From Dyella ginsengisoli LA-4 (GTDB taxonomy: Bacteria > Pseudomonadota > Gammaproteobacteria > Xanthomonadales > Rhodanobacteraceae): a stretch of DNA of 55,179 nucleotides. The notes under the pieces were generated by a model that worked only from the letters and a program-made list of their open reading frames with translations, was not told the origin of the DNA and searched no databases. The stretch spans positions 1-55,179 of the forward strand of contig NZ_AMSF01000082.1 of the NCBI RefSeq assembly GCF_000334915.1. The letters run 5' to 3'. Positions 1-55,179 of this stretch are shown here, piece by piece (position 1 is the stretch's first letter; each line of letters begins with the position of its first letter). The translations under genes were made by a program, and so were the position numbers.

Positions 1-693
1 CGAATCGAGCAGCGCCTCGAACTCGTCGTCGTTGATCGCGCCGGAGGCGGTCGCCGGGGCCGCGGCAGCGGCGGGCGGTTGCCCCCCCGGGACGGCGCCA
101 CCGTGCAACTGGTCCAGCAGGGCTTCGAACTCGTCATCGCCGATGCTGCCGGACGGCGCGGCAGCGACCGGTTCGGGCGTCACCGCGCCGGGCGCGGCAG
201 TGCCATAAAGCGAATCGAGCAGGGCCTCGAACTCGCTGTCGTCGATGGTGCCGTCACCCGCCTGCGGCGGCGGCGCGACCGGCTTGGGCGTGGGCGCCGG
301 GGCGGGCTTCGCGGTGCCGGGCGTCAGACGCGCCAGCAGGTCGGCCGGCGGCATGTCCATCGATTGGCCCGCGGCCAGCGCGGCCATCATCGCCTGCAGC
401 AGGTCCAGCGCCTCGAGCAGCGCGTCCATCCGCGGCGGATCGATCAGCAGCGCGCCATTGCGGGCGGCGTTGAGCAGATCCTCGGCGTGATGGCACAGCT
501 GCACCATCGGCTCGACACTGAGGAAGCCGGCGCCGCCCTTGACGGTGTGGAACGCGCGGAACACCGCGTTGAGCAGCTCGGCATCCTGCGGCGTCGACTC
601 CAGGTCCACCAGCTGCTCGCCGAGACGCTCGACCAGCTCACCGGCTTCGACCAGGAAGTCGTCGCGCAATTCGGCATCGAAGGAGGGATCCAT
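1..693 (-). CDS. cheA: Chemotaxis histidine kinase CheA, N-terminal part (cut by window edge)
   Basis: Only the first 231 codons are inside the window; the gene continues past the left edge. CheA phosphorylates CheY in response to chemoreceptor arrays at the cell pole. The N-terminal HPt domain is clear: AFHTVKGGAGF places the phospho-accepting His at residue 49. A long Ala/Pro-rich linker follows, carrying three spaced copies of a D-[DS]-EFEALLD motif, the last one reaching the edge. The start ATG is preceded by a GGGAGGGAG ribosome site. It is the last visible gene of the flagellar operon, 94 bases after cheZ. The P2-P5 domains are not visible. Confidence 0.96.
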   Translation of the reverse strand, partial: MDPSFDAELRDDFLVEAGELVERLGEQLVDLESTPQDAELLNAVFRAFHTVKGGAGFLSVEPMVQLCHHAEDLLNAARNGALLIDPPRMDALLEALDLLQAMMAALAAGQSMDMPPADLLARLTPGTAKPAPAPTPKPVAPPPQAGDGTIDDSEFEALLDSLYGTAAPGAVTPEPVAAAPSGSIGDDEFEALLDQLHGGAVPGGQPPAAAAAPATASGAINDDEFEALLDS

Positions 694-787
694 CTAGATC
701 TCCCTCCCCGACGGGCGCATCGCTTCGCCCCCCGCCGTGGCGGCGGTCGGACGTCGCGGCAAGGGCGGCATCGGCATCATGTGCGCC

Positions 788-1432
788 TCAGAAGCCGAAT
801 TCGCTGAGCAGGCGGTCGGCCTCGTCCTGGCTGTTGATCTTCTCGACCGCTTCTTCGGTCTCGCGCCCGGACAGCGCACCGGTGAGCCGCACCAGTTCGA
901 TCATGGCCGACTCCACCGAGCTGATGAATCCGACCACTTTCTTGATGCGCTGGCCGGAAAGATCCTGCCAGGACTGCGCCATCACCATGTCGTTGAGACC
1001 GGCCGTGCAGTGCTCGGCGAACTCGGTAGCCTGTTGCGCCAGCGCCACCACCGGCGCGGGCGAGGACTCGCCGGAGGCCTCCAGCATGGCCTTGGCGCCG
1101 CTGGCCAGCGACTCGGCCTCCGGGCGCATGCGCTCGGCGAAGTCGATGGTGCGGTGGGCCGCCTGCGAGCTCATCTCCAGCACGTCCTGCAGGTGCTTGC
1201 GCGCGTCGGTGACGTTGTCCGGATAGCCGTCCTGCACCAGGTCGCCGCCGAGGCGGCTGACCGCGTCGTGCAGGTCGCGGGCGAGCACGCCCAGCGCGCG
1301 GAACAGTTTCTGCTCGCGCTGGCGCACGAGGGAGTCGAGCGCGTGTTCGAACGCAGGGCCGTCCGGGCTGGTCAGCAGCTGGTGCAGCTCGTCCGGCAGG
1401 GTCTCGCGGGTCAGGGAAAGTTGGGCGCTCAT
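788..1432 (-). CDS. cheZ: CheY-P phosphatase CheZ
   Basis: CheZ dephosphorylates CheY-P and resets flagellar switching in the cytoplasm. The 214-aa product is mostly long helices, as expected for the CheZ four-helix bundle. It has the signature [12 protein letters not shown], where the Gln pair corresponds to the catalytic/orienting residues of the family. The C-terminus [12 protein letters not shown] matches the short CheY-P-binding tail. The start overlaps the cheY stop by 4 bases, so translation is probably coupled. It lies between cheY and cheA, the usual order in Pseudomonas and Xanthomonas. Confidence 0.96.
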
Positions 1433-1836
1433 GCGGCTGCTCCTGCGGCAGCCAGCCGCTCGAAGATCTTGGTGAGTTTTTCCTCCAGCGTGGCGGCGGT
1501 GAACGGCTTGACGATGTAGCCGTTCACGCCGGCCTGCGCGGCGGCGATGATCTGGTCGCGGTTGTTTTCCGCCGTGACCATCAGCACCGGCATGGTCTTG
1601 AGCGTGGGCTCGGCGCGGATCGCGCGCAGCAGGTCGATGCCGGTCATGTTCGGCATGTTCCAGTCGGTCACCACCATGTCGAATGGCTGGGCCTTGAGCA
1701 TCGCGATGGCCGCCTCGCCGTCGTCGGCTTCCTGGATCAGGTTGCCGGCGAAGCCGAGTTCCACGAGGAGGTTCCTCACGATGCGCCGCATGGTGGAAAA
1801 GTCGTCCACCACCAGGATTTTCATGTTCTTGTTCAA
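1429..1836 (-). CDS. cheY: Chemotaxis response regulator CheY
   Basis: Single-domain receiver protein that, when phosphorylated by CheA, binds FliM/FliN and changes flagellar rotation. It shows the acid pocket (VVDDF), the phospho-acceptor Asp in VTDWNMP, the conserved Thr in VTAEN and the Lys in VKPF. There is no output domain. The start is uncertain: the core begins at an ATG at 1824 (MKILVVDD), but the only good ribosome site (GGAG, 6 bases away) precedes an in-frame TTG at 1836, giving MNKNMKIL. I chose the TTG. It follows fliA and overlaps cheZ by 4 bases. Confidence 0.95.
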
Positions 1837-1896
1837 GCCCGTCTCCACTTGCACGCCTCGCGGTCGTGCGCCAGCCCTAGTGTTTCCGTGCGTTGC

Positions 1897-2631
1897 TCAG
1901 TCGTCGTCCCGCCATCCGGTCATGCGCGCGCGCAACCGGATGATGGCCTGGCCGTGGATCTGGCAGACCCGCGACTCGGTGACGCCAAGCACCGCGCCAA
2001 TCTCTTTCAGGTTGAGTTCCTGCTCGTAGTACAGCGACATCACCAGTTGCTCGCGTTCCGGCAGGGTGGTGATCGCATCGATCAACGCCTGGCGCATGCC
2101 CTGCTGCTCCAGTCCCTCCGCCGGACCGAGGCCACTGGCATCGGCCACGTCCATCGCCGGGCTTCCGTCGCCGTCATCCGGCGCCGTGAGGCTCAGCAAC
2201 CGGGCGCTGGCGGCATCGGCCAGCACCTGGTGGTACTCGTCGGCGGTCATGCCCAGTCGCTTCATGACCTCCGCATCGTCGGCGTCCGCACCGGTCTCGA
2301 TCTCGACCTGGCGCACCACGTCGGCGACTTCACGCGCCTTGCGGTGAACCGAGCGCGGGGTCCAGTCGGTCCGTCGCAACTCGTCGAGCATCGCGCCACG
2401 GATGCGGATACCCGCATACGTCTCGAAGCTGGCCGAGCGATCCGTCGCGTAATTACGCGCCGCCTCCAGCAGGCCGATCATGCCCGCCTGGATGAGATCG
2501 CCCACGTCGACGCTCGGGGGTAGTCGCCCCATCAGGTGATAGGCGATGCGCCTGACCAGCGGCGCATGCGTTTTCACCAGTTCGTCGGCGCTTTGCCGTT
2601 GAAGTTGCAGATATTCCGTTGCCACGCTCAT
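1897..2631 (-). CDS. fliA: Flagellar sigma factor FliA (sigma-28)
   Basis: Alternative sigma factor that directs RNA polymerase to late flagellar and chemotaxis promoters and is held by FlgM until the hook is complete. The 244-aa product has region 2 (LIQAGMIGLLEAARNYATDRSASF...), region 3, and a region 4 helix-turn-helix (LNLKEIGAVLGVTESRVCQIH). I chose the ATG giving MSVATEYLQ, one base after the flhG stop; the upstream extension overlaps flhG and does not resemble the family. A FliA-like promoter is visible elsewhere in the window before the chemoreceptor gene at 35806. Confidence 0.97.
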   Translation of the reverse strand: MSVATEYLQLQRQSADELVKTHAPLVRRIAYHLMGRLPPSVDVGDLIQAGMIGLLEAARNYATDRSASFETYAGIRIRGAMLDELRRTDWTPRSVHRKAREVADVVRQVEIETGADADDAEVMKRLGMTADEYHQVLADAASARLLSLTAPDDGDGSPAMDVADASGLGPAEGLEQQGMRQALIDAITTLPEREQLVMSLYYEQELNLKEIGAVLGVTESRVCQIHGQAIIRLRARMTGWRDDD

Positions 2632-2632
2632 C

Positions 2633-3625
2633 TCACCACCCCGTCGCCGGTGCAGCCTGACCACTGAAGAAAGCGATGCGGCCGAGCCCCTGACGATCGG
2701 GTTCTGCCCATGTATCGGCCGCACCTGCCAATTGCTTGAATGCCTGTGACGAACGGCTGCCCGGCGCCATGTCCACCACCGCGTTCTGGCGGCGGATGGC
2801 CTGGCGCAGACGCTCGTCCTGCGGCACCCAACCCATGAAATCCAGCATCACATCGAGGAACCGGTCGGTCACCCGGGCGAGCTTCTGGTGCAGCGCGCGG
2901 GCCTCGCCCAGGTTGCGCACCATGTTGGCCACCATGTGCAGCCGCTTCACCCCGAAATCCCGGCTGAGCACCTTGGCCATCGCATAGGCGTCGGTGATCG
3001 AGGCCGGCTCGTCGCACACCACCAGCAGCACGTCGTCGGCCGCGGCGGCGAACATCGACACCGAATCGGAAATGCCGGCGGCGGTGTCCACCAGCAGGAA
3101 ATCCGGTACCTGCGGCAGCTCGTCGAAGGCGCGGATCACCGCCGCCTGCTCGCCCGAGCCCATCTGCGCCAGCCGGCGCGCGCCGGAGCCGGCGGGGATC
3201 ACCTTCAGCCCGTGCGGCGCCTCCATCACCAGGTCCTGCAGGCTGCACTGGCCGTCGAGCATGTGGCCGAGGTGGCGCGAGGGCGCCAGGCCGAGCAGCA
3301 CGTCGACGTTGGCCAGGCCCACGTCGGCGTCCAGCAGCAGCGTGTCGCGCCCCATCATCGCCAGGGTCATGCCCAGGTTCACCGCCACGGTGGTCTTGCC
3401 CACGCCGCCCTTGCCGCCGCATACGGCGATGGTGCGGCAGCGGTGGCCGGAAGTGCGCCGATCGAGATTGGCCGCCTGCGTCCCGACACCATGGTCGGGG
3501 GTGACGATGCCGGTGTCGGTGATCGACGAAACCATCTGCTTGAGTCCCCAGGCCTGATTCATGGAAGGCGCGTGCGCAACCGCCGCGGCGCCGGAAAAGT
3601 CGTTGAGGGTGGACAACGCGCTCAT
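2633..3625 (-). CDS. flhG: Flagellar number regulator FlhG (FleN), MinD-like ATPase
   Basis: MinD/ParA-type ATPase that limits flagellar number and, in polar flagellates, restrains the master regulator FleQ. The deviant Walker A (GGKGGVGKTT) is at residues 70-79, with the LLLDADVGLANVD and VDTAAGISD motifs after it. The N-terminal extension contains NQAWGLKQ at residues 23-30, matching the activator helix (DQAxxLR type) that FlhG uses to stimulate the FlhF GTPase. The length of 330 aa is a little above the usual. Its start overlaps the flhF stop by 4 bases and fliA follows after one base. Confidence 0.96.
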   Translation of the reverse strand: MSALSTLNDFSGAAAVAHAPSMNQAWGLKQMVSSITDTGIVTPDHGVGTQAANLDRRTSGHRCRTIAVCGGKGGVGKTTVAVNLGMTLAMMGRDTLLLDADVGLANVDVLLGLAPSRHLGHMLDGQCSLQDLVMEAPHGLKVIPAGSGARRLAQMGSGEQAAVIRAFDELPQVPDFLLVDTAAGISDSVSMFAAAADDVLLVVCDEPASITDAYAMAKVLSRDFGVKRLHMVANMVRNLGEARALHQKLARVTDRFLDVMLDFMGWVPQDERLRQAIRRQNAVVDMAPGSRSSQAFKQLAGAADTWAEPDRQGLGRIAFFSGQAAPATGW

Positions 3626-5235
3626 GCGTGGGCCACCTGGAAACCGAAGCGCTCGGCCAGCATGCCGTCGTCCAGCGGTGGCGCGACGGTCTTCAGCGCG
3701 TGTGCGGCGCGCAGCACCAGCACGCGGGCGTCGGCCACGGCGAGGTCCTCCGGCACGCGCTGGCCGTCGGTGGTGTAGTCCAGCGGCAGCCTGTGGCGGA
3801 TCAGCACCGACAGCGCACCACCGAGGTTCGGCGCCTCGTCGAGCTTGGTCAGCACCACGCTGGCCGGCTCCAGCGGCATGTAGGCGCGCACCGATTCCTC
3901 CAGCGACTGCGACTGCGAATTGGCCGCCAGCACCAGCGAGATGCGCAGCGCGATGCCGTCGCTGTGGGCGACCTCGTTGAGCACGTCCATCTGCTGCTCC
4001 AGCCGCGGATCGGTGCCGGACACGCCGGCGGTGTCGATCAGCACGGTGTGCTTGCCCTTCAACATCTCCAGCACCTGGCGCAGGCTCGCCGCGTCGTCGG
4101 CCGGGTACACGCGCACGCCCATCAGGCGGCCGTAGTGCTCCAGCTGGGCGGCGGCGCCGATGCGGTAGTGGTCGGTGCTGACCAGCGCCACGTTGGCGGC
4201 GCCGTGACGCACTACCGCCCTGGCGGCGAGTTTGGCAATCGTCGTGGTCTTGCCCACGCCGGTCGGACCGACCAGGGCGGTCATCCCGCCATCGCTGTCG
4301 CCGCGACCGCTGATCGCCACGCTGCGGCTGAGCATGCCCAGCGGCAGGTAGCGCGCCTGTTCGGCGCTGATCTGTTCGGGCAGGTCGTCGGCGAGCTTGC
4401 GGGCGACGTCGGCATCGATGCCCAGGCGGGTGAGTTCACGCAGCACGCGGGCGCGCAGCGGGTGGCGGCGCTCCATGTCGTTCCAGGCCAGGCTGGACAG
4501 CTGCATTTCCAGCATCTCGCGCAGGAAGCCCAGCTCGGCGCGCATGCGCGCGGTGTCCTGCATGGCGCGCTCGATCGCCGGGTGCACGGTCGGGGCCTCG
4601 TTCGCGGCGGCCTTCGCCTCGGCCGGCGCGGGGGCGGGGACCGGAGCCGGGGCCGACGGGATCGCCGCGGCAGGCTTCGGCGCCGGCGCAGTCTCCGCGG
4701 TCACCGGGGCGGCGCTGCGACGCGCCACCGGCATGGCGATGCGCGCCGGGGCGTTCGAGGCGTTCGAGGCATTCGATGCGGGCGCGGCCGGCGGAACCGG
4801 GGCGCGGCGGACCGCCTGCGACAGGGCCACGGTGTCCTCCGCTACATCCTCACCATAGGGACGCGTCGGCGCCGCCGGCCGGGATGCCGGCTGCAGCCGA
4901 TCGGCCGGCGCAGCGGCGGCGGGCGTTGCCTCGGCGGTCGGCTCCGGGGTGTCCTGCAGCAGGCGACGGCCGAGGCGACCGTGACGGGCGGCCGGCACGT
5001 GTTCGGCCGGCGTCGGCAGTTTGACTTCCGGCGTCGGCGCCACGTCGCCGGACGGCGGCGCGCCGTGACGGGCGGCCTCGCGCACCAGCGCCTCGTCGTA
5101 GTCCAGCGCGGCGATGATCTCGATGCCTTCGGGCAGGCGGCGGGTCGACAGGATCACCGCATCCGGGCCCTGCTCCTCGCGCACCAGGCGCATGGCCTGG
5201 CGCATGTCCGCGGCGACGAAACGTTTGATCTTCAT
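3622..5235 (-). CDS. flhF: Flagellar placement GTPase FlhF (SRP-type)
   Basis: SRP-family GTPase that sets the polar site of flagellar assembly. The N-terminal B domain begins MKIKRFVAADMRQAMRLVREEQG. A long low-complexity Ala/Pro linker (about residues 60-215) follows, then the NG domain with GPTGVGKTTT (P-loop), STDHYRIGA, DTAG and TKLDEA. The total of 537 aa is longer than many homologues because of the linker. It sits between flhA and flhG as in other polar flagellates, and the possible small ORF upstream ends by overlapping its ATG. Confidence 0.96.
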   Translation of the reverse strand: MKIKRFVAADMRQAMRLVREEQGPDAVILSTRRLPEGIEIIAALDYDEALVREAARHGAPPSGDVAPTPEVKLPTPAEHVPAARHGRLGRRLLQDTPEPTAEATPAAAAPADRLQPASRPAAPTRPYGEDVAEDTVALSQAVRRAPVPPAAPASNASNASNAPARIAMPVARRSAAPVTAETAPAPKPAAAIPSAPAPVPAPAPAEAKAAANEAPTVHPAIERAMQDTARMRAELGFLREMLEMQLSSLAWNDMERRHPLRARVLRELTRLGIDADVARKLADDLPEQISAEQARYLPLGMLSRSVAISGRGDSDGGMTALVGPTGVGKTTTIAKLAARAVVRHGAANVALVSTDHYRIGAAAQLEHYGRLMGVRVYPADDAASLRQVLEMLKGKHTVLIDTAGVSGTDPRLEQQMDVLNEVAHSDGIALRISLVLAANSQSQSLEESVRAYMPLEPASVVLTKLDEAPNLGGALSVLIRHRLPLDYTTDGQRVPEDLAVADARVLVLRAAHALKTVAPPLDDGMLAERFGFQVAHA

Positions 5236-5420
5236 GCGTGCTTGCTCCGCGGCGAAGGCCGAAGGACCGGCGCCGGCGCACGGGTGGCGGCGCGGCGAAC
5301 CGGGGTGTCGGTCAGGACGAGGATCCCGGCGGGATGACCCGCCACGCGGTGCCAGTCCTGCGCGGCCGGACCGCGGTGACCCGCGTTCGGCTCGCTCGTG
5401 ACGTCTCGGTCAGTGCTCAT
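5232..5420 (-). CDS. Possible small ORF between flhA and flhF (62 aa, unknown)
   Basis: I do not recognise this product. The ORF starts 14 bases after the flhA stop, with GAGGAA about 8 bases before its ATG, and its TGA overlaps the flhF ATG (ATGA). The predicted protein is hydrophilic, rich in Arg, Pro and Ala, and has no membrane segment or known motif. The placement, ribosome site and coupling overlap suggest translation, perhaps only to deliver ribosomes to flhF. It could also be an untranslated spacer that is open by chance in GC-rich DNA. Confidence 0.4.
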   Translation of the reverse strand: MSTDRDVTSEPNAGHRGPAAQDWHRVAGHPAGILVLTDTPVRRAATRAPAPVLRPSPRSKHA

Positions 5421-5434
5421 GTCGGATTCCTCGC

Positions 5435-7522
5435 TCAGCGTCCCAGCGCCTGCACCAGCCGCACCCGGCGGTTGTCAGGCACCTCGTTGTAAGCGAGTAC
5501 GTGCAGGTTCTGTGCCACGTGGCGGGTGAAGCGCGCGAGCCACGGCCGCAGCGGCGGCGAAACGAGCAGCACGGCCGGTTCGCCGCTCATTTCCTGCTTG
5601 CGCGCGGCCTCGGCCACGCCCTGCTGCAGGCGGTCGGCCAGGCCCGGCTCCACCGCGGCGCCGGTGCCGCCGCTGCCGGTGAGCGACTGGGTGAGGATCT
5701 GCTCCAGTTCCGGCGCCAGCGTGATGACCGGCACCTCGGTGCCCAGCCCGGTGATCTCCTGCACGATCTGCCGGCCCAGGGTGACGCGGACGGCGGAGGT
5801 GAGGACGCCGGGATCCTGACTCTGGCTGGCGTGCTCCGCCAACGATTCGACGATCGAGCGCATGTTGCGGATCGGCACCCGCTCGGCCAGCAGGTTCTGC
5901 AGCACCTTGACCACCGTGCCCAGCGGCAGGCGCTTGGGCACCAGGTCTTCCACCAGCTTCGGCGCGCTCTGCGCCAGACGGTCGAGCAGCTGCTGCACGT
6001 CCTGGTGGCTGAGCAGCTCGTGGGCGTGGTTGCCCAGGATATGCGACAGGTGGGTGGCGACCACGGTGGCCGGATCGACCACCGTGTAGCCGAGCGACTG
6101 CGCGTTGTCGCGCTGGCCCTGCTCGATCCACACCGCCTCCAGCCCGAACGCCGGGTCGCGGGTGGCGATGCCGGGCACCTGCCCGTGCACCTGGCCGGGG
6201 TTGATCGCGAGCAGGCGCTCGGTGTGCACCTCGGCCTCGCCCATCGGCACGCCCATCAGGGTGATGCGGTAGGTGTTGGGGCCCAGGTCCAGGTTGTCGC
6301 GGATGTGCACCGGCGGCACCAGGAAGCCCAGTTCCTGCGAGAGCTTGCGGCGCACCGACTTGATCCGCCCCATCAGCTCGCCGCCCTGGTGGGTGTCCAC
6401 CAGCGGGATCAGACGGTAGCCCACTTCCAGGCCCAGCGGATCGACGCTGGCCACATCCTCCCAACCCAGCTCCAGGCGCTCGGCGGGGGCGGCCGGGGCC
6501 GGCACCTCGGCGGCCTGCTGCGCCACGCGGGCGGCGGCATCGCGCTCGCGCCGGAGCATCAGCCACGCCGCCGCGCCGCAGGTGCAGGCGAGCAGCAGGA
6601 AGGCGATGTTCGGCATGCCCGGCACCAGGCCCATGACGCCCAGCACCGCGCCGGCCACCGCCAGCGCGCGCGGCTGGCCGAAGATCTGCGACACCAGCTG
6701 CTTGCCCATGTCCTGCGCCTTGGACACGCGGGTGACGATCACCGCGGCGGCGATCGACAGCATCAGCGAGGGCACCTGCGCCACCAGGCCGTCGCCGATG
6801 GTCAGCAGGGTGTAGGTCCTGGCCGCCTCGCTGGCCGACAGGCCGTGCTGCAGCACGCCGACGAAGAAGCCGCCGACGATGTTGATGATCAGGATCAGGA
6901 TGCCGGCGGTGGCGTCGCCGCGGACGAACTTCGACGCACCGTCCATCGAACCGTAGAAGTCCGCCTCCTCGCGCACTTCCTGGCGGCGCTCGCGCGCCTG
7001 CTCCTGGGTCAAGAGGCCGGCGTTGAGGTCGGCGTCGATCGCCATCTGCTTGCCGGGCATCGCGTCCAGGGTGAAGCGGGCCGTCACTTCCGACACGCGG
7101 GTGGCGCCCTTGGTGACCACCACGAAGTTGATGATGGTGAGGATCGCGAACACCACCAGGCCGACCGCGAAGTTGCCGCCGATGACGAACTCGCCGAACG
7201 CCTCGATCACCTTGCCGGCGGCGCCGGGGCCGTCGTGGCCATGCATCAGCACCACGCGGGTGGAGGCGATGTTCAGCGCCAGGCGCAGCAGCGTGGCCAT
7301 CAGCACCACGGTCGGAAAGGCCGCGAACTCCAGCGGCCGCATCACGTAGATCACCGCCAGCAGGATCACCAGCGACAGCGCGATGTTGAAGCTGAACAGC
7401 ATGTCCAGCAGGAACGGCGGCAGCGGCAGCATGATCATCGCCAGCGCCGCCAGCAGGATCACCGGTGCCCCTATGCCACGTCGTCCGATCTGCTTGAGGT
7501 TATCGAGTGCGACGGTGGCCAT
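5435..7522 (-). CDS. flhA: Flagellar type III export gate protein FlhA
   Basis: Large membrane component of the flagellar export apparatus; its cytoplasmic nonamer docks substrate-chaperone complexes. The N-terminal half (residues 1 to about 325) has eight or so hydrophobic segments and the FHIPEP-family signature RFTLDAMPGKQMAIDADLNAG. The C-terminal cytoplasmic domain starts near residue 350 (LGWEDVASVDPLGLEVGYRLI) and includes LGPNTYRI. The length of 695 aa is normal. It is 10 bases downstream of flhB in the same operon. Confidence 0.98.
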   Translation of the reverse strand: MATVALDNLKQIGRRGIGAPVILLAALAMIMLPLPPFLLDMLFSFNIALSLVILLAVIYVMRPLEFAAFPTVVLMATLLRLALNIASTRVVLMHGHDGPGAAGKVIEAFGEFVIGGNFAVGLVVFAILTIINFVVVTKGATRVSEVTARFTLDAMPGKQMAIDADLNAGLLTQEQARERRQEVREEADFYGSMDGASKFVRGDATAGILILIINIVGGFFVGVLQHGLSASEAARTYTLLTIGDGLVAQVPSLMLSIAAAVIVTRVSKAQDMGKQLVSQIFGQPRALAVAGAVLGVMGLVPGMPNIAFLLLACTCGAAAWLMLRRERDAAARVAQQAAEVPAPAAPAERLELGWEDVASVDPLGLEVGYRLIPLVDTHQGGELMGRIKSVRRKLSQELGFLVPPVHIRDNLDLGPNTYRITLMGVPMGEAEVHTERLLAINPGQVHGQVPGIATRDPAFGLEAVWIEQGQRDNAQSLGYTVVDPATVVATHLSHILGNHAHELLSHQDVQQLLDRLAQSAPKLVEDLVPKRLPLGTVVKVLQNLLAERVPIRNMRSIVESLAEHASQSQDPGVLTSAVRVTLGRQIVQEITGLGTEVPVITLAPELEQILTQSLTGSGGTGAAVEPGLADRLQQGVAEAARKQEMSGEPAVLLVSPPLRPWLARFTRHVAQNLHVLAYNEVPDNRRVRLVQALGR

Positions 7523-7532
7523 GCGCGTATCC

Positions 7533-8672
7533 CTAGAGCTTGTATGGACCCATCAGGTCCGGATCGATGTCCGGCTGGGGCGGCTTCGGCGGGGCGTCGC
7601 CCCGCGTGGTTGCCGTCTTCAGCTGGTAGACGTAGGCCAGGATCTGCGCCACCGCGACATACAGCGACGCGGGGATTTCCCGGCCCAGCTCGGTCGTTGC
7701 ATACAAAGCGCGTGCCAACGGCGGCGCCTCGACCAGCGGAATGCGGTGACCGCTCGCCACGGCGCGGATCTGCTGGGCCATCACGTCCACGCCCTTGGCG
7801 ATCACGCGGGGCGCGCCGAAGCGGTTTTCGTCGTATTTCAGGGCCACCGCGAAGTGGGTCGGGTTGGTCACCACGACGTCGGCGGTGGGCAGGTCCTGCA
7901 TCATCCGGCGCTGCGCCATCTGGTACTGCACCTGGCGGATGCGGCCCTTGAGCTCGGGGTTGCCCTCGGTCTCCTTGGCCTCGTCCTTCAGCTCCTGCTT
8001 GGTCATGCGCAGGCGCTTGTTGTGGTCGAAGCGCTGGTACAGCGCGTCGAAGCCGCCGATCAGTCCCAGGATCACTCCGAAGGTGAGCGCGGCGCGGCCC
8101 AGCAGGCCGATCGCGGAGGCGATGCCGAAGCCGACGTCACCACGGCCGGTCGTCAATAATTCGCCTTCCCAGTGACGTAAAAGCAGCACCAGCGCGAAAC
8201 CGATCAGCGCCAGCTTGACCAGCGCCTTGCCCAGTTCCACCAGGCCTCGCATGGCGAAGATCCGGCCCAGGCCGGCGATCGGGTCCATCCGCTCGAACTT
8301 CGGCTGCAGCGCCTCGGCGCTGAAGTTGAGGCCACCGAGCAGGATCGGGCCGGCCACCGTGGCCAGCACCGTGGCGATCGCCACCGGCGCGAACATCGCC
8401 AGCGCCTCGCTCAACGCCTCGTGCAGCGCCCGGCCGGGCAAGGCTTCGGAGAACAGCGCGTCGCGGCTGTAATGCAGGCCCAGGCCATAGATCGCGCGGG
8501 CATGGCCCATCGCCGACGGCGCGGTGGCCATCAGCGCGGCCACGCCGGCCAGCACCACCAGGGCGCCGGACAGGTCGCGCGATCGCGGAACGTCGCCTTT
8601 TTCGCGCGCTTCCTTGAGGCGTTTTTCGGAAGGTTGTTCGGTGCGGTCTTCGGCGCTGCTCTCTTCGCTCAC
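7533..8672 (-). CDS. flhB: Flagellar export switch protein FlhB
   Basis: Export-gate component that switches specificity from rod/hook to filament substrates after self-cleavage. The family start EDRTEQPSEKRLKEAREKG, four hydrophobic segments and the cleavage motif NPTH (in VVVTNPTHFAVAL, near residue 269) are all visible. The start is taken as GTG at 8672, overlapping the fliR stop as GTGA; the longer upstream reading lies inside fliR. The C-terminal tail is Pro-rich (PPKPPQPDIDPD). 379 aa. Confidence 0.96.
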   Translation of the reverse strand: MSEESSAEDRTEQPSEKRLKEAREKGDVPRSRDLSGALVVLAGVAALMATAPSAMGHARAIYGLGLHYSRDALFSEALPGRALHEALSEALAMFAPVAIATVLATVAGPILLGGLNFSAEALQPKFERMDPIAGLGRIFAMRGLVELGKALVKLALIGFALVLLLRHWEGELLTTGRGDVGFGIASAIGLLGRAALTFGVILGLIGGFDALYQRFDHNKRLRMTKQELKDEAKETEGNPELKGRIRQVQYQMAQRRMMQDLPTADVVVTNPTHFAVALKYDENRFGAPRVIAKGVDVMAQQIRAVASGHRIPLVEAPPLARALYATTELGREIPASLYVAVAQILAYVYQLKTATTRGDAPPKPPQPDIDPDLMGPYKL

Positions 8673-9445
8673 GGCGCGCCCCTCGCCAGATCGCCCATCA
8701 GCGACCAGGCCTTGTCGGTCAACGATTCGAAGGCACCGGGCAGGCTGCGCAGCGACAGCCACAGCACCACCATGCCCAGCGTGACGGTGATCGGAAACCC
8801 CACCGCGAACAGGTTCATCGACGGCGCGGCGCGGCTGATCGCGGCAAAGCCGATGTTCACCACCAGCAGCGAGGTCACCGCCGGCAGCGCCACGCGCACG
8901 GCGCCAGCGAACAGCTGGGTGCCGAACATCACCACCGCATGCAGCGCGTCGGGCCCCAGGATGCCGTGCCCCGGCGGTAGCGTGCGGAAGCTCTCGGCCA
9001 GCAGCGCGACCAGCTGCAGGTGGCCGTTCATCGCCAGGAAGATCAGGGTCACCAGGATCATGTAGAGCTGGCTCAGCGATGGCGTGCTGCCGCCGCCCTC
9101 GGGGTTCACCACCTCGGAGAAGCCCAGGCTCATGCTCTGCGCCACCAGCTGGCCGCCGAAGGTCACCGCCTCGAACACCAGCCGCAGCACGAAGCCGATC
9201 GCCGCGCCGATCAGCACCTGGCCGACCATCGTGCCCACGCCCGCGGCGGACAGCGGATCGACCGCGGCCGGCGACAGCGGCGAAAGCACCAGCGTGAGCA
9301 TCACGGTGACGCCGACACGGATGCGCGCCGGCAACATGGGGTTACCGAACACCGGCGCCACCAGCACCAGCCCGCCGACCCGGCCCAGCGCCCACAGCAG
9401 CGAGCCGACCCACTGCTGCAGCTGGGCCAGGTCGACCTCGGTCAC
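8669..9445 (-). CDS. fliR: Flagellar export protein FliR
   Basis: Integral membrane subunit of the FliPQR export gate. The 258-aa product is largely hydrophobic, with about five or six predicted membrane segments and the conserved stretch LGFSEVVNPEGGG near the middle. It overlaps fliQ by 4 bases on one side and flhB (GTGA) on the other, so the three genes are probably translated together. Confidence 0.95.
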   Translation of the reverse strand: MTEVDLAQLQQWVGSLLWALGRVGGLVLVAPVFGNPMLPARIRVGVTVMLTLVLSPLSPAAVDPLSAAGVGTMVGQVLIGAAIGFVLRLVFEAVTFGGQLVAQSMSLGFSEVVNPEGGGSTPSLSQLYMILVTLIFLAMNGHLQLVALLAESFRTLPPGHGILGPDALHAVVMFGTQLFAGAVRVALPAVTSLLVVNIGFAAISRAAPSMNLFAVGFPITVTLGMVVLWLSLRSLPGAFESLTDKAWSLMGDLARGAP

Positions 9446-9711
9446 TTGATCGCCCCGGGCAGGCCGGTGATCAGGTCATGCGTGAAGCGCACCAGGGTGC
9501 GCAGCATCCACGGGCCGGTGATCAGCGCCACCGCGGCCATCGCGATCAGCTTCGGAATGAAGCTCAGCGTCATCTCGTTGATCTGGGTGGCGGCCTGGAT
9601 CACACCGATCAGCAGGCCGACGGCCAGCGCGGTGAGCAGCAGCGGTGCGGCGACCAGCATGGCGACGTACAGCGCGTGCTGGCCGAACTGGATGACCGAT
9701 TCGGGCGTCAT
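9442..9711 (-). CDS. fliQ: Flagellar export protein FliQ
   Basis: Small (89 aa) membrane subunit of the FliPQR gate with the expected two transmembrane helices separated by a short loop (GVIQAATQINEMTLSFIPK, a conserved family stretch). The gene starts after a 118-base gap from fliP, the largest gap inside the fliL-fliA part of the operon, and overlaps fliR by 4 bases. Confidence 0.96.
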   Translation of the reverse strand: MTPESVIQFGQHALYVAMLVAAPLLLTALAVGLLIGVIQAATQINEMTLSFIPKLIAMAAVALITGPWMLRTLVRFTHDLITGLPGAIK

Positions 9712-9719
9712 GGCAGCTT

Positions 9720-9815
9720 CGCTCCTTCTCCCCTGGCCACGCCGGGGAAGAGGGTTGGAGAGAGGGGGAGGCCTTTGGAGAGCATCGCCCGCGAGCGGGC
9801 TCCTACGGGGCGTCG
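9720..9815. repeat. Intergenic REP-type repeats between fliQ and fliP
   Basis: The gap holds two repeat-like pieces. One is a G-rich segment around 9725-9770 of the 'ctctccaaccctcttcccc' type that is common in Xanthomonadaceae spacers. The other is a hairpin at 9787-9800 (GCCCGC-GA-GCGGGC) followed by TCCTACGG, the form of the widespread 'GTAGGAGCCCGC' extragenic palindrome. It interrupts an otherwise tightly packed operon and could affect mRNA processing between fliP and fliQ. That it is a genome-wide repeat family is inferred from recognition, not tested. Confidence 0.65.
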
Positions 9816-9829
9816 ATGGCGGGCGGGCG

Positions 9830-10666
9830 TCATGTGTAGAAGCTCCCCGCCAGGGTGCCGATGAGCAGCGTCCAGCCGTCGACCAGCACGAACAGCATGA
9901 TCTTGAAGGGCAGCGAGATGATCATCGGCGAGACCATCATCATGCCCATCGACATCAGCACGCTGGCCACCACCAGGTCGATGATCAGGAACGGAATGAA
10001 CAGCAGGAAGCCCATCTGGAAGGCGGTCTTGAGCTCCGAGGTGACGAACGCCGGCATCGCCACGCGCAGCGGCACGGCGTCCTTGCTGGCGTAGGGCTGG
10101 TCGCCGGCCAGATGGGTGAACATCTGCAGGTCGGCGTCACGGGTCTGGTCGAGCATGAAGCGCTTGAACGGCGCGGTGGCCGCCGGCAGCGCCTGCTCGG
10201 CGGTGAGCTGGCCGTCCATGTACGGCTTCACGCCGTCGACGTAGGACTTGTTCAGCACCGGCGACATCACGAACAGGGTCAGGAACAGCGCCAGTCCGAG
10301 CAGCACCTGGTTCGGCGGCGTGGACTGGGTGCCCAGCGCCTGGCGCAGGAAGCCGAGCACGATGATGATCCGGGTGAACGAGGTCATCATCAGCAGCACC
10401 GCCGGCAGCAGGGTCAGCACCGTCATCAGTGCCAGCACCTGCAGCGACAGCGTCCAGTTCTGGCCGCCGCCCGGAGCGGTCTTCACGGTGAGCACCGGGA
10501 TGCCGGCGCCCGTGGCGGACGGCAGGGTCGGCATGCTGATCGCCGACGTCGAGGGGGCCGCGGCCGGTGCGGACTGCGGCGCGGCGTGGCCGACCAGCGG
10601 CAGCAGGGCCAGGACCAGCAGCAGCACCAGCTGCGAGAGACGGAGGGAGAGGCGCGACGCGATCAT
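9830..10666 (-). CDS. fliP: Flagellar export protein FliP
   Basis: Core subunit of the FliPQR export gate. It has a cleavable signal peptide (hydrophobic residues about 11-27, AHA-type end), a variable periplasmic stretch, and the conserved FliP body with [33 protein letters not shown] and the terminal hydrophobic helices. 278 aa, normal length. The start overlaps fliO by 4 bases. Confidence 0.96.
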
Positions 10667-11064
10667 GGCGTGCGCTTCCAGCGATGGAGCAGCTCGGCGA
10701 AGCCGGGCACCGGGGCGGCCGGCGTGGCGGCCTCTTCCGGCGGCGGCAGTTCGCCGTCGAACACGTGCAGGGTGCGCAACCCGCCCGGGCCGGCCCCGAC
10801 CAGCAGGCGCTTGCCGTGGGCCTCGAGCAGCAGCACGCGGTCGCGAGCACCGACTGCCAGCGTCTCCACGCAGCGGATGCGCCGGCCGCCGGGCACGGTA
10901 CGCGCCTGCAGGCGCTTGCTGAGCCAGCCGGCGGCGAAGATCAGGCCGATGATGCCGGCCAGGCTGAGCACCACGCGCAACAGCTCGGCGCCGACATTGA
11001 AGTCGGTGGCGGTGTTGGCGGCGGCAGCCGCTGCCGGAGCGGCCTGGGCAAGGAGGGCGAGCAC
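10663..11064 (-). CDS. fliO: Flagellar biosynthesis protein FliO
   Basis: Small membrane protein that helps assemble the FliPQR complex. The 133-aa product has a short Ala-rich N-terminus, one transmembrane helix (about residues 28-48) and a cytoplasmic domain with [32 protein letters not shown], typical of FliO. The start codon is GTG. It lies 13 bases after fliN and overlaps fliP by 4 bases. FliO is weakly conserved, so the call rests partly on position. Confidence 0.92.
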
Positions 11065-11077
11065 GATGCGGTCCGCC

Positions 11078-11407
11078 TCAGCGCAGCTTGCGCACGCGCT
11101 CGGCGGGGCTGATCACGTCGGTCAGGCGGATGCCGAACTTCTCGTTGATCACCACCACCTCGCCGTGGGCGACCAGGGTGCCGTTGACGAACACGTCCAG
11201 CGGCTCGCCGGCGGCGCGGTCCAGCTCCACCACCGAGCCCTGGTTGAGCTGCAGCAGGTTGCGGATGCTGATGCGGGTGCGGCCGACCTCCATCGCCAAC
11301 GTGACCGGCACGTCGAGGATCATGTCGAGGTTGACGTCGTGGTGGTCCATGTTTTCCAGCGGAACGCGCTCGGCGGCGGCCTGGGCGGCTTCGGGCGTGG
11401 TGCTCAT
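11078..11407 (-). CDS. fliN: Flagellar motor switch protein FliN
   Basis: C-ring protein that forms the base of the switch complex and a docking site for export substrates. The 109-aa product carries the SpoA domain: LDVPVTLAMEVGRTRISIRNLLQLNQGSVVELDR, then EPLDVFVNGTLVAHGEVVVINEKFGIRLTDVIS. Its start overlaps the fliM stop by 4 bases. Confidence 0.97.
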   Translation of the reverse strand: MSTTPEAAQAAAERVPLENMDHHDVNLDMILDVPVTLAMEVGRTRISIRNLLQLNQGSVVELDRAAGEPLDVFVNGTLVAHGEVVVINEKFGIRLTDVISPAERVRKLR

Positions 11408-12420
11408 GACGGGTTCTGCTCCATGGAGAAATCACTGTTCAGGCGCGCCTCGCGGCGGCCGGCGGGGGCTTGGAAACGCACGGCCTTGTGGCCGTTGGTC
11501 TGGCCGTAGCGGCCGCGGAAGATCGGCACGTCCTCGGCGAATACGGTGGTCAGGTCAGGCATCTGCACCGGGATCACGTCGCCCGGGCGCAGTTGCAGGA
11601 AGTCGCCGATCGCCAGCTCGGTCTCCAGCAGCAGCGAGGTGATCTCGACCTCGGCGTCGAGGATTTCCTCGTGCAGGGTCTCGCTCCAGCGGTCGTCGCG
11701 GTCGACGCGGTCGCTCTGCACGCCGGCGTCGAGCAGGGTGCGGATCGGCTCGACCATGGCGTACGGCAGGGTCAGGTGGATCTCGCCGCCGCCGCCGTCC
11801 AGCTCCACGTGGAAGCGCGACACCACCACCGTCTCGGTGGGGCTGACGATGTTGGCGAACTGCGGGTTGATCTCGGAGTTGAGGTACTCGAACTCCAGCG
11901 GCAGCACCGGCGCCCAGGCCTCGACCATGGCGGCGAACAGCTCGACCAGCATGATCTGGATCACGCGGTTCTCGGTGGCGGTGAAGTCGCGACCCTCGAT
12001 GCGCGCATGGAAGCGTCCGTCGCCACCGAAGAAGTTGTCGATCACGGTGAACACCAGCCGCGGCTCCATCACCACCAGCGCGGTGCCGCGCAGCGGCTTG
12101 ATCCGCACCAGGTTGAGGTTGCTGGGCACGGCCAGGCCGTGCACGTACTCGGCGAACTTGACCATCTTCACGCCCAGCACCGAGACCTCGCAGGTCTTGC
12201 GCAGCACGTTGAACACGCCGGTGCGGAAGTAGCGCGCGAAACGGTCGTTGACCATCTCCAGCGTCGGCAGGCGGCCGCGCACGATGCGGTCCTGCTGGGT
12301 GAAGTCGTACTGGATGACGGCATCGCGCGGCATCGGCTCGTCGGTCTCGGTCTCGACCGCGCCGCCCTCCACGCCGTTGAGGAGGGCATCGATCTCGTCC
12401 TGGGAAAGCAGGTCGCTCAT
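11404..12420 (-). CDS. fliM: Flagellar motor switch protein FliM
   Basis: C-ring protein that binds CheY-P through its N-terminal peptide (here LLSQDEIDALLNGV, the canonical CheY-binding motif) and sets rotation direction. The middle CheC-like domain contains the GGDGRFHARIEGRDFTATE stretch, and the C-terminal SpoA domain pairs with FliN. 338 aa, full length. It lies 16 bases after fliL. Confidence 0.98.
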   Translation of the reverse strand: MSDLLSQDEIDALLNGVEGGAVETETDEPMPRDAVIQYDFTQQDRIVRGRLPTLEMVNDRFARYFRTGVFNVLRKTCEVSVLGVKMVKFAEYVHGLAVPSNLNLVRIKPLRGTALVVMEPRLVFTVIDNFFGGDGRFHARIEGRDFTATENRVIQIMLVELFAAMVEAWAPVLPLEFEYLNSEINPQFANIVSPTETVVVSRFHVELDGGGGEIHLTLPYAMVEPIRTLLDAGVQSDRVDRDDRWSETLHEEILDAEVEITSLLLETELAIGDFLQLRPGDVIPVQMPDLTTVFAEDVPIFRGRYGQTNGHKAVRFQAPAGRREARLNSDFSMEQNPS

Positions 12421-12436
12421 CGCCGGTCTCCGTCGA

Positions 12437-12937
12437 TCACTGCATCACGAAACTGGTGAAGTACAGGGCGTCGATACCCGGCTTGCCGGTGCGCTCCTGC
12501 ACGATCTTCTGCACCGCGGCCAGCGCCTGCGCCTGCAGCTTTTCCTTGCCGGCCGCATCGATCAGGCTCGTGTAGCTCTGGCCGCTGAACAGCAGCAGCA
12601 GCTGATTGCGGATCACCGGCTGGGCCTCCTTGGCAGCGTCCAGGGCGGACTGCTCGTGGCTCATCAGGGTCACGCCCACCTGCAGGTAGCGCGCGGACTG
12701 GTCGTCGCGGAAATTGACCACGAAGGCCGGATCCAGCGGCAGGAACAGCTCGGGCTTCTTCTTCTCGGCGGCCTGCTCGGCGGACTTGTCCGCCGGCGCG
12801 TGCTTGGGTCCGAAGGCGGCGTACAACCCGGCGCCCGCGCCACCGAGCACCAGCAAGGCGACGATGATGAGGATGATCAGCCGGCCGCGCTTCGGCTTGG
12901 GCGGAGCGCTGGCAGATTCGGGTGCGTCGTTGTCCAT
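12437..12937 (-). CDS. fliL: Flagellar basal body-associated protein FliL
   Basis: Inner-membrane protein that surrounds the stator and supports motor torque. The 166-aa product has a short cytoplasmic N-terminus, one transmembrane helix (after PKRGRL, about residues 19-41) and a periplasmic SPFH-like domain with LDPAFVVNFRDDQSARYLQVGVTL and the end IDALYFTSFVMQ. The start chosen (MDNDAPES) follows a GAGGGC ribosome site; a longer in-frame reading lacks one. First gene of the operon, 54 bases from the sigma-54 -12 element. Confidence 0.95.
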   Translation of the reverse strand: MDNDAPESASAPPKPKRGRLIILIIVALLVLGGAGAGLYAAFGPKHAPADKSAEQAAEKKKPELFLPLDPAFVVNFRDDQSARYLQVGVTLMSHEQSALDAAKEAQPVIRNQLLLLFSGQSYTSLIDAAGKEKLQAQALAAVQKIVQERTGKPGIDALYFTSFVMQ

Positions 12938-13002
12938 GTAGCCCTCGGATGGATGCGGATGTGACGGGTCCCGCGCCGGGCGGGACATTCCGAGGGGGAA
13001 TT

Positions 13003-13018
13003 AGCAAACGGCGTGCCA
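13003..13018 (-). promoter_or_regulatory. Sigma-54 promoter of the fliL operon
   Basis: On the minus strand the sequence is TGGCACG-CCGT-TTGCT. This matches the -24/-12 consensus TGGCACG-N4-TTGCW at every fixed position, with exactly 10 bases between GG and GC. Transcription would start near 12991, about 55 bases before the fliL ATG. In Pseudomonas and Xanthomonas early flagellar operons depend on RpoN and FleQ, which fits; no FleQ site was identified with confidence. Confidence 0.88.
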
Positions 13019-13149
13019 TGCGGACCGAACCGCACGGGAATGCGCCATGGCGGCGGTCGCGGCAGTTTCTTGACGCCCGCCGGAAAGCCCGCGCGTCGAC
13101 TTCGCGACGGCATCGTGCCGAACCCGACGGGTCCGGCGTCAGCGTTCCG

Positions 13150-14193
13150 TCAGCGCAGCGCTTCGGGCACCGGCGGCAGGATCAGCATGGCATCGCCGTA
13201 GGAGAAGAAGCGGTAGCGCTCGGCGACCGCGTGGCGATAGGCCGCCAGCATGAACTCGCGCCCGGCCAGCGCCGACACCAGCATCAGCAGGGTCGACTGC
13301 GGCAGGTGGAAATTGGTGATCAACCCGTCGATGCTGGAAAAGCGGTAGCCGGGGAAGATGAAGATCTGGGTCTCGCCGGCGAACGGGTGCAGCTCGCCGT
13401 CCACGCTGGCGCTTTCCAGTGCCCGCACCACGGTGGTGCCGACCGCGATCACCCGGCCGCCGGCCGCCCGCGTGCGACGTACCTGTTCCACCAGGTGGGC
13501 GCCGACATTGAGCCACTCGCGGTGCATCTGGTGGTCCTTGATGTCGTCGGCCCGCACCGGCTGGAACGTGCCTGCGCCCACATGAAGCGTCACGTAGCCG
13601 GACTGCACGCCCATGTCGCGCAGGCGCGCGAGCATCTCCTCGTCGAAGTGCAGGCCGGCCGTCGGCGCGGCCACGGCACCCGGCTCGCGGGCGTAGACGG
13701 TCTGGTAGCGCTCCAGGTCGCTGTCGTCGGCACCGCGCTCGATGTACGGCGGCAGCGGCATCTCGCCGAGCTTGTGCAACAGCTTCTCCAGCGGCTCGTG
13801 CGATTCGAAGCGCAGCCGGAAGAACGCATCTTCGCGGCCCAGCACCACCGCGTGGCTGCCATCGCCGAGCTCGATCCGCCCTCCCTCCTTCGGCTTCTTG
13901 CTCACGCCCAGCTGCACCACCGCCTCGTGCGCACCGGTGACCCGCTCGATCAGGATCTCCACCGCGCCGCCGGTGTCCTTGCGCCCGTACAGCCGCGCCG
14001 GCAGCACGCGGGTGTCGTTGAACACCAGCAGGTCGCCCGGGCGCAGGAAGTCGGGCAGCTCGCGGAACATCCGGTCCGTCATCGTGCCGACGGCCGCGTC
14101 CAGGTGCAGCAGGCGGCTGGCCGAACGCTCCGGCAACGGTGCCTGGGCAATCAGCTCGGACGGGAGATGGAAATCGAAATCGGACTTCTTCAC
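13150..14193 (-). CDS. queA: S-adenosylmethionine:tRNA ribosyltransferase-isomerase QueA
   Basis: Adds the epoxycyclopentanediol moiety to preQ1 in tRNA during queuosine synthesis, using SAM as the ribosyl donor. The start [28 protein letters not shown] and the motifs [53 protein letters not shown] and [10 protein letters not shown] are hallmarks of the family. The start is GTG at 14193; upstream in-frame sequence runs into the dinF-like promoter region. 347 aa, normal. tgt, its usual neighbour, is not in the window. The next gene downstream is fliL, which has its own promoter. Confidence 0.97.
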
Positions 14194-14278
14194 GGCTGGC
14201 TTCGCAACGACCCCGCGCGGCGCGGGAAAGCGGCGATTATCCCGCACCGGGCCGTGAGGGGCACGTCCGCGTGGAACA

Positions 14279-15649
14279 ATGGCCACTCCGCCTGCCACCG
14301 TCCACCGCATGTCCCGATGGCTTTCCGACTGGCGCGACCGTCCGACCCATCGAAAGGTGTGGGCGCTGGCCGCGCCGATGATCGCTTCCAACCTCACCGT
14401 GCCGCTGGTGGCGCTGGTGGACAGTACCGTGGCCGGCCACCTCGCCCACGCCGGCCAGCTCGGCGCGGTGGCGGTGGGCAGCGCGGTGTACGGGCTGCCG
14501 ATCTGGATCTTCGGCTTCCTGCGGATGGGCACCATCGGCTTCGCCGCCCAGGCCGGTGGGCGCCGCGACGGCGATGCGCTGCGCCAGTTGCTGGCGCAGG
14601 CCCTGGCGCTGGCGGCCGGCCTGGCGCTGGCCACGTGGCTGCTCGCGCTGCCCCTGCTCGGCCCGCTGCTGCACCTGATGAAGCCCTCCGCCACGCTGGG
14701 CGTGCTGGCGCGCGACTACCTGCACATCCGCCTGCTCGGCTTGCCCGCCGCGCTGATGAACGCGGCGCTGGCCGGCTGGTTCCTGGGCATGCACCGGCCA
14801 CGGCTGGCACTGCGGGTGACGGTGCTGACCAACCTCGCGAACATCGTGCTGAACCTCATCTTCGTGCTGGGGCTGCGCTGGGGCGTACCCGGTATCGCGG
14901 CCGCTTCGGCCTGTGGCGAGTGGCTGGGCACGCTGGCCGGGCTGGCCGCGATTCGCGGCCAGCTGACACGCTTCCCTGGCCAGCTGCATCCGTCGGTGCT
15001 GCGTCGCTGGGCCGCCTGGCGGCCGCTGCTCGGGGTCAACCGCGACATCCTGGTCCGCAGCCTGGCGCTGCAGGGCGTGTTCTTCGCCGTCACCGTGCTG
15101 GGCACGCGGCTGGGCGACACGGTGGTTGCCGCCAATGCGCTGCTGCTGAACGGGTTGATGGTCGCCGCCTTCGCGCTGGACGGGCTGGCCAATGCGGTGG
15201 AAGCGCTGGCCGGCCACGCCGTGGGCGCCAGCGACGGGTCTGCGCTGCGCCGCGCGCTGGTGGTCGCCGGCGGCTGGTCGCTGCTCGGCAGCCTGGCGTT
15301 CGCCGTGCTCTTCGCCGTCGGCGGGCGCCTGTTCGTCGACCTGCAGACCGACATCGCGCCGGTCCGTGCGGTGGCCTACGCCTACCTGCCCTACCTCGCG
15401 GTGCTGCCGCTGGTCGGGGTGTGGAGTTATCTGCTCGACGGGCTGTTCGTCGGCGCCACCCGTGCCCGCGAGATGCGCGACACCATGCTGTTCGCCGGCG
15501 CGGCGTTTCTGGCGATGGCGGTTGTCCTGCATCCGCTGGGCAACCACGGGCTGTGGCTGGCGTTCCTCGGCTTCATGGCGGTGCGGGCCGGCGCGATGGC
15601 GTGGATGGCCCGGCGCATCGCGCGCCGCGGTGGCTGGGTCGCCGCGTAA
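14279..15649 (+). CDS. dinF: MATE-family efflux transporter, DinF type
   Basis: Multidrug/toxin extrusion antiporter of the inner membrane. About 12 hydrophobic segments over 456 aa. The first helix region ([28 protein letters not shown]) and [16 protein letters not shown] match the DinF branch of MATE proteins. An alternative ATG lies 10 codons downstream ([10 protein letters not shown]). It is divergent from queA with about 85 bases between. In E. coli dinF is SOS-induced behind lexA; here it stands alone and I see no clear LexA box, so damage control is not supported. Confidence 0.88.
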
Positions 15650-15677
15650 AAAAACGCCGCCCCTCGCGGGACGGCGT
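15648..15677 (-). terminator. Intrinsic terminator of the slipin-rtcB unit
   Basis: On the minus strand a GC-rich hairpin (arms ACGCCG at 15654-15659 and CGGCGT at 15672-15677, extended inside by CCC/GGG) is followed by seven T residues. It lies about 20 bases past the rtcB stop and abuts the stop of the convergent MATE gene. Confidence 0.85.
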
Positions 15678-15698
15678 CCGGTCTTGCCCGTGGGCCGG

Positions 15699-16919
15699 TC
15701 AGCCCTTCACGCACAGCACCTGGCGCAGCGTGTGCACCACCTCGACCAGGTCGGTCTGGGCGGCCATCACCGCGTCGATCGACTTGTACGCCGCCGGCGA
15801 CTCGTCGATCACCGCCGCGTCCTTGCGGCATTCCACGTGCGCCGTGGCCTCGCGGTGCTGGGCCAGGGTGATCTGCTGACGCGCGGCGGTACGGCTCATC
15901 ACGCGGCCGGCGCCGTGGCTGCAGCTGTGGAAGCTGTCCGGGTTGCCCTTGCCGCGCACGATGTAGCTGCGCGTGCCCATCGAGCCCGGGATGATGCCGA
16001 GCTCCCCTTCGCGGGCGCTTACCGCGCCCTTGCGGGTGACCAGCAACTCCTGCCCGCCGTGCGTCTCCTTCTGCACGTAGTTGTGATGGCAGTTCACCGC
16101 CATCGCGGCGAGCTGGAACTTCGGCAGGCGGTGGCGCATCTCGGCCAGCACGCGGGCCATCATGGCCTCGCGGTTGGCGCGGGCGTAGTCCTGCGCCCAG
16201 GACACTGCCTCGACGTAGTCGTCGAACAGCGGCTCGCCCTCCATGAAGAAGGCGAGATCCTTGTCCGGCACGTGGTAGCCCAGCACGCGCTTGCCCAGCT
16301 CCTGCCGGGCCTGCTCGATGAAGTAGCTGCCGATCAGGTTGCCGGTGCCGCGCGAACCGGAGTGCAGCATCACCCACACGGCGTCCGACTCATCGAGGCA
16401 GACCTCGATGAAGTGGTTGCCGCCGCCGAGCGTGCCCAGCTGCCTATCGACCTTGTCGGTACGGATCTTGCGGTGCTTCGCCTTGACCATTTCCAGTCGC
16501 GCGGCCAGGCCCGACTCGACCAGCCGCGTGTGGATGCTGTCCGGCAGGCGGTGGTGATCGCCGCCGCGGCCGTTGCCGACCGGCACGCCGCGCTCGATGC
16601 TCGAACGCAGCTGGGCCAGGTTGTCCGGCAGGTCCTTGGCGCTCAGCGTGGTACGCACCGCGGCCATGCCGCAGCCGATGTCCACGCCGACCGCCGCCGG
16701 GATGATCGCGCCCTGGGTCGGCACCACCGATCCCACGGTGGCACCCTTGCCCAGGTGCACGTCCGGCATCACCGCGACCCACGGCCCGACGAAGGGCAGC
16801 GTGGCGATGTTCCGCAGCTGCTGCCTGGCCTGGTCTTCCAGCGGCACGCCGTGCACCCAGCCCTTGATCGGCGTGGTGCTGCCTTCGGCGTGGAGCCATT
16901 CGTAGTGTTGATTGCTCAT
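15699..16919 (-). CDS. rtcB: RNA-splicing ligase RtcB
   Basis: GTP- and Mn-dependent ligase that joins RNA 2',3'-cyclic-phosphate or 3'-phosphate ends to 5'-OH ends, repairing cleaved tRNA and other RNA. The metal and guanylylation residues are visible in AVGVDIGCGMAAV, GGGNHFIEV, LHSGSRGTG, VNCHHNYV and SCSHGAGRVMSR (the latter holds the guanylated His). 406 aa, typical of the E. coli-like group. Start MSNQHYEW follows AAGGA by 9 bases; an ATG three codons earlier has poor spacing. It follows the slipin gene on the same strand after about 150 bases of repeat-type spacer. Confidence 0.97.
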   Translation of the reverse strand: MSNQHYEWLHAEGSTTPIKGWVHGVPLEDQARQQLRNIATLPFVGPWVAVMPDVHLGKGATVGSVVPTQGAIIPAAVGVDIGCGMAAVRTTLSAKDLPDNLAQLRSSIERGVPVGNGRGGDHHRLPDSIHTRLVESGLAARLEMVKAKHRKIRTDKVDRQLGTLGGGNHFIEVCLDESDAVWVMLHSGSRGTGNLIGSYFIEQARQELGKRVLGYHVPDKDLAFFMEGEPLFDDYVEAVSWAQDYARANREAMMARVLAEMRHRLPKFQLAAMAVNCHHNYVQKETHGGQELLVTRKGAVSAREGELGIIPGSMGTRSYIVRGKGNPDSFHSCSHGAGRVMSRTAARQQITLAQHREATAHVECRKDAAVIDESPAAYKSIDAVMAAQTDLVEVVHTLRQVLCVKG

Positions 16920-16954
16920 CTTTTCCATTCCTTCGGTGAAGCAAGGCGCCTCCT

Positions 16955-17045
16955 CACCGTCATCCCAGCGCACGCTGGGATCCAGTGCCTGTCCCGTCAA
17001 GCTCGGGAGAAAGTCGCTGGGCCCCAGCGTTCGCTGGGGCGACGG
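16955..17045. repeat. Palindromic extragenic repeat cluster between slipin and rtcB genes
   Basis: Two hairpins lie close together: CCCAGCG-CA-CGCTGGG (16964-16979, inside the common 'GTCATCCCAGCG...CTGGGATCCAG' motif) and GCCCCAGCG-TT-CGCTGGGGC (17021-17040). This form is a widespread proteobacterial extragenic palindrome. It may weaken read-through from the slipin gene into rtcB or protect mRNA ends. Confidence 0.7.
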
Positions 17046-17069
17046 CAAGGAAGCGCTCCGCCATGTGGC

Positions 17070-18194
17070 CTACGTCTTCAGACTCACCAACTGCTTCAGC
17101 ACGCCGTCCAGGCCACCGAACACGGTCAGCTTGTCGATCTTCTCGGTGACCTTTTCCAGCGCCTCGAGCTCCTTCAGGCGCATCAGCACCGGGCTCTCCT
17201 CGATCAGGCGGGCGGTGTTGAGCAGCGAACGCGTGGCGTTCGACTCCTCGCGACGACGGATCACGTTGGCCTGGGCCGCCTTCTCCGCCTGCACCACGCT
17301 GTTGAGGATGTCCTTCATCTCGCCCGGCAGGATCACGTCCTTCACCCCGACACCGAGTACCTCGATGCCCAGCTCGACCACGCGACCACGCGCGTAGGCA
17401 AAGATGTCCGCGTCCAGCGAGGCCTTGTCGCCGAGCAGCTCGTCCAGCGTCTTGGCCGAGACCGCCTTGCGCAGGCCGTACTGCAGTTCGCGGTAGACGT
17501 AGTCGCCGTACTTGGCCACCTTGGTGCGCGCGGCGACCGGATCGGTCACGCGCAGGCTGGCGGCCAGGTTCACCCGCAGGCTCACCTTGTCGCGGGTCAG
17601 CAATTCCTGGCCCGACACCTCCAGCGACTGCACGCGCAGGTCGATCACCTCCAGCGAGACATTCCTGCGGAAGTTCCAGAACGCGTACGCGCCGGGCGCC
17701 AGCGTCTCGACCAGGGTGCTGTCGACGAACAGCAGGCCGGCCGACTCGGTCGGCACGTCCACCGTCACCGCCACCTTGGCCAGCACGCCCAACTGACGCA
17801 GGCGCTCGGCCACGCGCGGATCCACCCGCAGCGAGTCGACCAGCGATACCGTCACCACCTCGACCGCCACCAGGCCCTTCCAGTACAGCCTCCGGGTGCC
17901 CGGTGCCAGCACGTCTTCCAGCTTGCCGTTCTTCAGCACCAGACCGACCTGGTCGGTGCCGATGTCGGCGAGCACGAAGTGCTCGGCCAGCGGGCCATCG
18001 ATCCGCGCCATCAGCACCTCGGCATCGCTGCCGGCGTACTCCGGGCGGACCAGTGGGTGCACGGTCACGGCCACGCGGTTGCGCGGGTCGAACACCCGGT
18101 ACACGCCGGGCGCCAGCACGCGCTCGAAGCGACGGTTGCGGTACAGCAGGCCGCGCTCGCCGTCGCCGACCACGATCTGCTTGATCCAGAACAT
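17070..18194 (-). CDS. Slipin (SPFH/band 7 domain) membrane protein
   Basis: SPFH-domain protein of the slipin/stomatin type, 374 aa, probably membrane attached and oligomeric. After an N-terminal region with two similar repeats (GERGLLYRNRRFERVLAPGVYRVF and DQVGLVLKNGKLEDVLAPGTRRLY) comes the SPFH core (SLEVIDLRVQSLEVSGQELLTRDKVSLRVNL, KYGDYVYRELQYGLRKAVSAKTLDELL, LGIEVLGVGVKDVILPGEMKDIL), then a helical tail (QAEKAAQANVIRRREESNATRSLLNTARL). Slipin genes next to rtcB are a recurrent arrangement in bacterial RNA-repair loci; their biochemical role there is not established. The start is supported by AAGGAG before the ATG. Confidence 0.9.
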   Translation of the reverse strand: MFWIKQIVVGDGERGLLYRNRRFERVLAPGVYRVFDPRNRVAVTVHPLVRPEYAGSDAEVLMARIDGPLAEHFVLADIGTDQVGLVLKNGKLEDVLAPGTRRLYWKGLVAVEVVTVSLVDSLRVDPRVAERLRQLGVLAKVAVTVDVPTESAGLLFVDSTLVETLAPGAYAFWNFRRNVSLEVIDLRVQSLEVSGQELLTRDKVSLRVNLAASLRVTDPVAARTKVAKYGDYVYRELQYGLRKAVSAKTLDELLGDKASLDADIFAYARGRVVELGIEVLGVGVKDVILPGEMKDILNSVVQAEKAAQANVIRRREESNATRSLLNTARLIEESPVLMRLKELEALEKVTEKIDKLTVFGGLDGVLKQLVSLKT

Positions 18195-18288
18195 GGGGAA
18201 ACTCCTTCTTCATTGACGGTTTCGATCCGCGGACAAAATCCTCCCGGCGGCAGCGGATCGAGTCGCCACCGGGATTATCTTTATCGGG

Positions 18289-18303
18289 GCAAAAACCACC
18301 CCT
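18289..18303 (-). promoter_or_regulatory. Weak sigma-54-like element before the slipin gene
   Basis: On the minus strand AGGGGTG-GTTT-TTGC has GG and GC 10 bases apart and an intact TTGC, but only about 7 of 11 consensus positions match. rtcBA operons in enterobacteria are driven by sigma-54 with RtcR, which makes the match worth noting; no rtcR gene is in the window and a sigma-70 promoter is equally possible. Confidence 0.3.
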
Positions 18304-18319
18304 TCCCTTGCGGGATGAA

Positions 18320-18347
18320 AATCGCCGAGTTGATCCCGTCGGCGATT
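18320..18347 (-). promoter_or_regulatory. Perfect 9-bp inverted repeat upstream of slipin (operator or weak terminator)
   Basis: Arms AATCGCCGA and TCGGCGATT are separated by 10 bases. Read on the minus strand the structure is followed by a short T run, so it could end a transcript coming from the tRNA-like elements. Alternatively it is a dyad operator just upstream of the slipin promoter region. Confidence 0.5.
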
Positions 18348-18610
18348 ATTCGAATTAGGCGGAAACGCCCCTTGACGCGAACGGGACGGAGCTATCGCGC
18401 TGTCCACGGAGAGCCGACGCGGGAGAACCGGCCCGGCGATGTGCTGCCGATGCCCGGGTCCCGGCGGCCGTCCGCTTCGAGGGCGGCGGCCCGGTCCCGC
18501 CCCCGCTGCCCCGCACGAACCGGCTGCCTTCCTGGCGGCCGGCCCGTGCGGGGCACGGGGCGTTTCCTGGTCGGGACTTGCGTCCCTGGTGTCATGACGT
18601 GACAAGTCAT
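18348..18610 (-). other. GC-rich non-coding stretch between tRNA-like RNAs and slipin gene, with hairpins
   Basis: No credible gene. Just after the second tRNA-like element the minus strand can form a hairpin with a GNRA loop (GGGAC-GCAA-GTCCC, 18573-18586) and then CCCGTGC-CCC-GCACGGG (18543-18559). ATGAC/GTCAT at 18594-18610 can form another. These may belong to the same non-coding transcript as the tRNA-like elements. The rest to 18348 shows no recognisable element. Confidence 0.5.
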
Positions 18611-18685
18611 GCTTGGAGCGGGAGTCGAACCCGCGACACTCGGTATCTGAAACCGATGCTCTACCCGACTGAGCTATCCAGTAGC
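18611..18685 (-). ncRNA. tRNA-like RNA 2 (full D, anticodon and T arms, bulged acceptor)
   Basis: The minus strand folds into a cloverleaf. The D arm is GCTC/GAGC with a GG-containing loop. The anticodon arm is TCGGT-TTCAGAT-ACCGA, whose loop centre would read CAG. A 5-base variable loop and a perfect T arm GCGGG-TTCGACT-CCCGC follow. The acceptor is abnormal: inner pairs TGGA/TCCA, then a 2-base bulge (AC), then GCT/AGC. No CCA is encoded. A CAG anticodon would be Leu, but tRNA-Leu needs a long variable arm, so this is not an ordinary tRNA-Leu. Either a functional tRNA mimic or a decayed tRNA; the intact arms favour the former. Confidence 0.6.
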
Positions 18686-18747
18686 TGACGTTGCCGGAAT
18701 CGAACCGGATGCAGCCTGCGCTGCTGCCCTCCCCTGGACCAACGTCA
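18686..18747 (-). ncRNA. tRNA-like RNA 1 (perfect acceptor and T arm, no D arm)
   Basis: A 62-base element whose ends pair perfectly as an acceptor-like stem (TGACGTTG/CAACGTCA). Inside are a 5-bp stem with 7-base loop (GCAGC-AGCGCAG-GCTGC) in the anticodon-arm place and a T arm CCGG-TTCGATT-CCGG with the conserved T-loop. The D arm is replaced by about 12 unpaired purine-rich bases, and the position before the loop centre is G rather than U, so decoding is unlikely. It abuts tRNA-like RNA 2 directly. No CCA is encoded. Confidence 0.55.
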
Positions 18748-19073
18748 TCGTGGAACACCGTCCGCCGGCCCTCGGCATACGCATCACGGCAGCGCCGCGC
18801 GCACCGGGCGGGCCTTGGGAACCCGCACCGCTGAAGGCTTTTGAGTCGATGCTTCGCATGACCGGCTGTCGCCAACCGGCCATTCGTGCAGGTCGCAAGC
18901 GACCCTGTCCGTGGGAATCCATTTCAAGCACAGCCCGCGCCGAAGCATCGGGACGCAGCGCACCTGCGCCGGTAGCAGCCGTGCCCCTGCCCCGGCTGGA
19001 TACAGCCGGATGCTTCAGGGCGAGATGGATGACCTCAAAACTTTTCGGGGCATGAAGATCCCTTTCGAACGCC
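18748..19073. other. Non-coding stretch without a recognised gene
   Basis: Open frames here have no family resemblance and no ribosome sites. A possible sigma-54-like element on the minus strand at 18927-18942 (CGGCGCG-GGCT-GTGCT, GG and GC 10 bases apart) could drive the tRNA-like RNAs; in such GC-rich DNA the match may be chance. Confidence 0.35.
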
Positions 19074-19111
19074 ACAAACAAAACGCCCCCGGGTGGGAAC
19101 CCGAGGGCGTT
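19074..19111 (-). terminator. Strong intrinsic terminator after the 39-codon ORF
   Basis: On the minus strand AACGCCC...GGGCGTT (7 bp) with an inner CGGGT/ACCCG stem forms a long GC-rich hairpin followed by TTTTGTTTG. It lies about 45 bases past the stop of the small ORF. A second hairpin (9-bp arms GGAGATCGG/CCGATCTCC, 19125-19147) lies between the ORF and this terminator. Confidence 0.8.
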
Positions 19112-19157
19112 CGCTTGAGCCTCGGGAGATCGGGGTGACCGATCTCCGCAGGCGGGA

Positions 19158-19277
19158 TCAGTCGAGGTGGGGCAGACGCCCTTCGAACCAGCGGCGCAGC
19201 GGCAGCGCGCACACGCCCGCATCGCGCTTCAGGAGCGATGTGCTTGGCATATGGGCGATGAGGCAATACGCGTTCAT
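19158..19277 (-). CDS. Possible 39-aa small protein with its own promoter and terminator
   Basis: Not recognised. The predicted product begins MNAYCLIAHMPSTSLLKRD and ends RRWFEGRLPHLD; it is basic with a slightly hydrophobic start. About 81% of its codons end in G or C, like real genes of this genome, although the surrounding DNA is AT-richer. A good promoter (19331-19359) lies 50 bases upstream and a strong terminator downstream, making a complete small transcription unit. The ribosome site (GAG about 8 bases before the ATG) is weak, so the unit could instead be a small RNA. Confidence 0.42.
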   Translation of the reverse strand: MNAYCLIAHMPSTSLLKRDAGVCALPLRRWFEGRLPHLD

Positions 19278-19330
19278 GGCTCGACTCGAAGAAAAGGGAA
19301 TTACCGCCCACAAGGGGTCGGAGGCCGCGA

Positions 19331-19359
19331 AGATTACGCGCGGCATTTCGTCATTGCAA
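19331..19359 (-). promoter_or_regulatory. Sigma-70 promoter of the 39-codon unit
   Basis: Minus strand TTGCAA, 17 bases, TAATCT. It lies in an AT-rich pocket; transcription would start near 19324. An inverted repeat with CGATTAAT/ATTAATCG arms (19370-19398) lies just upstream of the -35 box and could be an operator. Confidence 0.6.
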
Positions 19360-19414
19360 GCACTTTTTTCGATTAATTTTCGGGACGCCGATTAATCGAC
19401 CGAAAAAGCGGGCA

Positions 19415-20017
19415 TTACAGCCAGCCTTTCTGCCGTGCCAGACGATACGCCTCGATGCGATTGCCGACACCGAGCTTGCCGATCGCCTCGGACAGGTAAT
19501 TGCGCACGGTGCCGTGCGACAGGTGCAGCTGGGTGGCGATGTCGCTGGCACTCTGGCCTTCGCCGGCCAGGCGCAGCACCTGGCGCTCGCGATCGTTGAG
19601 CGGATCGGCCTCCGACCAGGCGTCCAGCGCCAGTTGCGGATCGATCGAGCGCCCGCCGCGATGGACCATGCGCAGCGCCTCGGCCAGGTTCTCCGCCGGC
19701 GCGTCCTTCAGCAGGTAGCCGGACACGCCCGCCTCCAGCGCGCGACGCAGGAAGCCGGGGCGGGCGAAGGTGGTGACGATGATCACCTTGATCGGCAGCT
19801 CGTGACGCTGGATGCGCTGGGCCAGCTCCAGCCCGGTGAGCCCGGGCATCTCGATGTCGGTGACCAGCACGTCCGGCTTCAGCCGCTGGAGCTCGCGCCA
19901 GGCCGCCTCGCCGTCCGGCGCGCTGCCCAGCACCTCGATGTCGCTTTCCAGGTTGAGCAGCGCCGAGAGCGCGCCGCGCACCATCGCCTGGTCCTCGGCC
20001 AGCATCACGCGGATCAT
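19415..20017 (-). CDS. LuxR/NarL-family response regulator (DesR-like)
   Basis: 200-aa DNA-binding response regulator. The receiver domain starts MIRVMLAEDQAMVRGALSALL with the phospho-acceptor Asp in VLVTDIEMPG, the Thr in IVTTF and the Lys in LLKDAP. The C-terminal LuxR helix-turn-helix is LNDRERQVLRLAGEGQSASDIATQLHLSHGTVRNYLSEAIGKL. The start overlaps the stop of the upstream kinase gene by 4 bases. The likely target is the ABC exporter operon itself, as in the Bacillus yvfRSTU and desKR-type systems; this is inference. Confidence 0.94.
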   Translation of the reverse strand: MIRVMLAEDQAMVRGALSALLNLESDIEVLGSAPDGEAAWRELQRLKPDVLVTDIEMPGLTGLELAQRIQRHELPIKVIIVTTFARPGFLRRALEAGVSGYLLKDAPAENLAEALRMVHRGGRSIDPQLALDAWSEADPLNDRERQVLRLAGEGQSASDIATQLHLSHGTVRNYLSEAIGKLGVGNRIEAYRLARQKGWL

Positions 20018-21243
20018 GCGGCGCTCCCGGCCGCGTGACGGCGCGTGCCAGCATCGGCTGGCGGTTGTGCGGAGATCGCCATCGGTACGGCAACGGTGAT
20101 CGTGGTGCCTTTGCGCAGCGGGGAATCGATGACCAGGCTCCCGCCCAGGGCACGCATCCGCTCGCGCATGCCACTGATGCCGTTGCCATGCGCGGCCAGC
20201 CCGCCGCAACCGTTGTCGCTGATCCGCATCCTGAATTCGCCTTCCTCGCTGGAGATCTCGATGCGCGCCTCGGTGGCGCGCGCGTGTCGGTGGATGTTGG
20301 TGACTGCCTCGCGCAGCACCAGCGCGAGCGGCGCCTCGACCTCGCGTGGCAGCGCCAGCGATTCGGGCGTACCGCCGCCGAGCAGGATGCCGGACGCCTC
20401 AAGCATCAGGCGCGCGGAAATCAGTTCGGCGGCCAGGTCGCCACGACGCATGCCGGTGACCGCGGCGCGCACCTCGCCCAGCGCATGGCGGGCCACGCGC
20501 TCGACCTCTTCCATCTCGCGCTGCGCCGCGTTCGCATCACGCAGGGCCAGCTTGCGCGCCAGCTCCGACTTGATCGCCACCAGCGACAGCGTATGGCCGA
20601 GCAGGTCGTGCAGATCACGGCCGATGCGCTCGCGCTCGGCCAGCGTGGCCAGCCGGCGCACCTCCTCCTGCGACAGCCGCAGCTCGGCGTCGCGGCGCAC
20701 GCCACGCATGTAGATGAAGTTGCTGAAGCCGCCGAACAGCGAGGTCATGGGCACCACCAGCAGCAGGCTCTTGTGGCCGTCGATCAGCAGCACCTCGGGC
20801 ACGGCAAGCAGCGACGCCACCGCCACCGCGAGCAGCCACAACCGCCAGGAAGGATGAAACGCCAGGTTGATGCTGGCGATCATCAGATAGATGAAGGCGG
20901 CGCTGTTGAGCGGCCACAGCAAGAGGCCGATCGCCACCAGCCCGGCGGCGTTCACCACCATCTGCCGTACCGGCATGATGTACATGCGGATGTAGAAGAA
21001 CAGGTAGAACACCAGCGAGAGCAGGGTCGGACCCATCCAGTGCCAGCTGAAGCCTTTCTCCAGGGGGAGCATGATCACCGCGATGAACGAAAACAGCTGC
21101 AACCCGGCCTGCCAGCGCAGGTAGGTGGGTGAGCGCAGCTGGCCGAGCAGCGACTCGGGATCGGGCCGGAACAGGCGGTGGAAGGCCCCGGCGAAAGGCC
21201 TTTGCCGGACGCACGGCGCCACGGAATGCATCGGCGTGCTCAT
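20014..21243 (-). CDS. DesK-family sensor histidine kinase (first of two)
   Basis: 409-aa membrane kinase. Five or so hydrophobic segments occupy about residues 45-190 with no periplasmic domain, suggesting a membrane-borne signal. The HisKA_3 phospho-site is ERERIGRDLHDLLGHTLSLVAIK, and the ATPase domain shows EAVTNIHRHARATEARI, SDNGCGG and GNGISGMRERMRALGG. It overlaps the regulator gene and the second kinase gene by 4 bases each. It is clearly paralogous to the next kinase, mostly in the catalytic half. Confidence 0.93.
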   Translation of the reverse strand: MSTPMHSVAPCVRQRPFAGAFHRLFRPDPESLLGQLRSPTYLRWQAGLQLFSFIAVIMLPLEKGFSWHWMGPTLLSLVFYLFFYIRMYIMPVRQMVVNAAGLVAIGLLLWPLNSAAFIYLMIASINLAFHPSWRLWLLAVAVASLLAVPEVLLIDGHKSLLLVVPMTSLFGGFSNFIYMRGVRRDAELRLSQEEVRRLATLAERERIGRDLHDLLGHTLSLVAIKSELARKLALRDANAAQREMEEVERVARHALGEVRAAVTGMRRGDLAAELISARLMLEASGILLGGGTPESLALPREVEAPLALVLREAVTNIHRHARATEARIEISSEEGEFRMRISDNGCGGLAAHGNGISGMRERMRALGGSLVIDSPLRKGTTITVAVPMAISAQPPADAGTRRHAAGSAA

Positions 21244-22457
21244 GCGGCACTCCTGCCCGCGGCGGGGAGAGACACGACGGCCGCGGCCTCTGCCTCGCCC
21301 TGTTCCGGCGCAACGATCGGCTCGACCGCCGGCGCGCGCACCCGGATGGTGAGATGGGTGCCGCGCCCGCGCGGCGAATCGATCGCCAGTTGCCCGCCCA
21401 GCGAACGCACCCGCTCACGCATGCCGCGCAGACCGTTGCCGTCCTCGGCGATGCCGCCGCGGCCGTTGTCGCAGATCTCCATCACCACGTCGCCGTGGTC
21501 GCAGCGCAGACGGATCCGCGCCTCGCTGGCGCGGGCATGCCGCACGATGTTGGTCGAAGCCTCGCGGATCACCAGCGCCAGGTGGCGTTCCACGTCTTCG
21601 GGCAATGCCGACACGCCCAGCTCGTAATCCAGGTGCACCCGCGACGAGGCCAGCAACAGGCGCGCCGAGGCCAGCTCCGCGGCAAGGTCGGTGGCGCGGA
21701 TGCCGGTCACCGCCGCACGCACCTCGGCCAGCGCGTGCCGGGCCACCGCCTCGGCCTCGCTCATCTCGCGCCGCGCCGCCTCGCTGTCGCGGTCGAACAA
21801 CTTGCGCGACAGCTCCAGCTTCAGCGTGATCAGCGACAGCGTGTGACCGAGCAGATCGTGCAGGTCGCGACCGATCCGCTCGCGCTCGGCAGTGGCGGCA
21901 AGCCGGCGCACCTCTTCGTGCGACAGGCGCAGCTCGGCATCCTTCTCGCTGCTGGTCGTCTCGGCGTTGATGATCAGGCCGATGATGTAGGTGACGATCG
22001 GCATCGTGAACGTGGCCTGCCATGGGTAGTGCAGCAGCCAGGCCTCGGCAAGCAAGGCCACGTTGAGCCCGGCGAGGGCCAGCATGTAGGTGCGGAACGA
22101 CATCCGGCAGACGCGCAGCATCACGCAGCCGAACACGAAGTAGGTCAGGCCGCTGGGATACCAGGGCAGCAGCACCATGCACAGCACCAGCATCCCCGCC
22201 GCGTAGATGGGCGAAGCGCGGCGCGAGGCGATGCAGCACATGCCGTACAGCGCCAGGAACACCGGGTAGGACAGCAGCGTGAGCAATACCCAGCGCAGGT
22301 TCCACGCGTCGCGGTCGAACACCGGGGTGATGAAGATCCAGGCCGACCACAGCAGGTGCACCGCATCGGTCCACGGCGACTTGCCGCGAGACACGCTTTC
22401 GGCCACCAGCGAGTCCGGCGCCGGCTTCATCCAGGCAGGCAGGTTTGCAAGGCGCAT
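21240..22457 (-). CDS. DesK-family sensor histidine kinase (second of two)
   Basis: 405-aa kinase with a membrane region of about five or six helices (residues 30-165), then a short coiled linker (SEKDAELRLSHEEVRRLAATAERERIGRDLHDLLGHTLSL) holding the phospho-His and an HATPase domain (REASTNIVRHARASEARI, CDNGRGG, GNGLRGMRERVRSLGG). The ATG at 22457 has the best ribosome site (AGGGGA); an in-frame ATG at 22499 overlaps the permease stop as ATGA and would add 14 residues. The sensor half differs from that of its neighbour, so the two may respond to different signals while sharing one regulator. Confidence 0.92.
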   Translation of the reverse strand: MRLANLPAWMKPAPDSLVAESVSRGKSPWTDAVHLLWSAWIFITPVFDRDAWNLRWVLLTLLSYPVFLALYGMCCIASRRASPIYAAGMLVLCMVLLPWYPSGLTYFVFGCVMLRVCRMSFRTYMLALAGLNVALLAEAWLLHYPWQATFTMPIVTYIIGLIINAETTSSEKDAELRLSHEEVRRLAATAERERIGRDLHDLLGHTLSLITLKLELSRKLFDRDSEAARREMSEAEAVARHALAEVRAAVTGIRATDLAAELASARLLLASSRVHLDYELGVSALPEDVERHLALVIREASTNIVRHARASEARIRLRCDHGDVVMEICDNGRGGIAEDGNGLRGMRERVRSLGGQLAIDSPRGRGTHLTIRVRAPAVEPIVAPEQGEAEAAAVVSLPAAGRSAA

Positions 22458-22498
22458 GATCGGTCCCCTGCCGGTCGGGCGCACGGAGGCGGAAGCCA

Positions 22499-23260
22499 TC
22501 AGCCTACCCGGCGCAGGCGGCGGGCCGCCAGCACGAGGAAAGCCGCCGCGAACGCAGCCAGCGCCAGCACGTGCGGCCACAGCGCGCCCTGGCCCATGCC
22601 GACCGCCGCCAGGGTGAGCTGGTTCAGGTGGTAGCTCGGCCACACCGGCGCCATCGCCTGCAGCGGCTTGGGCAGCATGCTCAACGGCAGCCACAGGCCG
22701 GACAGGAAGGCCATCGGAAGGTAGACCAGGTTGAGCAGGCCGGGCGCGCCCTGCCCCTTGATCAGGGTGCCGACGAACATGCCCAGCGCGCAGAACGGCA
22801 GCACGCCGAAGGCACCGGCCAGCAGCATCGCCAGCACCCGCGCCGGCGACAGGGTGACCCCGCCGAGGGTCAGGCCGAGGGTTAGCAGCAGCGCCGCCAC
22901 CAGTGTGGCCATGCCCATCGCCATCACCATCTTGCCGAGCAGGTAGGCCCCGGGCGGCATCGGCAGCGCGCGCTTGAGGGTGAGCAGGCCGCCCTCGCGT
23001 TCGATCGCCAGCGACGCACCGAAGCCGAACAGGCCCGGGCCGATCACGCCGAAGGTGGTGTAGCTGGCCAGCAGATAGCGCGAGGCATCGCTGCCGGAAT
23101 GGTTCAGCAGCACGCCGAACATCAGGTAGAACACGGTGGAGAACAGCGTCACCGGCAGGATGAAAGAGGGCGCGCGCAGGTAACGCAGGCACTCGCTGCG
23201 GATCTCTTGCAGGTAGGCGCCGGCGACTCGGCGCGGCGACATCGTGATTGTGGCGTCCAT
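22499..23260 (-). CDS. ABC-2 type transporter permease
   Basis: 253-aa integral membrane protein with six predicted helices and the ABC-2 layout; the LAIEREGGLLTLKRALPMPPGAYLLGKM stretch after helix 2 is typical of the family. It is probably an exporter of a lipid, peptide or drug; the substrate cannot be read from sequence. The ATG overlaps the ATPase stop by 4 bases, and an upstream extension inside the ATPase gene is rejected. Confidence 0.92.
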   Translation of the reverse strand: MDATITMSPRRVAGAYLQEIRSECLRYLRAPSFILPVTLFSTVFYLMFGVLLNHSGSDASRYLLASYTTFGVIGPGLFGFGASLAIEREGGLLTLKRALPMPPGAYLLGKMVMAMGMATLVAALLLTLGLTLGGVTLSPARVLAMLLAGAFGVLPFCALGMFVGTLIKGQGAPGLLNLVYLPMAFLSGLWLPLSMLPKPLQAMAPVWPSYHLNQLTLAAVGMGQGALWPHVLALAAFAAAFLVLAARRLRRVG

Positions 23261-24165
23261 CAGGCGGCCTCCCGGTCCTGGCGGCTGAGTTCGACGAAGG
23301 CTTCGGCCAGGCCGGCACGACGCACTTCCAGTTCCGACAGAGCGGTGTCGGCGTCGAGCAGGCGACGCAGCACCGACTCGGCGGCGGCGGTGGTGACCAC
23401 CAGCCGCCCCTCCTCGCGCTGGGCGGCGGCAACGTGGGTCCAGCCCGCCACCGCCTCGGCGTCGAGGTCGCTCAGGCAGCGGATGCGGGTCATGCCGACG
23501 CGACCGCGCAGGTCGTCCACGCTGCCTTCGGTGAGCACCCGCCCCTGCCCCATCACCACCACCCGCTGGGCCAGCGCTTCGGCCTCCTCCAGGTAATGCG
23601 TGGTCAGCACCACGGCGCAGCCCTCGCCGACCAGCGTGCGGATCGCCGCCCACAGCTTCTGTCGGGCCTCGATGTCCATGCCCACGGTCGGTTCATCCAA
23701 GAACAGCAGGTCCGGCCGCCCGCACAGCGCCAGCGCGAACTGCACCCGCCGCTGCTGGCCGCCGGAAAGCTTGCCGTAGGGCCGGGTCAGCAGGTCGTCG
23801 ACGCCGGCCAGCCCGGCGCTCTCGGCCAGCGGCCGCGGCGCCGGGTAATAGCTGGCCGTCAAGCGCAGCAGCTCACCCACGCGCAGTGTCGCCGGCAGCG
23901 CCGCCGATTGCAGCATCACGCCGATGCGGCGACGGGAGGCGACATCCTGCGGATCCCGACCGAACAGCCGTGCCTGGCCGGACTGCGGCCGCACCAGGCC
24001 GAGCAACACGCCGATCGAGGTGCTCTTGCCGGCCCCGTTGGGGCCGAGCAGGGCCAGCAGCTCGCCGGGGCGCACGGCCAGGTCGAGCGCGTCCAGGGCG
24101 GTGAGCGCGCCGTAGCGCTGGGTGACGCCGACGAGCTCGGCAACGGGGGGCATCGAGGGGTTCAT
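23260..24165 (-). CDS. ABC transporter ATP-binding protein (ABC-2/DrrA type)
   Basis: 301-aa ATPase with Walker A GPNGAGKSTS, signature LSGGQQRRVQFALALCG, Walker B LLFLDEPTVGMD and switch His in LTTHYLEEAEAL. The C-terminal extension of about 80 residues is of the DrrA/NatA type. It is the first gene of a coupled five-gene operon: ATPase, permease, kinase, kinase, regulator. Confidence 0.95.
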   Translation of the reverse strand: MNPSMPPVAELVGVTQRYGALTALDALDLAVRPGELLALLGPNGAGKSTSIGVLLGLVRPQSGQARLFGRDPQDVASRRRIGVMLQSAALPATLRVGELLRLTASYYPAPRPLAESAGLAGVDDLLTRPYGKLSGGQQRRVQFALALCGRPDLLFLDEPTVGMDIEARQKLWAAIRTLVGEGCAVVLTTHYLEEAEALAQRVVVMGQGRVLTEGSVDDLRGRVGMTRIRCLSDLDAEAVAGWTHVAAAQREEGRLVVTTAAAESVLRRLLDADTALSELEVRRAGLAEAFVELSRQDREAA

Positions 24166-24458
24166 GCAGGCCTCCTTGGGATGGTCACAAAACTAGCCAT
24201 GGCAGGCACTTGCGGCCACTCGCGGACATCAGCCGACGCACCTGACAGGCGTCATGCGGGGTACCGGGAAAAGGCCCCTCGCGCTATGCTCGGGGGATGC
24301 CTGAAGCCCGTCAGCCCTTATGCGGCGGTGCGTCAGACGGCCCGAAAGGCCTGCGGGAAGCGCGCCGCGCGCGGTGCGGCGTTCCCGCCCATATCACGAA
24401 TCCACCGGCCTGCTTTGCGTTGGGAGCGAGGCGCCGTTGGAGGTTGAGGAGGAGCGTT

Positions 24459-25958
24459 ATGCACGTCATTGAACAGCTGCGCGAACTGCGCGATTTCGGC
24501 GGCAAGCCGCGGACCACCGGTCTGGACGATGCCACCATCGAGCGCATGGCCGCGCAGGATCCGATGCTCGGGCAGGCGGTATCCGAGGCGGTGTCGCGCC
24601 ATCGCGAACTGCGCGCGGACCTGGCCGATTTCCTGAAGCTCGACGAGGCCGAGCAGTTGGCCCGCGCCCAGGCCGGCTACGTCAATTTCTATCCCGACGA
24701 CGCGATCAACCCGTACCTGCCGGCCGCCGCGCGCGGCCCGTGGGTCGTCACCCTGAAGGGTGCCGTGATCCACGACAACGGCGGCTACGGCATGCTCGGC
24801 TTCGGTCACAACCCGCCGGCGGTGCTGGAGGCGATGAGCCGGCCGCAGGTGATGGCCAATGTGATGACCCCGAGCGTGGCGCAGATGCGCGCCTCCGAGG
24901 CGCTGCGCCGCGAGATCGGCCGCACCCGCGGCGGCTGCCCGTACGACCGCTTCCTGTGCCTGAACTCCGGCTCCGAGGCGGTCAGCCTGGCCGGCCGCTT
25001 CGCCGACGTGAACACCAAGCTGATGACCGACGAGGGCGGCGCCCACGCCGGCCGCAAGGTCAAGCGCATCGCGGTGCGCGGCGCGTTCCACGGCCGCACC
25101 GAGCTGCCGGCGCTGTACTCGGACTCCACCCGCAAGACCTACCTGCAGCACCTGGGCAGCTTCAAGCATCACAACGACCAGCTGATCATCGTCGAGCCGT
25201 ACAACGTCGAGCAGCTGGAGCAGGCGTTCGCCGAGGCCGACAAGCAGGGCTGGCACATCGAGGCGATGTTCCTCGAGCCGGTGATGGGCGAAGGCGACCC
25301 CGGCCGCGCGGTGACGCCGGAGTTCTACGAAGCGGCCCGCCGCCTGACCCGGGCGCACGGCACGCTGCTGCTGGTCGACTCGATCCAGGCCGGCCTGCGC
25401 GCCCACGGCGTGCTGTCGATCGTCGACTACCCGGGCTTCCAGCAGTTCGAGGCGCCGGACATGGAGACCTACTCCAAGGCGCTGAACGCCGGTCAGTACC
25501 CGATGTCGGTGCTGGCGGTGAACGAGCGCACCGCCAAGCTGTACCGCAAGGGCATCTACGGCAACACCATGACCGCCAACCCGCGCGCGCTGGACGTGGC
25601 CTGCGCCACGCTGGGCATGCTGGACGACGCCGTGCGCACCAACATCCGCGAGCGCGGCCAGGAGTTCGTGGCCAAGCTCAACGCGCTGAAGGACGAGCTG
25701 GGCGGGCTGATCACCAAGGTGCAGGGCACCGGCCTGCTGTTCTCCTGCGAGCTGGCGCCGCAGTTCAAGTGCTACGGCGAGAACTCCACCGAGGAGTACA
25801 TGCGCGAGCAAGGCATGGGCGTGATCCACGGCGGCACCAACTCGCTGCGCTTCACCCCGCACTTCCAGGTGACCAGTGCCGAGGTGGACCTGGTGGTGGC
25901 GAGCGTGAAGCAGGCGCTGCTGCACGGGCCGAAGCGCGCGCAGGCCGAGGCGGCGTAA
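24459..25958 (+). CDS. Class-III PLP-dependent aminotransferase (divergent)
   Basis: 499-aa enzyme of the class-III fold (ornithine/GABA aminotransferase superfamily). Recognisable parts are FLCLNSGSEAVSLAGRFAD (cofactor phosphate binding), RGAFHGRTELPALYSDSTRKTY, EPVMGEGDPGRAVTPEFYEAARRLTRAHGTLLLVDSIQAGLRAHG and the probable PLP-lysine stretch ETYSKALNAGQYPMS. The usual DEVQTG is replaced by DSIQAG, so the substrate cannot be assigned. The start is set by GAGGAGGAGCGTT before the ATG; upstream in-frame sequence is not gene-like. It is divergent from the ABC operon and ends in a strong terminator. Confidence 0.92.
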   Translation: MHVIEQLRELRDFGGKPRTTGLDDATIERMAAQDPMLGQAVSEAVSRHRELRADLADFLKLDEAEQLARAQAGYVNFYPDDAINPYLPAAARGPWVVTLKGAVIHDNGGYGMLGFGHNPPAVLEAMSRPQVMANVMTPSVAQMRASEALRREIGRTRGGCPYDRFLCLNSGSEAVSLAGRFADVNTKLMTDEGGAHAGRKVKRIAVRGAFHGRTELPALYSDSTRKTYLQHLGSFKHHNDQLIIVEPYNVEQLEQAFAEADKQGWHIEAMFLEPVMGEGDPGRAVTPEFYEAARRLTRAHGTLLLVDSIQAGLRAHGVLSIVDYPGFQQFEAPDMETYSKALNAGQYPMSVLAVNERTAKLYRKGIYGNTMTANPRALDVACATLGMLDDAVRTNIRERGQEFVAKLNALKDELGGLITKVQGTGLLFSCELAPQFKCYGENSTEEYMREQGMGVIHGGTNSLRFTPHFQVTSAEVDLVVASVKQALLHGPKRAQAEAA

Positions 25959-25984
25959 CGCCCCTCTCCTGCCGTCGCGACGAA

Positions 25985-26013
25985 GGGCGCGCCCGGCCGG
26001 GCGCGCCCTTTTT
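25985..26013 (+). terminator. Intrinsic terminator of the aminotransferase gene
   Basis: Self-complementary GC run (GGGCGCGCCC/GGGCGCGCCC around GGCC) followed by five T residues, about 27 bases past the stop codon. It abuts the stop of the convergent MFS gene. Confidence 0.85.
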
Positions 26014-27290
26014 CATGCCGGTCGCGGGCCCACCTTCACCGGCGGGGTCTCCGGCACCTGCACGATCGCGAACAGCCCCAGCAGCGCCGCGCCGGTCATG
26101 TACCAGGCCGGCGCCAGCGGGTTGCCGGTGACCCGGATCAGCCACGCCAGCATGAACTGGGTGGCGCCGCCGAACACCGAGATCGCCAGCGCGTACATCA
26201 GCGCGAAGCCGCCGGAGCGGATCCGCGCCGGCAGCGACTCGGTGACCGACACCAGCATGGTGCCCGTACACAGCGTGGAGGCCACCGTGAGGATGCCGGT
26301 GACCGCGTAGAGCACCGGACCGCCCGGCGCGTGCTGCAGCCACCAGAACGCCGGCAGGATGGCCACCAGCAGCACGATCCACGGCGCCAGCATCACCGGC
26401 TTGCGGCCGAAGCGGTCGGACAGCCAGCCGCTGAGCGGGTCGCAGCACAGGCCGCACAGGCCGACCATCGCCGTGGCGCCCAGCGCGATGCGCTCGGGCA
26501 GGCCCAGCGTGGTGCTGGCGTAGGTGGTCATGTACTCCAGCACGTAGTTGGCGGTGGTCGCCGCCGCCAGCATCGCCAACCCGAGCAGCGCCAGCCGCAG
26601 CGGATGGGCGCCGTGGCCGGCGGCGGCTGCCGGCTGCAGCTGCGGCACGTGGGTTTCGGCCAGCGTGCGCCGCATCACCAGCGCGAACGGCACGATCACC
26701 GCGCCCAGCCCAAGCGCCACGCGCCAGCCCCAGGCGTCGAGCTGGGCCGGGGTCAGCAGGTGCGCCAGCGCCATGCCGACCAGCCCGGCGACCAGCACCG
26801 CGAAGTCCGCGCTCATCGCCTGCATCGCGATGTACAGCCCGCGCCGGTGCAGCGGCGCGGCCTCCATCAGGAAGGCGGTGCTGGGGCCCACCTCGCCGCC
26901 CAGCGCGAAGCCCTGCAGCAATCGCAGCAGCACCACCAGCACCGGTGCCGCCACGCCGATGGACGCATACGGCGGCACCAGCGGCAGCCCGATCACCGCC
27001 ACGCCGATCAGCACGAACGACAGCAGCATCGCCGGCTTGCGGCCGCGCCGGTCGCCCATGCGCCCGATCACCCAGGCGCCCAGCGGCCGGGTCAGGAATC
27101 CGGCGCCGAAAGTGGCCAGCGAGGCGAGCAGGCTGACCGCCGGCTCGTCGGAGGGAAAGAAGCTGCGGCCGATCTGCACCGCGAAGAACGCGTAGGTGAC
27201 GAAGTCGTAGAGCTCGATCGCGTTGCCTGCCGCCACGGCGGCGATCTGCCGCGCCGGCAGCCCGGCCGCGGCGGTCGCTGATCCGGCCAT
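26013..27290 (-). CDS. MFS transporter, metabolite:H+ symporter (MHS) type
   Basis: 425-aa inner-membrane protein with 12 predicted helices. AGNAIELYDFVTYAFFAVQIG at the start, GRMGDRRGRKPAML between helices 2 and 3, LLRLLQGFALGGEVGPS and WLSDRFGRKPVML in the second half are typical of the MHS family (citrate, proline/betaine, alpha-ketoglutarate symporters). The substrate is unknown. The start follows a GGGGGA ribosome site; in-frame upstream sequence is not hydrophobic or conserved-looking. Confidence 0.92.
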   Translation of the reverse strand: MAGSATAAAGLPARQIAAVAAGNAIELYDFVTYAFFAVQIGRSFFPSDEPAVSLLASLATFGAGFLTRPLGAWVIGRMGDRRGRKPAMLLSFVLIGVAVIGLPLVPPYASIGVAAPVLVVLLRLLQGFALGGEVGPSTAFLMEAAPLHRRGLYIAMQAMSADFAVLVAGLVGMALAHLLTPAQLDAWGWRVALGLGAVIVPFALVMRRTLAETHVPQLQPAAAAGHGAHPLRLALLGLAMLAAATTANYVLEYMTTYASTTLGLPERIALGATAMVGLCGLCCDPLSGWLSDRFGRKPVMLAPWIVLLVAILPAFWWLQHAPGGPVLYAVTGILTVASTLCTGTMLVSVTESLPARIRSGGFALMYALAISVFGGATQFMLAWLIRVTGNPLAPAWYMTGAALLGLFAIVQVPETPPVKVGPRPA

Positions 27291-27466
27291 ACCCGTCCCC
27301 CCTGCGCCCATCCCCGGCCGGCAGCATGGGCGACACCCGGCATGGCTGGCAAACACACGCCCACACCCGGCCCGGCGCCACGCATGAAATTGCGGTAGCG
27401 CGCGCCGGGCTTCCGGCGCGAGACTGCGCTGCCGGCAGCCGCCGGTCACTTCGGGAGGATCGCACC

Positions 27467-27784
27467 ATGGGCAAACCGTTCCGTCTGCTGCTAGCCGCCT
27501 CGCTCACCGTCGCCGGCGCCCTCGTCCTGTCCACGCCGGTGGTCGCGGCCGCCAAGCCGATGACCGCGCAGCAACAGCGCATGACCGACTGCAACAAGCA
27601 GGCTGCCGGCAAGAAGGGCGACGAGCGCAAGGCCTTCATGAAGTCCTGCCTCAAGGGTGGCGCCGCGGCGCCGGGCAAGATGACCCAGCAGGAAAAGATG
27701 AAGAAGTGCAACGTCGACGCCAGCAAGCAGGGGCTCAAGGGCGACGCCCGCAAGAGCTTCATGAGTACCTGCCTGAAGGGCTGA
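27467..27784 (+). CDS. PsiF-repeat periplasmic protein
   Basis: 105-aa secreted protein. A signal peptide (about residues 1-28, ending VVAAAKP) precedes two PsiF-type repeats, MTAQQQRMTDCNKQAAGKKGDERKAFMKSCLKG and KMTQQEKMKKCNVDASKQGLKGDARKSFMSTCLKG, each with two Cys. PsiF of E. coli is phosphate-starvation induced; the function is unknown. GGGAGG lies 8 bases before the ATG. It is a single gene, divergent from the MFS transporter. Confidence 0.9.
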   Translation: MGKPFRLLLAASLTVAGALVLSTPVVAAAKPMTAQQQRMTDCNKQAAGKKGDERKAFMKSCLKGGAAAPGKMTQQEKMKKCNVDASKQGLKGDARKSFMSTCLKG

Positions 27785-27793
27785 AGCCACCCG

Positions 27794-27827
27794 CGCAGGC
27801 CGGTGCGGATGCACGCGCCGGCCTGCG
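27794..27827 (+). terminator. Hairpin after the PsiF-like gene
   Basis: 10-bp arms CGCAGGCCGG/CCGGCCTGCG with a 14-base loop, starting about 10 bases past the stop. No T run follows, so termination would be partial or Rho-assisted. Confidence 0.45.
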
Positions 27828-27885
27828 TCGATAAGCTTGGGCGCTGCCCGCGACGCGCCGCGTCGCCTCAATGCCAGGTTGCCCC

Positions 27886-28530
27886 ATGTCCGTCGTCGAA
27901 GTGCGCCACCCGCTCATCCAGCACAAGCTCGGCCTGATGCGCCGGGCCGGCATCAGCACCAAGGATTTCCGCGAGCTGGCCTCGGAAGTGGCCGCCCTGC
28001 TGACCTACGAGGCGACCAAGGACCTGGAGACCGTCGAGCAGGCGATCGACGGCTGGGCCGGCCCGCTCACGGTGCAGCAGATCAAGGGCAAGAAGATCAC
28101 CATCGTGCCGATCCTGCGCGCGGGCCTGGGCATGCTGCCGGGCGTGCTCGACCTGATCCCCGCCGCCAAGGTCAGCGTGGTCGGGCTGCAGCGCGACGAG
28201 GAAACGCTCAAGCCGGTGACCTACTACGAGAAGCTCACCGGCCGCATGGACGAACGCATCGCGCTGATCGTCGACCCGATGCTGGCCACCGCCGGTACCC
28301 TGCTGGCCACCGTGGACATGCTCAAGGCCGCGGGCTGCAAGCGGATCAAGGGGCTGTTCCTGGTCGCCGCGCCGGAGGGCCTCGCGCGCATGGAAGCCGC
28401 GCACCCCGACGTCGAGATCTTCACCGCGGCCATCGACCAGCGGCTCAACGAGCACGGCTACATCCTGCCGGGCCTGGGCGATGCCGGCGACAAGATCTTC
28501 GGTACCAAGCAGTTGCCCGACGGGGACTGA
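27886..28530 (+). CDS. upp: Uracil phosphoribosyltransferase
   Basis: Pyrimidine salvage enzyme making UMP from uracil and PRPP. The 214-aa product has the family start [34 protein letters not shown], the PRPP-binding stretch [22 protein letters not shown] and the end [11 protein letters not shown], all close to E. coli Upp. ATG of [10 protein letters not shown] chosen over one five codons upstream because the family starts here. Confidence 0.97.
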
Positions 28531-28705
28531 ACCGACACCCCCTTTCCTCCGGCGCCGACTCGGCGCAGAGTGTTGCGATGTCGACGGGCGTCGGCATCGC
28601 CGTACGCAACGCTCCGGGGGGAGCTTTAGCGAAACTGTCGCAATAAGTTGCTAGCGTCCGGCGCGTCACGGATCCACAAGGGATCCCGCCAGAGGGGACT
28701 ACAAC

Positions 28706-31525
28706 ATGCAGGGAATGAACGTGCGGCGCGCCGTGATGGCGACGCTGACCGGATTGGCGTTGTCGTTTTCGGCCTACGCCAGCGATCTGGAAATCAACCA
28801 GTTCCGCGTCCGCGGACCGGCCGGCGGCAACGACGAATTCGTCGAACTGATCAACGCCGGCCCGACCGCGATCGACGTGTCGGGCTACAAGCTCAACGCC
28901 TCCAATGCCAGCGGCACGGTCGGCACGCGGCTGACCTTGCCGGCCGGCACCAGCATCGCGCCGGGCTGCCACCTGCTGCTGACCAACGCGGCCAGCAGCG
29001 GCTACTCCGGCAGCGTGGCCGGTGACCTGACCTACAACACCGGCGTCACCGACACCGGCGGCCTGGCGATCCTGGATGCCGCCGGCACCGTGCTCGACCA
29101 GGTCGGCCTGAGCAGCGGCTCGGCCTACCAGGCCGGCACGCCGCTGGCCTCGCTGGGCTCGAGCAACTCGGACACCTCCTACATCCGCACCACCAATGCC
29201 GCCGGCCTGCCGAACAACAGCGGCGACAACAGCGCCGACTTCGTCACGCTGAGCCCGAGCGCACCGCACAACAGCGCCAGCCCGTGCGTGGCGATGGGCG
29301 CCAGCGTGTCGATCGCCGACGCCAGCGCCACCGTGACCGGCGCCGGCGACGTGCAGATGCCGTTCACCGTGACCCTGTCCGAACCGGCTCCGGCCGGCAG
29401 CGGCGTCACCGTGCACGTGGCCACCGCCGACGACACCGCCTCGGCCGCCGCGGGCGACTACGACGCGCTCGACACCGACGTCACCGTCGCGCCGGGCCAG
29501 AGCTCGGCCAGCTTCGATGTCACCGTGCACGGCAGCAGCGTCGGCAAGGCCGATCGCGCGTTCACCGTGAACCTCAGCAACCCGAGCGGCGGCTACACCC
29601 TGGCCCGTGCCAGCGCGATCGGCGCGATCCTCTACGACATCCCGGTCACCGCCGAGCTGTACGAGATCCAGGGCCGCGAGCAGACCTCGCCGCTGCTCGG
29701 CAAGCGCGTGATCACCCACGACAACGTGGTCACCGCGGTGGGCCCGGCCGGCTTCACCATGCAGACGCCGGACGCCCGCGCCGATGCCGATCCGCTGACC
29801 TCCAACGGCCTGTACGTGTTCACCGGCAGCGCCCCGACCGTGGCGGTCGGCGACGTGGTCGACGTGAACGGGCGGATCGACGACTACTACCACCTGACCG
29901 AGCTGAAAAGCCCGGAGATCACCGTGGTATCGCACGGCGCGAAGCTGCCGAAGGCGGTCGAGTTCGACGCCGGCACGCCGTCGATGGATCCCGACCACCT
30001 GTCCTGCGGTGCGACCAACTTCCAGTGCTTCATGAGCATGCGCGTGCATGTGCGCCACGGCATGATCAACACCGGCAACAAGCGCTTCAGCGGCGAGCCG
30101 TATGCCGAGGTGAGCATCACCGCCAGCGGCCGGCGCTCGCTGCGCGAGCCGGGCGTGGTGTACGGCGTGCCGGTGCCGGCGGGCGTGGACCTGCCGAACT
30201 GGGACGGCAACCCGGAAGTGTTCAAGATGAACACCGCCGACTTCGGCGCGGTACCCATGAACACCCCGTTCAATGCCGGCTCCACCTTCGAGGCCACGGG
30301 CGTCATCTCCTATGACTTCGGCGCCTACACCCTGATCCCGACCACGTTCCGCCTGACCCGCGCCGTCGAACTGCCGCGCCCGGTCGACAAGGCGCCGCCG
30401 ATCGCCCTGCGCATCGGCGCGCTCAACACCGAGCGCTTCTGCGACTCGACCTTCGACACCACCTACACCTGCAGCGGCGCCAGCTCCGAGCCGACCGAGG
30501 CCGAGGTGCAGCTGAAGATCGAGCGGCTGTCGGCCTATATCGGCGGCGTGCTGCGCCTGCCGGACGTGCTGTCGGTGGAGGAGGTGAAGAACCTGCCGCT
30601 GCTGCAGCGCCTGGCCAAGCAGTTGGGCGACGACTACGGCGCGAGCTACGACGCCTACCTGATGGAAGGCCACGACCCCAGCGGCATCGATGTCGGCTTC
30701 CTGGTCCGCACCGACCGCGTGAAGGTGCTCTCGGTACGCCAGCTGGCCGCCGACGAGACCTGGGACGACAACGGCAGCACGGCGTACATCCATGACCATC
30801 CGCCGCTGCTGCTGACCGCCCAGGCCGGCCTGATGCGCTTCCAGGTGATCTCGGTGCACACCAAGGCGCGGCAGAAAGTCGATGGCAGCGGCAGCGCCAC
30901 CGATCGCGACCGCGAAAAGCGTTTTCTGCAGGCCAAGTCGATCGCCACCCAGGTGCAGTTGCTGCAGCAGGCCTCGCCGCTGACCCCGCTGATGGTGGTG
31001 GGCGACTTCAACAGCTACCAGTTCAGCGACGGCTTCGTTGACATGGTCGGGCTGATCTCCGGCCGCTACCAGGACAGCCAGAACCTGCTGAAGCTGGGCG
31101 AGCCGAACATCGTGCATCCGGCGCTGTGGAACGCGGTGGAGTCGGTGCCCAGCAACGATCGCTACTCGTTCCAGTTCACGCAGAACTTCGGCGAGATCCA
31201 GGGCTACACCAAGGCCGGCTCGGGCAACTCCGGCCGCTCGGTGCCGACCTTCCAGGTGCTGGACCACGCGCTGCTGAACCTGCCGGCCCGCTGGCGCTTC
31301 ATGCGCATGCAGTACGGCCGCGCCGACCTCGACGCGCCGGTGCAGACGGCCGATGACGCGGCCAGCGCCACCGGCATCGACAAGGCGATCGGTGTCTCCG
31401 ACCACGACGGTTTCGTGGTGGAGCTGCTCGATCCGTCGCTGGTGTTCGGCCACGGCCATCACCGCCACGATCGCCATGGCGATCACGACAGGGATCACCG
31501 CGACAACGGCCACCACATCCACTGA
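28706..31525 (+). CDS. Secreted ExeM/NucH-type nuclease with lamin-tail and Calx-beta domains
   Basis: 939-aa exported protein. A signal peptide (residues 1-25, SAYA-S) is followed by a lamin-tail domain (about 27-195, LEINQFRVRGPAGGNDEFVELIN), a Calx-beta-like domain (about 200-310), an OB-fold as in ExeM nucleases (about 315-420) and an endonuclease/exonuclease/phosphatase domain (about 565-910). The catalytic stretches ALNTERFCD, VVGDFNSYQ and VSDHDGFVVEL are visible. The last 25 residues are almost all His, Asp, Arg and Gly (HGHHRHDRHGDHD...). ExeM lacks such a tail and instead has a GlyGly-CTERM anchor, so release to the medium is likely. Probable role: extracellular DNA degradation for nutrient or biofilm turnover. 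Confidence 0.9.
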   Translation: MQGMNVRRAVMATLTGLALSFSAYASDLEINQFRVRGPAGGNDEFVELINAGPTAIDVSGYKLNASNASGTVGTRLTLPAGTSIAPGCHLLLTNAASSGYSGSVAGDLTYNTGVTDTGGLAILDAAGTVLDQVGLSSGSAYQAGTPLASLGSSNSDTSYIRTTNAAGLPNNSGDNSADFVTLSPSAPHNSASPCVAMGASVSIADASATVTGAGDVQMPFTVTLSEPAPAGSGVTVHVATADDTASAAAGDYDALDTDVTVAPGQSSASFDVTVHGSSVGKADRAFTVNLSNPSGGYTLARASAIGAILYDIPVTAELYEIQGREQTSPLLGKRVITHDNVVTAVGPAGFTMQTPDARADADPLTSNGLYVFTGSAPTVAVGDVVDVNGRIDDYYHLTELKSPEITVVSHGAKLPKAVEFDAGTPSMDPDHLSCGATNFQCFMSMRVHVRHGMINTGNKRFSGEPYAEVSITASGRRSLREPGVVYGVPVPAGVDLPNWDGNPEVFKMNTADFGAVPMNTPFNAGSTFEATGVISYDFGAYTLIPTTFRLTRAVELPRPVDKAPPIALRIGALNTERFCDSTFDTTYTCSGASSEPTEAEVQLKIERLSAYIGGVLRLPDVLSVEEVKNLPLLQRLAKQLGDDYGASYDAYLMEGHDPSGIDVGFLVRTDRVKVLSVRQLAADETWDDNGSTAYIHDHPPLLLTAQAGLMRFQVISVHTKARQKVDGSGSATDRDREKRFLQAKSIATQVQLLQQASPLTPLMVVGDFNSYQFSDGFVDMVGLISGRYQDSQNLLKLGEPNIVHPALWNAVESVPSNDRYSFQFTQNFGEIQGYTKAGSGNSGRSVPTFQVLDHALLNLPARWRFMRMQYGRADLDAPVQTADDAASATGIDKAIGVSDHDGFVVELLDPSLVFGHGHHRHDRHGDHDRDHRDNGHHIH

Positions 31526-31545
31526 TCTGGCCGCGCTTCAACGCA

Positions 31546-31584
31546 AAAGGCCACGCCCGGCAACGGGCGTGGCCTTTCCTTTTG
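31546..31584. terminator. Bidirectional terminator between nuclease and pip genes
   Basis: 14-bp stem (AAAGGCCACGCCCG / CGGGCGTGGCCTTT) closed by a GCAA loop, with A run before and T-rich run after, placed between convergent genes. Confidence 0.9.
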
Positions 31585-31608
31585 CGGCGAAACGCTGCCG
31601 GGTGGAAC

Positions 31609-32646
<1,038 letters not shown>

Positions 32647-32814
32647 TCATCGCGGTACGCGCAGCGCCGACTCCCGCAGCGCCTCGTCATGGCGTACCTC
32701 ATCGGTTTCGGCCAGGTTCTCCGCTTCCAGCACCTGGGTGCCGGGCAACGGGTGGATACCGCCGTGCGGCGGGTGGGCGCCCTCGATGGACTCGGGGTCG
32801 ACGGGTGTCTTCAT
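32647..32814 (-). CDS. Small acidic hypothetical protein (55 aa)
   Basis: Not recognised. The ORF begins with ATG 8 bases after AAGGA and encodes MKTPVDPESIEGAHPPHGGI, a Pro/His/Gly-rich start, followed by an acidic helix-forming half (VLEAENLAETDEVRHDEALRES). Codon use has the strong G/C third-position bias of the genome. It sits between the flavoprotein gene upstream and pip downstream, all on the minus strand, 42 bases after the flavoprotein stop. Confidence 0.65.
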   Translation of the reverse strand: MKTPVDPESIEGAHPPHGGIHPLPGTQVLEAENLAETDEVRHDEALRESALRVPR

Positions 32815-32855
32815 GGTTGCTTCCTTGTCGGATCAGGTCAGGCCCTGAGCCGGCC

Positions 32856-34253
<1,398 letters not shown>

Positions 34254-34375
34254 GGAGTCGTCCTGGCGCAGGCGGTTAGGGTGACATCGGGCCGCAGGCC
34301 GGTCCAGTGGTGCGGTGCCGCATTCCCGCCGCGGCTCTGGCATAGTGGTGACTTTCCCGCCCGTCCGGACCCGGC

Positions 34376-35608
34376 ATGAAGACCTCGTTCCCGAAGCAAG
34401 ACATCAAGGTGCTGCTGCTCGAAGGCGTCAGCCAGAACGCCGTGGAAACCTTCCGCCAGGCCGGCTACACGCAGATCGAGTACCACCAGAAATCGCTGCC
34501 GGAGGCCGAGCTGAAGGCCCGCGTGGCCGAGGCGCACATCGTCGGCATCCGCTCGCGCAGCCATCTCACCGCCGAGGTGCTGGCCGAGGCCAAGCGGCTG
34601 ATCGCGATCGGCTGCTTCTGCATCGGCACCAACCAGGTGGACCTGCAGACCGCCAAGACACTGGGCGTACCGGTGTTCAACGCGCCCTACTCCAACACCC
34701 GCAGCGTGGCCGAGCTGGTGCTGGCCGAGGCGATCATGCTGCTGCGCGGCATCCCGCAGAAGAACGCGCTGTGCCACCGCGGCGGCTGGACCAAGTCGGC
34801 GCTGGGCAGCTACGAGGCACGCGGCAAGACGCTCGGCGTGATCGGCTACGGCCACATCGGCACCCAGGTCGGCGTGCTGGCCGAATCACTGGGCATGCAG
34901 GTTATCTTCCACGACATCGAGTCGAAGCTGTCGCTGGGCAACGCCCGCGCCGCGGCGAGCCTGGACGACCTGCTGGAGCGCTCCGACGTGGTCACCCTGC
35001 ACGTGCCGGAGACGCCCGCCACGCAGAACATGTTCGGCGCCGCGCAGATCGCCAGGATGCGCAAGGGCGCGCTGCTGATCAACGCCTCGCGCGGCACCGT
35101 GGTGGACATCGATGCGCTGGCCGAGGCCTTGCGCACGGAGCACCTGGCCGGCGCGGCGATCGACGTGTTCCCGGCCGAGCCGAAGGGCAACGACGATCCG
35201 TTCGTCTCGCCGCTGATCGGCATGGACAACGTGATCCTCACCCCGCACATCGGCGGCTCCACGCTGGAGGCGCAGGACAACATCGGCATCGAGGTGGCGG
35301 CCAAGCTGGTGCGCTACAGCGACAACGGCTCGACCCTGTCGGCAGTGAATTTCCCCGAGGTGTCGCTGCCCGAGCATCCGCGCAGCCGCCGCCTGCTGCA
35401 CATCCACCGCAACGTGCCGGGCGTGCTCTCGCGTATCAACGAGCTGTTCTCGGCGGGCAACATCAACATCGATGCGCAGTTCCTGCAGACCGACCCGGAC
35501 GTCGGCTACGTGGTGATCGACGTGTCCGCCGACGAGGCCCAGGCCAGCGCGCTCAAGGACCAGTTGGCCGCGATCCAGGGCACGTTGCGCACGCGGGTTC
35601 TCTACTGA
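34376..35608 (+). CDS. serA: D-3-phosphoglycerate dehydrogenase
   Basis: First enzyme of serine synthesis. The 410-aa length equals that of E. coli SerA, and the layout is the same: substrate domain, NAD-binding domain (GVIGYGHIGTQVG), catalytic Arg in NASRGTVVD, Glu region FPAEPKGND, His in TPHIGGSTLEAQ, and a C-terminal ACT domain (LLHIHRNVPGVLSRINELFSAGNINIDAQFLQT) for serine feedback. Divergent from the flavoprotein gene with about 120 bases between. Confidence 0.97.
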   Translation: MKTSFPKQDIKVLLLEGVSQNAVETFRQAGYTQIEYHQKSLPEAELKARVAEAHIVGIRSRSHLTAEVLAEAKRLIAIGCFCIGTNQVDLQTAKTLGVPVFNAPYSNTRSVAELVLAEAIMLLRGIPQKNALCHRGGWTKSALGSYEARGKTLGVIGYGHIGTQVGVLAESLGMQVIFHDIESKLSLGNARAAASLDDLLERSDVVTLHVPETPATQNMFGAAQIARMRKGALLINASRGTVVDIDALAEALRTEHLAGAAIDVFPAEPKGNDDPFVSPLIGMDNVILTPHIGGSTLEAQDNIGIEVAAKLVRYSDNGSTLSAVNFPEVSLPEHPRSRRLLHIHRNVPGVLSRINELFSAGNINIDAQFLQTDPDVGYVVIDVSADEAQASALKDQLAAIQGTLRTRVLY

Positions 35609-35615
35609 CGCCGGT

Positions 35616-35651
35616 TGCCGGATGCCTGCCCCGCGAGGCAGGCATCCGGCA
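35616..35651 (+). terminator. Long hairpin after serA
   Basis: 15-bp perfect arms TGCCGGATGCCTGCC/GGCAGGCATCCGGCA with a 6-base loop, 8 bases past the serA stop. There is no T run, so it is either a Rho-assisted terminator or an mRNA 3'-end stabiliser. Confidence 0.6.
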
Positions 35652-35747
35652 CCATCCAACGGCGTATGGTGCCGCTACGGTCACTCGCCGGGAGCGCCGG
35701 AAACCGGGATCTGGTTCACGCGGGCAGGCCGTTCCTGGCCCCGGCAT

Positions 35748-35775
35748 TCAAGTCCGGGGCAGTGCATGCCGATAG
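35748..35775 (+). promoter_or_regulatory. FliA (sigma-28)-like promoter before the chemoreceptor gene
   Basis: TCAAG, 15 bases, GCCGATAG. The -10 box matches GCCGATAA at 7 of 8 positions and TAAAG at 4 of 5, with spacing about one base longer than consensus. Transcription would start about 25 bases before the ATG. fliA itself is in this window. Confidence 0.55.
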
Positions 35776-35805
35776 GCCGCCTCCCCCGCTTCCCTGCGAT
35801 CTCCC

Positions 35806-37407
35806 ATGCGTTTCCGCTTTCGCGACCTCCGTATTGCCGTACGGCTGAGCCTGCTTGGCCTGATCATGCTGATCGCCACCGCCCTGGTCGGCATCGGTGG
35901 CTGGCGTGGTCTGGTCCGGACCCACACCCTGCAGCAGGACTCCGCCAGGACTGCCGCGGCCTTTGCCGCTGCGGTCGACACGGCCCGCGTGGCCCAGGTG
36001 GATTTCAAGAAGCAGGTGCAGAACTGGAAGGACACGCTGCTGCGCGGCAATGACCCGGCTGCGTTCACCAAATACCACGGCGAGTTCACCTCCCAGAGCG
36101 ACCGCGTGGACGCCGATCTGGCATCGCTGAAGAAACAGATGGCCGCGCTCGACCTGGACACCCGCGGCGTCGACGCCGCCCTGGCCACCCACGGCGAACT
36201 GCAGAAACGCTACGAGGAAGCCCTGCAGCATTACGACGGCCGCAAACCGGACAGCGTGCATGTGGTCGATGGCCTGGTCAAAGGCATGGACCGGCCGCCC
36301 ACCGATGCGATCGACGCGCTGGTCAACGGCATGAAGACCGCGGCTACGGCGGCGAGCCGCCGCATTGACGGTCAGAGCGAGGACGCCTATCGCAGCGCCG
36401 CCCGGCTGCTGGCCATGGTCGTGCTTTGCTCGCTGGTCGCCTGTGCCGTGCTGATCTGGCTGCTGGCGTACAGCATCACCGCTCCGATCGGGCGTGCAGT
36501 GAAACTGGCCGAGGCGGTCGCCGAAGGCGACTTGAGCATGCAGATCGAAGCGACCACCCGCGACGAGACCGGCCAGCTGCTGGCGGCACTGGATCGCATG
36601 GTCGAGCAGTTGTCGGGCGTCGTGGGCACGATCCGCAGGGGCTCGAACGAAATCTCCGCATCGACCCGGCAGATTGCCAGTGGCAACCAGGATCTCTCTG
36701 CGCGCACCAGCGAGCAGGCCGCCGCACTGGAAGAGACCACCGCGTCGATGCAGGAATTTACCGGCAGCGTGAATGCGAATGCGCTGCGGGCCCGGGAGGC
36801 GAGCCAGATCGCAGCTTCCGCCTCGGACATCGCGCGCCAGAGCGGCATGGCAATGACCGAGGCGGTCGACGCCATGGCACGCGTGCAGGGCGTGGCTGAC
36901 CGGATCGCCGAGATCACCGCAACGATGACCCGCATCGCCAGCCAGACCCACATCCTGGCCCTCAATGCCTCCGTCGAGGCCGCCCGCGCCGGGGAGGCGG
37001 GCAAGGGCTTCAGCGTGGTCGCGTCCGAAGTGCAGGCGCTGGCCCGCAGCTCGCGCTCGGCATCCGACGAGATCAAGGCGCTGATCGAGGAGTCGGTGGA
37101 CATCATCGGCGGGGGCAGCCGGATGATCGGGCAGGCCGAGTCGATGGTAGGCCGGCTGCTGGACAGCGTCGGGCAAGTGGTTGATACGGTCGGCGCGATC
37201 GCCTCGCAGAGCCAGGAGCAGGCGGCAGGCATCCAGCAGGTCAACCGCGCGATCAGCCAGATGGACGAGGTCACCCAGAGCAACGCAGCCCTGGTCGAAG
37301 AGGCCGCCGCCGCCGCGGATGCGGTCCAGCAGCGTGCCCGCTCACTGGTCGACAGCGTGGCGTTCTTCAGGGTCCAGGACCATGGCGGACTGGCAAAGGC
37401 CGCCTGA
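35806..37407 (+). CDS. Methyl-accepting chemotaxis protein
   Basis: 533-aa transmembrane chemoreceptor. First membrane helix about residues 9-31, a helical periplasmic sensor of about 170 residues, second helix about 200-222, a HAMP domain ([40 protein letters not shown]) and a signalling domain whose hairpin tip is clear ([41 protein letters not shown]). The C-terminus lacks the NWETF-type tether for CheR. The ligand is unknown. No strong ribosome site is visible before the ATG. Confidence 0.94.
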
Positions 37408-37429
37408 GGGTCGATCCACGGAAACGGAA

Positions 37430-37450
37430 ACGGCGCCCGAGGGGCGCCGT
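37430..37450 (+). terminator. Hairpin terminator after the chemoreceptor gene
   Basis: Arms ACGGCGCCC/GGGCGCCGT with a 3-base loop, then CTTC. It lies between the chemoreceptor and the convergent tRNA-Pro. Confidence 0.6.
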
Positions 37451-37468
37451 CTTCATGAAGCGGTTGAT

Positions 37469-37545
37469 TGGTCGGGGCGGCCGGATTCGAACCGACGACC
37501 CTCTGCCCCCCAGGCAGATGCGCTACCAGGCTGCGCTACGCCCCG
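37469..37545 (-). tRNA. tRNA-Pro (anticodon GGG)
   Basis: A complete cloverleaf on the minus strand: acceptor CGGGGCG/CGCCCCG, anticodon arm TCTGC-CTGGGGG-GCAGA with GGG at positions 34-36, T arm with GTTCGAATC, and encoded CCA. It lies downstream of the MerR-type gene, the usual place in gammaproteobacteria. Confidence 0.96.
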
Positions 37546-37596
37546 ACGATCAAACAAGTCGGCAAGTCTAACAGCTTGCCCGGTGGTGCCGGAAGC

Positions 37597-37953
37597 CTAG
37601 CGGCGCAGCAGGCCGAGAATCTCCTCCAGCTCCATGCGCACCTGGCGCACGATCTGGTGGGACATGCTGGCCTCCATCCGCGCCTGCGGACCTTCCAGAC
37701 GAGCGCGCGCACCGGTAATGGTGAAGCCCTCGTCGTAAAGCAGGGAGCGGATCTGGCGGATCATCAGCACGTCGTGGCGCTGGTAGTAGCGGCGGTTGCC
37801 CCGGCGCTTGACCGGATTGAGGGCAGGAAACTCCTGCTCCCAGTAGCGCAGGACGTGCGGCTTCACCCCGCACAGGTCGCTGACCTCACCGATGGTGAAA
37901 TAGCGCTTGGCCGGGATGGCTGGAAGCTCGGTGTTATTCCCTTGGTCCAGCAT
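37597..37953 (-). CDS. MerR-family transcriptional regulator (downstream of ihfA)
   Basis: 118-aa protein with a MerR helix-turn-helix and wing ([56 protein letters not shown]) and a short C-terminal helix; no metal-binding Cys. This gene follows ihfA in Pseudomonas and Xanthomonas; its role is not known. The start overlaps the end of ihfA by 20 bases, suggesting coupled translation. Confidence 0.93.
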
Positions 37954-38233
37954 AGCCCTCGACCCGCACCTTGAGTTTCTGACCCGGACGGAACGTCACG
38001 ACCCTGCGGGCGGAGATCGGAATCTCTTCGCCCGTCTTCGGGTTGCGTCCCGGACGCTGGTTCTTCATGCGCAGGTCGAAGTTGCCGAAACCGGACAGCT
38101 TGACCTGCTCCCCCTTTTCCAACGCTTCGCGGACCACCTCGAAGTAGGCGTCCACGAACTCCTTCGCCTCACGCTTGTTGAGGCCCACCTCGAGGAACAG
38201 GCGCTCGGCCATTTCCGCCTTGGTCAGCGCCAT
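37934..38233 (-). CDS. ihfA: Integration host factor subunit alpha
   Basis: 99-aa DNA-bending protein that pairs with IhfB and supports recombination, replication and sigma-54 activation. The family pattern [83 protein letters not shown] is complete, including the Pro that intercalates into DNA. It lies one base after pheT, as in E. coli pheST-ihfA. IHF would also assist the sigma-54 promoter before fliL. Confidence 0.98.
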
Positions 38234-38234
38234 T

Positions 38235-40613
38235 TCAACCCCGCAACCTTGCCTTGCATGACTTCTCCAACGCAGAGACCGCATCACGTACGCAGCGGTC
38301 CGCGTCGTCGTCGGTAAGCGTGCGTGAAGCGTCCTGCAAAATCAAGCCCATAGCGAGACTCTTTCGGCCGGCTTCGACCCCCTTGCCGCTGTACCGGTCG
38401 AACAGCCGGAGCTCGCGCAGCAGCCCGCCGAGGGTGGCACGGACCACCTGGTCGATCTGTGACCAGGCGACCGCTTCGGGCAGATCCAGGGCGATATCCC
38501 GACGCACCGCCGGGAAGCGCGCCACTGCTGCGGCCCGCGGCAGGCGACGAGCCAGCAGCGGCTCCAACGCCACCTCGAGTACGTGCACATCGGGCCCCAG
38601 GTCCAGCGCCTTGGCCAGTTGCGGATGCAGCGCCCCCAGGTAACCGGCCGTCACGCCATCGCGGGCGATACGGGCACCACGCCCCGGATGCAGCCACGCG
38701 GGCAGGTTGTCGGTGTGAACGGCCCAGCGATGCGGTTCGCCGCCCCAGGCGATCAGGGCGTCCAGCTCGCCCTTCAGGTCGAAGAAATCGAACGGGCGGC
38801 TCGGCTCGCCCCACTGCTCGGCACGGGCGCTGCCGCAGGCGGCGATCGCCAGGCTCGGCGTCTCCACCGGCGGGTCGCCGGCGCCGAACACCCGGGCAAG
38901 CTCGAACAGGCGCACGCGCTCCTGCTGGCGGGCTCGGTTATGCCGCAGGGCCTCGATCAGCCCCGGCAGCAGCGACGGCCGCATCACCGCCAGGTCCGCC
39001 GAGAGCGGATTGGCCAGCGGCACCAGATCGCGTTCGAAGCCCCAGCGCGCCAGCAGCTCGGCCGGCACGAAGGACAGGTTCACCGCCTCGAAGTAGCCGC
39101 GGGCGGCGAGCTGCTCGCGCACGGCGAGCTCGCCGAGCCGGGCCTCCGGTTCCGGCGACAGCGCCAGCGCGCCGGCCGGCGTGTGGGTGGGGATCCGGTC
39201 GTAGCCGTGGATGCGGGCCACTTCCTCGATCAGGTCTTCCTCGCGCTCGATGTCGAAGCGGCTGCTCGGGGCGGTGACCGACCAGCCGTCCGCGGTCGCC
39301 GTCACCTGCATGCCCAGCGCGGTGAAGATGCGCGCCACCTCGGCATCGTCGACGACGATGCCGAGCACGCGGCGCAGCCGGTCGCGACGCAGCGGCACCG
39401 GCGCAGCCTGCGGCAGGTCACCAGCGCGTTCGGCCACCAGCACCGGGCCGGCCCGGCCGCCGACGATGGACAGCAGCAGCTCGGTAGCGCGTTCCAGTGC
39501 GCGCTGCGGCAGCGCTGGATCGACGCCGCGCTCGAAACGGTGCGAGGCGTCGGTGTGCAGCCCGAGCTTGCGCGCCTTGCCCATGATCGCGGCGGGCGCG
39601 AAATGCGCGGACTCCAGGAAGACGTTGGCGGTGCCGTCGGTCACGCGCGAGTCGAACCCGCCCATCACGCCCGCCACGGCCAGTGCCTTCGCCTCGTCGG
39701 CGATCACCACGAAGGACGGATCCAGCACGGCCTCGCTGCCGTCGAGCAGCCTGAGCGTCTCGTCGACGCGGGCGTGCCGGACCACCACGTCGCCGCTGAG
39801 CGCATCGTTGTCGAACGCGTGCATCGGCTGGCCCAGCTCGAGCATCACGTAGTTGGTCACGTCGACCACGGCGCTGATCGGGCGCAGGCCGGCGCGACGC
39901 AGGCGCTCGGCCATCCACAGCGGCGTGCGCGCGGTGGCATCGATGCCCTCGATGACCCGGCCCAGGTAGCGCGGCGCATCCTTGCCGGCCTCCAGCCGGA
40001 TGCCGCGACGGGCATCGCTGGTCACCGCCGCTGGCGACTGCGCCGGCACCTTCACGTGGCTGCCGAACAGCGCCGCCACGTCGTGGGCGAGGCCGACCAG
40101 GCCGAGGCAGTCCGGCCGGTTCGGGGTGAGCTTGAGTTCGAAGCTGGCGTCCGGCAGGCCGAGGCAGGCCGCCAGCGGCTGGCCGACCGGGGCGTCCAGC
40201 GGCAGCTCCAGCAGGCCGGAGGCATCGGCGTCGACGCCCAGCTCCTTTGCCGAACACAGCATGCCGGACGAAGCCACGCCCCGGAGCTTGGCGGTCTTGA
40301 TGCTGATGCCGCCGGGAAGGGTGGCGCCGACCGTGGCCAGCGGCACCTTGATGCCGACGCGCGCGTTCGGCGCGCCGCAGACGATCTGCAGCGGCTCGCC
40401 CTGCCCCGCATCGACGCGGCAGACCTGCAGGCGGTCGGCTTCCGGATGCTTTTCGGCGGCGACGATCTCGGCCACGACCACACCGTCCAGGCCCTCGCCC
40501 AGTGCGGTGAGTTCCTCGACCTCCAGCCCCGCCATGGTCAGCGCGTGGGCCAGTTGGGCGCGGTCGGCGCGAATCTCGACCAGCTCGCGCAGCCAGTTCT
40601 CGGAGAATTTCAT
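38235..40613 (-). CDS. pheT: Phenylalanyl-tRNA synthetase beta subunit
   Basis: 792-aa beta chain of the (alpha-beta)2 enzyme. Domains in order: tRNA-binding EMAP-like domain (about 40-150), B3/B4 editing domain (about 210-390), B5 (about 400-475), catalytic-like core, and the C-terminal ferredoxin-fold anticodon-binding domain ([22 protein letters not shown] ... [14 protein letters not shown]). Normal length. 21 bases after pheS. Confidence 0.98.
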
Positions 40614-40634
40614 CGTTGTGGGTTCCTTGCCGGC

Positions 40635-41702
<1,068 letters not shown>

Positions 41703-41733
41703 TCATATCGTCGGCGCGCGAGCGCCTCGACGA

Positions 41734-42093
41734 TCAAGCGGCCAGACTGGCCTTCGCCTTTTCCGCGATCGCGCCAAAGGCCTTGATGTCGTGGACGGCA
41801 ATGTCGGCCAGCACCTTGCGGTCGACCGTGATGCCGGCCTTGGCCAGACCATTGATCAGGCGGCTGTAGGACAGGCCGAACTGACGGGCAGCGGCGTTGA
41901 TACGCACGATCCACAGGGCGCGGAACTGGCGCTTGCGCTGCTTGCGGCCGATGTAGGCGTACTGACCGGCCTTGATGACGGCCTGGTTGGCAACGCGGAA
42001 GACCTTGCGACGGGCGTTGTAGTAGCCCTTCGCGCGGCCGATGATTTTCTTGTGACGACGACGGGCGGTAACGCCACGCTTAACACGAGCCAT
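41734..42093 (-). CDS. rplT: 50S ribosomal protein L20
   Basis: 119-aa basic protein of the large subunit ([39 protein letters not shown] ... [28 protein letters not shown]). In E. coli L20 represses rpmI-rplT translation. 15 bases after rpmI. Confidence 0.99.
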
Positions 42094-42108
42094 GGTTCGT
42101 CTCCTGCC

Positions 42109-42306
42109 TTAGAGGTACGGCAGCATGCGGGCCACCGACTTGGTGTCGCACGCTTTCACGTGGTTGGTGGCACGGAGACCGCGCTTACGCTTGGTCGACT
42201 TCTTGGTCAGGATGTGCGACTTGAACGCGTGGCCTGCCTTGAACTTGCCGGATGCGGTCTTGCGAAAACGCTTCGCCGCCGCCCGGTTGGTCTTGATCTT
42301 GGGCAT
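42109..42306 (-). CDS. rpmI: 50S ribosomal protein L35
   Basis: 65-aa basic protein ([37 protein letters not shown]). AGGA lies 9 bases before the ATG. It lies between infC and rplT, with about 260 bases to infC containing no other gene. Confidence 0.99.
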
Positions 42307-42564
42307 GGGAATGCTTCCTGGGTGGGCTTGTGGGCCCGGTTTCTGACTGAGCCGGCGGTGGCCCGGTGAGCCACGCTTTCCATCCTGCCGGGATCGGTGC
42401 ACGACCCGTCCTGGTGGGTCGAACCGGCGATTATACGGGTGACCGGGAGCATTTGCCATAGCCGCGCGGCACCCGACACGATCACCCCGCCGGTCATGCC
42501 GGCGGACGCGAAAACGGCCGGGAATCCCCGGCCGTCCTGCCTTGCCTGGTCCGATGGACCGGGC

Positions 42565-43092
42565 TTACTGCTTCTTCTTCGGGCCGATCATCATGACCAT
42601 CTGGCGGCCTTCCAGGCGGGGGAAGGACTCGACCTGGCCATTCTCGCCCACGTCTTCCTGGATCCGCTTGGCCAGCGCCTGGCCGAGATCCTGGTGGGAC
42701 ATTTCGCGACCGCGGAAGCGGATGGTCACCTTGACCTTGTCGCCCTCTTCCAGGAAGCGGAGCATGTTGCGCAGCTTGATCTGGTAGTCGCCGATGTCGG
42801 TGACCGGGCGGAACTTCACTTCCTTGATTTCGACCTGTTTCTGCTTCTTCTTGGCGGCCGAAGCCTTCTTCTGGGCCTCGAACTTGAACTTGCCGTAATC
42901 CATGATGCGGCAGACCGGTGGGTCGCCGTTGGGCTGGATCTCGACCAGGTCGAGGCCGAATTCCTCGGCAGCACGCAGCGCCTCATCACGCGTGAGGATG
43001 CCCATCTGCTCGGAATCCGGACCGATGACTCGTACCCGCGGGACGCGGATCTCGAGGTTGCGGCGGTTGCCCTTAGTGTCGGTGGTAGCGAT
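42565..43092 (-). CDS. infC: Translation initiation factor IF-3, AUC start codon
   Basis: IF-3 prevents premature subunit joining and checks start codons. The 175-aa product has the N-domain ([44 protein letters not shown]), the Lys-rich linker and the C-domain ([40 protein letters not shown]). The first ATG (43005) would delete 29 conserved residues. In frame, AUC at 43090-43092 lies 8 bases after GGAGG, and no ATG, GTG or TTG fits. AUU/AUC starts are a known IF-3 autoregulation device, so the AUC start is likely. Confidence 0.95.
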
Positions 43093-43127
43093 ACCACTAT
43101 CCTCCAGAAGATGTTTCGGTTGACCGG

Positions 43128-43149
43128 GTGGAGCGCCTCAGCGCTCCAC
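43128..43149 (-). promoter_or_regulatory. Hairpin over the thrS stop, upstream of the infC ribosome site
   Basis: Perfect 9-bp arms GTGGAGCGC/GCGCTCCAC with a 4-base loop spanning the thrS TGA, about 23 bases upstream of the infC GGAGG. No T run follows. It may tune thrS-infC coupling or mRNA processing. Confidence 0.5.
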
Positions 43150-45039
43150 TTCGGCCTTCAGTCGCTCGACGAAAGCGGCCAGCGGCATGCTGCCCAGATC
43201 TTCGCCGGAACGGGTACGCACGGAAACGGCGCCGGCCTCCTTCTCGCGATCACCCACGACAAGCAGGTACGGCACCTTCTGCAACGTATGCTCGCGGATT
43301 TTATAGCCGACCTTCTCGTTGCGCAAATCGGCCTCCACCCGGAAACCTTTGTCGACAAGGGTTTGCGTCACCTCGCGGACGTAGTCGGCCTGGGCGTCGG
43401 TGATCGAGAACACCGCCGCCTGCACCGGGGCCAGCCATGCCGGCAGCAGGCCGGCATGGTGCTCGATCAGGATGCCGATGAAGCGCTCCATCGAGCCGAC
43501 GATGGCCCGATGCAGCATCACCGGATGGCGGCGCTGGCTGTGCTCGTCCACGTACTCGGCACCCAGCCGCTCCGGCATCATGAAGTCGACCTGCATGGTG
43601 CCGACCTGCCAGGCACGGCCGATCGAGTCCTTCATGTGGTACTCGATCTTCGGGCCGTAGAAGGCGCCCTCGCCCGGCAACTCTTCCCACTGGACGCCGG
43701 CCGAGCGCAGGGCCGCGCGCAGGGCCTCCTCGGCCTTGTCCCAGACCTCCTCGGCGCCGATCCGCTTCTCCGGACGCAGGGCGATCTTCAGCGCGATGTT
43801 GTCGAAGCCGAAGTCGGTGTAGACCTGCATCGCCTGCTGGTGGAAGGCGGTCACCTCGGGTTCGATCTGCTCGGGGGTGCAGAAAATATGGCCATCGTCC
43901 TGGGTGAACGCGCGCACGCGCATGATGCCGTGCAGCGCGCCGGAGGGCTCGTTGCGATGGCAGCCGCCGAACTCGCCGTAGCGGATCGGCAGGTCGCGGT
44001 AGCTGTGCAGCGAGTGGTTGAAGATCTGCACGTGGCCCGGGCAGTTCATCGGCTTCAGCGCGTAGGTGTGCTTCTCCGACTCGGTGAAGAACATGTTCTC
44101 GGCGTAGTTGTCCCAGTGGCCGGACTTCTTCCACAGCGACACGTCCAGCACCTGGGGGCAGCGCACCTCCTGGTAACCCGACTTGCGGTACACGCCGCGC
44201 ATGTACTGCTCCACCTGCTGCCAGATCGCCCAGCCCTTCGGGTGCCAGAACACCATGCCGGGACCCTCTTCCTGCTGGTGGAACAGGTCGAGCGCCTTGC
44301 CGATCTTGCGGTGGTCGCGCTTCTCGGCCTCTTCCAGCTGGTGCAGGTAGGCCTTCAGATCCTTGTCGTTGAGCCAGGCGGTGCCGTAGATGCGGCTGAG
44401 CATCTGGTTGTTGGAGTCGCCGCGCCAGTAGGCGCCGGCGACCTTCATCAGCTTGAACGCGCGCAGCTTGCCGGTGTTGGGCACGTGCGGGCCGCGGCAC
44501 AGGTCGGTGAACTCGCCCTGCGAATACAGCGACAGCTCCTCGTTCGACGGGATCGACTCGATGATCTGCGCCTTGTACTCCTCGCCGAGGCCGCGGAAGA
44601 ACGCGATCGCCTCGTCGCGCGACTTCACGCTGCGGGTCACCGCCAGCTGCTCGTCGACGATCTTGTGCATCTCCGCCTCGATCTTCGGCAGATCCTCCGG
44701 GGTGAAGGGCCGCTCGTAGGCGAAGTCGTAGTAGAAGCCGTTCTCGATCACCGGACCGATGGTCACCTGCGCGCCCGGGAACAGCCGCTGCACGGCCTGG
44801 CCCATCAGGTGCGCGGTGGAGTGGCGCAGGATCTCCAGCGCCTCCGGGCTCTTGTCGGTGACGATCTGCAGGCTGGCGTCACGATCGATGAGGTGGCTGG
44901 CGTCGACCAGCTTGTCGTCGACCTTGCCGGCCAGGGTGGCCTTGGCCAGGCCGGCGCCGATCGAGGCGGCCACGTCCTGCACGGTGACGGGATGGTCGAA
45001 CGGCCGCTGGCTGCCGTCGGGAAGGGTGATCTGGATCAT
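43138..45039 (-). CDS. thrS: Threonyl-tRNA synthetase
   Basis: 633-aa class-II synthetase with TGS domain (residues 1-61), editing domain with the zinc-type HSTAHLM motif and later Cys/His, catalytic core ([55 protein letters not shown]) and a C-terminal anticodon-binding domain. The ATG of [11 protein letters not shown] gives the normal length; the longer reading is leader sequence. First gene of the thrS-infC-rpmI-rplT-pheST-ihfA block. Confidence 0.98.
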
Positions 45040-45198
45040 GTCGTTGAACCACGGGCAATAAAAAAGGACGCCGCGCGCCCTTTTCGTCGAACGGAAACGG
45101 TGGCGCGGAAGGTCAGCGGGGGGGCCGGATAGTCTCCATGTCGCACGCTCGACCGGCAGTTGCCTGCGGGCCACCTTGTCGTTGAAGGAATCGCGGCA

Positions 45199-45227
45199 AA
45201 GCTAGCCCGGCCCCGGCAGGCTGTCAA
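45199..45227 (-). promoter_or_regulatory. Sigma-70 promoter of thrS
   Basis: Minus strand TTGACA, 17 bases, TAGCTT. A perfect -35 box. The leader would be about 150 bases, long enough for a translational operator like that of E. coli thrS, though I could not fold one with confidence. Confidence 0.75.
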
Positions 45228-45287
45228 CGCCGCCGGACGCCGGGGCCAGCGGCGGACCGCTCCCGGAGACCCCGGCCCGCCGGTCCG

Positions 45288-46625
45288 TCAGAAATAGAAG
45301 CCGAGATTGATGTTGAAACGGTGCTCGACCTCGCCATCGCCGGCCATGCTGCCGCCGATGAACGGCTGGTTGCGGCCGATCACGTAATCGAAATACGTGT
45401 ACAGGTCACCGGCGGAGACCCCCACGCCCAGCACGTTCATGAAGGTGCTGGGAAGCATCCCGGACTTGTGGGTGACCATCGAGTAGTCGTTGTAGAAGTC
45501 CAGGCCGTGGATCGGCCCCCATTTCACCGGCTGGTGGTACTTCACGTTGAACGTGTAGGAGTCCGCCCGCGCGGCGATGGTGTCGTAGAAGTGGTACGCA
45601 CCGACCGCCAGCCGGGTCGCGCCGCTGTCGGTGTGGTAGCCGTAGTGCGCGGCCTGGGCCTGCACGTTCCACTGCAGGTAATTGGCGTTCAGATGCACGG
45701 CATAGGCGCTGTAGTGCCCTATCCGCGAGGTCGCCCCTTCCAGGCCTCCGTGCAGCGCCGAGGCGCCCAGCTCCAGCGACAGGTCGTCATCGGGGTGGAA
45801 GGTGTAGGCCACGCGCGCGGCAGCGGTGTTGGCGCTGCCCGCCGGCTGTCGCGGTGCGTCGTAGATGCCCTCACCGGGGGCGCGCACGCCGAGCACGTTG
45901 TAGGAGTAGCTGTCGGTGCGATTGCTGACATAGCCGTCGACGCCGCCCATCGCGTCGTTCTTGAAGAAGGCCAGCTGCACGTTCCACGGGCTGCCCGCGT
46001 ACACGTACTCGACACCGGCGTGGTAGGTGTCCTCCAGCCCGAGGTAGTAGTTCGAGCTGAAGAAGTAGTTGTGCGAGTCGTACGGCTGGTTGCCGAACGG
46101 GATGCGGGTGATCCCCGCCTGGATCTGCGAATGCTTGCCGAAGTCGTAGCCCAGCCAGGCGTACTTGATCGCGCTCATGTACTGGAACCAGCGCCACTCC
46201 GCCTGCAGCTCGATGTTGTCCACCTTGCCGCGCAGGTTGAGCCGGAAGATGTCGAAGTCGGTGTCGCCGATGCGGCGGCGGTTGCCGTGGTTGTAGTCCT
46301 CGTACGAGTACTGGAAGCGCATCGCACCGCCGACGTGGATGCCGTCGGCGGAGGCATCGGCGGCCTTGGCCAGCTTGTCGACTTTCGCCGCCTGCACCTG
46401 CCGGCTCGTCGCCGCCTGCGACCGTTCGCTGGCCGCCTGGGCCTGCGCCTGCTTGAGCTGGAGCAGTTCCTTCTGCAGCTCGTCGATGCGCGCCTGCATC
46501 TGCGCGATCTTCTGGTCGACCGCCGTGGCCGGCGGGGCGGACACGTCGGTACCGGCCCGGGCCGGCAGCGACGCGGTCGCGCACAGCGTCGCGAGGATCG
46601 CTGCCCTGATCGGATGAATCGTCAT
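45288..46625 (-). CDS. Outer-membrane porin with coiled-coil N-terminus (DcaP/OprP-like)
   Basis: 445-aa outer-membrane beta barrel. Signal peptide (about 1-24, SLPARA), a periplasmic coiled coil (about 38-72, IAQMQARIDELQKELLQLKQ), then a Tyr- and Gly-rich barrel of alternating strands ending in the canonical C-terminal Phe (INLGFYF). The N-terminal coiled coil followed by a barrel resembles DcaP and the phosphate-selective porins. It lies downstream of the betaine-type importer genes on the same strand, which hints at outer-membrane entry for the same substrate. AGGGGA precedes the ATG. Confidence 0.85.
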   Translation of the reverse strand: MTIHPIRAAILATLCATASLPARAGTDVSAPPATAVDQKIAQMQARIDELQKELLQLKQAQAQAASERSQAATSRQVQAAKVDKLAKAADASADGIHVGGAMRFQYSYEDYNHGNRRRIGDTDFDIFRLNLRGKVDNIELQAEWRWFQYMSAIKYAWLGYDFGKHSQIQAGITRIPFGNQPYDSHNYFFSSNYYLGLEDTYHAGVEYVYAGSPWNVQLAFFKNDAMGGVDGYVSNRTDSYSYNVLGVRAPGEGIYDAPRQPAGSANTAAARVAYTFHPDDDLSLELGASALHGGLEGATSRIGHYSAYAVHLNANYLQWNVQAQAAHYGYHTDSGATRLAVGAYHFYDTIAARADSYTFNVKYHQPVKWGPIHGLDFYNDYSMVTHKSGMLPSTFMNVLGVGVSAGDLYTYFDYVIGRNQPFIGGSMAGDGEVEHRFNINLGFYF

Positions 46626-46782
46626 GGTCGTCCCCTGGTTGGGAGGGAGTTCCGCGCCCCTGGACGCGCGGACCGGTTCGCCGCGTCGGCACGCAACCAC
46701 CAAGCATCAGCGCGTGGCGACGCCCCCGGCATGGTCGGTGGCGGCAGGGCCCGGGCCGCCATCGACCCGGGCGCGAACGGGC

Positions 46783-47703
46783 TCAGTGGCTCCAGCCGGC
46801 CACCACGTCGGCGTGCTGCCGGACCCACTGCTTCGCCACCTCGTCCGGCCTGGCGTCCGGCTCGCGGTCGGCGTCCATCACCTGCTGCATCTGCTCCGGC
46901 GTCCAGTGGAAGCCGTCCAGCACCGCGTAGGCGTCGGGCGCATCCTGCTTCAGCCCACGCCGCGCGAGGGTGTCGATGTCCTCGGCCGTGCCATAGATGC
47001 CCTTCGGATCGGCCAGATACTTGAGCTTGAAGCGCGCCCACATCCAGTGCGGGGTCCAGCCGGTGACCACGATCCACTGATGATTGTCGATCGCGCTCTT
47101 CAGCGCCGCCGTCATCGTGGCGCCACTGCCGTCGATCAGCTTGAGCGGCAGCTTGTACTGCTCGACCACCTGCTGGGTCAGCCCCATCTCGCCGGCCCCC
47201 GGGTCAATGCCGACGATGCGCCCCTGGAACTGCTCGGCGTGGTCCGCCAGCTGCGGGATCGAATCGATGGTGACGTAGTCCGGCACCACCAGGCCGAGCC
47301 GGGTGCCGACCAGGTTCGGGCCGAGGTTGTCGAGCTTGTCCCTGGTCCGGGCGTAGTAGTTGGCCTGGGTGCTGGGCAGCCAGGCGCACACCGTCGCATC
47401 GGCGTCTCCGTCGGCCACCGCCGCGTACATGGCCGCGGCGCTGACCGAGACGGTCTGCACGTCGTAGCCCTTCTGCTCGAGCGCGGCGCGCGCCACGTTG
47501 GTCGCCGCCACGCAGCTGGACCACTCCACGTAAGCGAGCTTGATGTCCTTCTTGCCGAGGCCGGGGGCCGCCGCCGACGTGGCGGAGGACGCGGGGGCAC
47601 CGGCGCCCTGCGACGAGGGCGCCCCGGACGGCGAGCAGCCGGCCGCGGCGACGGCCAGCGCGAGAACCGGCACGTACCGGCCGAAACGGGGTTTGATCTT
47701 CAT
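46783..47703 (-). CDS. proX: Glycine betaine/choline-type ABC transporter, substrate-binding lipoprotein
   Basis: 306-aa periplasmic lipoprotein: signal peptide with lipobox LAVAAAGC (Cys about 22), a Ser/Ala-rich tether, then the OpuAC-type binding domain (KDIKLAYVEWSSCVAATNVARAALEQKGYDV, DGDADATVCAWLPSTQANYY, VGIDPGAGEMGLTQQVVEQY, VTGWTPHWMWARFKLKYLADP). The many Trp/Tyr fit an aromatic box for a quaternary amine. Gene name by homology of arrangement; the exact substrate (betaine, choline, carnitine or proline betaine) is not determined. 16 bases after the permease gene. Confidence 0.9.
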   Translation of the reverse strand: MKIKPRFGRYVPVLALAVAAAGCSPSGAPSSQGAGAPASSATSAAAPGLGKKDIKLAYVEWSSCVAATNVARAALEQKGYDVQTVSVSAAAMYAAVADGDADATVCAWLPSTQANYYARTRDKLDNLGPNLVGTRLGLVVPDYVTIDSIPQLADHAEQFQGRIVGIDPGAGEMGLTQQVVEQYKLPLKLIDGSGATMTAALKSAIDNHQWIVVTGWTPHWMWARFKLKYLADPKGIYGTAEDIDTLARRGLKQDAPDAYAVLDGFHWTPEQMQQVMDADREPDARPDEVAKQWVRQHADVVAGWSH

Positions 47704-47719
47704 GGATCGTCTCCTTTGA

Positions 47720-48580
47720 CTACTTTCCGGCAGACGCCTGCGAACGACGCCCGATGCGTTGGGTAATGCGGTCCAGGATCATCGCGAGGATGACGATGGC
47801 GATGCCCGACTCGAAGCCCTTGCCCGGCTCCAGGCGCTGGATCGCCTTCCAGACCTCGCCGCCGAGCCCGCCGGCGCCGATCATCGCGGCGATCACCACC
47901 ATCGACAGGGCGAGCATGATGGTCTGGTTCACGCCGGCCATGATCGTCGGCACAGCCATCGGCAGCTGCACCTTGAACAGCTTCTGGCGCGGCGAGGAAC
48001 CGAAGGCGTCGGCCGCCTCGATCAGGTCCGCGGGCACCTGCCTGATGCCCAGCGCGGTCAGCCGGATCGCCGGCGGCATCGAGAAGATCACCGTGGCGAC
48101 GCTGGCCGACACCGCGCCGAGCCCGAAGAACGGGATCGCCGGGATCAGGTAGACGAACGCCGGCATCGTCTGCATGAAATCGAGTACCGGCATCACCACC
48201 CGCGACGTCCGCTGGCTCAGCGCCGCCCCGATACCCAGCGGCAGGCCGATGACCACGGCGATCAGGGTCGACATCAGCACCAGCGTGATCGTCTCGAGGG
48301 TCGGCTCCCACAGCCGCAGGTTCCACAGGAACAGCAGACCGAGGGCCGACAGGATGGCCACGCGTCGACCAGCCATGCGCCACGCCAGCGCCGCCACGGC
48401 GAGGATCAGCAGCCAGGGCGGCAGCCACTCGAGCCCGGCGACCACCCCGTCGATGGCCACCGACGTGGCGTGGCTGAGCGCCTTGGTGATGAACGAGAAA
48501 TGGCTGGTGAGCCAGTCCAGCGCCACGTCGATGAGGTGCGCCAGCGGGAACTTGGGAATCTCCGGAATCAGCAGGCTCAT
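47720..48580 (-). CDS. proW: Glycine betaine/proline-type ABC transporter permease
   Basis: 286-aa inner-membrane permease with about six helices and the EAA-type loop (EAADAFGSSPRQKLFKVQLPMAVPTIMAGVNQTIMLALSMVVIAAMIGAGGLG), highly typical of ProW/OpuAB. The ATG overlaps the ATPase stop by 4 bases; the very long upstream open frame over the ATPase gene is a shadow. Confidence 0.95.
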   Translation of the reverse strand: MSLLIPEIPKFPLAHLIDVALDWLTSHFSFITKALSHATSVAIDGVVAGLEWLPPWLLILAVAALAWRMAGRRVAILSALGLLFLWNLRLWEPTLETITLVLMSTLIAVVIGLPLGIGAALSQRTSRVVMPVLDFMQTMPAFVYLIPAIPFFGLGAVSASVATVIFSMPPAIRLTALGIRQVPADLIEAADAFGSSPRQKLFKVQLPMAVPTIMAGVNQTIMLALSMVVIAAMIGAGGLGGEVWKAIQRLEPGKGFESGIAIVILAMILDRITQRIGRRSQASAGK

Positions 48581-49803
48581 GCGGCGGCACTCCCCGGCTC
48601 GGCGTCCGGCGACGAAGCCGTCTCGCGGCCGCTCTCGGCCAGCGCCGTCAGCAGCCGCGCGCGGGTCACCACGCCCAGCAGCTTGTCCTGTGCATCGACC
48701 ACCGGCGTGATGTAGCGCCATGCGGCCATCACGTTGATGATCCCCATCAGCGGCTCGTCGGGCGATACCGCCGGCGCCTCCTCGACCAGCCCCTCGATCG
48801 ACGTGGCCCCGGACTTCACCGCCTCGGACACCCGCTCCAGGCTGATCGCGCCGAGCAGGGTGTAGTCGCGCCGCACCACCAGGATGCTGCTGAAGTTCTC
48901 CTCGGACATCTTGTGCAGCACCGTGCGCGGACCGTCCTGCGGGAATGCCACCACGCGGGCCCGCGACAGCACCGAACGGGCGGTGAGCACGCGCGACATG
49001 TCCACGTTCTCGACGAAGCGCTCGACGTACGCGTTGGCCGGGTTGTTGAGGATCTCCTCGGGTGTGCCGATCTGCACCACCCGGCCGTCCTTCATCAGCA
49101 CGATGCGGTCGCCGATCTGCAGCGCCTCGTCCAGGTCGTGGGTGATGAAGACGATGGTCTTCTTCATGCGCTCCTGCAGCGACACCATCTCGTGCTGCAT
49201 GTCGCGACGGATCAACGGATCGAGCGCACTGAAGGCCTCGTCCATCAGCAGGATGTCGGGATTGACCGCCAGCGCGCGCGCCAGCCCCACCCGCTGCTGC
49301 ATGCCACCGCTGAGCTGGCCGGGGAAGTTGTCGCCCCAGCCCTTCAGGCCGACCAGCTCCAGCGCCTCCTCCGCGCGCCGGCGCCGCTCGTCCGGCTCCA
49401 CGCCCTGGATCTCGAGTCCGTAGGCGGCGTTGTCCGCCACCGTGCGGTGCGGAAACAGCGCGAAGTGCTGGAACACCATGCTGATCTTGTGCTGGCGGAA
49501 TTTGAGCAGCTGCTCGCGGTTGTAGGTGGTGATGTCCTCGCCATCGACGTAGATGTGGCCGCGGGTCGGCTCGTTGAGCCGGTTGAGGCAGCGGATCAGG
49601 GTCGACTTGCCGCTGCCGCTCAGGCCCATCACCACCAGCAGCTCGCCTTCGCGTACCTCGAAGGACACGTCGGCGATGCCCACCGCATGGCCGGTCTTCT
49701 CGCGCACGTCGGCGTTGCTGACGCCCTGCGCGACCATCTTCAGCGCCTGCTCGGGGCGAGGGCCGAAAATCTTGGTCAGCCGGTCGACTTTGATCTTGAT
49801 CAT
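48577..49803 (-). CDS. proV: Glycine betaine/proline-type ABC transporter ATPase with CBS domains
   Basis: 408-aa ATPase. The ProV-type start [25 protein letters not shown], Walker [10 protein letters not shown], signature [16 protein letters not shown], Walker [15 protein letters not shown] and switch His in [10 protein letters not shown] are present. Two CBS domains (about 280-395) follow; in OpuA-type importers CBS domains sense ionic strength and gate transport. First gene of the proV-proW-proX-porin unit. The start MIKIKVDRL is taken because upstream residues are not family-like. Confidence 0.95.
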
Positions 49804-50096
49804 GGGTGCGTCGCTCCCGCTCCATGTGAAGGCGGTGACCCCGCGGAAGGCGGGGTCGGGACGCAAGGCAGACAGCCTGACGGGGCCGGACACTCGAATG
49901 AGTGGGCCTTGCGTCGCGGATGTAGTGATCTTTTTACCTTAGTCGCTCGGGCGCGAAGGCTCAACCCGCGCGGGTCGCGCAGCGGCCTGCACGAGCACCA
50001 TGGGCACCGCCTTCGAAGATCCCCGCATGCCGCTCGCGGCGACGGTGCGATGGCGCCAGCAGTTAGACTAGGCGGGATCCAGTACCGGACTTTCCC
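49804..50096. other. Divergent intergenic region between proV and the epimerase gene
   Basis: 293 bases with no gene. It must hold the promoters for both directions, but I see no strong -35/-10 pair. An AT-rich spot (GATCTTTTTACC) lies near 49928-49940. Confidence 0.5.
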
Positions 50097-51104
50097 ATGC
50101 GCATCCTCGTCACCGGCTCGGCCGGTTTCGTCGGCGCCGCGCTCGTCGAACGCCTGCTCGCGCGTGGCGACGAGGTGTGCGGCATCGACAACCACAACGA
50201 CTACTACGACCCCGCGCTGAAAGAGGCGCGGCTGGCGCGCTTCGCCGGTCACCCGCGATACCGGCACGTGCGTGCGGACATCGCCGACCGCGACGCACTG
50301 CAGGCAGCCTTCGACGCGTTCGCACCCGAACGCGTGGCGAACCTCGCTGCCCAGGCCGGCGTGCGCTACTCGCTGCAGAACCCGCAGGCGTACATCCAGA
50401 GCAACCTGGTCGGCTTTGGCAACATCCTGGAAGCCTGCCGGCATGGCGGCGTGCAGCACCTGGTCTACGCCTCGTCCAGCTCGGTCTACGGCGCCAACCG
50501 CAAGCTGCCGTTCGCGGTGGAGGACGCGGTCGACCATCCGGTCAGCCTGTACGCGGCGACCAAGAAGGCCAACGAGCTGATGGCGCACACCTACAGCCAC
50601 CTCTACGGCCTGCCGACCACCGGCCTGCGCTTCTTCACCGTGTACGGCCCGTGGGGCCGGCCGGACATGTCGCCAATGCTGTTCGCCGACCGGATCAGTC
50701 GCGGCGAGCCGATCGACGTGTTCAATTTCGGGAACCACAGCCGCGACTTCACCTACATCGACGACATCGTCGAAGGCGTGATCCGCACCCTCGACCACCC
50801 GGCGCAGCCGGATCCGTCCTACGACCCGATGCAGCCGAACCCGGGCACCTCCGCCGCACCCTACCGGGTCTACAACATCGGCAACGACCAGCCGGTGCAA
50901 CTGCTGCGCTTCATCGAGCTGATGGAGCAGGCGCTGGGACGCACGGTGGAGAAACGCCTGCTGCCGATGCAGCCGGGCGACGTGCCGGATACCTGGGCAG
51001 ACGTCTCGGCGCTGCGGCGCGACGTGGGCTACGCGCCGAACACCTCGATCGAGGACGGCGTGACACGCTTCGTCGCCTGGTATCGCGACTACTCCGGACG
51101 CTGA
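50097..51104 (+). CDS. NAD-dependent sugar epimerase, UDP-glucuronate 4-epimerase-like
   Basis: 335-aa extended SDR enzyme. N-terminal NAD site GSAGFVGAAL, the IDNHNDYYDPALKEARL stretch characteristic of UDP-glucuronate 4-epimerases, NLAAQAGVRYSLQNP, catalytic Ser region YASSSSVYG, YAATK (Tyr-x3-Lys), and the substrate loop FTVYGPWGRPDMSP. It probably makes UDP-galacturonate for surface polysaccharide. It is isolated from other polysaccharide genes here. Confidence 0.92.
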   Translation: MRILVTGSAGFVGAALVERLLARGDEVCGIDNHNDYYDPALKEARLARFAGHPRYRHVRADIADRDALQAAFDAFAPERVANLAAQAGVRYSLQNPQAYIQSNLVGFGNILEACRHGGVQHLVYASSSSVYGANRKLPFAVEDAVDHPVSLYAATKKANELMAHTYSHLYGLPTTGLRFFTVYGPWGRPDMSPMLFADRISRGEPIDVFNFGNHSRDFTYIDDIVEGVIRTLDHPAQPDPSYDPMQPNPGTSAAPYRVYNIGNDQPVQLLRFIELMEQALGRTVEKRLLPMQPGDVPDTWADVSALRRDVGYAPNTSIEDGVTRFVAWYRDYSGR

Positions 51105-51126
51105 CCGGTCAGCCGCCGGGCGGGAC

Positions 51127-51576
51127 TCAGAACGGCTTGGCCAGCACCAGGTAGATCACCGCCAGCAGCAGCAGCACCGGCGGCTCGTTGAACCAGCGCA
51201 GCGCCCGCGACGCAGGCAGCGGGCCACCCTTCTCGCTGCGCTTGAGCAGGCGGCCGGCCCAGATGAAATAGGCCAGCAGCACGGCCACCAGGGTCAGCTT
51301 GGCGTCGATCCAGTGCATGCCCGCCACCACGTTCGGCAACTGCCGAGGAAACACCCGCCACCCCTGCCAGAGCGCCAGTCCGAACACGAAGGCGATGCCG
51401 AACATGCTGTGCCCGAACCTGTACAGCCGCCGCCCCATCAGGTGCAGCCGCGCCCGCACCGCCGCGTCGTCACCCGCCTCGGCCACGTTCACCAGGATCC
51501 GCGGCAGGTAGAACACCGTCGCCATCCAGGCGATCACGAACAGCAGGTGCAGGGACTTGATCCACAGGTAGGTCAT
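51127..51576 (-). CDS. hemJ: HemJ/CopD-family membrane protein (UPF0093-like)
   Basis: 149-aa protein with four predicted membrane helices. The layout WIKSLHLLFVIAWMATVFYLPRILV at the start, the middle MGRRLYRFGHS, WIDAKLTLVAVLLAYFIWAGRLLK and RWFNEPPVLLLLAVIYLVL at the end match HemJ, the heme-dependent protoporphyrinogen IX oxidase, including the conserved His in helix 1. GGAG lies 8 bases before the ATG. Related CopD-type proteins cannot be excluded. Confidence 0.78.
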   Translation of the reverse strand: MTYLWIKSLHLLFVIAWMATVFYLPRILVNVAEAGDDAAVRARLHLMGRRLYRFGHSMFGIAFVFGLALWQGWRVFPRQLPNVVAGMHWIDAKLTLVAVLLAYFIWAGRLLKRSEKGGPLPASRALRWFNEPPVLLLLAVIYLVLAKPF

Positions 51577-51612
51577 CGCATCGGCTCCGGGACACGTCGG
51601 CAACGGGCAAAC

Positions 51613-51644
51613 AAAAACGGCGCCGACCTCGCGGGCGGCGCCGT
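51613..51644 (-). terminator. Terminator between tRNA-Val and hemJ-like gene
   Basis: Arms ACGGCGCC/GGCGCCGT with a 12-base GC-rich loop region; on the minus strand TTTTTGTTTG follows. It ends the tRNA-Val transcript just before the hemJ-like gene. Confidence 0.82.
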
Positions 51645-51697
51645 CTTGCTGGATCCTGCTTCGACCGCCCCGGCAGGAACCGGGACCGTCGGCATCT

Positions 51698-51772
51698 TGG
51701 TGGGCGGTACAAGGATCGAACTTGTGACCCCTACCATGTCAAGGTAGTGCTCTACCGCTGAGCTAACCGCCC
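51698..51772 (-). tRNA. tRNA-Val (anticodon GAC)
   Basis: Complete cloverleaf on the minus strand: acceptor GGGCGGT/ACCGCCC, D arm GCTCAGCGGTAGAGC, anticodon arm CTACC-TTGACAT-GGTAG with GAC, T arm with GTTCGATCC, and encoded CCA. Confidence 0.97.
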
Positions 51773-51783
51773 AAGAGCCGCGA

Positions 51784-51813
51784 AGTATAGCCAAAGCCCT
51801 GAAACCGGCGCAA
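51784..51813 (-). promoter_or_regulatory. Sigma-70 promoter of tRNA-Val
   Basis: Minus strand TTGCGC, 18 bases, TATACT, with the -10 box about 12 bases before the tRNA 5' end. It lies in the gap between uvrB and the tRNA. Confidence 0.7.
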
Positions 51814-51842
51814 CAGGGCCACGCCCGGACCGGCCAGACCGG

Positions 51843-53873
<2,031 letters not shown>

Positions 53874-54029
53874 GACCTGACAGCATGCGGGCAGCGACGC
53901 GCATTTTAAATTGCCCCTGCTGACAGCCTGCGTCAGCAGCCACCCACGGAACCGCCATGGACGCGACGGCATGCGCGATACCGCGCAGTGCCTACCCTGT
54001 GTCCGGTCACCCGCCCGATGGAGCCCGCC

Positions 54030-54602
54030 ATGGACCGGCAGCCCACGCATGCAGGACAGCTTCGCCGTACACGAACGTCGCAGGGCTGGACCCTGATCGA
54101 GCAACTGATGGCCCTGGCCATCGTGGCCGTGCTGGCGACCGTCGCATTACCCTCGATGGGCGACATGCTGGCCAGGAGCCGGCTGCAGAGCGCCCAGATG
54201 GACCTCATGGCCGGGCTGCAGCATGCCCGCTATATCGCCGTCTCCCGGGGGTTGCCGGCAGTGTTCTGCCCGAGCAGGGACGGCTCGGACTGTGTACGCA
54301 CTTCCCGCTGGGAAAACGGCTGGCTGATCGGAATGGACCGAAACGGCGACAACCATCCGGACCAGGCGGCGATCGTCACCGGGCCCCACGCGCCGGCCGG
54401 GATGCACGTGAGGAGCAGCGTCGGGCGATACCGGGTGCGCTTCCATCCGGACGGAAGCGCCGCGGGGACGAACCTGACCATCACCCTGTGCCTGCCGGGA
54501 CGTGATGCGAAAGCCCTGAACGTGGTGGTTTCCAACGCGGGTCGGGTGCGCGGTGAAAGGGCATCCGACGCCCAGACCATGGCGTGCATCGGCAGCACAT
54601 GA
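54030..54602 (+). CDS. Type IV pilus minor pilin, GspH/FimT family
   Basis: 190-aa prepilin-like protein. The leader ends in SQG, then the mature start [24 protein letters not shown], a prepilin-peptidase site with the +5 Glu and hydrophobic helix. W at +1 instead of F is unusual. A GspH-type beta domain follows ([45 protein letters not shown]). The start MDRQPTHAG has GGAG 6 bases upstream; ATG and GTG codons further up are possible. It stands alone, away from other pil genes. Confidence 0.88.
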
Positions 54603-54656
54603 AGCTGCCTGACCCGCCCCGGCGCGGACGGGAACGTCGCGACCGGCGGCTGAAGG

Positions 54657-54678
54657 CTGCGGCCATCCCGGGCCGCAG
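54657..54678 (+). terminator. Hairpin after the pilin gene
   Basis: Arms CTGCGGCC/GGCCGCAG with a 6-base loop, between two convergent genes; no T run. Confidence 0.4.
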
Positions 54679-54691
54679 CTGCCCGGGCGAC

Positions 54692-54892
54692 TCAGGCCTT
54701 GACGTTGAGCAACCGGCCAACCGCCTGGCCGGAGAGATTGACGGATGCCTGCGGGGGCGATGCCGTGGCGGCTGCGGCGGCGCCGCCATCATCCTGATCG
54801 CCATCGTGATCGGCCATGCCTGCCGCTTCGGCGGACTCCGGCCGGCTTGCGGCAGGGGTCGGGAAATTCGAGCCAACGGATGAAACGTTCAT
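54692..54892 (-). CDS. Small hypothetical protein (66 aa)
   Basis: Not recognised. The ORF has an excellent ribosome site (GGAGG, 7 bases before ATG). The product starts MNVSSVGSNFPTP, has an acidic Asp/Gly centre (DHDGDQDDGG), an Ala run and ends NLSGQAVGRLLNVKA. No signal peptide or membrane helix. Its ATG overlaps the stop of an open frame upstream (54889-55122), hinting at a coupled pair. Confidence 0.62.
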   Translation of the reverse strand: MNVSSVGSNFPTPAASRPESAEAAGMADHDGDQDDGGAAAAATASPPQASVNLSGQAVGRLLNVKA

Positions 54893-55122
54893 GCAAAACC
54901 TCCAATTGCCAGGGAGCGGAGCGAAAAGGCTCCATGACCGGCGTCGGCCACCTCAAGGGTAACTTGAGCACCCCCTCGACATTTCGCAAATTGCTGTGAA
55001 ATCAGCCGTGTAAGAGCATGAACTTGCGCCACTCTGGATGGATGAGCGCCCCTCATCGCATCGAGCGCAGCTTCCATCGCACGAAGCTGAATAGGCGACG
55101 CCCCCCCACTTTTGAGTAGCAC
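54889..55122 (-). CDS. Possible coupled ORF at the IS boundary (doubtful)
   Basis: An open frame of up to 77 codons from a GTG; stop TGA overlaps the next ORF as ATGA. The middle (IQLRAMEAALDAMRGAHPSRVAQVHALTRLI) looks helical and protein-like, but third-position GC is low and no ribosome site is visible, unlike genes here. It could be the tail of a gene whose start was displaced by the insertion sequence at the right edge, or horizontally acquired, or not a gene. Confidence 0.3.
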   Translation of the reverse strand: MLLKSGGASPIQLRAMEAALDAMRGAHPSRVAQVHALTRLISQQFAKCRGGAQVTLEVADAGHGAFSLRSLAIGGFA

Positions 55123-55179
55123 CGTGGTTTGGAGTCCAATCCCCCAACTGATGGAGATTGGACGTGAAAAAGCGCTTTT
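55107..55179 (+). mobile_element. Probable left end of an IS3-type insertion sequence (partial)
   Basis: The last bases contain GGAG, 7 bases, then GTG starting VKKRF at 55164, which is how many IS3-family OrfA transposases begin (MKKRF[ST]EEQ). The preceding 50 bases would be the left terminal repeat and promoter. Only five codons are visible, so this is a suggestion. Confidence 0.35.

Follow-up and report, generated by a model that had tools for sequence, protein, structure and literature searches.

Two tandem tRNA-like domains, TL1 and TL2, lie upstream of a slipin gene in a 55,179-nt contig of Dyella ginsengisoli LA-4 (NZ_AMSF01000082.1; the whole stretch is referred to as the window). 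On the sequence comparisons presented here, they are real, strongly conserved and covarying tRNA mimics tied to this slipin. The two domains sit mid-way in a covarying structured region of ~530 nt, which the preliminary description of the locus had missed and which may well be the first product of an RNA-repair operon. The features of the locus are listed in Table 1.

Table 1. Features of the slipin locus, in order along the minus strand (window positions)
Feature	Position	Strand	Basis
Promoter-like TTGCAA-17-TAATCT	19331..19359	-	from sequence; similar motif in aligned loci by eye
Leader ORF, 39 codons plus stop, ending within segment 1 of the putative attenuator	19158..19277	-	
Putative attenuator hairpin, segments 2:3	19125..19147	-	
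Intrinsic-terminator-like hairpin, segments 4:5, then T-rich tract	19081..19112	-	
Hairpin H0, opening the large structured region at its 5' end	18855..18886	-	two-sided changes in 9/11 pairs
5' domain: stem 18830-18854 with 18753-18776, holding H1 and H2	18753..18854	-	alignment fold, covariation
H1	18806-18829	-	hairpin inside 5'-domain stem
H2	18777-18804	-	hairpin inside 5'-domain stem
tRNA-like domain 1 (TL1), 4-nt anticodon-arm loop	18686..18747	-	de novo fold and covariation
tRNA-like domain 2 (TL2), 4-bp acceptor, free 'anticodon'	18614..18680	-	Rfam tRNA 51.6 bits; covariation
H3	18593-18611	-	hairpin, within 18573..18611; alignment fold
H4, GCAA loop in the window	18573-18586	-	hairpin, within 18573..18611; alignment fold
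3' domain: long-range helix of 11 bp (18557-18567 paired with 18361-18371) around H5 and a long arm	18361..18567	-	
Slipin (SPFH/Band 7 protein)	17070..18194	-	PF01145, E 2.1e-25
RtcB RNA ligase, ORF as listed	15699..17048	-	PF01139, E 5.2e-126

TL1 and TL2 form a tandem of covarying cloverleaves

The preliminary description had noted two adjacent tRNA-like structures on the slipin and rtcB strand. Both were located on the minus strand, with TL1 5' of TL2 and the tandem 419 nt upstream of slipin. TL2 matched the Rfam tRNA model (RF00005) at 51.6 bits, above the gathering threshold of 29, and ranked lowest among the genome's 47 tRNA matches. TL1 was under the threshold of every Rfam family, its match within the tRNA clan being to tRNA-Sec at 21.1 bits versus a threshold of 47, and ARAGORN reported neither domain. 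We aligned 36 tandem pairs, and their de novo fold was a double cloverleaf. Compensatory (two-sided) changes were found in 24 of the 38 base pairs compared to a mean of 14.2 in shuffled alignments, 96.5% of cells were paired, and none of 500 shuffles reached any of the five measures. The covariation exceeds chance, and it speaks against decayed tRNAs.

The alignment also revised the folds. TL1 had been reported to have no D arm, which is too strong, since both the minimum-energy fold and the alignment show a short D-type hairpin (GUCC/GGGC); TL1 is nevertheless unusual, its oddity being the 4-nt loop in the anticodon arm. The acceptor of TL2, previously drawn as bulged, is a 4-bp helix (UGGA/UCCA) whose pairs hold in 96.5% of cells over the 36 aligned loci. 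The statement that neither element encodes CCA holds for the 3' ends of TL1 and TL2 in the window but not for the homologues, since 38 of 57 have a CCA between the end of the TL1 acceptor and the start of TL2. CCA was encoded by all 30 of the ordinary tRNAs examined from this genome (30 of 46).

The decoding ends of the two domains were compared in 57 of 59 aligned rows, with L086, a duplicate, and a pair of ordinary tRNAs in L108 removed. The anticodon arm of TL1 has a 7-nt loop in 8 of the 57 loci and is without it in 49; the loop is 4 nt long in 29, and in 14 of those 29 it reads GCAN. TL2 has a 7-nt loop in 50 loci, and these 50 show 24 different 'anticodon' triplets, with U33 in 33. The D-loop GG is kept in 56 loci for TL1 and in all 57 for TL2, and the T-loop TTCRA is kept in 57 of 57 for both. 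A body that is kept while the reading head drifts or is lost is the opposite of what translational selection produces. The set of features expected of a functional tRNA (a 7-nt anticodon loop, a conserved anticodon and a 7-bp acceptor) was found in neither TL1 nor TL2. We reject ordinary tRNAs on the drifting or lost decoding ends.

The tandem accompanies slipin across Pseudomonadota

A slipin search of 60 genomes, including that of the window, gave 13 clear orthologues (E<1e-90), all 13 of which have at least one Rfam tRNA match upstream of slipin on the slipin strand. In a scan of named genomes we used the best 80 of 554 relatives, which span Rhodanobacter, Dyella, Lysobacter, Luteimonas, Xanthomonas, Pseudoxanthomonas and Stenotrophomonas and also include Competibacter, Thiotrichaceae, Acidovorax and others. 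A model of the TL1/TL2 pair (R1) was built on 36 loci and searched against 90, so that 54 of the searched loci were outside the build set; L044, L061 and L102 were omitted from this run and from the corresponding run with R2 (see below) because their upstream sequence was too short. This search, which had been suggested as a check, placed R1 upstream of slipin, and on its strand, in 89 of the 90 loci with E<=1e-3; the remaining locus (L082) had E 0.0044. The distance from R1 to slipin was 213-615 nt with a median of 366 nt (the nearest match was taken if there were several). Within the Dyella genome, the window pair was the best R1 match at 132.8 bits, and the next, at 87.7 bits, were in ordinary tRNA clusters. 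Among 16 control loci of other, weakly similar SPFH genes, taken from the 60-genome search, the best E-value of R1 was 0.062 and none reached E<=0.01.

Two broader draws gave a similar picture. Of 369 genomes drawn at class level, 21 had slipin at E<=1e-50, the window's own included, and R1 was upstream at E<=1e-3 in 19 of these 21 loci. R1 was not found in L152 or in L138, the latter of which has an R2 match, and in L145 the R1 match was ~1.35 kb upstream, beyond the usual spacing. Of 398 genomes drawn at phylum level, 23 had slipin, and R1 was found in 17 of 18 new loci; the single miss (L167) was at a contig edge with too little upstream sequence. Eight of these 23 genomes were from outside the class of the window, and R1 was found in seven of the eight. 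A tRNA within 1.5 kb upstream would be expected by chance in roughly 1% of cases, assuming 50 tRNAs. Loci outnumber genomes since some share a contig (L086 with L037, L112 with L040, L141 with L111), and genomes of the different samples may overlap.

In L068, L099, L107, L117, L118, L108, L156 and L161, ordinary-looking tRNA genes also precede the tRNA-like/slipin unit on its own strand. Those of L068 and L099 form arrays of eight or nine.

The tandem is the middle of a larger structured region

The core of the ~530-nt region runs from H0 through the stem with H1 and H2, TL1, TL2, H3 and H4 to the 11-bp helix around H5 and the long arm. For 42 Xanthomonadaceae-type loci, folded with RNAalifold between the leader stop codon and slipin, the consensus had 215 base pairs, 139 of them with two-sided changes; this is a raw count, the shuffles having been run per domain instead, and a few of the pairs near the ends look spurious. 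The set comprised 42 of 47 rows, with L069, L075, L077, L081 and L082 left out. Alignments A2, A3, A4 and A5 had 36, 32, 33 and 33 rows, respectively, selected from larger row sets. In the 5' domain, two-sided changes were found in 28 of 42 pairs compared to 17.4 in shuffles, and in the 3' domain in 40 of 46 compared to 25.6; none of 500 shuffles reached the observed value in either case. The 11-bp long-range helix had two-sided changes in 10 of its 11 pairs, with 97% of cells paired. Controls in which the partners were slid are biased in favour of the structures, which were derived from the same alignments, but these controls were far lower. Over the 42 loci, the 3' domain was 241-306 nt long and the 5' domain 131-167 nt, except one of 99 nt. 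Taken by itself, the sequence of the region in the window folded at -286 kcal/mol (z -4.7).

When the region was searched with Rfam, tRNA was the sole family reaching threshold. A model of the 5' domain (R2) matched 73 of the 90 loci on the slipin strand at E<=0.01 (32 of these 73 had been used to build it), its matches abutting the 5' end of R1 or running over it. At the same threshold, R2 was found in 8 of the 21 slipin loci of the class-level draw. With stricter filters, R2 matched five genomes in the whole 369-genome draw, four of them beside slipin; the fifth (G274, locus L132, E 0.0064) had no slipin match at E<=1e-50 and may be a chance match.

No clear U run was found after the long helix in the window. 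A further hairpin with TTTT (ATCGCCGA...TCGGCGATTTT) was seen by eye at 18318-18346 on the minus strand, between the large RNA and slipin. It could end the large RNA, and it is absent from the list of the terminator scan.

A leader ORF and a putative attenuator precede the RNA, mainly in Xanthomonadales

In Xanthomonadaceae-type loci, the structured region is preceded, in this order, by promoter-like hexamers, a leader ORF, a hairpin and a terminator. A strict scan listed no promoter. The leader ORF was present in 45 of 45 loci compared to 6.2 expected from shuffles. The leader peptide showed no codon-position bias (25/23/29; pairs >0.7 identical), and we therefore claim no conserved peptide, leader translation resting on the presence of the ORF. 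Downstream of it, four competing and mutually exclusive helices can form, with mean energies of -14.8 (1:2), -14.4 (2:3), -13.4 (3:4) and -23.5 (4:5) kcal/mol. This arrangement could be parsed in all 33 aligned loci, where helix 1:2 beat the shuffles (z<-2) in 27 and helix 3:4 in 25; the shuffles were of single bases rather than dinucleotides, and one of the 33 rows (L066) was misparsed at the terminator and fails for 3:4. The leader ORF, the mutually exclusive helices and the terminator seen here make up the anatomy of a leader-peptide attenuator. Among loci of other groups, 12 of 32 had a terminator-like site compared to 3.5 expected (32 of 33 loci were scanned, L095 being too short), and five of these 12 were the Stenotrophomonas loci, all five of which had one. 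Together, these comparisons suggest that the attenuator is found mainly in Xanthomonadales.

In the window the leader stop codon lies within segment 1, so a ribosome that finishes the leader would favour the terminator and one that fails would favour read-through. Leader-dependent switching, which we infer from this anatomy, would operate as follows. Ribosomes at the leader stop codon would cover segment 1, helix 2:3 would form, helix 4:5 would then form and transcription would stop. When translation fails, for example through damaged tRNA or rRNA, helices 1:2 and 3:4 would form and prevent the terminator, and the RNA, slipin and RtcB would be made.

The RNA is linked to RtcB, and more closely to slipin

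Within the 369-genome draw, RtcB was found in 20 of the 21 slipin-bearing genomes compared to 105 of the 348 others (Fisher p 2e-9). The rtcB gene was <=4 kb from slipin in 12 of the 21. Over 93 loci, RtcB was found in 65, in some of them upstream; several of the others end at a contig edge and others do not. The idea that the elements are tRNA mimics of a slipin-rtcB system is borne out in that they are conserved, covarying and slipin-tied, but their tie to rtcB is weaker, and genome comparison suggests an RNA tied to slipin more than to rtcB. In the window, the RtcB ORF follows slipin on the minus strand; its Pfam match begins at residue 77, so the true RtcB start is probably further in.

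The preliminary description saw no Ro60, rtcA or rtcR gene in the window, and the same was found genome-wide: TROVE/Ro60 (PF05731), RtcR (PF06956) and RtcA (PF01137) had no match in the genome, whereas the controls were positive in Deinobacterium (TROVE) and in E. coli (RtcR and RtcA). The YrlA model (RF02553) scored 16.2 bits versus a gathering threshold of 69, and the Deinococcus Y RNA model 17.8 versus 80. A Y RNA of a Ro60 RNP is rejected on these sub-threshold scores and the lack of a TROVE match in the genome, as is an RtcR-controlled rtcBA operon on the lack of RtcR and RtcA matches. The suggested kinship with an RtcR-type system is not supported; Xanthomonadales have the putative leader-ORF attenuator instead.

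An SPFH gene, an RtcB gene and a tRNA-like RNA occur together at this locus, the combination that defines an SPFH/Band-7-RtcB system. Burroughs and Aravind (2016) reportedly described SPFH/Band-7 scaffolds and RtcB together with a novel tRNA-like molecule. What the present locus shares with that system is the SPFH gene, RtcB and a non-coding RNA of tRNA-like form; it has tandem domains, a ~530-nt region and a putative leader-ORF attenuator. In open-licence papers, among the matches listed, we found neither the tandem nor the 530-nt region nor the attenuator described, and the main text of two surveys of structured RNAs was without the terms searched for. The RNA is reportedly of a known kind, to which its length, the doubling of the tRNA-like domain and the switch seem to be additions; the architecture of 530 nt and the putative attenuator look new. 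The large structured RNA is reminiscent of OLE, a membrane-associated RNP (PMC10898510), and of other large ornate bacterial RNAs, but it has no Rfam match beyond tRNA. The partners and structure of OLE are not known to be related to those of this RNA.

Partial resemblances exist to three other systems. The rsr-yrlBA-rtcBA operon encodes RtcB together with tRNA-mimicking Y RNAs (PMC7790460), a combination shared with the present locus, which differs in having no TROVE, RtcR or RtcA match and in its low YrlA score. In Pseudomonas aeruginosa, the leader peptide PA5471.1 is proposed to attenuate the RtcB-like armZ in response to impaired ribosomes (PMC12057347). The leader peptide, the proposed attenuation, the RtcB-like gene and the response to impaired ribosomes, here predicted, are shared, whereas ArmZ acts on an efflux repressor and no tRNA-like RNA is described for the armZ system there. 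In Anabaena, the repressor TrcR controls rtcB together with a slipin-family gene and an array of 26 tRNAs, and translational stress lifts the repression (PMC10272220). Common translational-stress control, here predicted, of rtcB, a slipin-family gene and tRNA genes is the likeness; the differences are that Anabaena has ordinary tRNAs in a 26-gene array, a repressor protein and separate loci. The rtc locus of P. aeruginosa also contains an SPFH gene (PMC13086221).

A proposed repair operon and its alternatives

We give about an even chance to the reading that slipin and rtcB belong to an RNA-repair operon and that the first thing it yields is a large structured RNA carrying two domains that mimic tRNA, expressed through the switch outlined above. 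The reading draws on the position of the RNA, its covarying structure, the loss or drift of the decoding loops, the joint occurrence of slipin with RtcB and, for Xanthomonadales, the leader ORF with its exclusive helices. The RNA would probably partner the membrane-anchored slipin oligomer, as a scaffold or as a tRNA mimic. The decoding-dead tRNA bodies would dock tRNA-handling machinery (RtcB or helpers) or, alternatively, would compete for a tRNA-cutting nuclease, themselves neither translated nor cut at the anticodon. A bolder version, which we advance only tentatively, is a new class of ~530-nt RNA in which two decoding-dead tRNA bodies form a membrane RNP with the slipin oligomer, gathering RtcB and broken tRNAs, and in which the leader ORF reads general translation failure as the switch.

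We consider it rather unlikely that the region is purely a cis-acting 5' UTR, in which RNase P, RNase Z or other tRNA enzymes would cut or bind the domains, and the state of tRNA processing would govern maturation or translation of the slipin-rtcB mRNA. The steady distance to slipin, the CCA that 38 of 57 loci have close to the 3' end of TL1 and the preserved T-loop and D-loop motifs are consistent with such a role, but the 4-bp acceptor of TL2 without CCA is unlike a substrate of RNase P or RNase Z, and the 5' and 3' domains exceed what a processing signal needs. Less probable still is a decoy, in which the tRNA bodies would soak up a tRNA-cutting toxin, an anticodon nuclease or a damage sensor. 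TL1 has lost its anticodon loop and that of TL2 drifts while the body is kept, as a decoy would allow, and a similar idea for YrlA appears in PMC7790460; an anticodon nuclease, however, would be expected to require the very loop that TL1 has lost. That TL1 and TL2 are functional, specialised tRNAs used only under stress seems very improbable: their cloverleaf bodies and the precedent of the stress tRNA array of Anabaena (PMC10272220) speak for it, whereas the missing 7-nt loop of TL1 in 49 of 57 loci, the 24 anticodons and the 33 U33 among the 50 TL2 loops of 7 nt, and the 4-bp TL2 acceptor speak against it. Ordinary tRNA genes decayed near slipin by chance are hardly credible, even though TL2 is closest to tRNA-Asp among 30 tRNAs of the genome (by gap-free identity, which gaps inflate) and some distant loci have ordinary tRNA genes nearby, and are rejected on the compensatory changes in both cloverleaves, alongside the same placement in named genomes of gamma- and betaproteobacteria as well as 7 of 8 genomes from another class of the phylum, and the roughly 1% chance expectation.

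The repair-operon reading would provide Band-7/RtcB repair systems with a concrete RNA whose architecture can be tested and, for Xanthomonadales, with a concrete switch. If true, bacterial RNA repair can be linked directly to translation failure in systems without RtcR or Ro60. It also raises the question of why a membrane scaffold should need imitation tRNAs, and, with the anticodon drifting freely on a preserved body, evolution has run a clean experiment on which portion of a tRNA is recognised by the partner.

Neighbouring genes

The genes around the unit vary between loci. Additional ORFs lie between slipin and rtcB in L070 (4782-5663) and L120 (4426-5169), and that of L120 has no Pfam match. 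In two betaproteobacterial loci, L116 (4689-5807) and L123 (4688-5815), RtcB was not found in the stretch of sequence covered, and the ORF that follows slipin has matches to AAA ATPase families. In the window, response regulator and histidine kinase genes (19415-21243) adjoin the unit on the same strand.
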